64,000 nt of DNA from Taibaiella lutea. GTDB lineage: Bacteria; Bacteroidota; Bacteroidia; Chitinophagales; Chitinophagaceae. The DNA is taken from positions 341,410-405,409 of the forward strand of contig NZ_VWSH01000002.1 of assembly GCF_008629695.1 (NCBI RefSeq). Direction: 5' to 3'. Below, one piece after another: positions 1 through 64,000 of this stretch. The notes under the pieces were generated by a model. The model was not told the DNA's origin, made no database searches, and was given only the letters and a program-made list of their open reading frames with translations. The stretch's first letter is position 1. Every line of letters begins with the position of its first letter. The position numbers and the translations under genes are program-made.

Positions 1-1
1 C

Positions 2-1924
2 GATACAATACAGATAGCCGCTTTTAATCATCCTGACGCTTCTAATCCTATAAGTACTGCTAACCCATACAAACTATACATACCTCTGGGCTATTCCCTT
101 TCGCAGGCAAACAATTATGTCTTGGCAGCTTTACCGGGATCGACCACTGTTTTTCACAGACGAGGTGGCAGTGGTAATAGTCTATCTTATCCGTACTCAA
201 ATACCGCAGTATCCATAACTGCTAATGTTGTAGGTGGGCCTTCAAGTACTAATACAACCCAGGTGTATTGTATTTATGATTTAGCAACATCTACAGCCTG
301 CACCAACCCGACCCGTCAACCTGTGATCGCAACCGTAACTCCTAACCCATTAGCACTGTTGCCTGATACATCAGGTACTTGTAACGGCATTGCAGCAACA
401 TTAAACAGCGGTTCTGCCAATACTACATGGACACCTGCAAATGTGTTATATACCGATGCAGCCGCTACTACAGGTTATACAGGAGCTGCATTACAAACCG
501 TATATGCTAAAGTTACTACGCCGACAACTGTTTACGCAAATACTACTTCAGGCGCATGTGCTTTCAACGATTCGGTATATATAGACCTTCAGACAGGTAC
601 AGCCGTAACTATTACACCGGCTACAGCTGCCATGGCTTGCGGCGATGTAACACCTGTAGCATTAACGGCTAATACCCCTGTAACCTGGGCTTTGAATGGC
701 GGCAATTTATATACGGATGCCGCTGGCACTACTACATATACAGGAACAGCAACCACCGGTATTTATGCTAAATCCAACAATAACCGTAATGTAATAGGTG
801 CCTATGAAATCGGTGGCTGTACATTTGCAGATACCGCTGTTGTAATAGTTAACAACCCTGCATCCTCTGTAACCATAGCCAACAACTCAGGAGCCGGCAA
901 TACAGATTCAAGTGTAGTTGCAGGAACAATGGCAAACCTGCATAATGCTGATTGCGAGCTGATGGCATCTGTAACGCCGACAGGAGGCGCACCGCTAAAT
1001 GGTGTATTGAACGGAAAAATTATTATGGATGGTTCTGTACAAAATACAGCTACCGGTCCTTATGTAACACGTCATTTTGAGTTGACACCTGCAAATAATG
1101 CAGCTGCAGCCACGGCCAATATCACCTTGTATTTCACACAAGCTGAATTTACGGCTTACAATACTTTTGTAACGAACAATGGCAACCCTGCGGTAAATCC
1201 ATTATTGCCCACAAATCCGTCCGACCCGACAACTAATATCCGGATTGATAAATTTAATGCAGCAAGCGGCAGCCCAAGCCCGACCAATAATAACAGCGTA
1301 GTCGTTATCTCTCCGACATCCGTTACATGGGATGCAACGAACAACTGGTGGGCTGTTACTTTTCCTACAACCGGTTTCAGCGGCTTCTTCCTGCATACTA
1401 ATATAACAGCAACACCATTGCCGATTGTCTGGAAAAATGTTTCAGCTACATTGAACCGCCAGAAACAAGCAGTCATCAACTGGACGGTTGTTGAAAAGGA
1501 AACAGCCGGATACCGTGTCGAAAAAAGCATGGATGGCAATAAATTTGAGAACCTTGCTGCCATAAACAGCAAAGGCACCGGCAATAATGCTTACAGCTAT
1601 ACAGAACCTGCGGCATTAAACGGCAAAGCATGGTACAGGATAGTACAGCTAAGCAAAGAGGGCAAGGAAGATTACAGCAAGATCATGGAACTGCAAAACA
1701 GCAGTATCTATGGCCGTATCAGCATCTATCCTAATCCTGCTACACAGGTATTGACCGTGGAAACAGAAACAACTGCAGCTTATACTATCTATGACCTGCA
1801 AGGTAAAGTTGTATTGAAAGGTAATTTGCAATCAGGCAAAAACACGTTGAATATCTCCGGTCTTGCCAAAGGTTTTTATACCATAAAAATCGGTGATTAT
1901 AACCAGAAGATTGTGCTGCAATAA
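2..1924 (+). CDS. T9SS type A cargo protein with Ig-like repeats (5' truncated by window edge)
   Basis: The frame stays open from base 2 with no stop, so the gene begins before the window. The TTG at 122 is only an internal codon; about 640 residues are visible. The C-terminus is a type A T9SS sorting domain: a YPNP motif, a YDLQGK strand and a KIVLQ end. Cargo with this domain is carried across the outer membrane by T9SS and is released or anchored at the surface. Before it lie Thr/Asn/Gly-rich Ig-like repeats with paired cysteines and a segment beginning near VTWALNGG. Roughly the last 440 residues closely match the next cargo gene (3448-6540), so the two are tandem paralogs. No catalytic domain was recognised; an adhesin or surface structural role is inferred. 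Confidence 0.85.
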   Translation, partial: DTIQIAAFNHPDASNPISTANPYKLYIPLGYSLSQANNYVLAALPGSTTVFHRRGGSGNSLSYPYSNTAVSITANVVGGPSSTNTTQVYCIYDLATSTACTNPTRQPVIATVTPNPLALLPDTSGTCNGIAATLNSGSANTTWTPANVLYTDAAATTGYTGAALQTVYAKVTTPTTVYANTTSGACAFNDSVYIDLQTGTAVTITPATAAMACGDVTPVALTANTPVTWALNGGNLYTDAAGTTTYTGTATTGIYAKSNNNRNVIGAYEIGGCTFADTAVVIVNNPASSVTIANNSGAGNTDSSVVAGTMANLHNADCELMASVTPTGGAPLNGVLNGKIIMDGSVQNTATGPYVTRHFELTPANNAAAATANITLYFTQAEFTAYNTFVTNNGNPAVNPLLPTNPSDPTTNIRIDKFNAASGSPSPTNNNSVVVISPTSVTWDATNNWWAVTFPTTGFSGFFLHTNITATPLPIVWKNVSATLNRQKQAVINWTVVEKETAGYRVEKSMDGNKFENLAAINSKGTGNNAYSYTEPAALNGKAWYRIVQLSKEGKEDYSKIMELQNSSIYGRISIYPNPATQVLTVETETTAAYTIYDLQGKVVLKGNLQSGKNTLNISGLAKGFYTIKIGDYNQKIVLQ

Positions 1925-1949
1925 GAAACAGCAATATTTAATATTAAGG

Positions 1950-1982
1950 CAAGGGCTGTCCGGATTTTCCGGGCAGCCCTTG
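1950..1982 (+). terminator. Rho-independent terminator of the first cargo gene
   Basis: A 15-bp stem with one G-T pair and a 3-nt loop (arms 1950-1964 and 1968-1982), GC-rich at its core, starts 25 nt after the stop codon and is followed by a T-rich tract. Confidence 0.85.
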
Positions 1983-1991
1983 TTGCTTGTT

Positions 1992-2201
1992 TTTCATTCG
2001 TTCAGTCAATCGTTTAGGTCTCTTGATAATACATTTAGCTGTTTCAGTCAATTGTTTAGGTCTTTGGATGATGCATTTAAGTCTTCCGATGCTGTTTTTA
2101 AGCCCTTTAATAATGTTTTTAAGTCTTTTGATGATGTCTTTAGCTTATTTGAAGGAGTGTTTAGGTCTTTCGAAGAAGTGTTTAGCTTTTCTAATGAAAG
2201 G
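1992..2201. repeat. 21-bp tandem repeat, about 10 units, open as heptads
   Basis: Ten imperfect units start every 21 nt (1992, 2013, 2034, 2055, 2076, 2097, 2118, 2139, 2160, 2181). The unit resembles tttaagtcttttgatgatgt. Because 21 is a multiple of 3, frames stay open on both strands. The plus frame ending at 2237 gives heptads such as FKSFDDV, and the minus frame 2233-2048 gives heptads such as LKTSSKD. No good start codon or ribosome site is visible: the plus frame can start only at TTG codons (1980, 1983) inside or beside the upstream terminator, or inside the previous gene. It may be a small coiled-coil gene or a non-coding minisatellite. Confidence 0.8.
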
Positions 2202-2230
2202 AAATGCTCTCGTACTTCAAAAAAGCTAAA

Positions 2231-2275
2231 CAATTAAGGCCCGCAGCTAAATTTTTAGCTGCGGGCCTTAATTGT
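2231..2275. terminator. Bidirectional palindromic terminator
   Basis: A near-perfect palindrome with arms of about 21 nt centred at 2252-2253 and a GC-rich core (ggcccgcagct). It lies between the 21-bp repeat and the 3' end of the minus-strand gene at 2296, and is flanked by A/T tracts in both directions. The plus-strand heptad frame ends inside its left arm. Confidence 0.75.
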
Positions 2276-2295
2276 TTGAAAACAGGCTTGAAAAT

Positions 2296-2787
2296 TTAAG
2301 CATTGTCCTCTGTCGGCTCTTCGGATTTTTTCCGGCTGCTACGCGGGAAAAACTGCTTAAGGTCTGCTACCTTTTCGGCAAATCCCGGAAGCCCTCTTCC
2401 TTTCTTGTATTGCGCATAGGCATAATCTGCCAGGGCATCTGAATAGTTATCATTATCATGCATCATTTTGGTGCTTTCCATCTGATAAACAAGGCTTGCA
2501 AGGCGGGTTTTGCGCGTCTCAAGGTATTCCCTTGACTCAAAATCCGATTCAAACTCTCTCCAGTCTACATCGTCGGCACTTAAACCGGGTTTGTTTCTGT
2601 TGTAATCATGTACTTTGTTAACAAACAACTTATTCTGTTCGTTAATCATCCCTACGGCCTGACGTTGCTCTTCGGTGAGCGCCACCAGGTTGCCGTTCAG
2701 GAGGTTCTCCAGCTCTCCTATTTTTTGGTCGATTTGTTCACGCAATTCAGGTTCCAGTTGCGTTCTGATTAGATCTTTCATATTCAA
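2296..2787 (-). CDS. Conserved hypothetical protein, 163 aa, charged and helical
   Basis: A soluble-looking protein without signal peptide or membrane segment. The N-terminal half is rich in Glu/Gln/Leu and looks helical (LEPELREQIDQKIGELENLL). A central part contains DVDWREFESDFESREYLE, and the tail is basic then acidic (RSSRKKSEEP). I recognise it only as resembling short Bacteroidota proteins of unknown function. It stands alone, with the palindromic terminator just past its stop and about 660 nt of AT-rich DNA upstream, so it probably has its own promoter. No function is assigned. Confidence 0.75.
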   Translation of the reverse strand: MNMKDLIRTQLEPELREQIDQKIGELENLLNGNLVALTEEQRQAVGMINEQNKLFVNKVHDYNRNKPGLSADDVDWREFESDFESREYLETRKTRLASLVYQMESTKMMHDNDNYSDALADYAYAQYKKGRGLPGFAEKVADLKQFFPRSSRKKSEEPTEDNA

Positions 2788-3447
2788 TGTTTTTTTAAAA
2801 TTGTTTATAATATTCTATTAACTGCATTTTATTTATTTTATTATGTAGTAATAATTATTTTTTTAAACAAAAAAATACAGTTTTAAATATTCAATGAAGT
2901 TCTTTTAAGCGTTTTTTTAGAATTTATCAAGGTTACACTTTTTTATAAAGAAGAGCCGGATAAGGTTAACATTGGTTCTTTGTCTAAAATAAAATAATAT
3001 GTTTATTGGTTGTAAACAGTATTTTTTTTTCACTATTACGTATTTTTTATAGACTGAGTAAGGTTTTTGAAAATGTGCACGCCTTGTCATTTTTAAAAAA
3101 TAGCTCACGCTATTTCTTTCATCTATCTGGGATGTTGCCTTGTAAGTTTTAATTTTAATTGTTTTCAGATTAAAAAAATAATGTACTTTTATGCTTAAAG
3201 TATAATTAAAAGTGTTATTTTTGATTTTAAGGTTATATTAAATCAGGCTTTTTATTCCTGAAAAACAGATAATCGTTGGGAAAAATACAAATATGATTAG
3301 GTGAAACTATAAATTTTACATATCAATCGTTTTTTTTTATTGCGTATTTTATACCTCTTCCTAAATGGTATTTGTTGACACCATTTACTGTTAGCTCTAA
3401 TCTTATAATAATTTTTTTCATATTTTTTAATCTATAATTTAATACTT
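2788..3447. other. AT-rich intergenic region with no recognised gene
   Basis: About 660 nt of very AT-rich DNA with poly-A/T runs between divergently transcribed genes. It must hold the promoters for the minus-strand gene at 2787 and the cargo gene at 3448. A 63-codon minus-strand frame (2917-3108) lacks a convincing start and has Lys/Tyr/Phe-rich composition typical of AT-rich noise. No RNA gene or clear structured element was found. Confidence 0.6.
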
Positions 3448-6400
3448 ATGATTTCACTCACTACAAAAAAAAGGGCGAGATTACTGCCCTTTCTTTTCGG
3501 ATTCTTACCTGCAGTTTTTTGCAGTGATATAACCCATGCGCAAAGTGCCGAGGTACCGGTCACGGGCTTTAATGCAGATTTTGTTGCCGATGGAACTGAC
3601 AGCCTGGCCTCTGTTTCCACCACAGCAACCTTTGGCAACTATGTTGTGGTCAGCTCCACTTTTGGCACAGGGGCAACTGCCTGCGGTACTGCGGCTAATA
3701 CCCTGCCTGCCAATAACCAGGTGACGAGTACCAATACCACCAACAATACAGGCATAACCTATACTTTACAGCCATATGGTAATGGGGCAGCAACCCATAA
3801 TAATACCTTAAATGTCATTGCCGGAAGCTCGGGTACATTCACATTGGTTACGCCTGTATCGGCCGGTGTGTTATACCTTGTAGGTATGGGAAATGGCAGC
3901 TTCACCGCAACCATCAATTATACCGATTCCACCACTGAAACAGTAGCCGGACTTTCTATGCCGGACTGGTGCTCCGGTGCGGCTACTTACAGGCTTACAG
4001 GAGCCGTACTAAACAGGATAAGAGTGGACCAAACTAATTGTGGGACCTGCCCTTACCTTTTTGAAGTGCCCGTAGCTATTAGTCCTGCTAACTTTAGTAA
4101 GACAATCGCTTCCATTACGATAAACAATACAGGTGCTAACCCAATTTTCATATTTGCAGTCGGAAAGAAAGACCCATGTACCACTCCGGCAGCGCCCACA
4201 GCGTTAAGCTTTGGCACACCTACCTATACAAGCATAAGCGGTTCCTTTACTGCAAGCGGGGCAACCAACTATCTGGTAGTTCGTTATCCGTCAGGAAGCA
4301 TGCCAACTGCGCCGGTTGATTTTACTACTTATTCAGCGGGTATGTCCTTAGGTACCGGAACTGTAGTCAGTGCGGGGAACACAACCGGCTTTACCGCAAC
4401 AGGATTGTCCACCCAAACGACGTACGATTTTTATGTTTACGGCTATAATGGCGGCGCTTGTGCCGGCCCGGTTTACAGTACAATGACACTTATGGGTTCA
4501 CAAGCTACAGCGTTTTGTGCTGCAATAACAAGCACGACACCTGATACCATTTGCGCAGGGATGCAAGCCGGTTTACAAGCTACTCCTGATGCAGGAAGCA
4601 CAATAAAATGGTATTCGAATGCAACGGGCGGCACAGCGTTGGCAACGGCAAATAGCTTCACGACCCCTGCGTTGAATGCTACAACCAATTATTATGCCGA
4701 GGCAAGCAAGATAGTACCTGAAGGCTTTGCAGGCAAAACTCAGGGAGGGGGAACTTCTAATTCTGCGCAATTTGGTCTGCAGTTCAATGCTTTGACAAAC
4801 ATCAAGATTGACAGTGTTGCCGTATGGGTAGGTGGCAACGGCCAAATCGCAATCGAAGTAAGGAATGGAACAAATACGACTTTGATGCAGAAAACTGTAC
4901 AAATTACCAATTCAGGTGGCACTCCCGGCACCCCTGTCAAAATCTATGTCCCCCTGAATTTCAATGTACAGGCAGGAACCAATTACAGGTTGGTAACAGG
5001 TACTTCCAACGGTGTTGCAATGCTCAGGGAGTCAACCGGAGTAACAGGTTTTCCATATACCATCCCTGATGTAATAAGCCTGACTGCAAGTATAAGTAGT
5101 AATGGAACTAGTATTTTATCTAACAGATATTATTACTTCTATGAAGTACACGTTTCCACGGCGTGTACTAATCCGACCCGCCAGGCAGTTACAGCTACCG
5201 TAACCGAAGCTACCGTTGATGTGACAGCTGCAACTCCCAATATGAATTGTGGTGCGACAGCTGTAAGCATAACATCGAACTCAGCCGTTACATGGACCAT
5301 GGAAGGCGGCAACCTTTATACAGATTCCGCTGCAACCATGCCTTACACAACAGGAACGGCAACAACGGATGTTTTTGGAAAAGCTGTAAACAACAGGTAT
5401 GTAAAAGGGACTTATATTCTTGATGGTTGCAGCTTTGCGGATTCCGTCCTGGTAACCGTAAGTAATCCTGCTGTAGCTCCGATGCTGGCTAATAACACAG
5501 GCGCAATAAATACAGATTCAAGTATAGTAAGTAATACTGCAGCAGACCTGCACAATGCCGATTGTGAACTGATAGCAAGATTAACACCCGCAGGCAGCTC
5601 GCCTGTAGCAGGTTGGCTTACAGGAAAAGCAATTATGGATGGTTCTGTACAAAACACCGCTACCGGACCTTACGTAACACGCCATTTTGAATTGACGCCG
5701 AAAGCTAATGCCGCCGGTTCCTCTGCCATGGTCACTTTATATTTTACCCAGGCAGAGTTTGATGCTTATAATACTTATGTAACAACCAACGGCATGAATG
5801 CTGTCCATCCACTGTTACCGGCAAGTCCCGCCGAAAGTGGCAATACAGCTAATATATGGATAGACAAGTTTAATGCTGCAAGCGGAAGCCCGGGCCCTGC
5901 TAATAACAATTCCGTTATAGTTATTGCACCAACGTCGGTTACATGGGAGACAGCCAATAACTGGTGGGCGGTAACTTTCCTGAGCACAGGTTTCAGTGGC
6001 TTCTTCCTGCATACCAATGTAACGCAAACGCCTTTGCCGGTTAACTGGATTGCTACATCAGCTACTCTGAACCGTCAGAAACAAGCAGTCATCAACTGGA
6101 GTGTTGCTGAAAAAGAAGCAACCGGATACCGTATCCAAAAAAGTGTTGACGGCAATAAGTTTGAAAACCTCGCTACTGTTAACAGTAAAGGTAACGGCAA
6201 CCATACTTATAGTTATATGGAAGAAAGTATCCTTAACGGCAAAGCATGGTACAGGATAGTACAAACAGGTAAAGATGGCAGGGAAGATTACAGCCGTATC
6301 ATGGAACTGCAAAACAGCAGCATCTATGGCCGTATCAGTATTTACCCTAACCCTGCAAAACATGTACTGACCGTAGAAACAGAAACAGTTGCAGTTTATG

Positions 6401-6540
6401 GTATCTATGACTTACAAGGCAAAGCTGTAATGAAAGGTAACCTGCAATCAGGTAAAAATACTTTGAATGTATCGGGTCTTGCAAAAGGTTTTTATACCAT
6501 TAAAATCGGCGATTACAATCAGAAGATTGTATTGCAATAA
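3448..6540 (+). CDS. T9SS type A cargo protein with FN3-like and Ig-like domains
   Basis: A 1030-residue secreted protein. A basic, hydrophobic signal peptide ends near THAQS (residues 29-33). A beta-rich N-terminal part follows, then a fibronectin-III-like module (about residues 245-350), an Ig-like module opening with a Cys near 351, an anchor-type segment, and a C-terminal portion that nearly duplicates the preceding gene. It ends in the type A sorting domain (YPNPA, YDLQGKA, KIVLQ). No enzyme motif is visible. A strong terminator follows, so it is probably monocistronic. Its last 1.3 kb resembles nt 601-1924 strongly at DNA level, pointing to duplication or gene conversion. A cell-surface adhesive or structural role is inferred. 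Confidence 0.88.
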   Translation: MISLTTKKRARLLPFLFGFLPAVFCSDITHAQSAEVPVTGFNADFVADGTDSLASVSTTATFGNYVVVSSTFGTGATACGTAANTLPANNQVTSTNTTNNTGITYTLQPYGNGAATHNNTLNVIAGSSGTFTLVTPVSAGVLYLVGMGNGSFTATINYTDSTTETVAGLSMPDWCSGAATYRLTGAVLNRIRVDQTNCGTCPYLFEVPVAISPANFSKTIASITINNTGANPIFIFAVGKKDPCTTPAAPTALSFGTPTYTSISGSFTASGATNYLVVRYPSGSMPTAPVDFTTYSAGMSLGTGTVVSAGNTTGFTATGLSTQTTYDFYVYGYNGGACAGPVYSTMTLMGSQATAFCAAITSTTPDTICAGMQAGLQATPDAGSTIKWYSNATGGTALATANSFTTPALNATTNYYAEASKIVPEGFAGKTQGGGTSNSAQFGLQFNALTNIKIDSVAVWVGGNGQIAIEVRNGTNTTLMQKTVQITNSGGTPGTPVKIYVPLNFNVQAGTNYRLVTGTSNGVAMLRESTGVTGFPYTIPDVISLTASISSNGTSILSNRYYYFYEVHVSTACTNPTRQAVTATVTEATVDVTAATPNMNCGATAVSITSNSAVTWTMEGGNLYTDSAATMPYTTGTATTDVFGKAVNNRYVKGTYILDGCSFADSVLVTVSNPAVAPMLANNTGAINTDSSIVSNTAADLHNADCELIARLTPAGSSPVAGWLTGKAIMDGSVQNTATGPYVTRHFELTPKANAAGSSAMVTLYFTQAEFDAYNTYVTTNGMNAVHPLLPASPAESGNTANIWIDKFNAASGSPGPANNNSVIVIAPTSVTWETANNWWAVTFLSTGFSGFFLHTNVTQTPLPVNWIATSATLNRQKQAVINWSVAEKEATGYRIQKSVDGNKFENLATVNSKGNGNHTYSYMEESILNGKAWYRIVQTGKDGREDYSRIMELQNSSIYGRISIYPNPAKHVLTVETETVAVYGIYDLQGKAVMKGNLQSGKNTLNVSGLAKGFYTIKIGDYNQKIVLQ

Positions 6541-6562
6541 AGAAGACATCTCTGTTTATTCC

Positions 6563-6593
6563 AAGCGGCTGCATTCCCTGAATGCAGCCGCTT
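6563..6593 (+). terminator. Rho-independent terminator
   Basis: A perfect 14-bp stem (aagcggctgcattc and its complement) with a 3-nt loop and a T6 run, 22 nt after the stop of the cargo gene. Confidence 0.9.
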
Positions 6594-6714
6594 TTTTCTT
6601 AATATATATCAGGCAGATGTAGCATTGCCTTAAAATACATATATCAATTACGATAACAGCAATTTTCCAATAAATATTCAGCATCGCTTTAACGAGCCAC
6701 AAAATTCAATTTCC

Positions 6715-6722
6715 TATCTTTG
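6715..6722 (+). promoter_or_regulatory. Putative Bacteroidota -7 box (TATCTTTG)
   Basis: Matches TAnnTTTG and lies 20 nt before the ATG of the E1 fusion gene. No TTG at the usual -33 spacing was found, so only the -7 element supports it. Confidence 0.45.
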
Positions 6723-6741
6723 CCGTCCTTAAATAGATACT

Positions 6742-8793
6742 ATGCTTTCCAATGATGTTTTATTGAAAGCCTATCGCCTGATGATGACCGCCAAAGCGAT
6801 GGCCGATATATACGAGAATAACAGACCCATTTGTAAATACGTTCATTCCACTTCAAGAGGCCATGAAGCCATACAATTAGCCACAGGCTTTTTATTAAAG
6901 GATTATGATTGGGTAAGCCCTTATTATCGCGACGAGAGTCTGATGCTGGGCATGGGTTGGAGGCCTTATGAAATGATGCTGCAATTACTGGCTAAAGGCG
7001 ACGATCCATATACCGGAGGCAGGGCATATTACAACCATCCGAACAGCCGCAAAGAAAATCTTCCTAAGATTATTCATCAAAGCAGTGCAACCGGCATGCA
7101 AGTAATCCCTACAACCGGAGTGGCACAAGGCATTGATTATATTGAATCACAAAAGTTAAAAGAATATCCGGAACCGCCTGTTGTCATTTGTTCACTGGGC
7201 GATGGCAGTGTTACGGAAGGCGAAGTGAGTGAAGCATTTCAATTTGCCGTATTAAAGAAACTGCCGATTATTTATCTGGTACAGGACAATGATTGGGGTA
7301 TCTCGGTAAGCAGTGACGAAGCGCGTACGATGAATGCTTATGAATACGCAGCAGGTTTTAAAGGCATGGAGCGTATGAGCTTTGATGGCAGTGAATTTGA
7401 AACCTCTTATAAAGGCATGCAGGATGCCATAGCTTATGTCAGAAAAAACCGCGCTCCTATATTAGTGCATGCAAAAGTGCCTTTGCTCGGACACCATACC
7501 TCCGGCGTACGTAAAGAATGGTACAGAACGGAAGAAGACCTTGCGAAGCATTATAAAAATGACCCTGCTCCGAAATTAAAATCATTACTGATAGAAAGAG
7601 GCATCACGCCCGATGCTTTAAATAATATAGAAGCGGAAGAAACTGCTTTTATCAAAAATGAATTTGACCTGGCAGTAGCGGCTCCGGAACCTGACCCATC
7701 AACGGTTTCAGATCATGTGTTTGCACCAACTCCCGCAACGGAAGAGAAGGGCCACCGTTCTCCTGAAGGAAGGGAAAAGGTTGTAATGGTAGATGCGGCT
7801 TTGCATGCGGTAGAAGAAATTTTAAGAAAACATCCCGAAGCATTGTTCTTTGGTCAGGATGTAGGACGCAGGCTGGGCGGCGTTTTCAGAGAGGCGGCTA
7901 CATTGGCGGATAAGTTTGGCGATGAGCGCGTTTTTAACACCGCCATTCAGGAAGCTTATATCGTTGGTTCTACAGCGGGTTTGAGTGCCGTTGGTTTAAA
8001 ATCCATTGTTGAAGTTCAGTTTGCAGATTATATATATCCGGGCATCAATCAGTTGGTGACGGAATTAAGTAAGTCCAGTTATTTAAGCTGCGGTAAGTTT
8101 CCGGTAAACATGATTTTGCGTGTTCCGATCGGTGCTTATGGCGGCGGCGGTCCTTATCATAGCGGCAGCGTGGAAAGCACTATTGCTACTATTAAAGGTA
8201 TCAAGATTGCTTACCCTTCCAATGCAGCCGATCTGAAAGGCCTGATGAAAGCGGCTTTCCTTGACCCTAATCCGGTAATTATGTTTGAGCATAAAGGGTT
8301 GTACTGGAGTAAGGTACCGGGAACGGATGAAGCCAAAACCATTGAACCGGATGAAGATTATGTATTGCCGTTTGGTAAGGGCCTGCTTGTATTGGAAGCC
8401 GACGCAGCACAGGTTGATAATGGTAATTCCATTTGTGTCATTACCTATGGAATGGGTGTGCATTGGGCAAAAGCCGCAGCCAAACATTTCCCGGGAAGTG
8501 TTGATATCGTTGACTTACGTACTTTATTCCCACTGGATGAAAACCTTGTTTATGAAACCGTAAGGAAACATGGTAAATGTCTGGTACTTACGGAGGAGCA
8601 ATTGAACAATTCTTTTGCAGAAGCCCTTTCCGGAAAGATTGCACAACATTGTTTCACGAGCCTGGATGCACCGGTTCAGACATTAGGTGCGTTGAATCTT
8701 CCCGCAGTGCCAATGAATATCGGCCTGGAAGCAGAAATGTTACCAAATGCAGAGAAGGTGAAAGAAAAGATGGAATGGTTGTTGAATTATTAG
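6742..8793 (+). CDS. 2-oxoacid dehydrogenase E1 component, alpha-beta fusion (branched-chain type)
   Basis: A 683-residue cytosolic enzyme joining both halves of a thiamine-diphosphate E1. Residues 1 to about 320 are E1 alpha, with the TPP motif beginning GDGSVTEG at 153 and ending in QDND near 181. A linker rich in Pro/Glu/Thr follows, and E1 beta runs from about 346 (FFGQDVGRRLGG, the VPIGAYGGGGPYHS region, ITYGMG). The family decarboxylates branched-chain 2-oxoacids and passes the acyl group to the E2 lipoyl protein; such fusions are common in Bacteroidota. E2 and E3 are not adjacent. Pyruvate as substrate is less likely because a separate pdhA-type gene lies at 23732-24724. Confidence 0.9.
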   Translation: MLSNDVLLKAYRLMMTAKAMADIYENNRPICKYVHSTSRGHEAIQLATGFLLKDYDWVSPYYRDESLMLGMGWRPYEMMLQLLAKGDDPYTGGRAYYNHPNSRKENLPKIIHQSSATGMQVIPTTGVAQGIDYIESQKLKEYPEPPVVICSLGDGSVTEGEVSEAFQFAVLKKLPIIYLVQDNDWGISVSSDEARTMNAYEYAAGFKGMERMSFDGSEFETSYKGMQDAIAYVRKNRAPILVHAKVPLLGHHTSGVRKEWYRTEEDLAKHYKNDPAPKLKSLLIERGITPDALNNIEAEETAFIKNEFDLAVAAPEPDPSTVSDHVFAPTPATEEKGHRSPEGREKVVMVDAALHAVEEILRKHPEALFFGQDVGRRLGGVFREAATLADKFGDERVFNTAIQEAYIVGSTAGLSAVGLKSIVEVQFADYIYPGINQLVTELSKSSYLSCGKFPVNMILRVPIGAYGGGGPYHSGSVESTIATIKGIKIAYPSNAADLKGLMKAAFLDPNPVIMFEHKGLYWSKVPGTDEAKTIEPDEDYVLPFGKGLLVLEADAAQVDNGNSICVITYGMGVHWAKAAAKHFPGSVDIVDLRTLFPLDENLVYETVRKHGKCLVLTEEQLNNSFAEALSGKIAQHCFTSLDAPVQTLGALNLPAVPMNIGLEAEMLPNAEKVKEKMEWLLNY

Positions 8794-8820
8794 TTTTCAA
8801 TAAAGGAAGTATCCCATAAA

Positions 8821-8848
8821 ACAAAAACCGGCGCAAGCCGGTTTTTGT
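8821..8848 (+). terminator. Rho-independent terminator
   Basis: A 12-bp stem (arms 8821-8832 and 8837-8848) with a gcaa tetraloop and T-rich tail, about 28 nt after the E1 stop. Confidence 0.88.
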
Positions 8849-8953
8849 TTTATGATTATTACGAATTTAATCGACGTGAATACATTATACTTTTATTAGT
8901 TATTTTTGCAGCAATAGCCTTTTCCTGCTTCTCTTTCAATAAATCTGTTAAGA

Positions 8954-9811
8954 ATGAAAAAAACTTTACTTACACTTATCTTATTAAGCTCCGTTGTTTA
9001 TGCTGTTTATGCTGCTAAGCATGAAACGATTTCCGCACCTGCTACATCAACTATTAAAACGGCAGAAAATGACGATGAGGCAAGCGCTGATAATAGCGAT
9101 GACCAGATGTCTGCAGACATAACGTCTCAGAACATTGTCAAGATGAATTTTTCATCTTTAGTGGTAAAAAACTTTTCATTTCAATATGAAAGAGTGCTTG
9201 TACCAAAGTTGTCTGCCTGTCTGGGCATCAGGTTTATGCCTAAATCCGGATTGCCTTTTTCGGGTACAGTTGCTTCTAAAATAGAGGAGGATGATGATAA
9301 CGATGATGCAACAACACAATTCATCAAAAAAATGGATATGGGAGGTTGGGCCATCACACCTGAACTGCGTTATTATTTTGGCAGGGGCAACGGAAAAGGC
9401 TTCTATGCAGGACTTTTCGTGCGCTATGAACGTTTTGACCTGAATTCTGTTTATGTGTATAAGGACGACAATAATGTTACTACCAATATCGGATTCGATG
9501 GCCATTATTCCTCAGCCGGCGTTGGTTTGATGATAGGCAGTCAGTTTATGTTGAGTAGTCGCTTTACTTTGGATTGGTGGATATTGGGGCCTTATTATGC
9601 AAAGCCTAAAGTTGAATTGAGTGGTTCCGGTTTCAATTTATCTGATAAGGACAGGGACCAGCTAAACGAAAATCTTAATGGAATAGAAATAGATTTTTCC
9701 TCTTTTAAGACAACTTCGGTAGTCAGCAATACAACAGCCAGCCTTAAAGTAGATGGAGGTAGCCTGCCACTTGTTCGTGGGTTTGGCTTGTGTCTTGGCT
9801 TTAGGTTTTAG
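8954..9811 (+). CDS. Predicted outer-membrane beta-barrel protein
   Basis: A 285-residue protein with an N-terminal signal peptide (MKKTLLTLILLSSVVYAVYA). A short acidic low-complexity stretch (about residues 36-55) follows. The rest has alternating aromatic/hydrophobic strands: FQYERVLVPKLSACLG, LRYYFGRG, GFYAGLFVRYERF, and the terminal GFGLCLGFRF. The layout resembles small outer-membrane barrel families such as DUF3575-like proteins. The terminal aromatic residue fits barrel insertion by Bam. An acidic loop EEDDDNDDATTQF could bind cations; this is inference. Its neighbour 39 nt downstream is a lipoprotein and is probably co-transcribed. Exact family uncertain. Confidence 0.75.
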   Translation: MKKTLLTLILLSSVVYAVYAAKHETISAPATSTIKTAENDDEASADNSDDQMSADITSQNIVKMNFSSLVVKNFSFQYERVLVPKLSACLGIRFMPKSGLPFSGTVASKIEEDDDNDDATTQFIKKMDMGGWAITPELRYYFGRGNGKGFYAGLFVRYERFDLNSVYVYKDDNNVTTNIGFDGHYSSAGVGLMIGSQFMLSSRFTLDWWILGPYYAKPKVELSGSGFNLSDKDRDQLNENLNGIEIDFSSFKTTSVVSNTTASLKVDGGSLPLVRGFGLCLGFRF

Positions 9812-9850
9812 ATGTTTAGATTTTTTGATAGATAGATAAAATATTGTGTT

Positions 9851-10408
9851 ATGAAAAAGATCCTTTTCCCGCTTACGCTTGTTGCTGCAATATTATTGCT
9901 GACGTTACAGTCGTGCGATAAAGTTAAAGACATTGTAAAAGCCAATGTTCCTGTTACAATGGAGTATGATATTGTTATTCCGCAGGTAACAGATGCAAGT
10001 CAGCCCGCAAGTGTAACAACTGATCTTGCTTTTGATATAGATGCTGCCATTAAAGATGCCAATAAGCAATTGGGCGTAGGTAATGTAAAATCAGCAAGCC
10101 TTTCTTCCGTTACTTTAAGCATCCTGCCTGAAAACCAGGACCCACAGGATAATCTTACAGCTTTGTCTATGCTGAACTTAAGCATGTCTTCTGATCAGAA
10201 ACCTGAATGGGTTTCAATCTGTAGTCTCAACCAGGCACCGACAGAACCTTACGAATTGAATTTACCCGTTAATCAGAATGCTGATTTGTCGGGCTATTTT
10301 ACTTCCGATAATTTTCATTTCAAAGCTGATGTAAAAGCGAACCGCACTACTACCAAAGTAATCAAATGCAAGGCTACCATCAAGTTTATAGTAGTGGCTT
10401 CTTTGTAA
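9851..10408 (+). CDS. Predicted lipoprotein of unknown function
   Basis: A 185-residue protein with a type II signal peptide: basic start, hydrophobic core, lipobox LQSC with Cys near residue 22. The mature part is beta-rich with few cysteines and contains a helical segment DAAIKDANKQLGVGN. No catalytic motif or family was recognised. It follows the outer-membrane barrel gene by 39 nt on the same strand and is followed by a terminator, so the two probably form an envelope operon. Confidence 0.78.
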   Translation: MKKILFPLTLVAAILLLTLQSCDKVKDIVKANVPVTMEYDIVIPQVTDASQPASVTTDLAFDIDAAIKDANKQLGVGNVKSASLSSVTLSILPENQDPQDNLTALSMLNLSMSSDQKPEWVSICSLNQAPTEPYELNLPVNQNADLSGYFTSDNFHFKADVKANRTTTKVIKCKATIKFIVVASL

Positions 10409-10445
10409 GTGAACATTGATTGAATCAAGAAGAACAACAGTAATA

Positions 10446-10476
10446 AAAAGATTTACAGTTTTCCTGTAAATCTTTT
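10446..10476. terminator. Hairpin terminator, probably bidirectional
   Basis: A perfect 13-bp stem (aaaagatttacag with its complement) and a 5-nt loop. A-rich on the left and T-rich on the right, it can end both the lipoprotein transcript and the minus-strand small gene at 10621-10752. Confidence 0.75.
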
Positions 10477-10620
10477 CTATTCTATAGATTTATAAAGCGG
10501 GTTGAATATTTTGGAGGGTAAAATTCTTTGGCCTGTGTGACGACACAGGTCAAAAAAGGTCTTTTAATCATGTCTTTCCTGCTATTTTATTTAGAAAATG
10601 AGGAAAGAGAAGTAATAACG

Positions 10621-10752
10621 TTAGTGCATCTTACTACGCTTCATGCTCCAGGAAGCGTAAGCACCGCCTGCAATTACTGCAAGAATTACAATACCCAACG
10701 TAATCCAGAATTCAGATGGTAAGCCTTCAGAAGATAAAAGAACATTTCTCAT
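10621..10752 (-). CDS. 43-residue single-span membrane protein (small ORF)
   Basis: On the minus strand ATG at 10752 opens a 43-codon frame ending in TAA at 10621. The product has a short polar N-terminus (MRNVLLSSEGLPSE), one hydrophobic helix of about 18-20 residues (roughly F15 to A33, including LGIVILAVIAGG), and a basic tail (SMKRSKMH). This is the positive-inside arrangement of a type III membrane peptide. The segment lies in a gap between larger genes and faces the bidirectional terminator at 10446. The overlapping plus-strand frame (10528-10722) has no comparable features. Function unknown; it could be a regulatory subunit of a membrane complex, a stress peptide or a small toxin. Codon use looks normal. 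Confidence 0.6.
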   Translation of the reverse strand: MRNVLLSSEGLPSEFWITLGIVILAVIAGGAYASWSMKRSKMH

Positions 10753-11118
10753 TTTGAAAAATTTTTTGTTGAGTAAAGTTATTCTTTATTTATTCCGATT
10801 TTTAATAAATTAAAAAATTAAATTTTCATTAACTACTCAACGCTAGGTATCATGCATAACTCATATTTGACAATTGGTTTTATTTTTTAATAAATAATCA
10901 ACCAATTGTAAGACGATTATATGATTTTTGTCAACTTTTTTGTTTTATCCGGCGCGTAAATAGCTATAATTTTTAAGCCTGAATCATTCTCTTTTATAGC
11001 TTGAATTATGAACGAACGTTCAGTTTGAAAAAGGATCTTAGCGAGAATAAGGAAGGCTTATTGGTTTCCGGAATTCATAAACCGGGAATTATGAGTGCTA
11101 CAAACTATATTTTCTAAA
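10753..11118. other. AT-rich intergenic spacer
   Basis: Presumed promoter region of the small minus-strand gene followed by AT-rich sequence without a credible frame. A short palindrome tgaacgttca occurs near 11015-11024. Nothing else was recognised before the palindromic element at 11119. Confidence 0.45.
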
Positions 11119-11368
11119 CGACTATCTGCATGCAGGAAACAGCAGACGATAAACCGAATTTATCCCCGTAGGGATTTAATATTGGTAGTAATGTAGATTA
11201 CGTATTATTGGTTTGTCCTGTAGGGACAAGATCGGATAGCATTGTCCATTTGTAATGTTGCAATGTGACCCCGCCGGGGTCTTAACAGAGCGGTTTAATA
11301 TATTCTACCAATATTAAATCCCTACGGGATAATCTGAATATTTTGTTTCCTGCATGCAGATAGCCAAT
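11119..11368. repeat. REP/MITE-like palindromic element with nested inverted repeats
   Basis: An outer perfect inverted repeat of 19 nt (ctatctgcatgcaggaaac, 11122-11140, and its complement 11345-11363) encloses an inner perfect 22-nt inverted repeat (11167-11188 and 11305-11326; core cgtagggatttaatattgg). Two small hairpins sit in the middle: ttgtcc/ggacaa at 11213-11229 and gacccc/ggggtc at 11267-11281. The 250-nt element is flanked by the direct repeat ttttctaaa (11110-11118 and 11369-11377), which looks like a target duplication. There is no open frame. From memory the inner core resembles dispersed repeats of Bacteroidota genomes; a non-autonomous element is inferred. Confidence 0.75.
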
Positions 11369-11383
11369 TTTTCTAAATGAAAA

Positions 11384-11414
11384 AACCTTACAGAATTTCA
11401 AATCCTGTAAGGTT
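11384..11414 (-). terminator. Terminator of the deoxyhypusine-synthase-like gene
   Basis: A 10-bp stem aaccttacag/ctgtaaggtt with an 11-nt loop, 23 nt past the minus-strand stop at 11437, with a T-run on the minus strand. It shares the ACCTTACAG motif with the hairpins at 23671 and 43430. Confidence 0.75.
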
Positions 11415-11436
11415 CCGATATTGATTATTCAAATAA

Positions 11437-12411
11437 TTACATTCCCAGCAAATAAGCAAAAATCAAAGGAGCTACAATGGTAGCATCGCTTTCAACAATG
11501 AACTTAGGTGTATGGATATCTAACTTGCCCCAGGTAATTTTCTCATTCGGAACAGCGCCGGAATAAGAACCATAAGAGGTTGTGGAATCAGAAATCTGGC
11601 AGAAATAAGACCAGAACGGAACATCATGCCATTCCAAATCCTGGTACATCATGGGAACGACGCAAATCGGGAAATCACCTGCAATACCGCCGCCAATCTG
11701 GAAGAAGCCTAAACCCTTGCCGGTGCTCATTTCACGGTATAATTCCGTAAGCCAGACCATATATTCAATGCCGCTTTTAACGGTGCTTGCTTTCAATTCG
11801 CCTTTGATGACATAGCTTGCGAAAATATTACCCGTAGTGCTGTCTTCCCAACCCGGAACGATAATCGGAAGATTCTTTTCGGCTGCCGCTACAATCCAGC
11901 TGTTCTTAGGGTCAATTTCATAATATTCTTTCAACTCGCCGCTTAATACAATTTTGTATAAAAATTCATGCGGGAAAAAACGCTCGCCTGCTGCTTCTGC
12001 ATCTTTCCATGCTTTTTCCAGATGTTTTTGTAAACGACGGAATGCTTCTTCTTCAGGAATACAAGTATCTGTAACGCGGTTGTAATGGTTTTCCAATAAA
12101 TCCCACTCGTCTTGCGGTGTAAGGTCGCGATAGTTCGGAACACGTTTGTAGTGCGAATGCGCCACAAGATTCATTACGTCTTCTTCAAGGTTTGCACCTG
12201 TACATGAAATCATGTGAATCTTATCCTGGCGAATCATTTCAGCTAAGGAAATACCTAATTCGGCTGTACTCATGGCACCTGCAAGCGATACCAGCATTTT
12301 ACCGCCTTCCGTCAGGTGTGTTTCATATCCTTTGGCAGCATCCACCAAAGCGGCTGCATTAAAGTGACGGTAATGATGTTCGATAAACTGAGAAACGGGA
12401 CCTTTACTCAT
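11437..12411 (-). CDS. Deoxyhypusine synthase-like enzyme (possible homospermidine synthase)
   Basis: A 324-residue cytosolic NAD-dependent enzyme of the deoxyhypusine synthase family. Visible family features are a SLAGAMSTAELG nucleotide-binding region (about residues 42-53), SCTGANLEEDV (69-79), VPGWEDSTTGN (193-203), GGGIAGDF, and the C-terminal NEKITWGKL segment holding the lysine (about K296) that forms the butylimine intermediate in the eukaryotic enzyme. Bacteria lack hypusinated eIF5A. Bacterial members are thought to transfer aminobutyl from spermidine to putrescine or a similar acceptor, and homospermidine is a usual polyamine in this phylum, so polyamine synthesis is inferred. It is a single gene with its own -7 box and terminator. 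Confidence 0.85.
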   Translation of the reverse strand: MSKGPVSQFIEHHYRHFNAAALVDAAKGYETHLTEGGKMLVSLAGAMSTAELGISLAEMIRQDKIHMISCTGANLEEDVMNLVAHSHYKRVPNYRDLTPQDEWDLLENHYNRVTDTCIPEEEAFRRLQKHLEKAWKDAEAAGERFFPHEFLYKIVLSGELKEYYEIDPKNSWIVAAAEKNLPIIVPGWEDSTTGNIFASYVIKGELKASTVKSGIEYMVWLTELYREMSTGKGLGFFQIGGGIAGDFPICVVPMMYQDLEWHDVPFWSYFCQISDSTTSYGSYSGAVPNEKITWGKLDIHTPKFIVESDATIVAPLIFAYLLGM

Positions 12412-12445
12412 ATTGTGAATTTTATTTTAATGTAAATTTGGTTTG

Positions 12446-12453
12446 CAAAAGTA
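12446..12453 (-). promoter_or_regulatory. Putative -7 box (TACTTTTG on minus strand)
   Basis: Matches TAnnTTTG, 35 nt before the ATG of the deoxyhypusine-synthase-like gene. No clear -33 element. Confidence 0.4.
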
Positions 12454-12515
12454 TGATTTTGTAAGTTCTCTGCCATATTACCTTCCTTAAAATTGTTTTG
12501 CACTGTATTAAAGAA

Positions 12516-12545
12516 AAAAGCGCAACCCATACAGGTCGTGCTTTT
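12516..12545 (-). terminator. Terminator of the cargo gene at 12562
   Basis: A 12-bp stem with one mismatch and one G-T pair (12516-12527 with 12534-12545). It begins 17 nt after the minus-strand stop, with a T6 run following on that strand. Confidence 0.7.
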
Positions 12546-12561
12546 CGTCGAATATTAAATT

Positions 12562-14451
12562 TTATTTTACCACAATCTTAATTGTTCCGGATCCATTATT
12601 GGTAAGCATTTTGATTATATACAAACCTGCATGGATATTCGCATTTTCAATCAGGATTTGCCGATGTCCGGCTTTGCCTTTATTGTTTTGCTGATAAACA
12701 ATTTTTCCTGTCATATCATACATCCGGATGCTCAAATCAGTATCCGAAGTCAGGTTAAAGTCGAGGATAATTTTTTCGGAAGTCGCTTCCCCCAGCACTT
12801 TTAAGCCAATGTTTCCGGTTGCAGGCGTGATGATATTAAGCGGATTATCTGTCACTTTAATATCATCATAAGACAATTCATAAGCTCCGCCCGTATCGCA
12901 GGCATAAGTAAAAGCTAAAAAGAACGGCGTACCCTTAAAGTCTGTTAAGTCAATGCCATTTACTTGCGACCAGATATCGGCATCAGGCCTGTGGCTCATA
13001 TCCTGCACCTGAAGTATGGTCCAAGTTGCACTGTCAGGAACCGTACCTGAAATATAATTTGTTGAGATTTTAATGGTTCTGATGACGGTTCCTTCAAATC
13101 TTCTTTTTTGCCAAAAGCTAAGTACAGGCTTTGTCATCCCTGAAAAATCATAAGGTTCGGCAGAAATAAGCCAATCTTCATTTGTGTTTGAAACAGCTAT
13201 AGCTACTCCACCGCTCATGCTGATTGCTGCGCTGTCATCATGCCCGTTGACATTGCATTTCCATGTTTTTGTTCCTGAGACATTATACTGTACAAAAGTT
13301 CCGATAGCTGTATCCGAACAATCCGAAAAACTTTCGTTCAGCATGGATGGCAATACAGGAACGGGTGGCGGGGTAGTATCGACTGTGGAAAATGTCCAGT
13401 AAGCTGTGTCTGTAATGGCATGGTTTGGTAAAGTATCACTTTGCTTTAAAAATGTTCCTGCCGGCATCAGCACATAATAACTTGTATTGTTTTCAAGGTT
13501 GATGCCATTAACTATTGCGGTAGAATCATTGATAGTAATTGCTGAAGAAGGTACGGTAAAACTTGTTGGTAATAGATTTCCTGTTTTATATAAATCAATT
13601 TGTCCTGAACCGGGCTGAATGAGATTATCATAATGTAAAGTCAGTTGGTTTGTGGAAAGCGATATTGCGGTATCTGTAGGCGTTTTTGACAAAAGTTCTA
13701 TATTGGCCTGTGGAGGCATAATGCTCCACGATAAACTAAAATTGTCAATGGCAGATGTTGTCCTGTTGCCTGTTCCTGTTGTCGGGAGCAAGGAAACGAT
13801 TCTTATATAAACAGGTTGTGATTTGTTATTCAATGCATTTCCGAAATCAACCGTAATCGTCTCTTTTGAAAATTGATTGCCACCTGTAGTCATTATTCCT
13901 GTGGTTGAAACAGGTATAAAAGACGCAGGATTGTTGCCAATACCATAATCTACACTCCATGTGGTAACGCGACTTGCATTGGAATCCAGCGATTGCAGAT
14001 TGAAGGATAGCATGAAATTCTCGAAACCTGTTGTGTTGGCTATTTTTAAAACAAAACCTGCATTTTTGTCGATTGCGGTATTTTGACGGACACCCAATGC
14101 TCTGTTGCTTTGCCCGGATTGTGAAGCGCTTGTTGCGTCGGCAAAAAATGTATAAGGAATGCCGGATGCAACATTCTTGAATCTGCCTGTAGTATTGCTC
14201 CAGCCAGTATTTGCAGCAGGTACATTATTAAAGTAAGTGGTGCTTACATCATTGCCTGAAAACGAAGCAGTCATTCCTGTGTCAACTGTCCAGCCGGTAG
14301 GCATAACATTAGCAATGCTGTCAAAATTTTGTGTATAAATAGTGCCTGTAAGTATAACCTGTGCTTGCAGGCTTGTTTGGTATAATATGAAAATCGGAAA
14401 TAGCCAGACTACAAGCCTCATTCCTTCCAAATATTTTGCTGATTTTTTCAT
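12562..14451 (-). CDS. T9SS type A cargo protein with choice-of-anchor-like and SbsA Ig-like domains
   Basis: A 629-residue secreted protein. The signal peptide ends near LQAQ (about residue 31). Residues 40 to 245 form a beta-sandwich with the TQNFDSIANVMPTGW opening of anchor-type modules. An SbsA-like Ig domain follows (about 250-355: TPTDTAISLSTNQLTLHYD ... TDTAYWTFST). A choice-of-anchor J-like module comes next (about 370-535: LNESFSDC ... NEDWLISAEPYDFSG ... YELSYDDIKV). A type A sorting domain ends the protein (IRMYDMTGK ... GLYIIKMLT ... IKIVVK). No enzyme motif is visible. It is transcribed alone, divergently from the topoisomerase gene. Confidence 0.85.
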   Translation of the reverse strand: MKKSAKYLEGMRLVVWLFPIFILYQTSLQAQVILTGTIYTQNFDSIANVMPTGWTVDTGMTASFSGNDVSTTYFNNVPAANTGWSNTTGRFKNVASGIPYTFFADATSASQSGQSNRALGVRQNTAIDKNAGFVLKIANTTGFENFMLSFNLQSLDSNASRVTTWSVDYGIGNNPASFIPVSTTGIMTTGGNQFSKETITVDFGNALNNKSQPVYIRIVSLLPTTGTGNRTTSAIDNFSLSWSIMPPQANIELLSKTPTDTAISLSTNQLTLHYDNLIQPGSGQIDLYKTGNLLPTSFTVPSSAITINDSTAIVNGINLENNTSYYVLMPAGTFLKQSDTLPNHAITDTAYWTFSTVDTTPPPVPVLPSMLNESFSDCSDTAIGTFVQYNVSGTKTWKCNVNGHDDSAAISMSGGVAIAVSNTNEDWLISAEPYDFSGMTKPVLSFWQKRRFEGTVIRTIKISTNYISGTVPDSATWTILQVQDMSHRPDADIWSQVNGIDLTDFKGTPFFLAFTYACDTGGAYELSYDDIKVTDNPLNIITPATGNIGLKVLGEATSEKIILDFNLTSDTDLSIRMYDMTGKIVYQQNNKGKAGHRQILIENANIHAGLYIIKMLTNNGSGTIKIVVK

Positions 14452-14615
14452 AATGAAATAATTTTATTTATAGTACTGTTTAATGAGCAATTTTATTTAA
14501 ATATTTTCATTTAACCATAAATAATGCATTGTTTTTTATTTTTCGATAACATTGAATTTCGTTGCTGTGGAAATAATCCTGATAGAAAGCATTATGCTTC
14601 CCAGTCTCAATTCCT

Positions 14616-14623
14616 TATTTTTG
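14616..14623 (+). promoter_or_regulatory. Putative -7 box (TATTTTTG) of parE
   Basis: Matches TAnnTTTG and ends 21 nt before the chosen ATG at 14645. Its position argues against the longer start at 14552, which would place the promoter inside the gene. Confidence 0.5.
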
Positions 14624-14644
14624 CGCAGCGAATCATTTTATATT

Positions 14645-16531
14645 ATGGCAGAAGAAAAAGTAATGGTAGAGTATAACGAAGACAGTATCCGGTCGCTGGA
14701 CTGGCGCGAGCATATACGCCTGCGTCCCGGTATGTACATTGGTAAGCTGGGCGATGGCAGCAGTATGGATGATGGTATATACGTGCTTGTGAAAGAGGTG
14801 GTGGACAACTGTATTGATGAATATACTATGGGACACGGGAAGCAGGTGAATATTACTATTGCCGATGGTTCCGTAAGCGTACGCGATTATGGCCGCGGCA
14901 TTCCTTTGGGTAAAGTAGTGGATGTTGTAAGCAAAATAAATACCGGTGCAAAGTATGACAGTAAAGCCTTTCAGAAATCTGTAGGTCTGAATGGTGTGGG
15001 TACCAAAGCGGTGAATGCATTGAGCAGCTCTTTTACCGTGACATCTTACAGAGAGGGTAAAGCAAAAACCGCCGAGTTTACACAGGGCCAGTTAATCAAG
15101 GAACATAAAGAGGTTAATACCACAGAAACAAACGGGACTGAAGTAAACTTTACGCCGGATGCTACTGTATTTAAAAACTACCATTTCATCAACGAATATG
15201 TAGTCAATCAAATATGGAACTATTGTTACCTGAATGCAGGCATGGCCATTGTTTTTAATGGCAAAAAATATGTTTCCAAAAATGGTTTGCTGGATTTGTT
15301 GAGCAATAAGACAAATGCGGAAGATATACGTTATCCTATCGTTCATTTGAAAGGCGAGGATATTGAAGTGGCATTTACACATACCGGCGATTACGGCGAA
15401 GAAATTTATTCTTTCGTAAACGGACAACATACAACGCAGGGTGGTACGCATCAGGCTGCTTTCAGAGAGGCTTATGTAAAAACCATCCGCGATTTTTATA
15501 AGAAGGATTATGAAGCTTCCGATATTCGTCAGAGTATCTGTGCAGCTATTTCTGTAAGAGTACAGGAACCTGTTTTTGAATCGCAGACCAAGACCAAATT
15601 AGGTTCCATTACCACTTATGAGAATGGCCCTTCCATGAAGTCGTTTGTGTTGGATTTTCTTTCAAAAGAGCTGGATAATTTCCTGCATAAAAATCAGGCT
15701 GTTGCAGATGCTTTAAAGAAAAGAATTGAGCAGAGCGAGCGTGAAAGAAAAGAACTTTCGGGCATTCGTAAACTGGCAAATGAACGTGCCAAAAAAGCCA
15801 ATCTTCACAACAAGAAATTACGGGATTGCCGTATTCATTTAAATGCGGAACCTCCCGCAAAAAATAAAGAAGAGTTTCAGGAAAAGCAATTGCTTTCCAC
15901 CATATTTATTACGGAAGGGGATTCTGCAAGTGGTTCCATCACAAAAACCAGAAATGTAGAAACGCAATCTGTATTCAGCTTGCGTGGTAAGCCTTTGAAC
16001 TGCTTTGGCCTTACTAAAAAAGTGGTGTATGAAAATGAGGAATTCAACCTCTTGCAACATGCTTTGAACATTGAAGAAGGTATGGATGGATTGCGTTATA
16101 ATAATATTGTAATTGCTACCGATGCCGATGTGGATGGTATGCACATCCGTTTGCTGATAATGACTTTCTTCCTTCAGTTCTTTCCCGATTTGGTACGAAA
16201 TAACCATGTCTATATTCTGGAAACGCCGTTGTTTCGCGTAAGAAATAAGCAGAAAACTATTTATTGCTACAGCGAAGAAGAAAAGCAGAAAGCGGTGGCA
16301 GAATTAGGTAACAAGCCTGAGATTACCCGATTTAAAGGCTTGGGTGAGATCTCTCCGGATGAGTTTGGCAGGTTTATTGGCGAAGACATGCGCCGTGAGC
16401 CTGTTTTGATTACCAAAGATGCACATATCCAAAAGTTACTTCAGGATTTTATGGGTAAGAATACACCGGAAAGGCAGAAATTTATTATTGAAAATCTGGT
16501 AGTGGAAAAAGATATTGTAGAAGCAGTATAG
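14645..16531 (+). CDS. parE: DNA topoisomerase IV subunit B
   Basis: A 628-residue ATPase subunit of the type IIA topoisomerase that decatenates daughter chromosomes with ParC. In order it has a GHKL ATPase domain (RPGMYIG near residue 25, then [34 protein letters not shown]), a transducer domain (QTKTKLG), and a TOPRIM domain with TEGDSASGS near 423 and DADVDG near 493, ending with [14 protein letters not shown]. The form TEGDSASGS plus SLRGKPLN is typical of Bacteroidota ParE rather than GyrB. I chose ATG 14645 over 14552 because a -7 box lies between them and the extra 31 residues are unlike the family. ParC is not adjacent; a cargo gene follows instead. Confidence 0.9.
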
Positions 16532-16560
16532 TTATTAACAAGTTTAATATTTAAATAAAA

Positions 16561-16583
16561 ATGTCGGCCTTAAGGGCCGACAT
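16561..16583 (+). terminator. Rho-independent terminator of parE
   Basis: A 9-bp perfect stem atgtcggcc/ggccgacat with a 5-nt loop and T5 tail, 30 nt after the stop. Confidence 0.88.
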
Positions 16584-16690
16584 TTTTATTTAACCTAAAA
16601 TGACCAATTGCGTAACAATCGGTTAATGGTGATTTCACATCGGCTTAATATAGCTCGGCTACTTTCGCATCCAAATAGACTAAATTTTTT

Positions 16691-19600
16691 ATGATAAAAG
16701 TTTACAAAAGCTGTACGGTTGCGTTTGCGTTAGCATTAAGTGCCTTTAGTGTAAATGCACAAATGCGCATAACCGAATACCAATATGATGGTTCTGAATT
16801 TATAGAGTTTACCAATGTAGGCTCAACTAATATAGACATGACAGGCTGGAAGTTCTCTGATAATAGCCGTGCTACCAGTGGGACTAATGCTACCAGCCTT
16901 AGCGCCTTTGGAGTTGTAACCGCAGGAGAATCTGTTATTCTTACGGACGTTACGGCAAGTTCGTTTCGTACCACCTGGAATTTATGTGCCGGTGTGAAAG
17001 TTATAGGAGGCAATGCTGTTAATCTCGGAAGAAGCGATGAAATTAATCTATATGATAATACTGATGCTTTAATAGACAGGCTTACCTATAACGATCAAGG
17101 TACAGCTCCTCTTGGCGGCCCTCGTACCAATACTAAAAGCGCCTGGGTACCGGCAACAGCACTTGGTACCAATGTGCACAACCAATGGGTATTATCAGCA
17201 CTTGCTGATGCTGAAGGTTCTTTTACTGCCGCCTCGGGTGGTTATATAGGAAGCCCGGGGAAAAGTGCCAGAGCAACGGTTTATTATAATCCCTGTGCGC
17301 CGAAAATGCGTATAACCGAATACCAATATGATGGTTCTGAATTTATAGAATTTACTAACGTTGGTTCAGTTGACATAGATATGACAGGTTGGAAGTTCTC
17401 TGATAATAGTCGTGCTACCAGCGGAGTCAATGCCACAAGCCTTACTGCATTTGGGACTGTAAATGCAGGAGAATCTGTTGTACTTACAGATGTTACCGCA
17501 AGTGCGTTCCGTACAACATGGGGATTATGTCCTGGTGTGAAAGTTATAGGAGGCAATGCCGTTAATCTCGGAAGAAACGATGAGATTAACATATATGACA
17601 ATAATGATTCACTGATAGACAGGCTTACATACAACGATCAGGGTACAGCTCCTCTTGGCGGCCCGCGTACTAATACTAAAAGTGCATGGGTACCGGCAGT
17701 TGCAATGGGTATCAATGTGCACAACCAATGGGTATTGTCAGCAGTTGCTGATGCCGAAACTTCCTTTGCTGCTACTACAGGTGGTTTTATAGGAAGCCCG
17801 GGAAAAAGTGCAAGAGCAACGGTCGTATATGATCCTTGTGCCCTTCCGTCGGGTGGTAATCCTACCATTGTGATGGATACGGCTACTACAAGCAATTTGA
17901 TTGACGGAGGTGTAAGTACTTTACCGCTTACTCCATTCGCAATAAGCGGCGTTATGAATGATGCAACAGACCCGTTGAGCACTGTCGGAATTAATTTTAC
18001 AATCGGAGATGATGCTACTGCGGTTAATAGCCTTACGGTTACTGCTGTCAGCAGTAATATCACTGTTGTTCCTGCGACTAACATTATTTTATCCGGAACA
18101 GGAAGCAGCAGAAACATTAAGATAAACCCGGCTGCTGTTGGCTATGCCGATATTACTGTAACCGTTAATGACGGTACCAATAATACTATTTACGTCATTA
18201 ACTACGCAGCTTCTGCTGCTGCCACGGATCCTGCCAATGCAGTTTATCACACCGGTTATTCGGATGCTTCTACTGCTGTTGCTTTGGATGATAATTACAT
18301 GATTATTTCCGACGATGAAAAGAATATATTGAATGTGTATAGCAGGAGTCAATCAGGTTTGCCAGTAAAATCATTTGATTACAGCACACTTTTAGGACTT
18401 ACAGATTTAAGTAGTGGTGCACCAAGGGAGATAGATCTTGAAGCTTCTGCAAGAAGCCTTACGGATAACAACAAAATTTATTGGTTAGGTTCGCATAGTA
18501 ATAAGAGCACACCAAGTTTTGATCTGCGCCCGAACAGGAACCGCATTTTTGCTACAACCGTTACAGGTACCGGAGCAACTACTGCTTTCACTTTCGCAGG
18601 TTATTATGAGGGTTTGAGAAATGCCGTAAGCACCTGGAGCAATACCAATAGCCTTGGCTTGGTAGCAAGCATGACCGCTGGCTTTGACCCAAAACAAATT
18701 GATGGTTTTAATATGGAAGGTATGGCATTTGCTCCTGATAATACGACGATGTATATTGGTTTCAGGGCGCCTTTGGAACCAACTACCAACAGAGTAAATG
18801 CTTTGATAGCACCGATTCAGAACTTTGAAACATGGTTTGGAACAGGTACAACAACTGACCCTGTTATCGGAACTCCGATTCTTCTTGATTTAGGAGGGAA
18901 AGGTATCAGGGAAATCACCCGTATTTCTCAGAATTCATTTGTGATTGCCGCCGGAGATTATGGCGATGACGGACTTATTGCAAGTGCTCTGTACAAATGG
19001 AATGGTAATCCTTCAGATGCACCTGTATTGCTTTCTGATTTTAATGTAGCCAATTTTAATCCGGAAGGTGTGCTGCCTGTATATTCCGGTGGAAATTTGT
19101 TGACGAACCAATTGGAAATTATCAACGACAACGGAACGGTTAATTATTATAATGACGGAACTGCTGCAAAAGATTTAAGCATAAATACTTTCAAAAAGTT
19201 CAGTTCAAACAAACTGATAACTTTAGGTTCACCGCTTCCTATTGTCTTCCAGAATTTTAATGCAACATACGCGGGCAAAGGAATCGCGGCATTAAAATGG
19301 AATGTTGATAATGCTTCAAACTATAGCAGCTTCGATGTAGAGCGTTCTGCTGATGGTATTTCGTTTGAAAGAATTGCAAGTGTAAAAACAGATAATACAA
19401 CTACTTCATACACTTACAATGATAAAGTTTGTTGTGTTGAAAGTTACTTGTACCGCATAAAAGCCATTACAAAATCAGGTGACAATGCCTACTCTGCTAT
19501 AAAATTGGTTCGTTTACCGGATGCTGCAAAAGCTGCCAATATAGTGCATGCCTTAAACAGCGATTGGCTGGAAATTACTACATTGGGTAATGACAATATG

Positions 19601-19759
19601 AAAACCCTGAATGTTTATAACATGAATGGTCAGCGTATCATCGGACTTAATTTTGCAGATACCGAAAAATCAATCAATATATCCGGTATTGCACAAGGTA
19701 TGTATCTGGTAGAAGTAATTCAGGACGGAAACGTTACCCGCAAGAAAATTGTGAAATAA
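16691..19759 (+). CDS. T9SS type A protein with duplicated lamin-tail domain and DUF3616-like region
   Basis: A 1022-residue secreted protein. The signal peptide ends at VNAQ (about residue 24). Two tandem lamin-tail (LTD)-type modules start at residues 25 and 206 (MRITEYQYDGSEFIEF in both) with a 181-residue period and are nearly identical. A cadherin-like segment follows (about 390-510), then a beta-propeller-like region (about 515-835) with NMEGMAFAPDN and MYIGFRAPL, which resembles DUF3616. A final beta module and a type A sorting domain end it (LNVYNMNGQR ... GMYLVEV ... RKKIVK). Lamin-tail modules in bacterial exoproteins often accompany nucleases or phosphatases, but no such catalytic motif was seen. 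The role may be adhesion or substrate binding. Confidence 0.85.
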   Translation: MIKVYKSCTVAFALALSAFSVNAQMRITEYQYDGSEFIEFTNVGSTNIDMTGWKFSDNSRATSGTNATSLSAFGVVTAGESVILTDVTASSFRTTWNLCAGVKVIGGNAVNLGRSDEINLYDNTDALIDRLTYNDQGTAPLGGPRTNTKSAWVPATALGTNVHNQWVLSALADAEGSFTAASGGYIGSPGKSARATVYYNPCAPKMRITEYQYDGSEFIEFTNVGSVDIDMTGWKFSDNSRATSGVNATSLTAFGTVNAGESVVLTDVTASAFRTTWGLCPGVKVIGGNAVNLGRNDEINIYDNNDSLIDRLTYNDQGTAPLGGPRTNTKSAWVPAVAMGINVHNQWVLSAVADAETSFAATTGGFIGSPGKSARATVVYDPCALPSGGNPTIVMDTATTSNLIDGGVSTLPLTPFAISGVMNDATDPLSTVGINFTIGDDATAVNSLTVTAVSSNITVVPATNIILSGTGSSRNIKINPAAVGYADITVTVNDGTNNTIYVINYAASAAATDPANAVYHTGYSDASTAVALDDNYMIISDDEKNILNVYSRSQSGLPVKSFDYSTLLGLTDLSSGAPREIDLEASARSLTDNNKIYWLGSHSNKSTPSFDLRPNRNRIFATTVTGTGATTAFTFAGYYEGLRNAVSTWSNTNSLGLVASMTAGFDPKQIDGFNMEGMAFAPDNTTMYIGFRAPLEPTTNRVNALIAPIQNFETWFGTGTTTDPVIGTPILLDLGGKGIREITRISQNSFVIAAGDYGDDGLIASALYKWNGNPSDAPVLLSDFNVANFNPEGVLPVYSGGNLLTNQLEIINDNGTVNYYNDGTAAKDLSINTFKKFSSNKLITLGSPLPIVFQNFNATYAGKGIAALKWNVDNASNYSSFDVERSADGISFERIASVKTDNTTTSYTYNDKVCCVESYLYRIKAITKSGDNAYSAIKLVRLPDAAKAANIVHALNSDWLEITTLGNDNMKTLNVYNMNGQRIIGLNFADTEKSINISGIAQGMYLVEVIQDGNVTRKKIVK
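16763..17848 (+). repeat. Internal tandem duplication, 543-bp period, two copies
   Basis: Two in-frame copies (16763-17305 and 17306-17848) encode the lamin-tail modules. Long stretches are identical at DNA level, for example around aaagttataggaggcaatgc in both, so the duplication looks recent or is kept alike by conversion. Confidence 0.85.
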
Positions 19760-19773
19760 ATCTAATATCATCC

Positions 19774-19819
19774 TTAATAAAATAAGGCTGCCTGAATTCA
19801 GGCAGCCTTATTTTATTAA
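19774..19819. terminator. Bidirectional terminator, 46-bp perfect palindrome
   Basis: Perfect inverted symmetry around 19796/19797 with core aaggctgcctgaattcaggc and A/T-rich ends. It separates the converging genes ending at 19759 and 19816, and the minus-strand stop codon lies within its right end. Confidence 0.88.
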
Positions 19820-20409
19820 CTTTTATAATTGAAAATATCATTTCCTGAATTTGCTATGGAGTGTTCCTGCTCATCGTCTTTATTTAAATCATTTTTCATT
19901 ACACGAATATAAAACACAGCAATTAAAGCTATCAACACAATTGTTGAGGCAATTGAAAGTTCTTCCCTGTAACTCCAATGCAATATCCAGAACATAGATG
20001 CAACAGCTTTTATAAATACAGCAAATACTTTTATCCAATCCAATAATTTCTTTTTCCGTTTTATAATAAAATGAATAGTATACATCACCGTGATCGCAGT
20101 GAGGCCAAACAGGATTAAAATTCCGCTATACGGCCAATGCTGTAATTTGAAGAATAAACCGATAATAAATATTGAAATGGCAATGTAAGAAAGTCGTCCT
20201 AATACACTATTTTTTATTGTCCCGATGGAATACATATAAAAGAAAGACAGTAAAAAGCATGCATTCAATAAAATATCTGCTATAAATAATCCAATTAAAA
20301 GAAACCGGCAGATAAGCGCAGCAAAGAATAATATGGGAGTTGCAACTAAAAAGAACTTTCGCATGGTAATATTATTATTTCGTTTGGAAAGATAATAAGC
20401 ATCTCCCAT
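19816..20409 (-). CDS. Polytopic membrane protein with a GldL-like FKLxHWP motif
   Basis: About 197 residues from ATG 20409, with roughly six hydrophobic segments and a charged C-terminus (KNDLNKDDEQEH). One helix pair carries FKLQHWPYSG, reminiscent of the FKxxHWPG motif of the gliding/T9SS motor protein GldL. GldL itself has two membrane helices and a long cytoplasmic part, so this is not GldL. The frame is open to a TTG at 20478, but that would overlap the divergent transporter gene and its promoter, so a start at 20409 (or 20364) is preferred. Function unknown. Confidence 0.65.
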   Translation of the reverse strand: MGDAYYLSKRNNNITMRKFFLVATPILFFAALICRFLLIGLFIADILLNACFLLSFFYMYSIGTIKNSVLGRLSYIAISIFIIGLFFKLQHWPYSGILILFGLTAITVMYTIHFIIKRKKKLLDWIKVFAVFIKAVASMFWILHWSYREELSIASTIVLIALIAVFYIRVMKNDLNKDDEQEHSIANSGNDIFNYKS

Positions 20410-20448
20410 CTTTTCAAAGAAATAACGAATGTTCAAACGAAGGGTATG

Positions 20449-20456
20449 TATTTTTG
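20449..20456 (+). promoter_or_regulatory. Putative -7 box (TATTTTTG) of the MFS gene
   Basis: Matches TAnnTTTG. Its TTG (20454) is also the first possible start of the transporter frame, so that codon is probably promoter sequence and translation starts at or after TTG 20472. Confidence 0.45.
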
Positions 20457-20471
20457 CAGAAAATAACTCCC

Positions 20472-21818
20472 TTGTCAAATTTTCTTACGAAGAATCCTTC
20501 GCTTCAAATTAAGGAATTCAGATATTATCTCGCTATTCGCTTCGGATTGATTTTTGCTTTGGCAATGCAATTTACTATTGTTTCTTACTGGGTATATCAT
20601 CTTACCAATCAAAGCAAGATGGCGCTTGGTTTTGTGGGCCTGGCAGAAGTGGTTCCGGTAATCAGTTGTGCGTTGTTTGCAGGGCATTTTGTTGATCAAC
20701 AGGAAAAACGCGGTTTGCTTTTAAAGCTGTTAATTGGTTATATTGTTCTGGCCTCGGGGTTGTTCTATTTATCGACGCCGCTGGCTTTTTCTCATCTTGG
20801 CAATAGTGTAAGATTAGGCGCTGTTTTCTTTGTCGTTTTTTGCGGAGGGATTTTAAGAGCTTTCTTAAGTCCCACCTCTTTTTCGTTATTGGGGCAAATA
20901 GTACCGAGAGATTTATATCCGAATGCTACTTCATGGAGCAGCATGTCCTGGCAGATAGGTGCCGTATTAGGGCCACTGATTGCAGGCGCTGTCATCGCTG
21001 TTTTTACCCCTTCCATACCGGTAGATTTATCGCATCATATTGAAGCTGTAAGCTTGTTGATGGCTAATAGTAAGGGAATTGTTTTCGCTTCAGGTGCGGT
21101 ATTTGTTATTGAATTATTGTTGCTCCTGCCTTTAATGCGCATTCAACCCAAACCTATTTTAAAACAAACGCGCGAACCCATATTGACAAGTATCGGCGAA
21201 GGGCTAAAATTTGTTTTTAAAACACCGACTTTGTTAGGCGCACAGTGTCTGGATATGTTTTCGGTTTTGTTTGGTGGTGCGGTTGCCTTGCTACCGGCCG
21301 TACAGCAGGAATTTTTCCCTGATAACGGAACATTTTTCAGCGGTGCCAATGCATTTGGTTTTTTACGTGCGGCGCCGGGAATCGGAGCATTATTGACTTT
21401 AGGCTTGCTGGCTTTTATTCCTTTAAAAACAAAACCCGGTAAGAAACTATTTGTATGCGTAGCAGGTTTTGGCCTTTGTATTATTGCTTTTGGCTTGTCC
21501 AGAAATTTCTTTTTGTCATTTGGTATACTGATTCTTTCAGGCATGTTCGATGCCGTAAGTGTTGTAATCCGTGGTACCATACTTCAATTGGTAACACCGG
21601 ATGCGATGCGGGGCAGGGTATCGTCTGTAAATACCATTTTTATCAGTTCTTCCAATGAACTGGGTGATTTTGAAAGTGGCGTTATGGCAAGTGCATTGGG
21701 TACAGTGACGGCTATTGTAGTGGGTGGCTGTATTACTTTAGGAGTGGTTGGCATTACTTATTTTACTGCACCGACTTTACGTAATTTTTCCTTTAAGGAC
21801 AGGGATGATAAGAGTTAG
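20472..21818 (+). CDS. Major facilitator superfamily transporter
   Basis: About 448 residues with some 10-12 hydrophobic helices. It resembles the MFS group that includes enterobactin-exporter-like proteins, with AGHFVDQQEKRGLLLK as the loop after TM2, a GGILRAFLSPTSFSLLGQIVPRDLYPNATSW segment, and the C-terminal half MFDAVSVVIRGTILQLVTPDAMRGRVSSVN. These are typical of MFS exporters (EntS-like). The substrate cannot be told from sequence. The start is uncertain: TTG 20454 lies in the promoter box, TTG 20472 is preferred. It ends 2 nt from the convergent bestrophin gene. Confidence 0.82.
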   Translation: MSNFLTKNPSLQIKEFRYYLAIRFGLIFALAMQFTIVSYWVYHLTNQSKMALGFVGLAEVVPVISCALFAGHFVDQQEKRGLLLKLLIGYIVLASGLFYLSTPLAFSHLGNSVRLGAVFFVVFCGGILRAFLSPTSFSLLGQIVPRDLYPNATSWSSMSWQIGAVLGPLIAGAVIAVFTPSIPVDLSHHIEAVSLLMANSKGIVFASGAVFVIELLLLLPLMRIQPKPILKQTREPILTSIGEGLKFVFKTPTLLGAQCLDMFSVLFGGAVALLPAVQQEFFPDNGTFFSGANAFGFLRAAPGIGALLTLGLLAFIPLKTKPGKKLFVCVAGFGLCIIAFGLSRNFFLSFGILILSGMFDAVSVVIRGTILQLVTPDAMRGRVSSVNTIFISSSNELGDFESGVMASALGTVTAIVVGGCITLGVVGITYFTAPTLRNFSFKDRDDKS

Positions 21819-21820
21819 GC

Positions 21821-22699
21821 CTATATCAATTCGGCTACATGCTTCCTGATGTTCTGCGACATTTTCTCCATTGGTAAATCATTGGGGTCTTTGCCGAAGG
21901 GTTCTTCAATTTCTTCCGCAATCAGCTCCAGGCTTGCCAAAACGTAAAACACAAAGGTTACAATAGGTGCAACAAAATAACCTAAGGTAAATACATAACC
22001 CAATGGCAAAGTCAGCACATACACAAGAATGAATTTTTTGATGAACGAACTGTATGAGAAGGGAATAGGTGTATTTTTAATACGTTCGCATGCGCCGCAT
22101 ATGTCCGTAAAGGACGAAACTTCTCCGTTAATCACAATAAGTTGGTCGCCGCTTATTTTCCCCTGACGATAAAGCTCCTGCACTTTTGAAATCATTAGCC
22201 CCGCTAACTGGTTGGGAATATGTTTTTCAGTATCAATCCGCCCTAATTCGGGATGATCAGTGGCATCAAGGCTTAATCTGGTTGATTCAGATTGTAAATG
22301 GTCTTTTAATGTAAATGCATACAAGGCAATTGTTTCTTTAAAAAAGAGCCTGCTGTCCAGATCGTTTTCATCTAATATAGCATGAAGCTTCATGGCAAGA
22401 TTTCGACTGTTATTTACCAGAGAGCCCCATAATTTACGGCCTTCCCACCAACGATCATACGCAGTATTTGTCCTGAATACCAATAATAGCGAAATAACAA
22501 AACCCAGTAGGCTGTGCATGGCAGGTAATCCTTTTGCCCAACTGTTTTCGCTCAGCTTCAGGTAATGAATTTCCCAATAGGCTATTCCGAACGAGTATAA
22601 GCAGATAACAATCAAAAGCGGGAACAGCTTTATCAGTGTATCTGATTTCTGTATGAAAAACAAGATTTTATACCATTCTTTTGGATTGTAGGCTTTCAT
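21821..22699 (-). CDS. Bestrophin-like ion channel (UPF0187/RFP-TM family)
   Basis: A 292-residue inner-membrane protein. The family signature FRTNTAYDRWWEGRKLWG lies near residues 76-93 after two N-terminal helices. A soluble helical part and two more helices follow (LVYVLTLPLGYVFTLGYFVAPIVTF), then the C-terminal EIEEPFGKDPNDLP motif of the family. Bacterial members form pentameric ion channels; anion or cation selectivity cannot be called here. It is transcribed alone, convergent with the transporter gene. Confidence 0.88.
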   Translation of the reverse strand: MKAYNPKEWYKILFFIQKSDTLIKLFPLLIVICLYSFGIAYWEIHYLKLSENSWAKGLPAMHSLLGFVISLLLVFRTNTAYDRWWEGRKLWGSLVNNSRNLAMKLHAILDENDLDSRLFFKETIALYAFTLKDHLQSESTRLSLDATDHPELGRIDTEKHIPNQLAGLMISKVQELYRQGKISGDQLIVINGEVSSFTDICGACERIKNTPIPFSYSSFIKKFILVYVLTLPLGYVFTLGYFVAPIVTFVFYVLASLELIAEEIEEPFGKDPNDLPMEKMSQNIRKHVAELI

Positions 22700-22721
22700 G
22701 TATCTGAATGTTAGAACGAAT

Positions 22722-22729
22722 CAAATTTA
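22722..22729 (-). promoter_or_regulatory. Putative -7 box (TAAATTTG on minus strand)
   Basis: Matches TAnnTTTG, 22 nt before the bestrophin ATG. No clear -33 partner. Confidence 0.4.
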
Positions 22730-22787
22730 TATAATTTGGAGGAATGTCGTCCTTAAATTGTTCATTTAATATTGATTGTCGGAATAT

Positions 22788-22826
22788 AAAAAGACTCCGG
22801 TTGTATCATACAACCGGAGTCTTTTT
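22788..22826 (-). terminator. Strong hairpin terminator of the TPR gene
   Basis: A perfect 19-bp stem around a single unpaired base (arms 22788-22806 and 22808-22826), with A/T tracts on both sides. It lies 19 nt past the minus-strand stop at 22845. Confidence 0.88.
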
Positions 22827-22844
22827 ATGTAATTTCTAAAAAAA

Positions 22845-23543
22845 TTAATTTTCACTTACATCACCCAAACGAGCCAGGTATTTATCAGCCTGATTGCCTT
22901 GTTGTGAGTAAGGATATTTTTCTTTTACTTCTTTATATAATTTTTTAGCTTCGTCAATTTTACCTGCCTGTTCAGATGCTAATGCAGCACGAAACAAGTA
23001 TAAAGGAGAAGTATAAATATCTTTTTCATTTCCGGCAGCTTTCTTGTACATGTCAATGCCTTTATCAGCCTGACCCTGATCCATATAAGCATCACCCATT
23101 GCACCATAAGCCAGATATTCCAAAGGTGTTCCTTTACCGTCAAATTTTTCTAAATGCTTTACCGCATCCTGAGGTTTACCTGTACGCAGGTAACTCATGC
23201 CGGCATAATACTGAGCAAGGTTTCCTGCTTTTGTACCATCATATTTTTTGATAACATCCAAAGCACCTTTATGTTGACCATCGCCGTTCAAAGTATAATT
23301 CAGTGAATCTACTTCAAACCAACGTGCAGCGCTGAATAAAGCGTTTGCAGCTTTTTCTTCATTTGGTTTCTGGATAAATTCTTTATATCCGAAAAAGCCA
23401 CCAACCAATACTACCAAGGCTACTACAGCTCCAATAATAACTTTTTGATTTTTTTCAAAAGAAGATTGCATGTTCCTCAATGTGTCCACGCCACTGGTTT
23501 CTTTTACAACTTTAATGTTTTCCGTGTTTGTAGTATTTGCCAT
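22845..23543 (-). CDS. Membrane-anchored tetratricopeptide repeat protein
   Basis: A 232-residue protein with a cytoplasmic N-terminus of about 35 residues, a single transmembrane helix (VIIGAVVALVVLVGGFFGY), and TPR-like helical pairs from about residue 60 to the end (AGNLAQYYAGMSYLRTGKPQDAV, LAYGAMGDAYMDQGQADKGI, LFRAALASEQAGKIDEAKKLYKEV). The layout matches YfgM-like/TPR_21 proteins of Bacteroidota, which act as periplasmic chaperone partners near the Sec translocon in other bacteria; that role here is inference. It is a single gene with its own -7 box and terminator. Confidence 0.82.
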   Translation of the reverse strand: MANTTNTENIKVVKETSGVDTLRNMQSSFEKNQKVIIGAVVALVVLVGGFFGYKEFIQKPNEEKAANALFSAARWFEVDSLNYTLNGDGQHKGALDVIKKYDGTKAGNLAQYYAGMSYLRTGKPQDAVKHLEKFDGKGTPLEYLAYGAMGDAYMDQGQADKGIDMYKKAAGNEKDIYTSPLYLFRAALASEQAGKIDEAKKLYKEVKEKYPYSQQGNQADKYLARLGDVSEN

Positions 23544-23573
23544 TATTCAAAAATAAAATAATATAAATGTGCG

Positions 23574-23581
23574 CAAAGGTA
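23574..23581 (-). promoter_or_regulatory. Putative -7 box (TACCTTTG on minus strand)
   Basis: A strong TAnnTTTG match 30 nt before the TPR ATG. It is identical in sequence to the box upstream of fusA. Confidence 0.5.
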
Positions 23582-23670
23582 ATTTTTTTTCTCAATTTGT
23601 CATGCACAAAAACGCATTGAGCCAATATTTTTTTGAGTAGCGAATGTAAGTAAATTTTTAACTCAAAAGA

Positions 23671-23703
23671 AAACCTTACAGGTTTTTGTCACCTATAAGG
23701 TTT
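23671..23703 (-). terminator. Terminator of the pyruvate dehydrogenase E1 alpha gene
   Basis: A 13-bp stem with one mismatch (aaaccttacaggt with acctataaggttt), 28 nt past the minus-strand stop at 23732. It belongs to the same ACCTTACAGG hairpin type as 11384 and 43430. Confidence 0.72.
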
Positions 23704-23731
23704 AATATTTTATTTTGTAATAAGAATGTAA

Positions 23732-24724
23732 TTAATCTTTAATAAAAGGATAATCTGCTTGTACATAAATATCCTTATATAATTCGCTGTCGTCAGGATA
23801 AGGGCTTTCTTCTGCAAATTTTACAGATGCTTCCACTTCTGCCTTGATTTTTTCATTGATTGCTTCCAATTCTTCTTCTGTAGCCCAATTATTTTCTTTA
23901 ATCTTTACCAAAGCCTTTTCAATAGGGTCCTGCTCCTTATATTCTTCCACTTCTTCTTTGGAACGATATTTCGCAGGATCACTCATGGAATGTCCTCTGT
24001 AGCGGTAAGTCTTAATTTCCAGGAATGTAGGGCCGCCTTTTTCTCTTGCACGTTTTGCTGCACGTTCAATGGCTGTATGTACCGATTCCGGATCCATGCC
24101 ATCAACAGTATCTCCCGGCATATCATAAGCATCTGCAATCTGGGCAAGATTCAAAACTTTGGAAGTACGTTCTACTGAAGTTCCCATTGCATAATGATTA
24201 TTCTCACAAATGAAAATAACAGGTAAATTCCATAAAACCGCCATATTGAATGCTTCGTGTAACATACCCTGGCGGGCAGCACCATCACCAAACATACAAA
24301 TAGTTACACGGTCGTTGTCGTTGTACTGGTCTGCAAACGCAATACCCGCGCCCAAACCGATTTGTCCGCCTACAATACCATGACCGCCAAAAAAACGGTG
24401 CTCTTTGGAAAAGAAGTGCATGGAGCCACCTTTACCACCTGTGCATCCGGTTGCTTTTCCGTATAATTCAGCCATACAAGCATCGGCAGTAATACCTTTT
24501 GCAATGGCCAAACCATGATCACGGTAAGCAGTAATAAGATTATCATCAGGACGGATGGCAGACATGATACCTACTGAAACAGCTTCCTGTCCTATATATA
24601 AATGACAAAATCCGCGGATTTTTTGCATACCATAAAGCTGGCCTGCTTTTTCCTCAAAACGACGTTGAAGCAACATGCTTTCGTACCATTGCAGGTAGAT
24701 CTCTTTTCCGAATTGTGTTTGCAA
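23732..24724 (-). CDS. pdhA: Pyruvate dehydrogenase E1 component subunit alpha
   Basis: A 330-residue thiamine-diphosphate enzyme subunit. The TPP/Mg motif runs from GDGAARQG (146-153) to ICENN near 172-176. The family blocks AYRDHGLAIAKG, GCTGGKGGSMHFF, GGHGIVGGQIGLGAG and YRYRGHSMSDP are all present; the last holds the phosphorylation-loop region conserved in PDH E1 alpha. It decarboxylates pyruvate and feeds acetyl groups to E2. Translation most likely starts at TTG 24724. The beta and E2 genes are not adjacent, as is often seen in Bacteroidota. It is transcribed alone. Confidence 0.92.
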   Translation of the reverse strand: MQTQFGKEIYLQWYESMLLQRRFEEKAGQLYGMQKIRGFCHLYIGQEAVSVGIMSAIRPDDNLITAYRDHGLAIAKGITADACMAELYGKATGCTGGKGGSMHFFSKEHRFFGGHGIVGGQIGLGAGIAFADQYNDNDRVTICMFGDGAARQGMLHEAFNMAVLWNLPVIFICENNHYAMGTSVERTSKVLNLAQIADAYDMPGDTVDGMDPESVHTAIERAAKRAREKGGPTFLEIKTYRYRGHSMSDPAKYRSKEEVEEYKEQDPIEKALVKIKENNWATEEELEAINEKIKAEVEASVKFAEESPYPDDSELYKDIYVQADYPFIKD

Positions 24725-24903
24725 CTTGATTAATTTTGTGCGAAAATATAAAAACTTTACAGAAATGCCTTCGCATTTCGCAAAATACTACAGCATGTTT
24801 ACGCAAATGATTGCGCTTAACATTTACAGGCCATTTTCATTCCTATTAAATTTTTGTTCTTTCATTTTTAAAATGGATAAACGATGTAACCATTTTAAAT
24901 GGT

Positions 24904-24933
24904 GAAAGAGGATTACAAATGTAACCCTCTTTC
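24904..24933 (-). terminator. Terminator of the Cys-rich cargo gene
   Basis: A 14-bp stem with one mismatch (24904-24917 with 24920-24933) and a 2-nt nominal loop, 13 nt past the minus-strand stop at 24946. Confidence 0.65.
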
Positions 24934-24945
24934 TCTTGATGGCAA

Positions 24946-27186
24946 TTAATGCTTTTTAATTACAACTTTGTCCTTAAATAATGATTTATCATTACTCCGG
25001 ATTTCATATATGTATATACCATTTAAATACGGTTGGATATCAACACGTAATTTATTGTTATCAGTTATCTCTTTATTAAAGACTTCTCGTCCACTCATAT
25101 CATATAGATACAATGTAAAACTATTAGTGCCCATTTGATTGTCTTTATTGTGCACTTCAAATTCTATATATTCAGATGCGGGGTTGGGTATAGCGGTTGC
25201 GAATATATTTTTGCCGATAGTAGTTTTACCTTCTGTTGTTTTGGGTTCATCTTCATTTCTACCGGGCTTTCCTCCTGTTTTTGTGCATGAACACTTTGTT
25301 TCCGATGAAATCGATTCTGTTCCATTTGCCATTACAGCCACAACTCTCCATGAAAAGCAAGCGGCAATTGTACTGGGGACAAAACCTGAGGTACTGGTAG
25401 TTGTAATCATTCCACTGGTAGGGCTGGTTCCGGGACAGCACAAAGGATCATTTTTAATATAAAACACCTTATATGAAACCGCTCCGGCAACAGGATTCCA
25501 GGAAATCACACTGCCATAGCTGCCATTCATATAATTAGGAAAGCAGTTTAAACCGGTCGGGGGCATTTGAACGCAGGAACATTTTTTCTCTGACCTTTCC
25601 GAACTTGAACTATCTGACATTATAGCCGTTACCCACCAGGAAAAGCAATAAGCAAATGAATAAGGTACAAAGACGTTTGAACTATATGAGGTCCACACAG
25701 CGGAAATAGGATAAGGGATTGGTGAAGTGTCACAACATCCGGGATCATATTGATTAAGAACTACTTTATAATAAGCTGCACCAGGAATTGGAGTCCAGGA
25801 AAGCATATTACCACCAGCCGATGCATTACAGTCTAAGCTGTCAGGAGGCGGAGGAGGTGGTGTGCAGGAACACATTTTAAAGGAAGTCGCTTCACACCTG
25901 TCCGGCATTACTGCCACTACTGACCAGGAAAAACAATGAGCGTAAGAATCAGGTACAAAGAAATTTGTGAGGCTTACGTTGTCAACTGTTGATATAGGAT
26001 TAGGAGGATGCGGGCCTTCGCAGCAAGATGGATCATATTGGTTCCTGATCAATTTATAGTATGATACTCCGGGAACAGGGTCCCAAGAGAGCTGACTTCC
26101 GTTTATGGACGGAGTGCATCTTAAATTAACTGGTTTGGAGGCATCGCAACATAAGACATCTGTGCATATATCATCTACATAAGCATAGCCAAAATGGCCA
26201 CCACCGCCACAATCTGCTACGAAAAATTCAATAGTATAAGTTTTATTTGCAGCAATATCAAACTCAATAAAATCACAGCCCCAATCCCTCCAGCTTACAG
26301 GATAGCCTTGCTCACATCCGGGCACATTTGCGATTACAGTTTGAATTAATGGATCAATACTATTAGGGTGTTTGCAAATTCTTGTACCAACTTCCACTCC
26401 GAGGTTATTCAATACCCTTGCTACAAAAAAAGGATTTCCGTCATCTGGTTTTTCCAAAACCAGCGCATAGGAGAAGTTGATTCTCGCAGTTCCTGATACA
26501 GATGATGAAAAAGATTTTTGTAACATGTCCAAGCCATTATCCCGCCAGCAAGGTGTTGAAGCATTTATTCTAATGGCATGATTGGAATAATTATGAGTTT
26601 GATTGAGTGATGGAATTATAGGATCCGGAGCATTATTAGTTAGTAAGAAGTCATCCGGGTTACCAAACCCAATATTAGTGTAAGCAACATTTGTCGTCGG
26701 AATGAAATTACATAGGAAACCATTATAGTTTACCGGTGATTCATAACCATGAAAAGATGCTCCTATTCCCGATTCAAAATTACCTTCACTACATTGAATG
26801 CTGATTGCAGATTCATCTCCGGGTTTGGCATTGTTTTTTTGATCTGTTGCTACTCTGCCCGGATTATATATTTTCTGGGTATCAGGGTGTAATTCAAAAT
26901 ATTTTTTACGATAATAATCCTGAACATATTTATCCGCAAATTTGGGTAAATCAGCTTTGCTTATTTCATCGTGTTTTTCAGATATTAAGAATGATCTTTT
27001 CAAAGAATCGTTTAATGTTACATTCTTCATCTGTTCATTTACATAAGCTGTTATTTTTTGTTCTTCTATTTTCATTTGTTGCAGCCACTCATCGTTAGTT
27101 ATGCCTTCTGTTTGAGCATGCAGAAAAGATGATAAAATTGATGAAAATAAAATACCGATAATAACTAGTAGTTTGAGTTTTTTCAT
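24946..27186 (-). CDS. T9SS type A protein with three Cys-rich FN3-like repeats
   Basis: 746 residues from ATG 27186, the start of a clear signal peptide (MKKLKLLVIIGILF ... LHAQ). The frame continues upstream to 27267 but that extension is unlike a secretion signal. A helical, charged stretch (about residues 25-105) precedes a carbohydrate-binding-like beta-sandwich (CSEGNFESGIGASFHGYE ... YAYVDDICTDVLCC). Three repeats follow at nt about 26118-25864, 25834-25573 and 25550-25284. Each has C, then W-x-P-x-(P/A)-G-x-x-x-YK, DP-x-CC, CFSW-x-V-x-A-x-M and a closing CSC. A type A sorting domain ends the protein (IPNPASEYIEFEV, LYDMSGREVF, KVVIKKH). The six cysteines per repeat suggest disulfide-stabilised surface modules. 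Function unknown. Confidence 0.85.
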   Translation of the reverse strand: MKKLKLLVIIGILFSSILSSFLHAQTEGITNDEWLQQMKIEEQKITAYVNEQMKNVTLNDSLKRSFLISEKHDEISKADLPKFADKYVQDYYRKKYFELHPDTQKIYNPGRVATDQKNNAKPGDESAISIQCSEGNFESGIGASFHGYESPVNYNGFLCNFIPTTNVAYTNIGFGNPDDFLLTNNAPDPIIPSLNQTHNYSNHAIRINASTPCWRDNGLDMLQKSFSSSVSGTARINFSYALVLEKPDDGNPFFVARVLNNLGVEVGTRICKHPNSIDPLIQTVIANVPGCEQGYPVSWRDWGCDFIEFDIAANKTYTIEFFVADCGGGGHFGYAYVDDICTDVLCCDASKPVNLRCTPSINGSQLSWDPVPGVSYYKLIRNQYDPSCCEGPHPPNPISTVDNVSLTNFFVPDSYAHCFSWSVVAVMPDRCEATSFKMCSCTPPPPPPDSLDCNASAGGNMLSWTPIPGAAYYKVVLNQYDPGCCDTSPIPYPISAVWTSYSSNVFVPYSFAYCFSWWVTAIMSDSSSSERSEKKCSCVQMPPTGLNCFPNYMNGSYGSVISWNPVAGAVSYKVFYIKNDPLCCPGTSPTSGMITTTSTSGFVPSTIAACFSWRVVAVMANGTESISSETKCSCTKTGGKPGRNEDEPKTTEGKTTIGKNIFATAIPNPASEYIEFEVHNKDNQMGTNSFTLYLYDMSGREVFNKEITDNNKLRVDIQPYLNGIYIYEIRSNDKSLFKDKVVIKKH

Positions 27187-27344
27187 AAATGGTTTGTTTT
27201 TAAAAAGCAAATAATCATAAATGTAATTTATAATTATTGATAATGAATGTCTGTTTTGAATACGCATGGAAATATTTTGATAACGTAATCCGGTACTTTA
27301 AAACACCCTTATTTTTCGGTTACTCTTTCTTTCTCTCTTCGTAA

Positions 27345-28448
27345 ATGTGGTTATCTTCGCTCATTGTTTTAAATAGAAATATTCCATTGCCATCACTAAA
27401 AAAAATATCCCTTACCCAATTCCGGAATTTCGATTTTCAATCCTTTCAGTTCAATGCAAAGGTTACAGGCATCACGGGCTTGAACGGTGCAGGAAAAACA
27501 AATTTGCTGGATGCCATTTATTATTTGTGCTACACCAAGAGCTATTTTCAGGGAAGGGAAATCAATAATGTAAAATACGATACAACCGGTTTCAGGATTG
27601 AAGGCGAATTTGAAAATGAAACGATTGTATGCAAATGGAAAGAAGGCAAAAAATCCATTGAACATGATGGCATCGTGTATGAAAAAGTAACGGAGCACAT
27701 AGGAAAATACAGTTCCGTAATGATTGCACCGGATGATATAGAATTGATTAATGACGGCAGCGAATTACGAAGGAAATTTATGGATGGCCTGCTTTCCCAA
27801 AGCGATTCCAATTATCTGGAATATTTGCTTTTATATCAAAAGATATTGATACAGCGTAATGCTTATTTGAAGCAAACGGCAACTCCCAATATTTCGCACG
27901 ACTTACTGGATGTTTATGATGAACAATTGGCGCAATATGGTTCTTACCTGATTCAGGAGCGGAAAAGGTTATCATTGCAATTACCACATTGGGTGCAGGA
28001 ATATTATGGCATATTAAGCAATGACGCCGAAAGGGTGGGGCTTATCTATAAAAACAATGCTGAGCCGGAAGACATTAAAGAGGCTTTGCATAAATCCAGG
28101 AGGCGGGATCTGGAATATAAACGTACGTTGGTAGGTCCTCATACCGATGACTGGCATTTTCAGATCGGAGATAATCCTATGAAAGCACATGCTTCACAAG
28201 GACAGAAGAAATCGTTTCTTATCAGCCTGAAACTGGCACACATCAAATGGCTGGAGCTATTGAATAAAAGACCCTTTCTTTTATTGGATGACATTTTTGA
28301 AAAGCTGGATCGTAAAAGGTTATTGAAATTATTTGAAATGCTGGAACAATTCAAGTTGAGCCAGATTTTTTTGACACATACTTCAGAAGCGGATTTGTTG
28401 GAAACCTTACAGCAATTTTATAAAGATATTCAGATAATAAAGCTATAA
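27345..28448 (+). CDS. recF: DNA replication and repair protein RecF
   Basis: A 367-residue SMC-like ATPase that helps load RecA at single-strand gaps with RecO and RecR. Walker A is GLNGAGKT (45-52), the signature region ASQGQKKS lies near residue 284, and Walker B is FLLLDDIFEKLD near 315. The family N-terminus LKKISLTQFRNF starts at about residue 18, so ATG 27345 may be early and TTG 27387 is a reasonable alternative. The gene is divergent from the Cys-rich cargo gene and is not next to dnaA/dnaN in this window. Confidence 0.9.
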   Translation: MWLSSLIVLNRNIPLPSLKKISLTQFRNFDFQSFQFNAKVTGITGLNGAGKTNLLDAIYYLCYTKSYFQGREINNVKYDTTGFRIEGEFENETIVCKWKEGKKSIEHDGIVYEKVTEHIGKYSSVMIAPDDIELINDGSELRRKFMDGLLSQSDSNYLEYLLLYQKILIQRNAYLKQTATPNISHDLLDVYDEQLAQYGSYLIQERKRLSLQLPHWVQEYYGILSNDAERVGLIYKNNAEPEDIKEALHKSRRRDLEYKRTLVGPHTDDWHFQIGDNPMKAHASQGQKKSFLISLKLAHIKWLELLNKRPFLLLDDIFEKLDRKRLLKLFEMLEQFKLSQIFLTHTSEADLLETLQQFYKDIQIIKL

Positions 28449-28520
28449 GAAGACTTTAATTATAACACGTACCATTAAACTTCTGTAGCAATTTATATTC
28501 TAAGCGGGGGATGCAATTCT

Positions 28521-28528
28521 TAGCTTTG
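28521..28528 (+). promoter_or_regulatory. Putative -7 box (TAGCTTTG)
   Basis: Matches TAnnTTTG about 98 nt before the sterol-desaturase-like ATG, which would give a leader of about 90 nt. No -33 partner. Confidence 0.35.
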
Positions 28529-28625
28529 CGATATTTTAAAAATTATTATAAGCAATCAAAAGCCTAAGCTATTCAGTAGTTTTTCCTATCATTGTACCTC
28601 TAAATTATAAAAAGCAAAGAAGTAA

Positions 28626-29621
28626 ATGACATTATTATCTCTTTTCGGAGCCGATAAAATTCCGATGGACTTAATTCATCAGGTTGAGAAAAATGCACCA
28701 AATCTTATTGTCTGGGCTGTACCGGCAATGGTTATTTTTTCGGTTTTGGAAATGTATATTTCTTATCGCCAGGATAGAAAATATTATGAAAAAGCAGAAA
28801 CCATTGGTTCTATTTTGGTAGGCCTTGGTAATCTGATAGTAAGTGCCGGTGTCAAAGTTGTCCTGCTTTATCTGGTAGTTTTTTTATACAACCTTGTTCC
28901 CTGGCGTATGAATCTGAAATGGGATGAAGCTCCCTGGAAATTGGATTCTTATTGGTGGCTGTTCATTCCCTGCTATGTTATTTATGATTTGTGCAGTTAC
29001 TGGGCGCATCGTGTTTCGCACGAACAACGTTTTTGGTGGGCAACACATGTAGTGCATCACAGCGGTGAAAATTATAACCTTGCCGTATCTTTCAGGTTAA
29101 GCTGGATTCAACATATAAAAGTAATTTTCTTTTTACCTATTGTCCTGATGGGCTTTCATCCTATTGTGTTTTTTGTAACCAATCAGGTTGCCGTTTTGTT
29201 TCAATTCTGGGTACATACCGAGTACATCCGTAAATGTCCGAAATGGATGGAGTATATTTTTGCAACGCCTTCCAACCATCGCGTACATCACGGTTCTCAG
29301 GAACAATATATCGATAAAAATTACGGCGCTACTTTTATTTTCTGGGACAGAATATGGAAGACTTACGAACCTGAAGATGAAAAAGTTATTTATGGAATTA
29401 CTACCAATATTCCGAACAAAGCCAATCCGATCTTTATTAATTTTCATGAAATAAAGGACATGATTCAGGATGTGAAGCATGCAAAAGGTTTCAAAAGGAA
29501 ATGGTTTTTTATTTTTGGCAGCCCGGTTAAGATTATGATGGAAAAAGAAAGACTGAAAGCTGAAAAGCAATTAAAGCAAATGCCGGAACCCGTAGAGAAA
29601 GACCAACCCGTTTATGCTTAA
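28626..29621 (+). CDS. Sterol desaturase / fatty acid hydroxylase family protein
   Basis: A 331-residue integral membrane di-iron enzyme. Its histidine boxes are HRVSH (128-132), HVVHH (141-145) and HRVHH (218-222), with an additional HTEY motif near 197. About four hydrophobic helices surround them. Family members hydroxylate or desaturate sterols, fatty acids, sphingolipids or carotenoids. In Bacteroidota the substrate is often a lipid such as a sphingolipid or ornithine lipid, but the sequence does not decide it. It is a single gene followed by a strong terminator. Confidence 0.87.
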   Translation: MTLLSLFGADKIPMDLIHQVEKNAPNLIVWAVPAMVIFSVLEMYISYRQDRKYYEKAETIGSILVGLGNLIVSAGVKVVLLYLVVFLYNLVPWRMNLKWDEAPWKLDSYWWLFIPCYVIYDLCSYWAHRVSHEQRFWWATHVVHHSGENYNLAVSFRLSWIQHIKVIFFLPIVLMGFHPIVFFVTNQVAVLFQFWVHTEYIRKCPKWMEYIFATPSNHRVHHGSQEQYIDKNYGATFIFWDRIWKTYEPEDEKVIYGITTNIPNKANPIFINFHEIKDMIQDVKHAKGFKRKWFFIFGSPVKIMMEKERLKAEKQLKQMPEPVEKDQPVYA

Positions 29622-29643
29622 TCCTGTCTTTTAAAATAAATTC

Positions 29644-29673
29644 ATTCCCTGTTTGTACTTTCAAACAGGGAAT
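29644..29673 (+). terminator. Rho-independent terminator
   Basis: A perfect 12-bp stem attccctgtttg/caaacagggaat with a 6-nt loop and T5 tail, 23 nt after the stop at 29621. Confidence 0.88.
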
Positions 29674-29739
29674 TTTTGTTCAATCGTAATAACTACGGTA
29701 CATTTACCGTTATTATTTTTTGTTACATTTTTTGCAAAT

Positions 29740-31209
29740 ATGCTATCCGTTAAATTTTATAAACGCCTTTTCCCTTTAGTTCTGATAAGCTTTGTTATCA
29801 TCCTGTCGGCATCATGCAGGAAAACAAAAATATTGACAAATGGAGGCGAAGTTGCTTTTTCGATTGATACTTTATTGTTTGATACCGTATTTACTGCACA
29901 GGGCAGCGCTACCCGCAGCCTTAAGATTTACAATAAACAGAAAGAAGATATAACCGTCTCAAGTATCAGGCTTAAGAATGGTGTTAATTCAGCTTACCGG
30001 TTGAATGTAAACGGTATCTCGGGAACTGAAATTAAAGATGTTGATATTGCAGGAAATGACAGTGCATGGGTATTTGCGGCCGTTACCATCGACCCTACCG
30101 ATGAAAACAAACCGTTTGTTGTGGACGATAATCTGATTGTTACCTTAAATGGAAAGGAATTTTCTATTCCTGTAATGGCTTATGGCCAGAATGCTTACTA
30201 CATAAGGGATTCTACGCTTCAGACACAGGAATGGAAAACAGATAAGCCTTATGTTATCGTAAATAATGCTTTGGTAGATGAAGGCGCGACATTAACTATT
30301 CCTGCTGGTTGCCGTGTGTATGTGCATCAGGATTCTCGTTTGTTCGTATTGGGAACACTAAAAATTACGGGAACACAGAGTGATTCTGTTGTTTTTCAGG
30401 GCGACCGTTTAGATCCCTTGGTTTGGATTGGCGAATATGCCGATGTTCCGGGACAATGGGGTGGGCTTTATTTTTTCGATAAAAGTCATGATAATGAAAT
30501 TAATTACGCTGTTTTTAAAAACGGCGGCGCTCCTACCAAACTTGTTATAAATGATACACCTCAGGCTGTGCAAGGCGCTACCATTCAGTTAGACCCTTCC
30601 GTTCCGTCAATAACCGTTCCTAAATTAAAAATGACCAATTCCGTTATCAGAAGCTCATTAGGATATGGTATTGTGGCTTATAACAGTTCGCTTTATATGG
30701 AAAATTGCAAAATTGTGGAATGCGGTGCTGAAAACGTTTGTTTGTTCCAGGGCGGCAGGTATGATATCTTCGACTGTACCATTGCTACTTATGGCGGCAC
30801 CTATCTCAATCACTCCAAAAATATAAGCCTTGCGGTTTTGAATTATCTCCCCACTTCCGAAACAACTTATATAAGCAATGATTTAACGGCTACCATCAAA
30901 AACTGTATCGTTTATGGGTCGTTGGAAACAGAAACCGTTTTCGATAAAAAGGATGATAATGATGCCAATGTGGTTTTAAGTAATTGTATATTGAAGTCGA
31001 AAGACCCTTTGCCGTCATTTGTTCAGCAGACTGCAATTAAACTTAATGAGGATCCGATGTTCAAAGATTATTCAAAAAATGATCATCATTTGCAGGCGGG
31101 TTCTCCTGCAGTTGGTACAGGTATTAACGCAGGAACCATACCTGAAGATTTGGATGGTGTTTCCCGTTTAAATCCCACTTCAATGGGTTGTTATGAATTT
31201 AAACCTTAA
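29740..31209 (+). CDS. Right-handed beta-helix lipoprotein
   Basis: 489 residues from ATG 29740. The frame is open to 29653, but that stretch overlaps the upstream terminator. A type II signal peptide (KFYKRLFPLVLISFVIILSASC) places the lipid-bearing Cys near residue 24. An N-terminal beta domain precedes repeated strands with ITVPKLKMTNSVIRSS, IVAYNSSLYMENCKIVE and NVCLFQGGRYDIFDCTI, the ladder of a pectate-lyase-like parallel beta-helix. The C-terminus has DLDGVSRLNPTSMGCYEF, a motif of such Bacteroidota proteins. No catalytic triad was identified. Probably a surface or periplasmic lipoprotein binding polysaccharide. Confidence 0.8.
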   Translation: MLSVKFYKRLFPLVLISFVIILSASCRKTKILTNGGEVAFSIDTLLFDTVFTAQGSATRSLKIYNKQKEDITVSSIRLKNGVNSAYRLNVNGISGTEIKDVDIAGNDSAWVFAAVTIDPTDENKPFVVDDNLIVTLNGKEFSIPVMAYGQNAYYIRDSTLQTQEWKTDKPYVIVNNALVDEGATLTIPAGCRVYVHQDSRLFVLGTLKITGTQSDSVVFQGDRLDPLVWIGEYADVPGQWGGLYFFDKSHDNEINYAVFKNGGAPTKLVINDTPQAVQGATIQLDPSVPSITVPKLKMTNSVIRSSLGYGIVAYNSSLYMENCKIVECGAENVCLFQGGRYDIFDCTIATYGGTYLNHSKNISLAVLNYLPTSETTYISNDLTATIKNCIVYGSLETETVFDKKDDNDANVVLSNCILKSKDPLPSFVQQTAIKLNEDPMFKDYSKNDHHLQAGSPAVGTGINAGTIPEDLDGVSRLNPTSMGCYEFKP

Positions 31210-31214
31210 ATAGC

Positions 31215-31222
31215 TATTTTTG
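31215..31222 (+). promoter_or_regulatory. Putative -7 box (TATTTTTG)
   Basis: A TAnnTTTG match 54 nt before the TlpA-like ATG and only 6 nt after the previous stop. A TTG at 31188-31190 lies slightly farther upstream than the ideal -33 spacing. Confidence 0.4.
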
Positions 31223-31275
31223 CTTTCTTTAGATTGCTCCAAAAAATATTTTATAATCAGAATTAAGAATTAAAG

Positions 31276-31800
31276 ATGAAGAAAATTATCAGTGTACTGG
31301 CCTTAGCTGCCATTTGTACTTTTTCGGCCAACGCACAATATTCCAATGAAACTATTAAAGTAGGACAGGTTGCGCCCGAGCTATCTTTTAATACGCCTGA
31401 AGGCAAACCCCTTTCTTTAAAAGCTGTTGGTAAAGGTCAATACGTTTTGCTGGATTTCTGGGCAAGCTGGTGTGGTCCTTGCCGCGCATCCAATCCTGCT
31501 GTTGTGGCTACTTACAATAAGTACAAGTCCATGAAATTCAAGAATGCCAGTGGTTTTACGATTTTCAGCGTTTCCTTGGATAAAAACAAAGATGCATGGA
31601 TGGCAGCTATAAAGAAAGATGGCTTGGTATGGCCTTATCATGTTTCCGACTTAGGCGGATGGCAAAGCCAGCCTGCTACCATTTACGGCATTCAATATAT
31701 TCCGCAGGCTTTCCTTATCGGACCTGACGGTAAGGTGATTGGTAAATATAATGATGCCCGTGAAGCTGCTGCCGATCTTGCAAAATATGTTAAGTCATAA
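31276..31800 (+). CDS. TlpA/ResA-like periplasmic thioredoxin
   Basis: A 174-residue protein with a signal peptide ending near SANAQ (residue 21) and a thioredoxin fold. The active site is WASWCGPC with Cys66 and Cys69. The AhpC/TSA-type entry (GQVAPELSFNTPEGKPLSL) and the cis-proline region (YIPQAFLIGPDG) are present. Family members reduce periplasmic disulfides, for example in cytochrome c maturation. No cytochrome genes are nearby, so the partner is unknown. It carries its own -7 box and a following hairpin. Confidence 0.87.
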   Translation: MKKIISVLALAAICTFSANAQYSNETIKVGQVAPELSFNTPEGKPLSLKAVGKGQYVLLDFWASWCGPCRASNPAVVATYNKYKSMKFKNASGFTIFSVSLDKNKDAWMAAIKKDGLVWPYHVSDLGGWQSQPATIYGIQYIPQAFLIGPDGKVIGKYNDAREAAADLAKYVKS

Positions 31801-31846
31801 TTCATCTTGTATTTAACTACAGAGTATTATAAAGTCAAGAATCATT

Positions 31847-31854
31847 TAACTTTG
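31847..31854 (+). promoter_or_regulatory. Putative -7 box (TAACTTTG) upstream of gmk
   Basis: Matches TAnnTTTG, 89 nt before the gmk start and upstream of the hairpin at 31870, so the hairpin would lie in the gmk leader. Confidence 0.4.
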
Positions 31855-31869
31855 CAATCAAATAATTTG

Positions 31870-31897
31870 AAAACCTGTTTTATCCAAAACAGGTTTT
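31870..31897 (+). terminator. Hairpin between tlpA-like gene and gmk
   Basis: An 11-bp stem aaaacctgttt/aaacaggtttt with a 6-nt loop and a short T-tract. It lies 69 nt after the tlpA-like stop but downstream of a -7 box, so it could be that gene's terminator or an attenuator for gmk. Confidence 0.6.
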
Positions 31898-31943
31898 CCT
31901 TATAATAACAGCACCTGTTTTCGGTATTATAACTACAATAACA

Positions 31944-32507
31944 TTGAATAAGATCATTATCATTACAGCACCTTCAGGTTCCGGTAAAACCACTATAGTT
32001 AAACAATTGCTGCAACGCTCACCCAAACTGGCATTTTCCATTTCGGCCTGCACGCGCATGCCAAGACCGGGTGAAGTGGATGGTAAAGATTATTATTTTT
32101 TGACGGAAACAGCTTTCAGGAATAAAATTGAGGAAGATGCTTTCATCGAATGGGAAATGGTTTATACCGGTAAATATTACGGGACACTTAAAACAGAAGT
32201 AAACCGCATCTGGGATAATGAACAGGCGCCGCTGGTGGATATTGATGTGATTGGGGCCTTGAATATCAAAAAGCAATATGGCGAAAAATCTATCTCTATT
32301 TTCATAAAAGCCCCTTCTGTAGAGGAATTGCGTAACCGCCTGGAAGCAAGAGGAACAGAATCGCCGCAAACCTTGCAAGAACGACTGGATAAAGCAGCTT
32401 ATGAATTAAGCTTCGCTGAACAATTTGATACGATTATTGTAAATGATAATCTGGACAGAGCAATAGAAGAAACATTGCAGGTTATTGATGCTTTCATCAG
32501 GCAATAA
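31944..32507 (+). CDS. gmk: Guanylate kinase
   Basis: A 187-residue cytosolic enzyme phosphorylating GMP to GDP. The P-loop APSGSGKTT lies at residues 9-17. The GMP-binding signature region is STRMPRPGEVDGKDYYF-like (SACTRMPRPGEVDGKDYYF, residues 34-52), the lid has RLEARGTESPQTLQERL, and the length is typical. It starts at TTG 31944, the only start giving the canonical KIIIITAPSGSGK N-terminus. It is followed 21 nt later by a small lipoprotein gene on the same strand. Confidence 0.92.
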   Translation: MNKIIIITAPSGSGKTTIVKQLLQRSPKLAFSISACTRMPRPGEVDGKDYYFLTETAFRNKIEEDAFIEWEMVYTGKYYGTLKTEVNRIWDNEQAPLVDIDVIGALNIKKQYGEKSISIFIKAPSVEELRNRLEARGTESPQTLQERLDKAAYELSFAEQFDTIIVNDNLDRAIEETLQVIDAFIRQ

Positions 32508-32528
32508 TTTTTTTCATTTTGAAAACCG

Positions 32529-32864
32529 ATGTTTATGAAAAAGTACATTCTTTTATTTGTTACAGCCTCCTTCCTGATACTGACTTCATGCGGTTCCTCA
32601 TCAGATACTAATGAACAAGAACGGACTCCGGGGCAAAATTTAGACACAGCTATACACGATGTAAAGCAGGCATCGGACCAAGGCAAACAAGATATTAAAA
32701 ATGCGGCTTCAGATACCAAAGATGCTGTGCAGGACGTTGCGCATGATGTTAAAGAAGGCGTAAGCGATGCTTATCATGATACCAGGGAGGCTGTTAAAAA
32801 AGGCGCGAAAAAGGTGGATGAAAAAGCAACAGAGGTAAAAGAAGATATGAAAAAGGATAAGTAA
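32529..32864 (+). CDS. Small lipoprotein with LEA/apolipophorin-like amphipathic repeats
   Basis: A 111-residue protein (or 109 from ATG 32535). A type II signal peptide has the lipobox LTSCG (Cys near residue 21). The rest is one long, highly charged amphipathic helix with repeated Asp/Lys-Ala-Val pattern (DIKNAASDTKDAVQDVAHDVKEG ...). This composition is seen in LEA-like and CsbD/YtxH-like stress proteins. It may sit on the outer membrane as a stress or spacer lipoprotein. It follows gmk by 21 nt and may share its transcript. Confidence 0.72.
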   Translation: MFMKKYILLFVTASFLILTSCGSSSDTNEQERTPGQNLDTAIHDVKQASDQGKQDIKNAASDTKDAVQDVAHDVKEGVSDAYHDTREAVKKGAKKVDEKATEVKEDMKKDK

Positions 32865-32945
32865 AATCGCCTGACATTTATAAGTATGTTTTTGGGTATG
32901 AATTGATATTTTAAATATATATATTTTGCAGCTTTTCCCAAATAT

Positions 32946-32978
32946 AGATTTGACAACTTTTAAAAAGTTGTCAAATCT
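32946..32978. terminator. Bidirectional hairpin with flanking direct repeats
   Basis: A perfect 16-bp stem centred on 32962 (arms 32946-32961 and 32963-32978), AT-rich, between converging genes ending at 32864 and 33050. The right arm is part of a direct repeat (see next entry). Confidence 0.6.
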
Positions 32979-33040
32979 TAAAAGTTATTAACTGATAAAG
33001 TTGTCAAATCTTAAATCTTAGATTCGTCAAATCCTGATTT
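32964..33040. repeat. 33-bp-period direct repeat, two copies and a decayed third
   Basis: The 17-mer aaagttgtcaaatctta occurs at 32964-32980 and 32997-33013, 33 nt apart. A weaker copy (gattcgtcaaatcctga) follows near 33021-33037. The left arm of the adjacent hairpin is the reverse complement of the same motif. Confidence 0.7.
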
Positions 33041-33049
33041 TTATTAAAC

Positions 33050-33838
33050 CTATTTCAATATCCAATCCAGACTCCCGAAATTATAAGCCTCAATGCCCAT
33101 GTGGCTTAATAATATCAATTGTCCGTTCGCATTTACCTCCTGTACATAAGCCTCAAAGTGTCTGCCATTACTTCTTTCTATAAAGCTAATTTCCTTTCCT
33201 TTTCTGAAAAGCAGGTTATTGTAATCGTTCAGTAGTTTGTTATTATTATCGGTTTTTGTAGTTCTTATTAAGTTCAGCAAACCTGTTCTGATATCTGTGA
33301 GCATTTCCTTTAAATTATATTCCTGTCCTGAAATCATCGACATCGATGTCGCTGTCGGTAAATATTCGGTGAATTTCTTTTGGTTCACATTCACCCCGAT
33401 ACCGATTACTGCATATGCCCAATTCATGCCACGAAATACATTTTCAATCAAAATGCCGCATGTCTTTTTGTCATTCAGGTAAATATCATTAGGCCATTTT
33501 ATGGCAACGTGCCATTGTGCCGATAATGCCTGTAAATATTTTGCAATCGTAACTGCTGTTTGCATGCTCAGCGTGAATTGCTTGTCAGCATTGATTTCCG
33601 GCTTTATAATAAGGCTCATCAGCAGGCTGCCGGCATTATTTTCCCATGTTTTTCCTCGTTGACCCTTGCCTTTTGTCTGATAATCGGCCCAGATCACCTG
33701 CCCGTGATATGCCAATCCGTCGTCAATCAACTGCATGGCATAATTGTTGGTACTATCTATAGTATCAAAATGATGGAGCCAGGCAGGAAAAGTAGTTTCT
33801 GCGTTTTGTGCCAAAAGTTTCCTTAATTTTGAACGCAA
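33050..33838 (-). CDS. birA: Biotin--[acetyl-CoA-carboxylase] ligase
   Basis: A 262-residue cytosolic enzyme that adenylates biotin and attaches it to the carboxyl carrier protein of acetyl-CoA carboxylase. The catalytic loop is GKGQRGKTW (57-65), the biotin-binding KWPNDIY is at 114-120 and GIGVNVN follows near 146. There is no N-terminal winged-helix domain, so it is a monofunctional ligase and not a biotin-operon repressor. It is divergent from rsfS with only 31 nt between starts, so the two promoters must overlap or lie inside the coding ends. Confidence 0.9.
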   Translation of the reverse strand: MRSKLRKLLAQNAETTFPAWLHHFDTIDSTNNYAMQLIDDGLAYHGQVIWADYQTKGKGQRGKTWENNAGSLLMSLIIKPEINADKQFTLSMQTAVTIAKYLQALSAQWHVAIKWPNDIYLNDKKTCGILIENVFRGMNWAYAVIGIGVNVNQKKFTEYLPTATSMSMISGQEYNLKEMLTDIRTGLLNLIRTTKTDNNNKLLNDYNNLLFRKGKEISFIERSNGRHFEAYVQEVNANGQLILLSHMGIEAYNFGSLDWILK

Positions 33839-33869
33839 TATAATTCAATAACGAATATTAGCATTAGCA

Positions 33870-34271
33870 TTGGAGAAAATTATCAGTTCACTGAAAAGCC
33901 GCACCAAATCCGAAGTAAGAGTAAGCCGCGACAGCAGTTTATTTCAAACCATCTTAAAAGCCATCCATGATAAAAAAGGAGAAAATGTTGTTTCATTAGA
34001 TTTGAGAAAAATCGATGAAGCTGTTGCCGACTTTTTTATCCTTTGCGAGGCACAATCTCATATCCAAATCAATTCGATTGCTTCTAATATTGAAGAAGAA
34101 GTAAGATTGCAATGTGACGAAAAGCCCTACCATGTTGAGAATGGACAGTTGTGGACTTTGGTGGATTATGTAAACATTGTTGTCCATGTATTCCAGCGTG
34201 ATGAACGTAAGTTCTATGATTTGGAAGGTTTGTGGATGGATGCCGAAAAAATGGAACATCCTGCGTCTTAG
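33870..34271 (+). CDS. rsfS: Ribosome silencing factor RsfS
   Basis: A 133-residue member of the Iojap/RsfS family, which binds ribosomal protein L14 and blocks subunit joining in poor growth. Visible motifs are VVSLDLRKIDEAVADFFILCEAQSHIQINSIA and the C-terminal WTLVDYVNIVVHVFQRDERKFYDLEGLW block that defines the family. It starts at TTG 33870. The rsfS-ftsH order found here is common in Bacteroidota. Confidence 0.9.
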   Translation: MEKIISSLKSRTKSEVRVSRDSSLFQTILKAIHDKKGENVVSLDLRKIDEAVADFFILCEAQSHIQINSIASNIEEEVRLQCDEKPYHVENGQLWTLVDYVNIVVHVFQRDERKFYDLEGLWMDAEKMEHPAS

Positions 34272-34428
34272 GTAAAATCTATTGTTTAAGTAATTCTATT
34301 TTTTGGATTTAAACAATAAAATTTAATCGTTGTTGTTTTAAAGGATGACAGAAATTACAGCGAAGTATAGTTTATAGGTTTTTGCCCGTAAAAAAATCGA
34401 TAGAAGGCAAAAACAAAGTTTGGAAATC

Positions 34429-36513
34429 ATGGAAGATAATAAAAGAGGTGGCGGGTTGCCGCCGGGATTTGATAAAAACAACCCGAAAAATAAAGGTCCG
34501 AAATTCAATATGTATTGGATTTACGGGCTTATTGTTGTTGCATTGATTGGATTGAACCTTTTTGCACCAAGCCTTCAGGCACCTGAAAAACAAACTTCAT
34601 TTCTCGATTTTAAGAGAGATTTTCTTGATCAGGGAAAAGTTGCAAAGGTTATTGTTGTAAACAAGGAAAATGCGGAAGTCTTTCTTACGCCTCAGGCACG
34701 TGCAACACAACCGAAGCCGGGTAATCCCATGTTTGGCAGCAGGTCGGAAAATGAACCCGACTTTTCGTTCAATATCGGTGATTATGAAGTTTTCGACCGG
34801 AACTTTCAGGAAGCAATGAAGCCTTTGGTGGCAGCAGGACAAAAAGAAGTACCCGTTTTTGTAGAAAACCGCGGCAGCTTTTTGCGCGATTTTTTTGCAG
34901 GTACTTTCCCGATTCTGTTAATAATGGTAATCCTGTGGATTTTTGTTTTCAGGAAAATGGGACCTGCCGGCGGTGGCGCCGGAGGCGGCATCTTCAGTAT
35001 CGGTAAATCCAAAGCTCAATTATTCGAAAAAGGTACAAAAGTAAATATCACTTTTAACGATGTTGCAGGTCTGGACGAAGCCAAAGTAGAAGTAATGGAA
35101 ATTGTGGATTTCCTTAAAAATCCTAAAAAATATACTACACTTGGTGGTAAAATTCCAAAAGGCGCCTTATTGGTAGGTCCTCCGGGAACCGGTAAAACTT
35201 TATTGGCAAAAGCAGTGGCAGGCGAAGCGCAAGTGCCATTCTTTTCTATGTCGGGTTCTGATTTTGTGGAGATGTTTGTGGGTGTAGGTGCCAGCCGTGT
35301 ACGTGATTTGTTCAAGCAGGCAAGAGATAAAGCGCCATGTATTGTATTCATTGACGAGATTGATGCCATTGGTCGTGCCCGTGGAAAGAATGCCGTAATG
35401 AGCAATGATGAAAGGGAAAATACACTTAACCAGATGCTGGTTGAAATGGATGGATTTGGCGGAGATAGTGGTATCATCATCCTTGCAGCAACCAACCGTC
35501 CTGATGTATTGGATTCGGCTTTGTTACGTCCGGGTCGTTTCGACAGGCAGATTACAATTGATTTGCCGGATGCAAAAGGCCGCGAAAGAATTTTTGAAGT
35601 GCATTTGGGACCTATCAAAAAGTCTAAGAACCTGAATGTTAAGAAACTGGCTCAACAGACACCTGGCTTTGCCGGTGCAGACATTGCGAATGTATGTAAT
35701 GAAGCTGCTTTGATTGCCGCCAGAAATGGTAAGTCAGAAGTGGATATGCAGGATTTCAATGATGCAGTTGACAGGATTATCGGTGGTCTGGAAAAGAAAA
35801 ACAAAATCATTCAACCGGATGAAAAGCGTGTTATTGCATTTCATGAAGCCGGTCATGCCGTTGCAGGATGGTTCCTGGAACACGCACACCCATTAGTAAA
35901 AGTTACTATCGTGCCTCGTGGTACTGCCGCATTGGGTTTTGCCCAATATTTACCAAAAGAAAAATACCTTACGCTTACTGAAGAACTGGAAGATGATATG
36001 TGTATGACACTTGGGGGCAGAGCCAGTGAAGAGATTTTCTTCGGAAAAATTTCGACAGGTGCATTAAGCGATTTACAACAAATAACACGTACTGCTTATG
36101 CTATGGTTAGCATCTATGGTATGAACGAGCAGATTGGTAATATATCTTTTTATGATCCGGCAAGCGAAGGCAGTTTCCAAAAACCTTATAGTGAGGAAAC
36201 AGGAAAACTGATAGATCAGGAAGTTAAAAAGCTATCGGATGTAGCTTATAAGCGTGCAAAAGCATTATTGGAATCCAAGAAAGAAGAAGTAAGGATTATT
36301 GCAGAGGAATTGCTTAAAAAAGAAGTTCTTTATAAAGATGATTTGGAACGCCTGATTGGTAAACGCCCGTTTGCCGAAGCGCCGACGGATGATGATGACA
36401 TCATGTTGGCTCCGGATAATCTTCTGGCAAATGAAAACGCACTTTTGAAAGCTAAGCCATTCAACCCTGAAGATACTGCAAGTGCAGCTGATACGGCGGC
36501 TCTTGATAGCTAA
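34429..36513 (+). CDS. ftsH: ATP-dependent zinc metalloprotease FtsH
   Basis: 694 residues from ATG 34429; the TTG at 34420 is 9 nt upstream in frame. Two membrane helices (about 29-45 and 155-175) flank a periplasmic FtsH_ext domain. The AAA module has Walker A GPPGTGKT (250-257), Walker B CIVFIDEIDAIGRARG (from 304) and the second region of homology ATNRPDVLDSALLRPGRFDRQ. The zinc site is HEAGH (472-476). The C-terminal tail is acidic. The hexamer degrades misfolded membrane proteins and regulators. A 157-nt spacer follows rsfS. Confidence 0.95.
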   Translation: MEDNKRGGGLPPGFDKNNPKNKGPKFNMYWIYGLIVVALIGLNLFAPSLQAPEKQTSFLDFKRDFLDQGKVAKVIVVNKENAEVFLTPQARATQPKPGNPMFGSRSENEPDFSFNIGDYEVFDRNFQEAMKPLVAAGQKEVPVFVENRGSFLRDFFAGTFPILLIMVILWIFVFRKMGPAGGGAGGGIFSIGKSKAQLFEKGTKVNITFNDVAGLDEAKVEVMEIVDFLKNPKKYTTLGGKIPKGALLVGPPGTGKTLLAKAVAGEAQVPFFSMSGSDFVEMFVGVGASRVRDLFKQARDKAPCIVFIDEIDAIGRARGKNAVMSNDERENTLNQMLVEMDGFGGDSGIIILAATNRPDVLDSALLRPGRFDRQITIDLPDAKGRERIFEVHLGPIKKSKNLNVKKLAQQTPGFAGADIANVCNEAALIAARNGKSEVDMQDFNDAVDRIIGGLEKKNKIIQPDEKRVIAFHEAGHAVAGWFLEHAHPLVKVTIVPRGTAALGFAQYLPKEKYLTLTEELEDDMCMTLGGRASEEIFFGKISTGALSDLQQITRTAYAMVSIYGMNEQIGNISFYDPASEGSFQKPYSEETGKLIDQEVKKLSDVAYKRAKALLESKKEEVRIIAEELLKKEVLYKDDLERLIGKRPFAEAPTDDDDIMLAPDNLLANENALLKAKPFNPEDTASAADTAALDS

Positions 36514-36544
36514 TGAGTAGTTATAACACTGATATTTTTATTAT

Positions 36545-36572
36545 AAAAGCGAAGTCGTCAGGCTTCGCTTTT
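36545..36572. terminator. Bidirectional terminator between ftsH and the DoxX-like gene
   Basis: A perfect 10-bp stem aaaagcgaag/cttcgctttt with an 8-nt loop, between converging stops at 36513 and 36600. Confidence 0.8.
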
Positions 36573-36599
36573 CTGTTTAACTTATTTTGTCAAATGAAA

Positions 36600-36983
36600 T
36601 CAATAATTGCCTGGTTTTTGTTTCTGTATTTTATGATAACAAACATAGGAAATTACCAAAATGATAAACAGTATAATTGCCAATCCCGCATCAGGGCCAA
36701 AACCGTCGATATATAAATGTCCTATAAGCGCGGAAATATATACAATGCCCAGCGCAACATATGCCCATTCTTTAAGACGCGGACCAACGAATGGCAATAT
36801 CAATAATAAGGCACCGATTGGTTGGCCATAACCTACTTCCAGAGAAAGCCATTTGGGTATCTGCATGTGAGCAATACCATCCAATGCCACCTTGCTGTTC
36901 AGAAAGAAAACACCGGGGATGATAAATAATGCTAATAGAGAAGTTGTAATCCAATAAATGATTTTTGCTGCTTTGTTGTTCAT
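36600..36983 (-). CDS. DoxX-like small membrane protein
   Basis: 127 residues from ATG 36983 with four hydrophobic helices and short loops. The pattern (IIPGVFFLNSKVALDGIAH, YGQPIGALLLILPFVGPRLKEWAYVALGIVYISALIGH) fits DoxX/DUF4870-like four-helix proteins of Bacteroidota. The frame is open to 37031, but the promoter at 37008-37038 lies in that part, so 36983 is preferred. Function unknown; DoxX relatives are linked to redox and sulfur metabolism. Confidence 0.72.
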   Translation of the reverse strand: MNNKAAKIIYWITTSLLALFIIPGVFFLNSKVALDGIAHMQIPKWLSLEVGYGQPIGALLLILPFVGPRLKEWAYVALGIVYISALIGHLYIDGFGPDAGLAIILFIILVISYVCYHKIQKQKPGNY

Positions 36984-37007
36984 AATGGAAAGTTTTGATT
37001 TGTAGTT

Positions 37008-37038
37008 CAAATATAGAAAAACGAATTGCAAAGTTCAA
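37008..37038 (-). promoter_or_regulatory. Bacteroidota promoter: TTG, 20-nt spacer, TATATTTG (minus strand)
   Basis: TTG at 37038-37036 and TATATTTG at 37015-37008 on the minus strand, with ideal spacing, about 25 nt upstream of the DoxX-like ATG. The best promoter match in the window. Confidence 0.6.
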
Positions 37039-37070
37039 TAGCGAGTACCTGATTATAATTGAATTTATAT

Positions 37071-37125
37071 TAGCCTAAATAATAAAGCAGATTCTATTCA
37101 GGAATCTGCTTTATTATTTAGGCTA
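37071..37125 (-). terminator. Long hairpin downstream of the DUF4175 gene
   Basis: A perfect 24-bp stem (37071-37094 with 37102-37125) and a 7-nt loop, core ataaagcagattc. It lies 74 nt past the DUF4175 stop and before the DoxX-like promoter, insulating the two minus-strand genes. Confidence 0.82.
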
Positions 37126-37151
37126 TGCATTTGGGAACAAACTATTGATAA

Positions 37152-37197
37152 GTCCTGAAAGGACGATATAAAACAGGATAGGAGTTTTAACCCTATC
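37152..37197. repeat. Two small hairpins resembling REP-type units
   Basis: gtcctgaaaggac (37152-37164) and gatagg/cctatc (37177-37197) sit just past the DUF4175 stop. The first matches the GTCC-TGnA-GGAC form of the hairpin at 11213-11229 in the 250-nt palindromic element. They may be a terminator remnant or a short REP-like insertion. Confidence 0.4.
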
Positions 37198-37198
37198 A

Positions 37199-40100
37199 TT
37201 ATTTCACCTGCTGCAAGTAATCTTCCGCCATTTTCCTGTAATAAGGACGCAAAGAAGGCGGAACCGTTTTATACAAATCCAGCAAAGCCTGATGACTTTG
37301 CAGATATTGTTGTAATTCAGGTGGCATAGGCCGTTGCTCATCCTTACCTGTATTCGCATTGCGTTTATTGTCTTCTTCCTGGTTGCGGATGGATTTTTCC
37401 GCTTCCAGTAACCTTGTCATGATTTCCTGCTGACGTTGAATCAAAGTTGAATTCATTCTGCGGTTTACCATGTCTGTTTCATTTTTGTCCATTGCGTCCT
37501 GAATGGCTTTAAGTTGTTGCGCATTTCCGCCCATGCCTTTGCTGTTCAGCAGGCTTGATAATTCCTGAATTTGTTTGCGTAATGCCGCCTGTTGTTGTGC
37601 CATGCGCGCTATCTGTTCCGATTCGCCCTCTCCATCACTGCCTTCGCCGCTACCGCCGTTTCCTGATCCGCCCGGGCTATTGCCACCTTGTTGCTGCCCG
37701 CCGGGTTGCTTTCCCTGTCCGGGTTTCATACCCTTACCCAACTTTTGCTGCCCTGTAATAATATCTTTCATCATCCCCGAAGCATCGCCTTTTCCCTGAC
37801 CCGGTTTAGGTTTGCCCATGCCCGAGCCCGAACCTTGCGATTCTGCCTGGCTTTGCATCAGATTACTCAATAATTCATTCAATATCAATGCAAGATTATT
37901 GGCGCTTGTCATGGCATATTGTTGTCTTGTAACGCCTTCGCTTAATCTTCTGTTTTCAAGCGCATCAATAGTATTATCAATATTCGCAGTCAGGTCAGAA
38001 GTTTCTTTATTGACCGATGCAGCTATTTGAAACACACGCTTGCTCAATGCAAACAAGCTGTCTCTTATCATTTTTGCATTCCCTTTCAGCCTGTTTTCTT
38101 CCTGAATGTTTAGTGTATAATTAGGACTGCCTGGCGAAGTCTGTTTCACTTTAGACATAAGCTGCTCCTGATCAAATGAAAAGCGGATTAAATTAGTAAG
38201 GATTTGCCTGGTGGCTTTGATGTCAATGTCAATCTGTTCCGGATCCATGTCCTGAGCCATCTTTTTCATGCCTGCAGCCATTTGTTGCAATTGTTTCTGA
38301 GCTTTGCTTTGCGATTGACTTGCCTTTGAATTATTTTTTTGTTGCAATTGATCACTGCTCTCCTCCATGCTTTCCTCTGCATCTTTACCTTGCTCCTTTG
38401 CTTTGTCCAGATCTTCAGGTTTCTGCTGCTGCTTGTTTAGTTTATCCAGTTCTTTCATATCCTGCTGAAGCACGTTCTGCAGGTCTTTTTGGATGTCCTT
38501 TTGTTCCTGATTTAATTGCGCATTGTCTTTGCTTTGGGCATCCGTATTCTTTTGCAAATCACTTTCCTGTTTCGCCAAATCCATAAGCTTGTTCGCCACG
38601 TCCTCCATCTTCATTTGCATTTCCAACTTGCGCATCAATTCCTGAATACGCTCCATGTCCATATTAAACAATTTATTGTCCTGCTGCATTTTTTGAAGAT
38701 TCTGAAAAGCATTGTCCTTATTCATGTTCTTCATCATCTCCTGCAATTTCTTTAATTGCTCTGCCAGCTCTTTGTTAAGCAAATTATCTAATTGTTTCTG
38801 AACCGCTTCCTGTTTGTCTTTTACATCCTGGCTATAATTTTTTTGTTCGCTTTGCTTTTTTTGTTCTTCAAATCTCTTTTTGATGGCCTCCACCTGATGC
38901 TTTAATTGCTCCTGCTTATCCACCAGCGATTTCATTTGTTGCTGGCTTTCCCAGTTCATATTGTCGGATTGCAGGATCTGGTTTTGCATTTCCTTCATGT
39001 CATTCTGTAACTTCTTCGCCTGGTCTGCACTGTTGCTTAAACCCTGATTGATTTGCCTGGAATTCTGATCCATAGCGCTGTCCACCTGCTTTAAATCCAG
39101 CATGCGGTAAGTATGGATTTCGCTGCGGCCCATTTTGCTGCCATTCACTGCATCATTGTCCCAGCATTCTATATAATAATTTACCTCCTGCCCCGGCGAG
39201 AGATTCAGGCTTGCAAAGTCAAAATATTGCTGAAAAGGTACAACGGCTCCGGGAGTCATTTTTACAGGAATGATTTTGTTTGCCAGCAATTGCTTTTTCC
39301 CGTCGTAAATAGCGTAATGAAAATTTAGTCTTGAAATACCGTAATCATCACTTGCATTTCCCGTAAGCAAAACCTGTTGTCCCGTAATGCTGTCCTTCAT
39401 TTCCTGCATCTGAACCTGTGGATTCAAATCAGGAATCACCTCCATGTGATACGTGAACGAGTCGGAACGTGGCATAGCCTTGTTACCAAGGAAAATAGTA
39501 TACGAAGTATCTCTGTAAAAACGCGCCATCGCCTTCCACCTGTCATCTGTTTTTTGAATAGGAACACCGCTGCCAACGGCTCCCATACGAAGACTGATGC
39601 TATTCGTGTGTTTGGCCTTCAAAGCCCATCGTAATATAGTTCCTGCCGGAACGCTCATGTCGCTGAGGCTTTGCAATTCCTCGTTCTTCTTACCCGTATA
39701 TGACGGATATTCCACGCTTACGCTGAACGATTCCAGCATCGGTTTTTCTATAACAGACAATTGGTAATTTTCCGAATAAACATCAGCTGCTGTCAGCTTG
39801 AAATCTATTGGCTGTGCCACCCTTGAGAAAGTATAACTATACCGGTTCTTGCTTATTTTTTGCATTTCAAGTTGCTCATCGCCAACTTGCACATACACTT
39901 GATTAGGAAGTTTAGAACCATTCACCTCTGCTTCCAGCTTATAATCGCTGTACATCGGTACTTTCATTTCATTGCTGATAATATGGAAAGCAAATGGTGC
40001 CGGCGGTGCAAAGTTTTCAGAAGGTTTCAATAATCTTTCGGAAGCATCGCGAAATACGGAAGGCACGATTATTAAAATACCAAGCCCCAATATTACAGGT

Positions 40101-40582
40101 ATCAAAAGATAAGGCAGGTACTTTTTGTTTTTTCCGAAATCGACTGCTTTATTAAACGGTATTACGGAAATCTGTTCTGCTTTTTGTTGAATGCTGGCTT
40201 CAATTAAAACCTTGCTGGCATAATTATTCTGGTCTTGCCTCAGTTGAAGGATATTCAGCAATTTGTCGCTTACCTCGGGGAAATGTCTGCCTATTATTTG
40301 TGCAGCCTGTTCATGCGAAATAATCTTGCCCAGACGTTGCATTTTCATCAAAGGAATAATGATCCAGATGATAAGCGTGACAATACCCGCAAAAATTAAA
40401 ATCCCAATGATGGATAGTTTCAGCCAGGCAGGGAAATATAAAAAATATTCGCCGATGCTGATAAGTAAAAGATAAATAATTAAACAGGAAAGAAAAATAA
40501 GCACTCCGCGAATCAGTCGGTTCGTATAGAACTTACGTGTAAATGCATCCAGTTTTTGTATCAGTAATTCGTAGTTATTCAT
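37199..40582 (-). CDS. DUF4175 family protein, large membrane-anchored coiled-coil protein
   Basis: A 1127-residue protein. The N-terminus has two membrane helices (about 24-46 and 53-77) and a third near 155-175. A periplasmic-like beta domain (about 180-470) follows. A very long Gln/Lys/Met/Asn-rich helical region (about 480-800; repeats such as QKQLDNLLNKELAEQLKKLQEMMKNM) is a strong coiled-coil candidate. Then come a Gly/Gln/Pro-rich linker (PGQGKGDASG, GKQPGGQQQGG, NGGSGEGSDG) and a final helical part. DUF4175 proteins are widespread in Bacteroidota and have no known function. The gene lies 37 nt after a lipoprotein gene on the same strand. Confidence 0.85.
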   Translation of the reverse strand: MNNYELLIQKLDAFTRKFYTNRLIRGVLIFLSCLIIYLLLISIGEYFLYFPAWLKLSIIGILIFAGIVTLIIWIIIPLMKMQRLGKIISHEQAAQIIGRHFPEVSDKLLNILQLRQDQNNYASKVLIEASIQQKAEQISVIPFNKAVDFGKNKKYLPYLLIPVILGLGILIIVPSVFRDASERLLKPSENFAPPAPFAFHIISNEMKVPMYSDYKLEAEVNGSKLPNQVYVQVGDEQLEMQKISKNRYSYTFSRVAQPIDFKLTAADVYSENYQLSVIEKPMLESFSVSVEYPSYTGKKNEELQSLSDMSVPAGTILRWALKAKHTNSISLRMGAVGSGVPIQKTDDRWKAMARFYRDTSYTIFLGNKAMPRSDSFTYHMEVIPDLNPQVQMQEMKDSITGQQVLLTGNASDDYGISRLNFHYAIYDGKKQLLANKIIPVKMTPGAVVPFQQYFDFASLNLSPGQEVNYYIECWDNDAVNGSKMGRSEIHTYRMLDLKQVDSAMDQNSRQINQGLSNSADQAKKLQNDMKEMQNQILQSDNMNWESQQQMKSLVDKQEQLKHQVEAIKKRFEEQKKQSEQKNYSQDVKDKQEAVQKQLDNLLNKELAEQLKKLQEMMKNMNKDNAFQNLQKMQQDNKLFNMDMERIQELMRKLEMQMKMEDVANKLMDLAKQESDLQKNTDAQSKDNAQLNQEQKDIQKDLQNVLQQDMKELDKLNKQQQKPEDLDKAKEQGKDAEESMEESSDQLQQKNNSKASQSQSKAQKQLQQMAAGMKKMAQDMDPEQIDIDIKATRQILTNLIRFSFDQEQLMSKVKQTSPGSPNYTLNIQEENRLKGNAKMIRDSLFALSKRVFQIAASVNKETSDLTANIDNTIDALENRRLSEGVTRQQYAMTSANNLALILNELLSNLMQSQAESQGSGSGMGKPKPGQGKGDASGMMKDIITGQQKLGKGMKPGQGKQPGGQQQGGNSPGGSGNGGSGEGSDGEGESEQIARMAQQQAALRKQIQELSSLLNSKGMGGNAQQLKAIQDAMDKNETDMVNRRMNSTLIQRQQEIMTRLLEAEKSIRNQEEDNKRNANTGKDEQRPMPPELQQYLQSHQALLDLYKTVPPSLRPYYRKMAEDYLQQVK

Positions 40583-40614
40583 GTATAGCAGGAGTAGTCC
40601 CGGTTGCGGGGGGG

Positions 40615-40622
40615 CAAAATTA
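40615..40622 (-). promoter_or_regulatory. Putative -7 box (TAATTTTG on minus strand)
   Basis: A TAnnTTTG match 33 nt before the DUF4175 ATG, overlapping the stop of the lipoprotein gene. It could give DUF4175 separate expression. Confidence 0.35.
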
Positions 40623-41114
40623 AAAACTCAGATAAATAGGATCTGTTTTTATGACATTGCTTTTATGCTCCTTGTCATCTTTAATATAAACATTGTATGT
40701 CAAGGTATCTTTTCCCATTGCAAGATGAAATGAATCAGGCAATATCCTGGCGAAATATTCACGACCCAGATTGATAAAAATGCTTCCTTGCAGACTGCCG
40801 TTATCAGGGCGCATATTGGCGGAAACATATGGGAAAGGATATGTAAAAGTAGAATCGCCGGCAGTTGTGTCACGGGAATCTTTAATATAAATTCTGTTTT
40901 TTAATTCCTGTTGATCCGTTCCCAAATCCCCGTCGCCATCGTTAAATTCCAGAATAATACGGACATATGCAGCTGTATCTGAAAAATTCACCGTATCGGG
41001 TTTAATTCCTTTATAGTAAATTTGTGGTTCAGGCGGGAAATAGTTATATGGTTTTTTTTGACAGGCAGTAATTATTATCACTGAAACAAGCAAAAGAAAT
41101 AATATCCTTTTCAT
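40620..41114 (-). CDS. Predicted lipoprotein of unknown function
   Basis: A 164-residue protein with a type II signal peptide and lipobox IITAC (Cys near residue 18). The mature part is beta-rich with an acidic loop (FNDGDGDLGTDQQEL, about 58-72) resembling a calcium-binding turn, and ends in SNVIKTDPIYLSF. The DGDGDLG motif recurs in short Bacteroidota lipoproteins of unknown role. It lies 37 nt upstream of the DUF4175 gene in the same direction and may be co-transcribed. Confidence 0.78.
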   Translation of the reverse strand: MKRILFLLLVSVIIITACQKKPYNYFPPEPQIYYKGIKPDTVNFSDTAAYVRIILEFNDGDGDLGTDQQELKNRIYIKDSRDTTAGDSTFTYPFPYVSANMRPDNGSLQGSIFINLGREYFARILPDSFHLAMGKDTLTYNVYIKDDKEHKSNVIKTDPIYLSF

Positions 41115-41220
41115 CTTTTTATTTTTCTTTAATTCCTATTTATAAATTTGCTTAGAGCTTTACAGGTATAATAAAACGTACTACAAGAGCAGACAAGTAT
41201 ATTCCAATCAAATTTAGTAA

Positions 41221-42219
41221 ATGTATATCAATATTGAACAGTTAAAGGAAAAGGATTCCTGGCTTGCCGAAGTAAATGATAGAAATTTTGAAGAACATGC
41301 TATCGCAATGTTTCATTTTCAGTATGTTAATTGTATTATTTACAGGGAATTTGTAGATGCGTTGCGCATTAACCCATTCGATGTAAACTTTCTTCACCGC
41401 ATTCCCTTCCTGCCTATTTCTTTCTTCAAAACTCATGAAGTGATGAATGGCTTCTTTAAGCCTCAGGTTACCTTCGAAAGCAGCGGTACAACGGGCATGC
41501 AGAGCAGCAAACACTATTTAAAAGATACAAGGCTTTATGAGCAAAGCTTTATGCTTGCGTTTGAACAGTTTTACGGCGAGCCGGATGATTATGTTTTTCT
41601 TTGTTTACTGCCGTCATATCTGGAACGGGGAAACTCTTCATTGGTTTTTATGGCAGATGCATTGATTAAAAAAAGCAGGCACAAGGAAAGTGGTTTTTAC
41701 CTGGACGAGTGGGCGCAACTGGCTGGAACGTTACAGGCGTTGAGGATTTCGGGAAGGAAAGCAATGTTGCTGGGCGTAACATTCGCCTTGCTTGATTTTG
41801 CGGAAAAATATCCGATGGATTTAGAAGGCATTGTCGTAATGGAAACCGGTGGAATGAAGGGGAGGAGAGAAGAATGGACGAGAGAGCAGGTACATGCTTT
41901 TTTAAAGCAGCAATGGAGCCTGAAAGAAGTACATTCCGAATATGGCATGACGGAATTATTGTCGCAGGCATATTCTATAAGAGGCGGCCTTTTTAAGCCT
42001 TCCAATACAATGCGCGTATTTGTAAGAGATGAGAATGATCCTCTGGATATTAAATTGACAGGTACAGGATGCCTGAATGTTATTGATCTTGCCAATCTAC
42101 ATTCCTGTTCTTTTATTGCAACAGACGACATTGCAAGACTTTACATAGATAACAGCTTTGAAGTTATGGGTCGTCTTGACCATTCTGCTTTAAGAGGCTG
42201 CAGCCTCATGGTAGTGTAA
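41221..42219 (+). CDS. LuxE-like acyl-protein synthetase / acyl transferase family protein
   Basis: A 332-residue cytosolic protein of the LuxE/acyl-protein synthetase family, related to adenylating enzymes. An ESSGTTGMQSSKH phosphate-binding loop begins at residue 86. Later family blocks are VVMETGGMKGRREEWTREQ near 204-222, HSEYGMTELLSQAY near 240-253 and a C-terminal IATDDIARLY near 299-308. LuxE activates fatty acids in bioluminescence, but free-standing homologs in Bacteroidota have no lux genes and probably activate an acyl group for another acceptor. The partner is unknown. It converges on porQ with a 43-nt spacer that shows no clear hairpin. Confidence 0.82.
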   Translation: MYINIEQLKEKDSWLAEVNDRNFEEHAIAMFHFQYVNCIIYREFVDALRINPFDVNFLHRIPFLPISFFKTHEVMNGFFKPQVTFESSGTTGMQSSKHYLKDTRLYEQSFMLAFEQFYGEPDDYVFLCLLPSYLERGNSSLVFMADALIKKSRHKESGFYLDEWAQLAGTLQALRISGRKAMLLGVTFALLDFAEKYPMDLEGIVVMETGGMKGRREEWTREQVHAFLKQQWSLKEVHSEYGMTELLSQAYSIRGGLFKPSNTMRVFVRDENDPLDIKLTGTGCLNVIDLANLHSCSFIATDDIARLYIDNSFEVMGRLDHSALRGCSLMVV

Positions 42220-42262
42220 TGCCTTTATTTAAGAGCAACATAGCCTGGCATTGCCTGCCGCT

Positions 42263-43363
42263 TTATTCATAAGTTTTATTCCAGCCCCAGGGTTCTGTCT
42301 TTTTACCTACGTTGAAGAACTTATTTAACTGAAAACTTAATCCTAATTCATTGTAAGCACCCGCAGAACCATAATACGAACGGGCATACCTTACTACCAT
42401 TTTATTAAGGTTGATGCCTGCACCAAAAGAAAAACCTGCCGTTCCGGTTGCATCTTTAACACCTAATTCTCCTCTGCGCAGATGATTGTAAGCTGCCGAA
42501 ACAGTAATGCGTTTACCCAAAATCAATTCTGCTCCAAAATTCAGGTGTCTGAAAATCCTGTCAATAGTATGGCTTCCTTCCGCTGTATCTGAACTTGAGC
42601 TGATAATGGTTGTAACGACCTTATCGGCAGGATTATTGTAGTAAACATCCCATTGATATAAGTGGTGTGCCGTAACATATAACCTCAGCGGAACATTCTT
42701 TAATCGTTTCGATATACCCAGTTGCAAATCGAAAGGTAACGGTTCCATATCATTTTCAGGATTATACTGCTTTAACTGGATGCCCATGTTTTTTGCAACT
42801 ACTCCTATATTCCAGCCATTGGCAGTGTCTTCGTAGCTGATACCTACATCAGCCAATACAGCCATGCTGCTTCGGTCAGATAAGAAAGAATGTGCCCACT
42901 TTACAGTTGCACCATAACGCCAGCGGTTTAAGTACTTTCTGGAGGCAGAGAAATTCAGTGAATAATCTGCTGCATATATCCTGCCCAAATCATTGCCCTG
43001 CGCATCCGTATTCGTCATGTTTCCATAATTCAGATATTGAATACCGACACCGAAATCCGTGTTTAACGGCTCTACATGATAGCCATACTGAAGATTGGCA
43101 ATACCGATGCCTGCGTAATAAATATTATAATTAACCGCAAGCTGGTTGTGCATGGAAGGCCTTAGCAAAGCGGGATTCTGCAAAGTGAAAGAAACATCAT
43201 TATCCTGGCTTGCAGGCACATAGCCACCCAAAGCCGTTACATGCGGACTATTGCTCATGCGCAGATATTCAAAAGCATTCTGTCCTCCTGTTACTTGTGC
43301 ACCGGCCTGAAAAGCAGCTGATGCCAGTAATATTCCTCCTAATAATCGGAAAATTCTACTCAT
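42263..43363 (-). CDS. porQ: Type IX secretion system protein PorQ
   Basis: A 366-residue outer-membrane beta-barrel protein with a signal peptide ending near FQAGAQ (about residue 23). The family opening GGQNAFEYLRMSNSPHVTALGGYV is conserved, and paired strands run to the C-terminal YNELGLSFQLNKFF. PorQ belongs to the PorV-type barrel group and is associated with the T9SS attachment machinery. It is the only T9SS component gene seen here, although nine probable cargo genes are nearby. It is transcribed alone, upstream of a LuxE-like gene on the other strand. Confidence 0.88.
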   Translation of the reverse strand: MSRIFRLLGGILLASAAFQAGAQVTGGQNAFEYLRMSNSPHVTALGGYVPASQDNDVSFTLQNPALLRPSMHNQLAVNYNIYYAGIGIANLQYGYHVEPLNTDFGVGIQYLNYGNMTNTDAQGNDLGRIYAADYSLNFSASRKYLNRWRYGATVKWAHSFLSDRSSMAVLADVGISYEDTANGWNIGVVAKNMGIQLKQYNPENDMEPLPFDLQLGISKRLKNVPLRLYVTAHHLYQWDVYYNNPADKVVTTIISSSSDTAEGSHTIDRIFRHLNFGAELILGKRITVSAAYNHLRRGELGVKDATGTAGFSFGAGINLNKMVVRYARSYYGSAGAYNELGLSFQLNKFFNVGKKTEPWGWNKTYE

Positions 43364-43429
43364 GGTCCTAAAACGAAATTACGTCTCTAATATTGTATAA
43401 ATTTAGGAGATTACTCCGTATGTTTATTA

Positions 43430-43464
43430 AAAAACCTATAAGGTTTTGGACCTTACAGGTTTTT
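43430..43464 (-). terminator. Terminator of fabI
   Basis: A stem of about 14 bp with one mismatch (aaaacctataaggt with accttacaggtttt), 27 nt past the minus-strand stop at 43491. Same hairpin family as 11384 and 23671. Confidence 0.75.
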
Positions 43465-43490
43465 AATAGATCTATATCCTTTCGGGAAAA

Positions 43491-44312
43491 TTATTTACCC
43501 TGAGTCATTTCCTGCATAATGCCGTGGCTCACACCCGTAAAAGAGAAACCTCCGTCGTGGAAAAGGTTCTGCATTGTAACCATTTTGGTCAGATCACTGA
43601 ACATTGCAATGCAATAATTTGCGCAATCTTCTGCAGTGGCATTACCTAACGGCGACATTTTTTCGGCATAGCTGTAAAAACCGTCAAAACCCGTAACGCC
43701 CGAACCTGCTGTTGTCGGAACCGGAGATTGGGAAATAGTATTCACCCTTACTTTTTTATCAAAACCATATTGATATCCGAAGCTGCGTGCAATGCTTTCC
43801 ATGAGCGCTTTGGCATCAGCCATATCATTATAACCCGGGAAGGTACGTTGTGCAGCTATATAACTCAAAGCTAATACAGAAGCCCATTCGTTCAGCGCAT
43901 CCAGTTTCTTTGCAGTTTGCAATACTTTATGGAAGGACAGAGCAGAAATATCTAAAGTCTTTTGGAAATTGTCATAATTGGTAGCATCATAAGCAAAACC
44001 CTTACGCATGTTGGGAGACATGCCGATGGAATGCAATACAAAATCCATTTTACCACCAAAATGTTCGGTAGCTTGGTTAAACAGACTTTCCAAATCTGCA
44101 ACGGATGTGGCATCAGCGCCAATTACAGGAGCATTATTGCAAAGGGCAGATAATTCTTTAATAGTACCCATACGCAATGCAACCGGAGCATTTGACAATA
44201 CGATTTCAGCGCCTTCTTCTACTGCACGAAGTGCTACTTTCCATGCGATAGAACGCTCATCCAATGCACCAAATATAATTCCTTTTTTACCTTTTAAAAG
44301 TTGATTAGCCAT
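43491..44312 (-). CDS. fabI: Enoyl-[acyl-carrier-protein] reductase (NADH)
   Basis: A 273-residue short-chain dehydrogenase performing the last reduction of fatty-acid elongation. The glycine-poor nucleotide loop GALDERSIAW (15-24) is typical of FabI. Catalytic residues are Tyr151, Tyr161 and Lys168 in SYIAAQRTFPGYNDMADAKAL, with the same spacing as E. coli Tyr146, Tyr156 and Lys163. The substrate loop ISQSPVPTTAGSGV follows. Length fits. A near-consensus TACCTTTA lies about 30 nt upstream. A single gene with its own terminator. Confidence 0.93.
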   Translation of the reverse strand: MANQLLKGKKGIIFGALDERSIAWKVALRAVEEGAEIVLSNAPVALRMGTIKELSALCNNAPVIGADATSVADLESLFNQATEHFGGKMDFVLHSIGMSPNMRKGFAYDATNYDNFQKTLDISALSFHKVLQTAKKLDALNEWASVLALSYIAAQRTFPGYNDMADAKALMESIARSFGYQYGFDKKVRVNTISQSPVPTTAGSGVTGFDGFYSYAEKMSPLGNATAEDCANYCIAMFSDLTKMVTMQNLFHDGGFSFTGVSHGIMQEMTQGK

Positions 44313-44420
44313 AGTAATTGTTATGTAATTTATGGCGGTAAAGGTAATGAAATTTAGATGTAACGGAAAAAAATGCTCATCAGAAGTGGCTGAGGCTTTG
44401 TACGCAAAGGCAATACACTT

Positions 44421-46796
44421 TTATCCTAAACGGAATCCAATAGCCAACCGGAAATTCAGAGGTGGCCCGGGGGCATAAACCCAATCAGTATCATTGTATT
44501 TTGAACCGAAGTTGATATATTTTCTATTGGTAAGATTATATACATTGAAATTCAAATACCATTGCCTGTATGCGTAACTCAATCCGGCTTCCAGTAAGGT
44601 ATAGCCGGGCAGGTAAGAATTTTCAGAGTACGAACTGCTGAATTTATCTTTATACTGCAGTCCCGCTGAAAATGACAAACCCTTTAATGCCTTATCTGTA
44701 AACTTATATTTAATAAACAAATTAGCAATATTGTGCACAGGCGAATTGAAGGTATAAAGGCCTATTTCTGCTAGATTATTGCTTTTTGTAACACGGGAAT
44801 CCGTGTAGGCGTAGTTGGCAAGAATGCTGATGCTTTTACTTATCTGTCCAATTATATCCAGTTCTATGCCTTTAGTAACCGACTGACCTGTAGCTTTCTG
44901 AAAATCGGGATAATCAGGATCGATGGCCAGTGCATTATTACGCACGGTGCGATATACAGTAAGGTTAATACAAAATTTTCTTTCAAACCAAAAAGATTTC
45001 AAACCTATCTCTTTGTTATTGCCTGTAAGCGGCTCAAATTGCCTGCCGGCAAAGTTTCTGCCGATTTGCGGCACGAATGCTTCGTCCGTTAACGCATATA
45101 ATGATAGATTGCTGTTGATTAAATAAGTAAGCCCCAGTCTTGGTGTGATTTTTTTATCAGTTTGTGTCAGTGATTTATCAGAAGAGGACGGTGTACGACA
45201 AATGGTATAACGCATAGCCAGCGTAAGAATCACTTTGTTGTAAATTTTCAGATGGTCTTGTAAATACAATGCTTCATAGTGGCTGGAAGCAATATTTTCG
45301 TATATCGTAGCCTCAAAATGATTTAGCGCTTGGGTTGGTATGTGATAAGCCGGGTCTGGATAATAAAGGTTATGCTTGTTGTCCGTTTTTACAAAAAATG
45401 AATCTCTTGCAAACCTTTTACCAAAATCTAACCCTATGAGGATATTGTGTTGCAAATGCCTGCCGGTATTATATTCACCTTGCAAAAAAACAATCGCATT
45501 GTAAAGCTTATTGTCATATTTGTCTTTGTAAGTATAACGGTAAATTGTATCATCCGAAACTATATTGTTATGGTGGATCTCATCCAGCTTCATTCCATTG
45601 GCATGCCATTTTCCAAAAACAACACCGGCATGTGTATTCAGGCTCCAGTGTTTACTAAATTTATGATATAGGTTCAATTTAAAATAATGGTCATGGCTGC
45701 TGACGCCCGATGCATTCGGATCGGAAATAAGGATGTCATTCGGCACAACGAAGAGTTTGCCGTTAACACTTGGCAAATATCTTACATCATCAAGGCTTTT
45801 GCCTTCCATGAAGTTATATTCAAATACAAGGTTGGTGCTTTGTTTGATGTCATATTGAAATGCGCCCGCTATAAAATATTTGTTGAAATATCCGTAACGA
45901 TAGTGACGCCTCTGACGCTGCACGCCTGCATTGAACCTGTAAGTGAATGCCCTCCTTTTTTTAATTTCACCTCCCAAATCAATTGAAGTCCGCAGCATAT
46001 TCCAGCTGCCATAGCCTGCTTCAACACGCAGCGTTTTTTCATGAACCGGTTGTTTTGTAATGATATTTATGATCCCTCCCGGGTTGGCATTGCTGATCAT
46101 GAAGCCTGCTGGGCCTTTTATAAATTCCACCCTGTCAATCATAGCAGCATCGGGATTCATGTTGTAATAATACCCCGAACCAACGCCATTGCGCAAAATG
46201 CTGTTCTGGGTTGTTGAACCGCGTATCATTGTATAAATATCCTGGCCCGCATTATTGCCGGGCAATACACCTGCTGCAGTTCTGAGAATGTCATCAGTGG
46301 TATTGACTCCGATGTCTCTTATCGTTCTGGCATTTATAACTGTAATATTTTGAGGAACCTCTATCAATGGGCTTCCTATACGCAAAGAGCCGGAGGGCTT
46401 TTCCGTGACATACTTTGTATGCGAACCATTAATCATTATCTCTGATAAATATTGCGAATCAATGCCAGGAATAACAATGTTTGTCTCTGCGATATTATTT
46501 GTAGTAACAGATATTGTTTCAGTTTTAATTAACTGCTCATCTGTGGATATATTAATAGTATAATCTCCGGATTTCAGGTTCAGAATTTCAAAACGACCTT
46601 TAGCATCTGTTAATGTACTTGAAGAATTTTCCGGTAACGTAATCCGTAAATTACAGACCGGCTTTCCATCCTGTAGCATGACATATCCGTTTATGCAGCC
46701 TGTTTGGGAATAGCAAGGAGTTAAACCAGATATAAACAACGTTAATGTCAGAATAAACTGGTATATAGTTTTTATTTGAGCATAAATATGTTTCAT
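44421..46796 (-). CDS. TonB-dependent siderophore-type receptor
   Basis: About 791 residues from ATG 46796, the start of a good signal peptide (MKHIYAQIKTIYQF ... TPCYSQ); in-frame ATGs at 46826 and 46823 are alternatives. A carboxypeptidase-regulatory-like domain (GCINGYVMLQDGKPVCNLRITLPEN) comes first, as in SusC/FecA-type Bacteroidota receptors. A plug domain (SPLIEVPQNITVINARTIRDIG ... EFIKGPAGFMISNANPGGIINIITK) and a 22-strand barrel ending NLTNRKYINFG ... FRLAIGFRLG follow. The plug and barrel match the FhuA/FoxA ferric-siderophore group. A two-component system lies directly upstream on the same strand, and a 9-nt direct repeat sits before the start. Confidence 0.87.
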   Translation of the reverse strand: MKHIYAQIKTIYQFILTLTLFISGLTPCYSQTGCINGYVMLQDGKPVCNLRITLPENSSSTLTDAKGRFEILNLKSGDYTINISTDEQLIKTETISVTTNNIAETNIVIPGIDSQYLSEIMINGSHTKYVTEKPSGSLRIGSPLIEVPQNITVINARTIRDIGVNTTDDILRTAAGVLPGNNAGQDIYTMIRGSTTQNSILRNGVGSGYYYNMNPDAAMIDRVEFIKGPAGFMISNANPGGIINIITKQPVHEKTLRVEAGYGSWNMLRTSIDLGGEIKKRRAFTYRFNAGVQRQRRHYRYGYFNKYFIAGAFQYDIKQSTNLVFEYNFMEGKSLDDVRYLPSVNGKLFVVPNDILISDPNASGVSSHDHYFKLNLYHKFSKHWSLNTHAGVVFGKWHANGMKLDEIHHNNIVSDDTIYRYTYKDKYDNKLYNAIVFLQGEYNTGRHLQHNILIGLDFGKRFARDSFFVKTDNKHNLYYPDPAYHIPTQALNHFEATIYENIASSHYEALYLQDHLKIYNKVILTLAMRYTICRTPSSSDKSLTQTDKKITPRLGLTYLINSNLSLYALTDEAFVPQIGRNFAGRQFEPLTGNNKEIGLKSFWFERKFCINLTVYRTVRNNALAIDPDYPDFQKATGQSVTKGIELDIIGQISKSISILANYAYTDSRVTKSNNLAEIGLYTFNSPVHNIANLFIKYKFTDKALKGLSFSAGLQYKDKFSSSYSENSYLPGYTLLEAGLSYAYRQWYLNFNVYNLTNRKYINFGSKYNDTDWVYAPGPPLNFRLAIGFRLG

Positions 46797-46821
46797 ATTG
46801 ACATTTTGAATGAAACCTTTC

Positions 46822-46840
46822 ATCACTGCAGATCACTGCA
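46822..46840. promoter_or_regulatory. Short direct repeat upstream of the TonB-dependent receptor
   Basis: atcactgca occurs twice in tandem with one nucleotide between (46822-46830 and 46832-46840), just upstream of the preferred receptor start. It could be a regulator site, but the evidence is only the repeat itself. If the longer start at 46826 were used, it would overlap the coding region. Confidence 0.3.
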
Positions 46841-47031
46841 TTTTGCAACGGATGTAAACCTTAATTGGCATTAGATTAAGATGTAGGGGAGTAACTATTT
46901 GTCAGGGCCAATAAACAGGTCGTATTGGAGTAATAAACTTGTCTTAAAAATACGAAATAATACTTAATGCAATATTGAGAATGAGAATATTTAGTAATTG
47001 TACTAATCAAGTACAAATGCATATATTGTTT

Positions 47032-49191
47032 TTATGCAAGGAATTGTAAGGTACAACAAGTCTCATCACCGTTTATCGTTTCAAAAGTTATATTGACTCC
47101 TATTTTCCTGCTTAATTCGTCAATTATCAATAATCCCAGTCCATTTGTCAATAATTCTGAAGTATGTGCCCGTTGCAGCGCTTCCAGATAGTTTTGCTGA
47201 GTAAATAAAGCACCTTGATTTATTATTTTAAGACAAGGTTTAGTACAGGCCGATTGTTCGTATTGAACAACAATAGAGCCTTTTTCAGGTGATGCTTTGA
47301 TGGCATTGTGCAAAATATTGCGCATGATAGTCATCAGAAAATTGACATCCGTTTCCAGGATTGCATCCGGAGCCATCCGGATATCGATGGTTAATTGCTT
47401 ATCGCGGATGATGTTCTCCAATAAACTTATGCTTTGATTGCACAAACTGTAAATATTTACCGGTTCCTTTACTACATTAAGTAAAAGCATCTGGGTTTTG
47501 CTCCATATAAGCAGATCCTCCATATTGTCTAATAAGCCGGAAGCGGCTGTTTGTATTTGCTTTTCAAGCTTGGCCTTTTCATCAGTTCCGATTAATGTGT
47601 TTTGAGATTGCTGAAGCTTAAGAAATTGGTATATCTGGCTTATCGGCGACCGGAAATCATGGCTTATAATGGCGAACAGCTTAGCTTTTGTTTGGTTAGC
47701 TTCCTTAAGTTGCTCATTCAAATGTTGCAAGACGGCATTCTGCTTGTCCAGTTCAAGTGCGGTTTTTCTTTTGTTCTTATAAAAAATAATCAGCAAAACA
47801 GACAAGCATAAAAGTGCTGCCGCCACTGTAAACAACCAAAGCCGTTGCTTCCGGACATTTTGTATAATCAGGCTTTTGATATATACGTTGTCCTGCGTTA
47901 TTTTACGTTGATATTCAGATTCTATATCTGTTATTATTTTCTTTTCGTTGACAACAAGCAGGCTGTCTGTATAAAGCATATACTTTTTATAATAGAAAAT
48001 TACCGAATCCTGATTGTCGAGTTTTTCATGGCAATCAGCAATGGAGATGGTGTAATTTATCAGCTGATTCAAAGTAAACATTTTAGCTGTGCCTGCTATA
48101 TTCATGAATGTAAATAAAGCACTGTCATACTTTTGATCGCGTAGCAACAAGTCTCCCTTTAACCATTGTAAATAACCACTGATGACAGGATTTATGAGGC
48201 TGCTGTCATACTTGATTGCATCGTTAAAGTATTTCCAGCTGCTATCGGTTTTATAGTTGTTTTTTGAAAGAAAGAAATGAACATCACTTATAAGAATATT
48301 GCTTTGAATAATAAGGTCGTTAAAATTATGTCCTGTTTTTTTTGCCAGATTGATCAGGCTATCCCGAAATGTAACAGCATTGTGTATATTATTTTTGGCT
48401 TTTATGGAATGAATATATATAACCCCGTGGTAGTATTTGGCAAGCAGGTAACTGTTGCTGCCCATCCATTCTCTTGCCAGAAGTAAGTATCGTAATCCTT
48501 TTTCTATATTGCCATGTTCAACATAACGTGTTGTGTTCAAATATATGGAGCTTTGCCATAAATAAGGATCGGAAAGTCGAAGGTAACACAGCGCCATATG
48601 GAGAGAGTCTTTATGGCTTACAGTGCGATTCAAAAGATGTGCTTTCAGAAGGTTTAATTCCTGGGAAGAAACATATACGCTCATCTGATACCTTCTGTTT
48701 TTGAAGTAGAATTCAGCCAAACCATCAAGAATCAACGCCTGTGTTGAAATATCCAATGTCTTTCTGTTGATATTACTTACAATGTCAAACAGTTTTTGTC
48801 TTTCGGTTGCATACGCTTCAGATTGGGAATATACTTTCAGCAACCAGACTGCCTGTTCAACCCGAAGTTCTTTATTATTTATTTTCAGGCTTAAATCATA
48901 AGCAGCTTTTGTATAATAAACTGCTGAATCAAAATGAAAGGAATATTTGTAACTCTTGCCGATATAGCCATACAAATACGATTTTTTGTAGTAATCGTTT
49001 TCAGAGGTTGATCCCAGCATCTCAAAAGAAATAGCCCTTGCTGCATCATTCTTTTCATATTGTAACAAGGAATCGATTTTTTTAAGGTTTTCATCATTCA
49101 ATGATGTTACATTTTTTGAATGATCTTCCTGTAAGTTGCAGGAAAACAGAAGGCCGAGAAAGAAGCATAAACCGTATAAATGGCGTCTCAT
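47032..49191 (-). CDS. Sensor histidine kinase with N-terminal TPR-like domain
   Basis: A 719-residue protein. The N-terminus is lipoprotein-like (LLFSCN, Cys near residue 18). A long TPR-type helical region follows (about 70-420; YGYIGKSYKYSFHFDSAVYYTKAAYDLS). One membrane helix (WLFTVAAALLCLSVLLIIFY, about 448-470) and a short coiled coil lead to HisKA with His511 in AIISHDFRSP. The ATPase domain has the N box NILHNAIKAS, a G1-like INQGAL (Asn in place of the usual Asp) and TNGLGLLIIDEL. It overlaps the LytTR regulator by 4 nt (ATGA), so the pair is translationally coupled. The signal is unknown. Confidence 0.85.
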   Translation of the reverse strand: MRRHLYGLCFFLGLLFSCNLQEDHSKNVTSLNDENLKKIDSLLQYEKNDAARAISFEMLGSTSENDYYKKSYLYGYIGKSYKYSFHFDSAVYYTKAAYDLSLKINNKELRVEQAVWLLKVYSQSEAYATERQKLFDIVSNINRKTLDISTQALILDGLAEFYFKNRRYQMSVYVSSQELNLLKAHLLNRTVSHKDSLHMALCYLRLSDPYLWQSSIYLNTTRYVEHGNIEKGLRYLLLAREWMGSNSYLLAKYYHGVIYIHSIKAKNNIHNAVTFRDSLINLAKKTGHNFNDLIIQSNILISDVHFFLSKNNYKTDSSWKYFNDAIKYDSSLINPVISGYLQWLKGDLLLRDQKYDSALFTFMNIAGTAKMFTLNQLINYTISIADCHEKLDNQDSVIFYYKKYMLYTDSLLVVNEKKIITDIESEYQRKITQDNVYIKSLIIQNVRKQRLWLFTVAAALLCLSVLLIIFYKNKRKTALELDKQNAVLQHLNEQLKEANQTKAKLFAIISHDFRSPISQIYQFLKLQQSQNTLIGTDEKAKLEKQIQTAASGLLDNMEDLLIWSKTQMLLLNVVKEPVNIYSLCNQSISLLENIIRDKQLTIDIRMAPDAILETDVNFLMTIMRNILHNAIKASPEKGSIVVQYEQSACTKPCLKIINQGALFTQQNYLEALQRAHTSELLTNGLGLLIIDELSRKIGVNITFETINGDETCCTLQFLA

Positions 49192-49895
49192 AATTTTAAT
49201 TTCGAGATGTCAGTACGGTAAGTTTTGCCGATAGGCAATTCAAAATTCTCTCCAATGATTCTGTCTTTCTTTAGTATTTTTATCTGGCTGCTTAACATAG
49301 CATAGCTACGGTGAATGCGGATGAAACCAAAATGAGCATTTTTATTTAAAAAAGCAGAAAGAGTGCTGTTGGCCAGATAATTTTTATTAACAGTTACAAT
49401 TTTAGTGTAATCCTGCATAGCCTGCAGGTATAAGACTTGCTGCACCGGCAATTTGATTTTGTTAAACCCATCCTTAAATACAATGGTTTCTTTTTCTGAT
49501 TGTTCTACTTGTAAACTGGCCAGCATACTCATTTTATGATACCCCATTATATGCCTGTAAGTAAGTGCAAAACGTTCTTCGGATATTGGTTTAAGTAGAT
49601 AATCCAACGCAGAAGTTTCAAAGCCTTCCAAAGCAAATTCGGAATGAGAGGTGACGAAAATAATGATTGGCTTTTCATTTTTCATCCTTTTGGCAAATTC
49701 AATGAATAAGCCATCAGGCATTTCTATATCCGCGAAAATAATATCAGGTTCCTGATGTTTAATGAAAGTTTGAGCCTCAATAATGCTGCCCGCTGTAGCA
49801 GCATGCTGCAAGAGAGGATATTTGGATAGAAGGTCAAGTAAAGATAATTCATCCAACCTGTTATCTTCTATAATTATATATTTGAGTGGTCTCAT
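49188..49895 (-). CDS. LytTR-family response regulator
   Basis: A 235-residue cytosolic DNA-binding regulator. The receiver domain is intact: acidic pocket Glu10/Asp11, phospho-acceptor Asp56 in FADIEMPDG, Thr82 and Lys102 (YLLKPI). A LytTR domain (about residues 130-235) contains KIKLPVQQVLYLQAMQDYTKIVT and FIRIHRSYAM, typical of the family. It stands first in an operon with the sensor kinase and overlaps it by 4 nt, so the two form a two-component system. Its targets probably carry paired direct repeats; the downstream TonB receptor is a candidate, by position only. Confidence 0.87.
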   Translation of the reverse strand: MRPLKYIIIEDNRLDELSLLDLLSKYPLLQHAATAGSIIEAQTFIKHQEPDIIFADIEMPDGLFIEFAKRMKNEKPIIIFVTSHSEFALEGFETSALDYLLKPISEERFALTYRHIMGYHKMSMLASLQVEQSEKETIVFKDGFNKIKLPVQQVLYLQAMQDYTKIVTVNKNYLANSTLSAFLNKNAHFGFIRIHRSYAMLSSQIKILKKDRIIGENFELPIGKTYRTDISKLKL

Positions 49896-50032
49896 GGCTT
49901 GTTCCGGTTAATAAAAGCCATTCAAATATACATAAATTTTGTAGTATTTAAGACTGAAAAATGGATTATTTTATTATTTTATGATTAATTGGATGATTGG
50001 GATATATGTATCTATTGATAATTACAGGGAAA

Positions 50033-50689
50033 CTAAAGCTCTTCAACGTTTACTAATTTGTGCTTTATAGCGTAAACTGCCATACCCACAATGTTTTTCA
50101 CATCCATTCTGGCCATTATTTTCTGACGATGGTAATCCACCGTTTTCTCACAGACATAAATAATTTTACCAATTTCTTTTGCTGTTTTTTGCATGCAGCA
50201 AAGTTTTATAATTTCAATTTCACGCGATGAGTAGCCTTTATATTGTAACTCATTCGCCATTTTTGGGGATGCATTCATGCAATATTCCAGAATAATTTGT
50301 GAGGCGGGTTGCATGTAATACTCCTTGCCTTGTTTAATACAACAAATAGCTGTCTTGAAGTCATTTAAATCACAGTGTACTGATATTAAACCATTTACAC
50401 CGGCCTTAAATTGACCGATAAGCCGTTCCTTGTTCTGAAATCTGGAAAAACCAATGATGGATGCTTTCATGTTCATCCTTCTTATATCCACTATCTGCAT
50501 TTCTGCATTGTTTTGTGTATCGTCCAGGTCCATTACCACATAGTGTGATGTGTGTAAACCATTTCCGTTTTCTATTGCTTTTATGTTTGTTGCTTCCCCC
50601 ACTATTTCACAATTGCCCATAGATTGTATCATATTTTTCACTCCATTTCTGAAAATAGTGCTGCTGCCAATGGTTAAAAACTGTTCCAT
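50033..50689 (-). CDS. LuxR-type transcriptional regulator with degenerate receiver domain
   Basis: A 218-residue protein with a NarL-like layout. The receiver part (about 1-120) keeps an Asp in VVMDLDD (D54 or D56), but the acidic pair that normally starts it is replaced by Ser9-Ser10 (TIGSSTIFRNGV) and the conserved Lys is absent (GLISVHCD). A C-terminal LuxR helix-turn-helix (about 150-215) reads YSSREIEIIKLCCMQKTAKEIGKIIYVCEKTVDYHRQKI. No kinase gene is adjacent; the nearest is the HK two genes downstream. It may act without phosphorylation or bind a ligand. Confidence 0.82.
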   Translation of the reverse strand: MEQFLTIGSSTIFRNGVKNMIQSMGNCEIVGEATNIKAIENGNGLHTSHYVVMDLDDTQNNAEMQIVDIRRMNMKASIIGFSRFQNKERLIGQFKAGVNGLISVHCDLNDFKTAICCIKQGKEYYMQPASQIILEYCMNASPKMANELQYKGYSSREIEIIKLCCMQKTAKEIGKIIYVCEKTVDYHRQKIMARMDVKNIVGMAVYAIKHKLVNVEEL

Positions 50690-51194
50690 AATCTTTCGTT
50701 CTTATTGAATCAATATCGGATTAGATATAATTGATGCGCCACCCGGTACTTAATCTTAGCCCCAATATTCGATGTAATTATGGATGTAAGATTCCCGAAT
50801 GTGGTTAATTGAAACAAATAAAATCGATGAATGGCATTTTAAAAACTATGAACGGAGGTTATATAATCATTATTTTTATTTTTTGTTAATGTTGATTAAC
50901 CATATATCTTATGCTATGTTAACGATAAAGTAAAGTATTAAGTGTTACAAAGAGTATTCAGTTCTAAGATCCGGGGCGGTATTTTTTGAAGCAAAAAGAT
51001 TTATAGCATTTTCTGTAAGTTTATTTTACAATTAATGAAAAAATGATAAAATAAAGGTTGAATGATCTCTGAATGTTGTTTTCATAAACTGGCGTTTTGA
51101 CTGTTTTTTTATTTTCTATTCTGATATTTTAAACTATGAAATGAAGTTTCGGTCTTAATAAAACATATTTCAATAACGCTTAAACATTAATTAC
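50690..51194. other. Intergenic region between divergent genes
   Basis: About 505 nt, AT-rich, between the minus-strand regulator and the plus-strand secreted protein. No frame with a credible start, no tRNA and no clear hairpin was seen. It should hold both promoters, but no exact TAnnTTTG box stood out near either start. Confidence 0.45.
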
Positions 51195-51881
51195 ATGAAA
51201 ACAAAAGCCTTTTCTTCTGCAATGCTTTGCAGTGCTTTCTTAACAATGACTACACTCGTTGTTAATGCACAGCAGAAATCTGTTTCCACCACCGAGCCGC
51301 AAATTTCAGTTTCAAAGAATACCTCAGTTCCTCCTGTTAATAGTACTGTTTCCGCGCCATCTATATTGCCGGGTCGTACACAAAACCCTCAGCCTGCGCA
51401 ACAAGCCATTTTATCGGATGCAGAAATAAGAAAAACGGCAGCAATAAATAAGAAAAAAGCTATTGAAATTGAAAGAAGCGCAGTAAAAGATAACCGCCAG
51501 GGAATGATCACATTAAATTTCGGCGCAGTTAAACAGGGGGAAAGCATTACTACATTCTTTCCGTTTAATATTAAAACATTGGAAAAAGAAGCAACAATAC
51601 AAACACCTGTATTAGGACCGGGCTCATTTATCAGGTATTTCAATTATAACAATCCGAGCGGAATATCGGATGTAAGGTTAGCTTTTGGGAAAGTAAAACC
51701 ATTAAACCTGACAGAAACAGGTGGTACAAAAGGAAATGGATTTAATATCACTTATTCGCCAACCACCCAGTCAGGTGCTGTTGATGAAACGATTATGGTT
51801 TATACTACAATGGGAAATTTACAATATAGATTAATAGGCTATGTATATGGAGCGGATGCAGAAATAACTGTTAGGAAGTAA
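51195..51881 (+). CDS. Secreted protein of unknown function (228 aa)
   Basis: A signal peptide ends near VNAQQ (residue 26). A Ser/Pro/Thr-rich linker (about 27-75) and a helical charged segment (DAEIRKTAAINKKKAIEIERSAV) follow. The C-terminal beta domain (about 100-228) has MITLNFGAVKQGESITTFFPFNIKTLE and YSPTTQSGAVDETIMVYTTMGNLQYRLIGYVYGA. These strands resemble the DUF1573/Hydin-like Ig fold used by Bacteroidota surface proteins, but I did not identify the family firmly. There is no T9SS sorting domain. A terminator follows. Confidence 0.75.
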   Translation: MKTKAFSSAMLCSAFLTMTTLVVNAQQKSVSTTEPQISVSKNTSVPPVNSTVSAPSILPGRTQNPQPAQQAILSDAEIRKTAAINKKKAIEIERSAVKDNRQGMITLNFGAVKQGESITTFFPFNIKTLEKEATIQTPVLGPGSFIRYFNYNNPSGISDVRLAFGKVKPLNLTETGGTKGNGFNITYSPTTQSGAVDETIMVYTTMGNLQYRLIGYVYGADAEITVRK

Positions 51882-51910
51882 ATAATCTTAATTCAGTTTA
51901 TCAGAATAGA

Positions 51911-51947
51911 AAGCCTGATCAATGCTTAATAGGAATGGATCAGGCTT
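51911..51947 (+). terminator. Rho-independent terminator
   Basis: A perfect 10-bp stem aagcctgatc/gatcaggctt with a 17-nt loop and T-rich tail, 29 nt after the stop at 51881. Confidence 0.75.
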
Positions 51948-52011
51948 TTTATTTAAGAAAAGTCTTTTACGCTACACTTAAATTCATTTTCTGATATTAA
52001 TTTAAAATCCC

Positions 52012-52019
52012 TACCTTTG
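52012..52019 (+). promoter_or_regulatory. Putative -7 box (TACCTTTG) of fusA
   Basis: A TAnnTTTG match 44 nt before the fusA ATG, in a leader of about 35 nt. Identical to the box of the TPR gene at 23574. Confidence 0.5.
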
Positions 52020-52063
52020 CACCCTCAAAATCTAATTTTAAGTTTTAATAATTCTAAACTGTC

Positions 52064-54217
52064 ATGGCAGATTTACGCTTACAGCGCAATTTCGGTATCG
52101 CCGCGCACATTGATGCGGGTAAAACCACTACCACAGAACGTATTCTGTACTACACTGGTGTAAACCACAAAATAGGTGAAGTACACGAAGGTGCAGCTAC
52201 AATGGACTGGATGGCTCAGGAACAAGAGCGTGGTATCACCATTACTTCTGCAGCTACTACTTGTTTCTGGAATTTCCCTACCGTTCAAGGTAAAGCGCTT
52301 CCTGATTCTAAAAAATACAAATTCAATATCATCGATACTCCGGGTCACGTGGATTTCACTATCGAGGTTGAACGTTCTATGCGTGTATTGGATGGTCTTG
52401 TTGCTTTGTTCTCTGCGGTTGATGGTGTTGAACCTCAATCTGAAACTGTATGGCGTCAGGCTAACCGTTATAAAGTACCGCGTGTAGGTTTCGTTAACAA
52501 AATGGACCGTATCGGTGCAGACTTCTTAATGGTTGTTCAGCAGGTACGCGATATGCTTGGAGCTAAAGCAGTTCCATTGCAATTGCCAATCGGTGCTGAA
52601 GATAATTTCAAAGGTGTTGTTGATTTGATCACAATGAAATCTCTTGTATGGGATGACGCGACTCAAGGCATGACATATGTTGAAGGTGAAATTCCTGCTG
52701 ATATGATGGAAGAAGCACAACAATATCGTGCTGAATTGGTAGAAGCAGTTGCTGAGTATGATGATTTATTGATGGAGAAATTCTTCGAAGATCCAAACTC
52801 CATTTCTGAAGAAGAAATTCACGAAGCAGTACGTAAAGCTACGCTTGACTTAAGTATCATTCCTATGCTTTGCGGTTCTTCTTACAAAAATAAAGGCGTT
52901 CAAAAGATGTTGGATTGCGTAATCCGTTACCTGCCTTCTCCTTTGGATGTTGACGCTATCACTGGTACTGATCCGGATGATAATGAAAAAGTATTGGTAC
53001 GTAAACCGGATGCAAAAGAACCATTCGCTGCATTGGCGTTTAAAATCATGACCGATCCTTTCGTAGGTCGTCTGGCGTTCTTCCGCGTATATTCAGGTGG
53101 ATTGGATGCAGGTTCTTACGTATTGAACGTACGTTCCGGTAAAAACGAACGTATCTCCCGTATCATGCAGATGCATGCTAACAAGCAAAACCCTATCGAC
53201 CGTATTGAAGCGGGTGATATCGGTGCGGCTGTTGGTTTTAAAGATATCAAAACAGGTGATACCCTTTGCGATGAGAAAAATCCTATCGTATTGGAAAACA
53301 TGTTCATTCCTGATTCCGTAATCTCTATCGCTGTTGAGCCTAAAACTCAGGCTGATGTTGAGAAAATGGGTATGGCTATCGCTAAATTGGTTGAGGAAGA
53401 TCCTACATTGCGCGTTAAAACAGATGACGAAACAGGTCAGACTGTATTGAGCGGTATGGGTGAGCTTCACCTGGAAATCATCGTTGACCGTATGCGTCGC
53501 GAGTTTAAAGTAGAAGTAAACCAGGGTGCGCCTCAGGTTGCTTACAAAGAAGCATTGACTTTGAAAATAGAACACCGTGAAGTTTACAAGAAACAATCAG
53601 GTGGTCGTGGTAAGTTCGCAGATATTCAATTTGAGATCGGACCTGCTGACGAAGAATTCTTAGCGCTTGATAAAGGCCGTTTCCAATTCATCAACGATAT
53701 CTTTGGTGGTTCTATTCCAAAAGAATTTGTACCTGCTATCCAAAAAGGTTTTGAAACCTCTATGGCTAACGGTGTATTGGCCGGTTTCCCATTAGAAAAC
53801 ATGAGAGTTCGTGTATTTGATGGTTCTTTCCACCAGGTCGATTCAGATTCTATGTCATTCGAGCTTTGTGCTAAACAAGCTTACCGTGAAGCTGGTCGTA
53901 AAGCAAAACCAATCATTCTTGAGCCAATCATGAAAGTGGAAGTTTTGACTCCGGATCAATACATGGGTGATGTTACAGGTGACTTGAACCGTCGTCGTGC
54001 CATGTTGGAAGGTATGGATACACGTAACAACTTACAGGTAATCAAAGCAAAAGTTCCGTTGAGCGAAATGTTTGGTTATGTAACGCAATTACGTTCTCTT
54101 TCTTCCGGTCGTGCATCTTCAACAATGGAGTTCAGCCACTACGCTCAGGCTCCTAAGAACATTGAAGAAGAAGTAGTAACAAAAGCAAAAGGCAAAAAAG
54201 CTGCTGAGAACGCATAA
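52064..54217 (+). CDS. fusA: Translation elongation factor G
   Basis: A 717-residue GTPase that drives ribosomal translocation and, with RRF, recycling. G1 is AHIDAGKTT (14-22), the switch region has [12 protein letters not shown]3 is DTPGHVDF and G4 is NKMD. A short insert ([17 protein letters not shown]) before G3 is seen in Bacteroidota EF-G. Domain III and IV blocks ([33 protein letters not shown]) and the domain V end ([25 protein letters not shown]) are complete. Codon use is strongly biased, unlike its neighbours, as expected for a highly expressed gene. It stands outside a ribosomal-protein operon. Confidence 0.96.
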
Positions 54218-54240
54218 TTTTCAGATAGCTGATTTATAGA

Positions 54241-54271
54241 AAAGCCGTTTCCGAAAAGGAAACGGCTTTTT
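54241..54271. terminator. Bidirectional terminator after fusA
   Basis: A perfect 13-bp stem aaaagccgtttcc/ggaaacggctttt with a 5-nt loop, between converging stops at 54217 and 54274, with T tracts on both strands. Confidence 0.85.
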
Positions 54272-54273
54272 GT

Positions 54274-55200
54274 TTATTTACGTATTATCATTTTATCGTG
54301 AAATAAGATTCCATTTTCATCTGCTATCTGAATAATGTACATGCCTGAAAGGAGTTTACTGATATCCAGCGGTTTTTTAGATTGAAAAGTTGTTTTTAAT
54401 AAAACCTTTCCGGATAAATCCAGAATAGATATAATGTACTTTGAATTTTTTACTCCTGAATAATCAATTGTAATTTCTTCATTAGCAGGATTTGGATAAA
54501 TATGGAAATATTGGTCACCTGATTCTCCCAACTCACTTACAGCAGTAATATGGTTACAGTCAGTTAGATCTGACAAAGGAGTAGTATTGTTATTCTTGAA
54601 ACAAACTATATAATGCAATCCTGTTGAAGTCACCCATTGACTGGTTATTATTGGCCCCCAATATGTTCCAATTCCTTCAATAAACTCATAATAGCCATCA
54701 AAACCTGATATTGGGTTCATGTGAAAGCGCTTGTGCCATGTATTATTTATTTCCGTGGAATCTATTGAAAGAACAACATGTTTACTAAACATTTGTGAAG
54801 AAGGTACAGAGCCATCTGTAATCGGTAATGTCAATGTATCATTGACTTGCAGATCATAATCGAAATATAAAAACTCATTTGTGGTATCATTAAAATAAGT
54901 AGCAATTGAGTAATATCTCTTATAAGCTCTGAGAAAGACTTTATTTCCTTCTTCTCTGATTGAAAAATTAGAGTTATTCCCTATTTGAAGGTAATTGTAT
55001 GTGTGGCCATTGGTATTTACAATTGTGTCCTTGTATTTGAAATTAATATAATCATAGTAGTCCGGCTCCAAGCCCCCGTCTACAAATCTACGGGTAATCC
55101 ACAGGTTTGATGTATCTGTTATATGTATCTTTTGTCCTGAGGCACAAAGAGAACAGAGCAAGCATATAGGGAAAGCTAAAGTAAACAGGGCGTTTTTCAT
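54274..55200 (-). CDS. Small T9SS type A secreted protein
   Basis: A 308-residue protein. The signal peptide (MKNALFTLAFPICLLCSLCASGQ) ends near residue 23. The central part is beta-rich with many aromatic residues (TYNYLQIGNNSNF, RYYSIATYF, RFHMNPISGFDGYYEF). A type A sorting domain ends it (FHIYPNPANEEITIDY, ISILDLSGKVLL, SGMYIIQIAD, KMIIRK). No enzyme motif is visible; similar short proteins carry only the sorting domain. It lies alone and ends in the terminator shared with fusA. Confidence 0.82.
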   Translation of the reverse strand: MKNALFTLAFPICLLCSLCASGQKIHITDTSNLWITRRFVDGGLEPDYYDYINFKYKDTIVNTNGHTYNYLQIGNNSNFSIREEGNKVFLRAYKRYYSIATYFNDTTNEFLYFDYDLQVNDTLTLPITDGSVPSSQMFSKHVVLSIDSTEINNTWHKRFHMNPISGFDGYYEFIEGIGTYWGPIITSQWVTSTGLHYIVCFKNNNTTPLSDLTDCNHITAVSELGESGDQYFHIYPNPANEEITIDYSGVKNSKYIISILDLSGKVLLKTTFQSKKPLDISKLLSGMYIIQIADENGILFHDKMIIRK

Positions 55201-55377
55201 AGTATAGGTATTTAATCAATACGAATTTAATAGAAAACATGTAAATATCATAGAAAATCATAAGTATATTTCTTGCCTGTACAGGATTTATATAAAACAA
55301 TACCAACGATTTGAATAATTGCCATGTCTTTTACTATATGTTTATGTAGGTATGTTTATTTACATTTAACTTGTGTA

Positions 55378-55415
55378 AGAACTGCAATGACGTAATAATA
55401 CATTATTGCAGTTCT
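55378..55415 (+). promoter_or_regulatory. Hairpin in the leader of the first type B surface gene
   Basis: An 11-bp perfect stem agaactgcaat/attgcagttct with a 16-nt loop lies 34 nt before the ATG at 55449. There is no T-run, so it is not a typical terminator and may be a leader structure. Confidence 0.35.
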
Positions 55416-55448
55416 AAGCCAAATTATTAATCAGATAACGTCACGCTT

Positions 55449-57686
55449 ATGATAAAGAGAGCTTTGTTTACAATACCGTTAATATTATCATTTCAATATT
55501 CATTTTCGCAAAATTTAGTTCAGAATGGCGATTTTAATGCCAATGCTGCGAACTGGACTTTCTTTGCTCCTGCAACAGATGCCGAGTGCAGTAACTTTGA
55601 AACCACTTATGGTGGTGCAGTTGCAACAAACCATGTTGCTGAAATAGATTATGGTTCTAATATAAGACAAAGCAACATTGCCGTAACACCCGGAAATACT
55701 TATGTTATTTCCCTTCGTCATTCCAGAAGAAATATTGCATCCAATCCCAATAATATCAACCTGAAAATTTATAATGGTGCGACCACATTTCTTACTCAGG
55801 ATATTGTTTCAGCCAACGCAGCCTGGCTTTGGCAATGTAAAACATTCACTTTTGTACCTACTACTGCCAGTATAGATTTGGACATTACGAACGTAACACC
55901 CGGTAATACGGCCACATTGGGTACTATTATTGACGATGTTACTATTACGCCCCAACAACAAATCATTACTTCCAGTGGCGCAGTTTGCCCGGGAGGAAGT
56001 ATTACGCTTACGGCGCCTGTATCTACACCCGGAGCTGCTTATACAAATTATTCATGGACAGGCCCCAATGGTTTTGCAGCAGCAGGCAATACAGCTACAA
56101 TCACTAATGTACAAGCCGGGCAAACAGGAACTTACACCTGCACCATGAATGTAAATGGATGCGCCAGTGTAAGTGGCACATTCGATGTGCAGTTATTGCC
56201 GAAGCCCGATGTTACTTTAACAAGTACGGACACCATTAATATTTGCCCGGGTGGGAGCGCTGATATCTCATTGGCCAACCCTAATGCCAATAATGCTTAT
56301 CAATGGTTTAAAGATGATGTAATAATTGCAGGAGCTACAAATTCTATGTACACAGTAACCGCTTCCGGCAATTATAAAGTTGTTGTGACAAGTGCTGCGG
56401 GATGTACTGACACTTCTCAGACAGTACATGCTACTTTTAATTCGTTGAATATTGATTTTACCATTACAGTCAATAAAGCCTGTACCAGTGATACTGTTGT
56501 ATTTCATAACTTGAGCGATAGCGGGCAATATTTTTGGAATTTCGGAGACATGACACCCGAAAGCAATGCAACTGATCCGACTCACATATACCAAAGCCAG
56601 AATATCTATGTTGTAAGATTAAAAGTCATTTCTCACGAAGGCTGTTTGGATTCCGTAATTAAAACAGTGGACGTAACGCACCCTTTGAATGCTGTCTTTA
56701 CGCAAAGCGCCGATACAATCTGTTTGAGTGCAGGAATGCCGGTAACATTTACAGATGCATCGGTTGGCAACATAAGCAACTGGAACTGGAATTTTGGAGA
56801 AGGGGTTTCCTCAACAGCACAAAACCCAACGTATATATTTACGCAGGCAGGAAGCCACACCATACGATTGGTTGTAAAAGAAGATAACCTGCCTTGTTAT
56901 GATACTGCTTACAGTACGGTTCAGGTAGATGCAGTACCTTTTTTCAACATTACACAGGATAAACATGTCATCTGTGCAGGGGAAGCTGTGAATTTTGATG
57001 CTGATTATGATGTAAATACTATCAGGAGCCTTGCATGGGATTTTGGGGACGGCACTCAGTGGAACCAATTCGGCGCATCCACACACCATTATGAAAATCC
57101 GGGCATTTACTGGATTACGGCTGATGCCGACTTCGGTGCCTGCGGCATAAGCCATGCTACAGACTCTATTGTAGTAAATGCGTATCCTTTTGTGAATCTT
57201 GGTCCGGACAGTGTGCTTTGCCTTGACGGCCCTGCTCTTACTGTGTCAGATTTAAATAATGCTTCGGATCCTTCTATAACTTGGTATTGGAACACAGGAG
57301 CTACAGCACCTTCTATAAACATTGCTCATCCCGGAACATATTCGCTTACAGCAACGAAGAATGGATGCGCTACGACTGAAACTATTGAAGTTAATAAAGA
57401 TTGCTATACCGATGTTCCGAACGTATTTACGCCAAATGGTGACGGTGTAAATGATTACTTTTATCCAAGGCAACTGTTAAGCAAAGGTATTGTAGGATTC
57501 AGCATGACCATTTTCAACAGATGGGGACAAAAAGTATTTGAATCCAACACAACAAATGGCCGTGGATGGGACGGTAAGTTTAACAGCAAAGACCAGCCGG
57601 TGGGCGTTTATATTTATCAGATAAGTGCCACTTTGAAAAATGGACGTAATGAGAATTATACCGGAAACGTAACATTGATGCGATAG
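55449..57686 (+). CDS. T9SS type B (CHU_C) surface protein with CBM-like, Ig-like and PKD domains
   Basis: A 745-residue secreted protein. The signal peptide ends near YSFSQ (residue 20). A carbohydrate-binding-like beta-sandwich (about 22-175: NLVQNGDFNANAANW) is followed by one or two Ig-like modules (GSITLTAPVSTPGAAYTNYSWTGPNG and the Cys-rich stretch after it). Two or three PKD modules follow (YFWNFGDMTPES, NWNWNFGEGVSS, LAWDFGDGTQW). The C-terminus has VFTPNGDGVND, FNRWGQKVFES and GRGWDGKFN, the type B sorting domain that in gliding relatives anchors large adhesins. It probably acts as a cell-surface adhesin or glycan-binding protein. Confidence 0.88.
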   Translation: MIKRALFTIPLILSFQYSFSQNLVQNGDFNANAANWTFFAPATDAECSNFETTYGGAVATNHVAEIDYGSNIRQSNIAVTPGNTYVISLRHSRRNIASNPNNINLKIYNGATTFLTQDIVSANAAWLWQCKTFTFVPTTASIDLDITNVTPGNTATLGTIIDDVTITPQQQIITSSGAVCPGGSITLTAPVSTPGAAYTNYSWTGPNGFAAAGNTATITNVQAGQTGTYTCTMNVNGCASVSGTFDVQLLPKPDVTLTSTDTINICPGGSADISLANPNANNAYQWFKDDVIIAGATNSMYTVTASGNYKVVVTSAAGCTDTSQTVHATFNSLNIDFTITVNKACTSDTVVFHNLSDSGQYFWNFGDMTPESNATDPTHIYQSQNIYVVRLKVISHEGCLDSVIKTVDVTHPLNAVFTQSADTICLSAGMPVTFTDASVGNISNWNWNFGEGVSSTAQNPTYIFTQAGSHTIRLVVKEDNLPCYDTAYSTVQVDAVPFFNITQDKHVICAGEAVNFDADYDVNTIRSLAWDFGDGTQWNQFGASTHHYENPGIYWITADADFGACGISHATDSIVVNAYPFVNLGPDSVLCLDGPALTVSDLNNASDPSITWYWNTGATAPSINIAHPGTYSLTATKNGCATTETIEVNKDCYTDVPNVFTPNGDGVNDYFYPRQLLSKGIVGFSMTIFNRWGQKVFESNTTNGRGWDGKFNSKDQPVGVYIYQISATLKNGRNENYTGNVTLMR

Positions 57687-57916
57687 GTTTTTAAATCATG
57701 ATTAAAATAAAGCGACTTTCTTATCACATAGAAGCCGCTTCGTTTTTAAAAATTAAACCATCGTGATTTCATAATGAAAAGTTATTAGATGGCTCTAACC
57801 TAAACTTTTCCACTTAATTTAAATCTATAATACGCAACTTTGCAGCCGAAAAACTGTTAAGCATTTGTAGGGTAATAGAATAGCCCGTCATTTATTTTTA
57901 AATTTAAAAGAAGAAT

Positions 57917-58561
57917 ATGAAAAAGCTCCTTTCTTTATTATTAGTCGCAACAACATTTATTTCCTTTCAATCTCAGGCACAGGACGCAAAAGCAAAAGTC
58001 GTATTAGATAAGCTGAGCTCCAAAGTAAAGTCAATGACGTCTTTAAAAGCAAACTTCGTATTTACCATGAATGATGCAAAAGGTGCTTCAAAAGGCAATA
58101 AAAGCGGTACCTTTCTGATGCAGGGCAATAAATTCAGGGTGAATATGACGGGACAGCAGATTATTTGCGATGGCCGCACACTTTGGACATACCTGGTTTC
58201 TGATAAAGAAGTACAGGTTTCAAATTATGACGCCAACTCTCAGAGCATTTCTCCTGCAAAATTATTTTCGGGCTCTTATACCAAAGATTATAAATATACC
58301 TATGGAGGTGCAAAGACCGTTGCAGGTAAATCTGTTGACGTAATTGAACTTACTCCTGTAAACGGAAAATCTTTTAAGAAAATACTTTTATACGTAGATC
58401 AAAAGACTTCTATGGTGAATGGCGGTATCATGTATGATAAAAGTGGCAGCTCTTACGGCTATACTATTTCAGGTGTAACGCCGAATGCAAAAGTTGCAGC
58501 AACTGATTTTACTTTTGATGCAAAGAAAAATCCGGGTGTTGAAGTAATTGATTTGAGATAA
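57917..58561 (+). CDS. lolA: Outer-membrane lipoprotein carrier protein LolA
   Basis: A 214-residue periplasmic chaperone that takes lipoproteins from LolCDE to the outer membrane. The signal peptide ends near QSQAQ (about residue 22). The half-barrel pattern is visible in FVFTMNDAKG, SGTFLMQGNKFRVNMTGQQIICDGRTLWTYLV and the basic, Pro-containing end (FTFDAKKNPGVEVIDLR). The gene has its own terminator. Several predicted lipoproteins are encoded in the window, including 9851, 29740, 32529 and 40620. Confidence 0.9.
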   Translation: MKKLLSLLLVATTFISFQSQAQDAKAKVVLDKLSSKVKSMTSLKANFVFTMNDAKGASKGNKSGTFLMQGNKFRVNMTGQQIICDGRTLWTYLVSDKEVQVSNYDANSQSISPAKLFSGSYTKDYKYTYGGAKTVAGKSVDVIELTPVNGKSFKKILLYVDQKTSMVNGGIMYDKSGSSYGYTISGVTPNAKVAATDFTFDAKKNPGVEVIDLR

Positions 58562-58578
58562 TTAAAAATGTTTTAATG

Positions 58579-58610
58579 AAAATGCGGCTTCTGATTGGAA
58601 GCCGCATTTT
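58579..58610. terminator. Bidirectional terminator between lolA and hutI
   Basis: A 13-bp stem (aaaatgcggcttc with its complement) around a 6-nt loop, T7-rich on the plus strand and A-rich upstream, between converging stops at 58561 and 58643. Confidence 0.85.
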
Positions 58611-58642
58611 TTTATTGTTAGAATCCTTGGCAGGACACGCTA

Positions 58643-59869
58643 TTACACAATCACTCTTTCCACCCAATTTTCTCCAAAGCTGTAAGGCAGATAAGCCAGT
58701 GAAGAAACAGGCTTTGTAATAATCAGGCTTGCTTTTTTACCAATAGCAATTGTACCCATTTCATGTTCCATTTCCATTGCCGCCGCTCCGTTAATTGTTT
58801 GAGCATTAATAGCCTCTTCAGGTGTCATTCTCAATTGTGTACAAGCCAGAGACAACAGGAAATTCATATTTCCGGAAGGGCAGGAGCCGGGATTGTAATC
58901 GGTGGCCAACGCTACAGGCAATCCGGCATCTATTAATAAACGCGCCGGCTGATAATGCATATTCAGAAAAAAGGCTGCACCGGGCAATAAAGTTGGAATA
59001 GTATTGCTGCCACGCAATGCTTCAATTTCCTCCTCACCCATACTTTCCAGATGATCAACGCTGATAGCATTATATTTTACGCCAACCTGCACACCGCCTG
59101 AACGGTGCAATTGATTTGCATGGATTTTTGGTTTTAAATTATATTTCAGGCCCGCTTCCAATAATCTTGCAGTTTCATCTACAGAGAAAAAGCCTTGTTC
59201 GCAAAACGCATCCATATAATCTGCCAGCCCTTCATCGGCAACCCTTGGCAGCATTTCATTGATAATAAGGTTAATATACCCTTCATGATTTTCCTTATAC
59301 TCCGGAGGAAAGGCATGTGCAGCTAAAAAACTTGCTTTTACGGGAATAATGTTTTGCTCTTTCATCTTTCGTATGACACGCAACATCTTCAATTCACCTT
59401 CGAGGCATAAGCCATATCCGCTTTTGATTTCAATAGCACCGGTGCCTTGTGCCACTACAGCATGCAATCTTTCAAGCGAATCATCATAAAGTTTTGACTC
59501 GTCCGTTTCATTCAATTTTCCAGCCGAATTTAATATGCCACCGCCTCTTGCTGCAATCTCTGCATAAGTAAGTCCGTTTATCCTGTCCACAAACTCCTGT
59601 TCGCGCGGAGCTGCAAACACCAGATGGGTATGGGAATCACACCAGGAAGGTAAAACCAGTTTTCCCGTAGCATCCATAACTTCATCAGCACGTATTTCAG
59701 GAATATCTTTCATGCTCCCGAAATCTTTTATAATTCCGTTTTCTGCCAGCAGCCAGGCATTATTGATACCCGGTAAATGAGCCATTTCCTTTCCATAAAC
59801 CCTCGATTTACGTTCCGATCCTTCCTCTGTTTGGAGAAGGGTTTTAATATTTTTAATAAGGATGTGCAT
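58643..59869 (-). CDS. hutI: Imidazolonepropionase
   Basis: A 408-residue metal-dependent amidohydrolase that opens imidazolone-5-propionate in histidine breakdown. The metal motif is CDSHTHLVF (His80 and His82). Family blocks GGGILNSAG, GTGAIEIKSGYGL, the AAHAFPPEY metal region, HANQLHRSGGVQ, VDHLESMGEEE and ATDYNPGSCPSGNM are in order. Length fits. No other hut gene is adjacent, so the pathway is dispersed. Upstream lies a near-consensus promoter, and the divergent type B gene starts at 60100. Confidence 0.93.
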   Translation of the reverse strand: MHILIKNIKTLLQTEEGSERKSRVYGKEMAHLPGINNAWLLAENGIIKDFGSMKDIPEIRADEVMDATGKLVLPSWCDSHTHLVFAAPREQEFVDRINGLTYAEIAARGGGILNSAGKLNETDESKLYDDSLERLHAVVAQGTGAIEIKSGYGLCLEGELKMLRVIRKMKEQNIIPVKASFLAAHAFPPEYKENHEGYINLIINEMLPRVADEGLADYMDAFCEQGFFSVDETARLLEAGLKYNLKPKIHANQLHRSGGVQVGVKYNAISVDHLESMGEEEIEALRGSNTIPTLLPGAAFFLNMHYQPARLLIDAGLPVALATDYNPGSCPSGNMNFLLSLACTQLRMTPEEAINAQTINGAAAMEMEHEMGTIAIGKKASLIITKPVSSLAYLPYSFGENWVERVIV

Positions 59870-60099
59870 AAATATTTAATAATTTGGAGATTTTTGGCAC
59901 ACTTTTTGCAAAGTAAATAAAGATAACCGACAAATAACTTTTAATTACCTCATTTTCAATTTAATCATTAAATAATATGACAATAATTAACCAACTTTGC
60001 GCGTTAATTTCGCGTCTATAAGATAACTAAAATCAAAAAAAGCCGGATTTTAATATATTTTTAAAAGAACAATTTATCATTTAGTTTAAATACCATTTC

Positions 60100-62841
60100 A
60101 TGCGTTTTCTTAGTTTTTTATTATTGGCTTCGGTTGGGTTCGTATTACCCGTTCAAGCGCAATTATTACCTGTTAACCAACCCGAACAAGATGCCTGCAA
60201 CGCTTTGCAGCTTTGCGGAAATACCTTTACAACACCCTTTAGCTATCAGGGCAACGGTTTGGAAGCAGATTTAACACAAACTCCCTGCGGTGACGCTTTT
60301 AACCCTTGCGGCGAAGATAATGTTGTATGGTTGAAATTAGTTGTTAGTACTGCAGGTTCTATTGTCTTTACTATTACTCCGGTTGATCAGCAGGATGACT
60401 ATGATTTTGCCATTGTAAATGCAACCGGAATTAATTGTAACAACATTACTACCGCCAATGTGATAAGATGCAATTTTAATAACAACCAGCCTGTATTTAA
60501 TAATGGCGTTTTGGGTCTGAATACCACCTCAACATTGACATCTGTTCCCGGCGGTACTACAGGAAGTCCCTTCCTTCAACAAATAACTGCTGCTGCAGGT
60601 GATGTTTACCTTATTATGATAAATAATTTCGGTGCAGGTGGCGGTCCGAGTTCCGGCTTTACCATCAATTTTGCGGGCTCTACAGCTACCTTTAATGATA
60701 ACACTCCGCCGCATCTTAACAGCCTTACTTCTGCAACTTCATGTACTTATAAAAACACTGTTACCGTTCATTTGAATACACCGGTTGCCTGTAACTCCAT
60801 TACAGCAACAGGTTCTGATTTTCAATTGACGCCGGCCGGCACAATAGTAAGTGCTTCGGGCGTAAACTGTAACGGTGCGAATGGCTATACCGAAAATATA
60901 GTTTTAAATTTTGCGCCCGCCTTGGCTCCCGCCAATTATACCTTAAAACCTAAGCTCGGAACAGACGGCAATACGTTGCTGAATCTCTGCGGAACTGCAG
61001 TACCTGTAACAGATGCCCTGACTTTTTCAGTAAATGCAAATGCTGCTTTTGCGACTGCCGCTTTAAACTGTACCACACTGACACTTACAACCAATGTTCC
61101 TGTTCAATGCGGTTCTGTTGCTGCCAATGCATCTGATTTTAATATTACAGGCCCTGGAGGCCCCGTAACAATTACAAATGCGGTAGGCGTCAATTGCAAT
61201 CCTGCAGGTTTTTCAAATACAATAAACATTACGCTTGCTAATCCTGTTACAACCACAGGCACTTATACCATTCATGCTCAGAACGGCACAGATGGCAATA
61301 CTTTACTGGATGATTGCAGCACAGGTATTCCTGTAGGCAACTCGGTTACATTTAATGCTGTTGCAAAACCGGTTCTTACATTACCCGCTACCCTTACTAC
61401 CTGTATTAATGACGGCGTAGTGCTTCCCCTGCAAATCACTAATCCCTCACCGGGAGTTGTTTATACTTATAACTGGACGCCTGCCACAGGATTGAATAAC
61501 GCTACAATCGCACAGCCATTGGCAGATCCTACAGGCGACCAGAACTATACCGTTACCGTGGGCAGTACCAATACAAGCATGTGTACATCAACTGCAACAG
61601 TTGCGGTACACAGCCTGCAAGGCTTTGATATTACGAACAATAATGCCGTAGTATGTGAAGGCGCCACTGTTCAGATAAATGTTACAGGCAGCGATGAATA
61701 TACTTATACCTGGACACCTACAACAGGTGTGTCAAACCCAAATATTAAAAACCCGGTTATTACGCCGCCATTGGGCTCTACCATATATATGCTGACTGCA
61801 TCGCATCCAGGTTGTACAGACAGTTCGCAAACCATTACACTTCAGGCCGAGCCTAACCCTGATGGTATTGAGATATTTGCCGATAAGACTTCCGTTTGTA
61901 AGTATGATACAGTAGCATTACATGCCATAGCAAGCCCTTCTACTTTTAATTTTACATATACCTGGGCGCCCGCTGCCGACATGTTATTTAACGGCGGACC
62001 CAATAACGCTTATATCGGAAATACGTCCGGAAACATTACAGTTACAGCTTCAACTCCCATTGGTTGCACCGCTTCTGCAAATCTTTTCATAACCGTATTT
62101 CCAGGCGATTTTTTACAGGTTAACACAAACGATACCGGCTATTGTGTTACCGGCGAAATACAACTCGAAGCAAGCAATGCCGTTTCTTATAAATGGAGCC
62201 CCCCTATGGGTTTGAGCGCAACTGATATTGCCAATCCCGTTGCATCACCTCATACCACAACCAACTATATGGTTATCGGTAAAGATGTTCACGGTTGCAG
62301 GGATACGCAGAATGTTGTGGTAGGTGTTTATCCTGCTGCGGCCGTTAATATGCCCGACAGTGTAAGGTTATATCATGGTGAAACATATCATCTGGAGCCA
62401 AATACCAACTGTACTTATTTCAGCTGGTTCCCCCCTGCAGGAATTGACGACATACACAGCGGCGATCCGACCTTTAATCCGGAAGTGCGCACCCGTTATT
62501 TTGTAACGGCTTCTACAGGACATGGTTGTTCTACTGTTGATTCTATCGATATCCTGATTGAAGAAACCGTTATAGATATGCCTAATGCTTTTGCTCCCGG
62601 TACAGGAGGCCCTAATGGTGTTTTCAAACCATCAAAAAGAGGTGTTGCAAAACTTAAATCATTCAATGTTTATAACCGTTGGGGACAAAAAGTATTTGAA
62701 AGCTCTAACATTGACAAAGGCTGGGATGGTACTTTCAATGACAAGCCACAACCCATGGGCGTATATGTTTACACAATAGATATTATAACCGATTCAGGAA
62801 GCGCCTTTACAAGGCAGGGAAATGTTACGCTGGTAAGATAA
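60100..62841 (+). CDS. Large T9SS type B (CHU_C) surface protein
   Basis: A 913-residue secreted protein. The signal peptide ends near PVQAQ (residue 21). The N-terminal PEQDACNALQLCGNTFTTPFSYQG and VWLKLVVSTAGSIVFTITP parts match the complement-like opening domain seen in many CHU_C adhesins. Two related beta modules follow (about 220-440, with LNLCGTAVPVTD and LLDDCSTGIPVGN). Ig-like repeats come next (YNWTPATGLNNATIAQPLADPT, YTWTPTTGVSNPNIKNPV, YKWSPPMGLSATDI). The type B end is MPNAFAPGTGGPNG, YNRWGQKVFES and GWDGTFNDKPQPMG. Probably a surface adhesin or gliding-associated protein. Confidence 0.88.
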   Translation: MRFLSFLLLASVGFVLPVQAQLLPVNQPEQDACNALQLCGNTFTTPFSYQGNGLEADLTQTPCGDAFNPCGEDNVVWLKLVVSTAGSIVFTITPVDQQDDYDFAIVNATGINCNNITTANVIRCNFNNNQPVFNNGVLGLNTTSTLTSVPGGTTGSPFLQQITAAAGDVYLIMINNFGAGGGPSSGFTINFAGSTATFNDNTPPHLNSLTSATSCTYKNTVTVHLNTPVACNSITATGSDFQLTPAGTIVSASGVNCNGANGYTENIVLNFAPALAPANYTLKPKLGTDGNTLLNLCGTAVPVTDALTFSVNANAAFATAALNCTTLTLTTNVPVQCGSVAANASDFNITGPGGPVTITNAVGVNCNPAGFSNTINITLANPVTTTGTYTIHAQNGTDGNTLLDDCSTGIPVGNSVTFNAVAKPVLTLPATLTTCINDGVVLPLQITNPSPGVVYTYNWTPATGLNNATIAQPLADPTGDQNYTVTVGSTNTSMCTSTATVAVHSLQGFDITNNNAVVCEGATVQINVTGSDEYTYTWTPTTGVSNPNIKNPVITPPLGSTIYMLTASHPGCTDSSQTITLQAEPNPDGIEIFADKTSVCKYDTVALHAIASPSTFNFTYTWAPAADMLFNGGPNNAYIGNTSGNITVTASTPIGCTASANLFITVFPGDFLQVNTNDTGYCVTGEIQLEASNAVSYKWSPPMGLSATDIANPVASPHTTTNYMVIGKDVHGCRDTQNVVVGVYPAAAVNMPDSVRLYHGETYHLEPNTNCTYFSWFPPAGIDDIHSGDPTFNPEVRTRYFVTASTGHGCSTVDSIDILIEETVIDMPNAFAPGTGGPNGVFKPSKRGVAKLKSFNVYNRWGQKVFESSNIDKGWDGTFNDKPQPMGVYVYTIDIITDSGSAFTRQGNVTLVR

Positions 62842-62856
62842 TAATTGCAAATAGTA

Positions 62857-62881
62857 AGAAGCCGCCCATCGGGCGGCTTCT
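62857..62881 (+). terminator. Rho-independent terminator
   Basis: A perfect 11-bp stem (core aagccgccc/gggcggctt) with an atc loop and T-rich tail, 16 nt after the stop at 62841. Confidence 0.88.
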
Positions 62882-63006
62882 TTAGTTTAATCCGGTTATA
62901 ATTCTCTTTGAATCCCCCATAAAGATTTACTGGCGGTATTTCTGTACCATAAACAACCAAATGCCGCTATAAAGTTCTCCGTCTTGCTTAATAAATAGCC
63001 AAACCG

Positions 63007-64000
63007 ATGAACAAAATTATTTTACTATTTACACTCTTACTAAGCTCTTTATTATCAAGAGCACAAACATTTACCTTAACCGATTCAATGCGTCAGGGCG
63101 CTTACGGTACTGCCGCATGGGGAGACTATGATGGCGATGGCCGTAAAGACTTTGTGTATATAGCACAAACTATGAATGTGGACAGTCCGGATATATTTCT
63201 CGTCTATCATAACACAGCAACCGGTTTCGTCAGACTGCCCCAGGCATTTCCCATGATGTTTACACCCGCCGCTTCCTGGGCCGATCTCGATAATGACGGC
63301 AAGGAAGACCTGATAGCTTCCGGCCTTGTGGACAGTAACAAAATTCATATTTACAAAAGCAATGGTGATGGTACTTTTGAGCTTATCAACGATACTTTAC
63401 CGGGACTTTCCGCCGGAAGCATTGCTGTTGCCGATTATAATAATGACGGTCTGAAAGATATACTGGCAACAGGTTTCAATAATGCCGGTACAGCATCCGC
63501 TTATTTGTTTAAAGGCACGGGCGGCTTTCATTTTGACACAGTCCCGGCAACATTACCCGGCATATATTTCAGTGATGTAAAATGGCATGATTACGATCAT
63601 GATGGCAGGCCCGATATAGCCATGACAGGTATTGGTCTTTTATCCCGCACCTATATCTATCATAATGAAGGAAATGACAGTTTTAGTCTTGCAAGTCCTT
63701 ATATGAATGGTGGGGCAGGTACCGTTGATTGGCTTGATTATGATGGCGATGGTTGGTTTGATTTATTGACAGCAGGCAATGATAGTTCCGGTGTGCAGAA
63801 CTTCACAGATATGTATCATAATAACGGCAACGGAACCTTTACGATGGTAACTACAAATTTGCCTGTCTTTGGAGAACCAGTTGCTGCAGATATCGCGGAT
63901 TTTAATAGCGACGGTAAACCTGATATTTGCCTCAGTGGCGGAAATCCTGATTTTATTGCTACATTTTCTGCTATGGCTTTAGGTTCCGGGACTACCAACT
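63007..64000 (+). CDS. FG-GAP/VCBS repeat secreted protein (3' truncated by window edge)
   Basis: ATG 63007 opens a frame that runs to the window end without a stop; 331 residues are visible. The signal peptide ends near LLSRAQ (about residue 19). Repeats of about 55-60 residues carry acidic calcium-binding loops: DYDGDGRKD, DLDNDGKED, DYNNDGLKD, DYDHDGRPD, DYDGDGWFD and DFNSDGKPD. These are the marks of FG-GAP/VCBS beta-propellers, common in extracellular adhesins and T9SS cargo. The C-terminus, where a sorting domain would lie, is outside the window. It follows the terminator of the previous gene and is a separate unit. Confidence 0.85.
   Translation, partial: MNKIILLFTLLLSSLLSRAQTFTLTDSMRQGAYGTAAWGDYDGDGRKDFVYIAQTMNVDSPDIFLVYHNTATGFVRLPQAFPMMFTPAASWADLDNDGKEDLIASGLVDSNKIHIYKSNGDGTFELINDTLPGLSAGSIAVADYNNDGLKDILATGFNNAGTASAYLFKGTGGFHFDTVPATLPGIYFSDVKWHDYDHDGRPDIAMTGIGLLSRTYIYHNEGNDSFSLASPYMNGGAGTVDWLDYDGDGWFDLLTAGNDSSGVQNFTDMYHNNGNGTFTMVTTNLPVFGEPVAADIADFNSDGKPDICLSGGNPDFIATFSAMALGSGTTN

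Follow-up and report, generated by a model that had tools for sequence, protein, structure and literature searches.

A probable IS1595-type MITE that carries REP-like hairpins resembling Y1-linked repeats in Taibaiella lutea

Bacterial MITEs include RUP, NEMIS and Nezha (PMC3733652) and MITEPye1 of IS1182 (PMC11578231), and the usual view of MITEs, according to the accessible text of PMC3852290, is that each is a deleted copy of a parent IS. A second described system comprises REPs and REPINs with their RAYTs (accessible text of PMC2817692, PMC3116915 and PMC3733652); PMC3733652 defines a REP as a palindrome with the tetranucleotide GTAG or CGTC at one of its ends. In the IS1595 family an element has a single transposase gene, and the TIR of Merlin begins with GG, according to the accessible part of PMC8101967. 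Among the TnpA-Y1 enzymes, subclass 1.2 of Quentin et al. 2018 has the signature DH[IV]H, WQ and Y---Q--HH; in the accessible part of that paper it is said to have, in general, no terminal structures of the IS200 type, and the table gives 'no' for it at a place where hairpin or REP types are entered for others (PMC6006769).

The element described here lies in a window of 64,000 nucleotides, the whole stretch of T. lutea DNA that was analysed. With RUP, NEMIS, Nezha and MITEPye1, as far as the accessible text on them goes, it shares a length of 70–300 bp, terminal inverted repeats (TIRs) of 15–30 bp, a non-coding character and, presumably, movement in trans by enzymes that recognise the TIRs. 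It differs from them in its apparent origin from another IS family, in a REP-like, Y1-linked inside, and in that the same ends hold other insides in other genomes. Like REPs and REPINs, its inner units are short palindromes in inverted pairs that occur also beside a Y1 gene, but they stand within TIRs, were inserted with target duplications and have a low copy number. The conserved unit ends in GGTAG, with a spacer between its GTAG and the hairpin. Among the matches listed in a search of titles and abstract beginnings of open-licence PMC, none concerned this element or REPs inside IS1595-type ends, which is no proof of novelty, and no MITEs in Chitinophagaceae were found in that open-licence literature. 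We consider it highly likely that the element is an IS1595-type MITE with TIRs, an 8-bp duplication and an inner REP cluster linked to Y1 repeats. The earlier note had placed it in the REP/MITE kind, which is apt, the outside being MITE-like and the inside REP-like.

The TIRs of the window element are ACTGACTATCCGCATGTAGGAAACA, with ends of the type ACTGACTATCCG (Table 1). An inverted-repeat search returned an outer perfect inverted repeat of 20 nt (11122–11141 and 11344–11363) and, nested within it, an inner one of 24 nt (11165–11188 and 11305–11328); the earlier note had recognised this nested pair but put its lengths at 19 and 22 nt. By a hand count, 700 bp of sequence would contain such a 24-nt repeat by chance with a probability of about 1 in 10^9. 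The two inner hairpins named before, TTGTCCTGTAGGGACAA and GACCCCGCCGGGGTC, are real as read from the sequence. The copy is intergenic, just beyond the stop of the neighbouring gene, which we take to be deoxyhypusine synthase-like, and a terminator-like inverted repeat at 11384–11414 stands between that stop and the element. Among open reading frames of at least 25 aa, those reaching into the 251 bp encode only 33 and 39 aa, and Rfam at gathering thresholds gave no match in the window.

Table 1. Features of the window element and its surroundings, with the linked Y1 gene elsewhere in the genome
Feature	Position	Strand	Basis or remark
Whole MITE	11118..11368	.	251 bp; alignment of six copies, also of 11 copies
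Left 8-bp target-site duplication TTTTCTAA	11110..11117	.	register from 61-element comparison
Right 8-bp target-site duplication TTTTCTAA	11369..11376	.	register from 61-element comparison
Left terminal inverted repeat, one T lost	11118..11141	+	inverted-repeat search, copy alignment, TIR matches
Right terminal inverted repeat	11344..11368	-	inverted-repeat search, copy alignment, TIR matches
REP-like hairpin A ATCCCCGTAGGGAT	11162..11175	.	read from sequence; compared in 11 copies
REP-like hairpin B TTGTCCTGTAGGGACAA	11213..11229	.	read from sequence; compared in 11 copies
Hairpin C GACCCCGCCGGGGTC	11267..11281	.	the only one of the four not matched near the Y1 gene
REP-like hairpin D ATCCCTACGGGAT	11318..11330	.	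sequence, REP-core matches, 11-copy comparison
Inner 24-nt inverted repeat, left arm	11165..11188	+	one REP unit: hairpin, then spacer ending GGTAG
Inner 24-nt inverted repeat, right arm	11305..11328	-	left-arm REP unit inverted
Neighbouring gene, outside the element	11437..12411	-	
Y1 transposase gene	G000:C3:233365-233826		own genome; product 153 aa

A genome search found six near-full copies in the genome of T. lutea, the window copy included, the five others being 82–88% identical to it. When aligned with their flanks the six end together, and their mutual identity is 88–95%. An older subfamily occupies five further places (L020, L021, L022, L023 and L069; L022 and L023 could be aligned only in part), is 60–69% identical to the first subfamily and has the four hairpins in identical order. 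The repeat, for whose 22-nt core and 19-nt ends a genome search had been proposed earlier, is multicopy, with six near-full copies and 11 places once the older subfamily is counted. One lone further end lies at G000:C2:286154. Two of the older-subfamily MITEs (L023 200–480 and L021 200–330) adjoin a short array of AGGTA-TACCT-like units; these two places have a flank in common, which may reflect the duplication of a larger unit.

In the T. lutea genome the TIR consensus TGACTATCCGCATGTAGGAAACA is matched 13 times at up to three mismatches, and the reversed pattern not once. Matches occur in eight of 195 family genomes, namely the window genome, two of its three congeners, three genomes of the genus Edaphocola, G101 and G113. 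In T. koreensis, which like E. aurantiacus is classed in Chitinophagaceae by NCBI, a looser TIR pattern gave 203 matches versus 2 for the reversed control. The same TIR pair encloses a different palindromic interior in a Saprospiraceae MAG (L170 7069–7286).

We examined the target duplication in 61 distinct TIR pairs less than 700 bp apart, taken from sampled loci, in the fixed register [8 bp][2 nt]TGAC...GTCA[2 nt][8 bp]. The flanking 8-mers are exact in 29 of the 61 elements, and at least seven of eight positions agree in 41; in 2000 shuffles of the right flanks among elements the number of exact 8-mers had a mean of 0.09 and a maximum of 2. The duplication is therefore 8 bp long. Four of the seven window-genome elements in the set have an exact 8-mer duplication. 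The window copy itself has lost a T from its left TIR (ACGACTATC for ACTGACTATC) and therefore scores 4/8 in the rigid register, but 8/8 once shifted by one base. The 9-bp direct repeat reported earlier, TTTTCTAAA at 11110–11118 and 11369–11377, does flank the element, but the agreement of its ninth base, an A, is coincidental at this AT-rich site, and the duplication proper is TTTTCTAA. With multiple copies, TIRs, 8-bp duplications and no transposase gene within 251 bp, the description of a non-autonomous mobile element is upheld.

Empty sites were sought with the joined flanks of five insertions in five genomes. For one E. aurantiacus insertion (L167) there is a junction-spanning match in the sister species E. 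flava (G033:C8), 87% over 460 columns and unbroken round the junction; on re-alignment, TTAAATTA occurs once in E. flava and in two copies around the element in E. aurantiacus. The four other queries gave no junction-spanning match in another species among the five genomes, and no empty site was found when 82 TIR pairs were compared with the sampled loci. All three congeners retain the gene that adjoins the window copy, each without the element at the end of that gene; the next gene differs in the congeners, and their sites therefore do not form a strict empty site. The empty sites that the earlier note had called for are thus represented cleanly by the Edaphocola insertion and by no strict case for the window copy. 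Its opposite picture, a single genomic copy with no empty sites in relatives, is contradicted by the many copies and by the empty site of this related insertion.

The hairpin structure is conserved: over the 11 copies 97.6% of cells pair, versus 35.8–59.5% with the partners slid. Covariation is thin, with one compensatory C-G to T-A change in hairpin C between the subfamilies (five sequences, one event) and a score higher than in all but one of 500 shuffles; neither covarying pairs nor pair types are more numerous than in the shuffled data. One could read this pairing and compensatory change, the constant order of four hairpins in 11 copies and the intergenic place of the window copy just past a terminator-like repeat as signs that the cluster is kept for a host role, as a transcription terminator, mRNA-stability element or nucleoid-protein site, its mobility being only past. 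We regard this as very unlikely: the copies are few and their places scattered, the duplications and the empty site fit plain insertion, and the element is absent from the window position in the three congeners.

Inside the MITE, the hairpins resemble repeats beside a Y1 gene. A search for the REP core in the T. lutea genome gave 18 matches at up to three mismatches and none for the control; the six full copies account for 11 and the older subfamily for five, and single matches lie beside the Y1 gene and at C1:1117324. The 3' flank of this Y1 gene matches the element interior at E 2.6e-5, 9.1e-5 and 5.9e-4 in a comparison with the whole genome. The matching stretches cover hairpins A, B and D, three of the four, and A and B follow in the same order beside the gene (76% over 75 columns). 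These matches establish homology of the three inner hairpins to the Y1-gene flank. The four other Y1-like loci of the genome gave no match to the element interior, so that one of five matches. The hairpin core contains GTAG, which recurs in 11/11 copies as GGTAG where unit A ends, about ten bases from the hairpin and separated from it by a spacer.

The product of the Y1 gene contains DHIH, WQ and YINNQELHH (Y---Q--HH), the subclass 1.2 signature. Relatives at E 1e-30 occur in 53 of 147 family genomes, and we analysed the flanks of 30 homologous loci (including two cut by contig ends, for which the gene bounds are approximate), 25 of which match a joint subclass-1.2 motif that also allows related residues. 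In the 300 bp next to the Y1 genes the four 7-mers CCGTAGG, CCTACGG, CCATAGG and CCTATGG were counted 63 times (3.5 per kb), and at distances above 600 bp 23 times (0.43 per kb), as against 11 and 24 occurrences (0.6 and 0.4 per kb) of six control 7-mers. At least one such core lies within 300 bp at 16 of the 30 loci, and none at the other 14. Perfect hairpins in general are also denser near Y1 genes (6.2 and 4.3 per kb vs 1.7), partly because such DNA is more often intergenic. In its motifs and its length of 153 aa the T. lutea product is like TnpA-Y1 subclass 1.2; the Chitinophagaceae genes differ in being enriched for flanking CCGTAGG-type cores, contrary to the description in the accessible text of PMC6006769. 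Hairpin arrays of the CCGTAGG/CCTACGG type stand beside many subclass-1.2-like Y1 genes of the family (L246–L275).

Given these flank matches, the CCGTAGG-type cores within 300 bp of related Y1 genes at 16/30 loci and the seven of 18 REP-core matches outside the six full copies, one might suppose that the whole element is of REP/REPIN type and is copied by a Y1 (RAYT-like) transposase encoded elsewhere in the genome. We find this highly improbable, since the whole element has TIRs and exact 8-bp duplications, the Edaphocola insertion has an empty site with one target copy, such ends occur on IS1595 transposons, and MITEs with the same ends and other insides also show duplications. To our knowledge, Y1 enzymes do not make target duplications, and REPs and REPINs insert without them. 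TIRs combined with 8-bp duplications are common to IS1595-family transposons and point to a DDE enzyme; in all likelihood the window element was moved in trans by such an enzyme of IS1595 type and not by a RAYT. Where the earlier note had offered a RAYT or an IS enzyme as trans mover, the IS enzyme is thus favoured by the IS1595 transposons with such ends, and the RAYT is improbable for the element as a whole. A Y1-type transposase, which it had suggested looking for, is encoded in the genome and is linked to the inner hairpins and not to the whole element.

By eye, the insides found in T. koreensis, Edaphocola, G101 and G113 are unlike the Y1-linked repeats, which limits the suggestion of REP capture to a single lineage. 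T. koreensis has a second set of MITEs of about 300–360 bp with the same TIR and a GCTCCGCCAAAAAAG interior (L139, L140, L143 and others). Its MITE motif GCTTGTCGAA occurs 14 times in 5,091 bp of MITEs vs four times in 149,102 bp, at loci chosen for their TIRs; as the motif is mostly within MITEs, this cargo did not emerge as an independent repeat. Nor did the Y1-linked hairpin of T. koreensis emerge as a dispersed family, with two core matches, both in one array, in 162,715 bp of partly overlapping sequence. Since other genomes hold other cargos, the TIR shell seems to accept various palindromic insides.

PF12762, the IS1595 transposase domain, is present in all eight TIR-bearing genomes and absent from TIR-less G001, a co-occurrence that offers weak support for such a mover. 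We scanned for inverted ends with an 8-bp duplication around 18 of the 19 PF12762 places, omitting one at a contig end. Window-type ends were found on two transposons: one of 14,678 bp in E. aurantiacus, its ends matching at 24/24 with the duplication TAATTGAT, and one of 4,036 bp in G101, its ends matching at 22/24 with the duplication TAATGCTT. In each, an end lies 156–158 bp before the transposase start. Nine further places have GG ends with 8-bp duplications, and seven, the window genome's two IS1595 genes included, gave no clear ends. Both transposons resemble the IS1595 family in their PF12762 transposase and 8-bp duplications, and the E. aurantiacus enzyme also in its N-terminal zinc ribbon (PF12762 80.6 bits and PF12760 29.6 bits, both above cut-offs); the G101 transposase reading frame is broken. 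IS1595 TIRs begin with GG, perhaps not generally. The window-type ends differ in beginning with ACTGA, whereas the nine other IS1595 elements here begin with GG; furthermore, the E. aurantiacus element, at 14.7 kb with passenger genes, is not confined to a single transposase gene, and the window element has no transposase. Several bases of the E. aurantiacus and G101 ends are unlike the window TIR, and both genomes belong to genera other than Taibaiella. A MITE of another DDE family, for example IS4/Tn5-like with its 9-bp duplication, is a highly improbable reading: we dropped it after the 8-bp register test, the CTGAC end resembling that of Tn5 and 12 of the 61 elements having a 9-bp match in one register (the window copy with its apparent 9-bp repeat had raised the idea), but the common register is 8 bp and the only transposons found with such ends, in the scan around PF12762 places, carry IS1595 transposases.

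The E. aurantiacus transposon (L210 6371–19984, continuing in L206; G192:C3:246386-261063) has as passengers a TIR-domain protein matching the PADLOC ThsB and PDC-S66 models, a pepsin-like protease, a LuxR-type response regulator and a 966-aa protein with a secretion-type tail. The cargo is large and possibly anti-phage.

We built a tree of 22 transposases from all 19 PF12762 places and three relatives (G152, G160 and G212). The E. aurantiacus and G101 enzymes are sisters (support 98/97) and form with the three relatives a clade apart from the rest; only these two of the 19 places fall in this cognate clade, and the window genome's two IS1595 genes belong to another. Judged by the PF12762 places and the tree, a cognate-clade transposase is absent from six of the eight TIR-bearing genomes, including the window genome and MITE-rich T. 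koreensis. A search with the E. aurantiacus enzyme in 394 family genomes found five with a match at E 1e-40 or better; at that threshold the window genome, G001, G002 and T. koreensis had none. The MITEs of the window genome and T. koreensis may therefore be stranded, or their partner may be too diverged or missing from the assemblies. The earlier note rightly stated that no transposase lies nearby, and movement in trans by one encoded elsewhere is probable; among the enzymes found in the window's genome none is cognate. Near the clade members of G152, G160 and G212 there were no ACTGA ends or TIR in the scanned DNA, which did not include a longer G152 piece (L225).

Two other candidates for an autonomous partner were rejected. 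The IS1595 element of E. flava (L163/L214) is a different IS1595 transposon nested in a MITE; at L163 2188–6890 it measures 4.2 kb, with ends GGCATTAATATACG and duplication CTATTTAT. In G126 a TIR near an IS1595 gene (L200) points away from the gene, which sits between GG-type ends 17.6 kb apart (L215). These GG-ended inverted repeats (L215 1282–18914, G126:C1) match at 23/24 with the 8-bp duplication TATAAAAT and bound a very large IS1595-type element.

Taken as an IS1595-type MITE, the element would be moved as follows. A DDE transposase of the IS1595 family, its gene lying on an element whose ends are of this kind, would bind the TIRs, make staggered cuts 8 bp apart at an AT-rich site and insert the element, leaving the TTTTCTAA duplication. 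The four-hairpin REP-like cluster, an inverted pair around two others, would have been captured between IS1595-type ends and may derive from, or share ancestry with, the repeats beside the subclass-1.2 Y1 (HuH) gene of the same genome. Movement in trans by an IS1595 enzyme, capture of the cluster, the direction of that capture and a present ability to move are inferences. More tentatively, and with somewhat more doubt than confidence, we see a chimaeric element in which a Y1/HuH REP cluster within IS1595 DDE ends lets REPs rely on a foreign enzyme, and in which subclass-1.2 Y1 enzymes are REP-associated with CCGTAGG families of their own.

In several genera, ends of a single kind enclose hairpin cargos that are unlike one another. 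Together with the resemblance of the cargo here to Y1-linked repeats, this points to MITE shells as able to capture REPs and to spread them. An IS1595-type shell with a REP cargo is a natural test of how REPs gain mobility, and the link between subclass-1.2 Y1 enzymes and CCGTAGG-type repeats, if true, would supply these enzymes, which have been described as lacking such structures, with repeats as partners.
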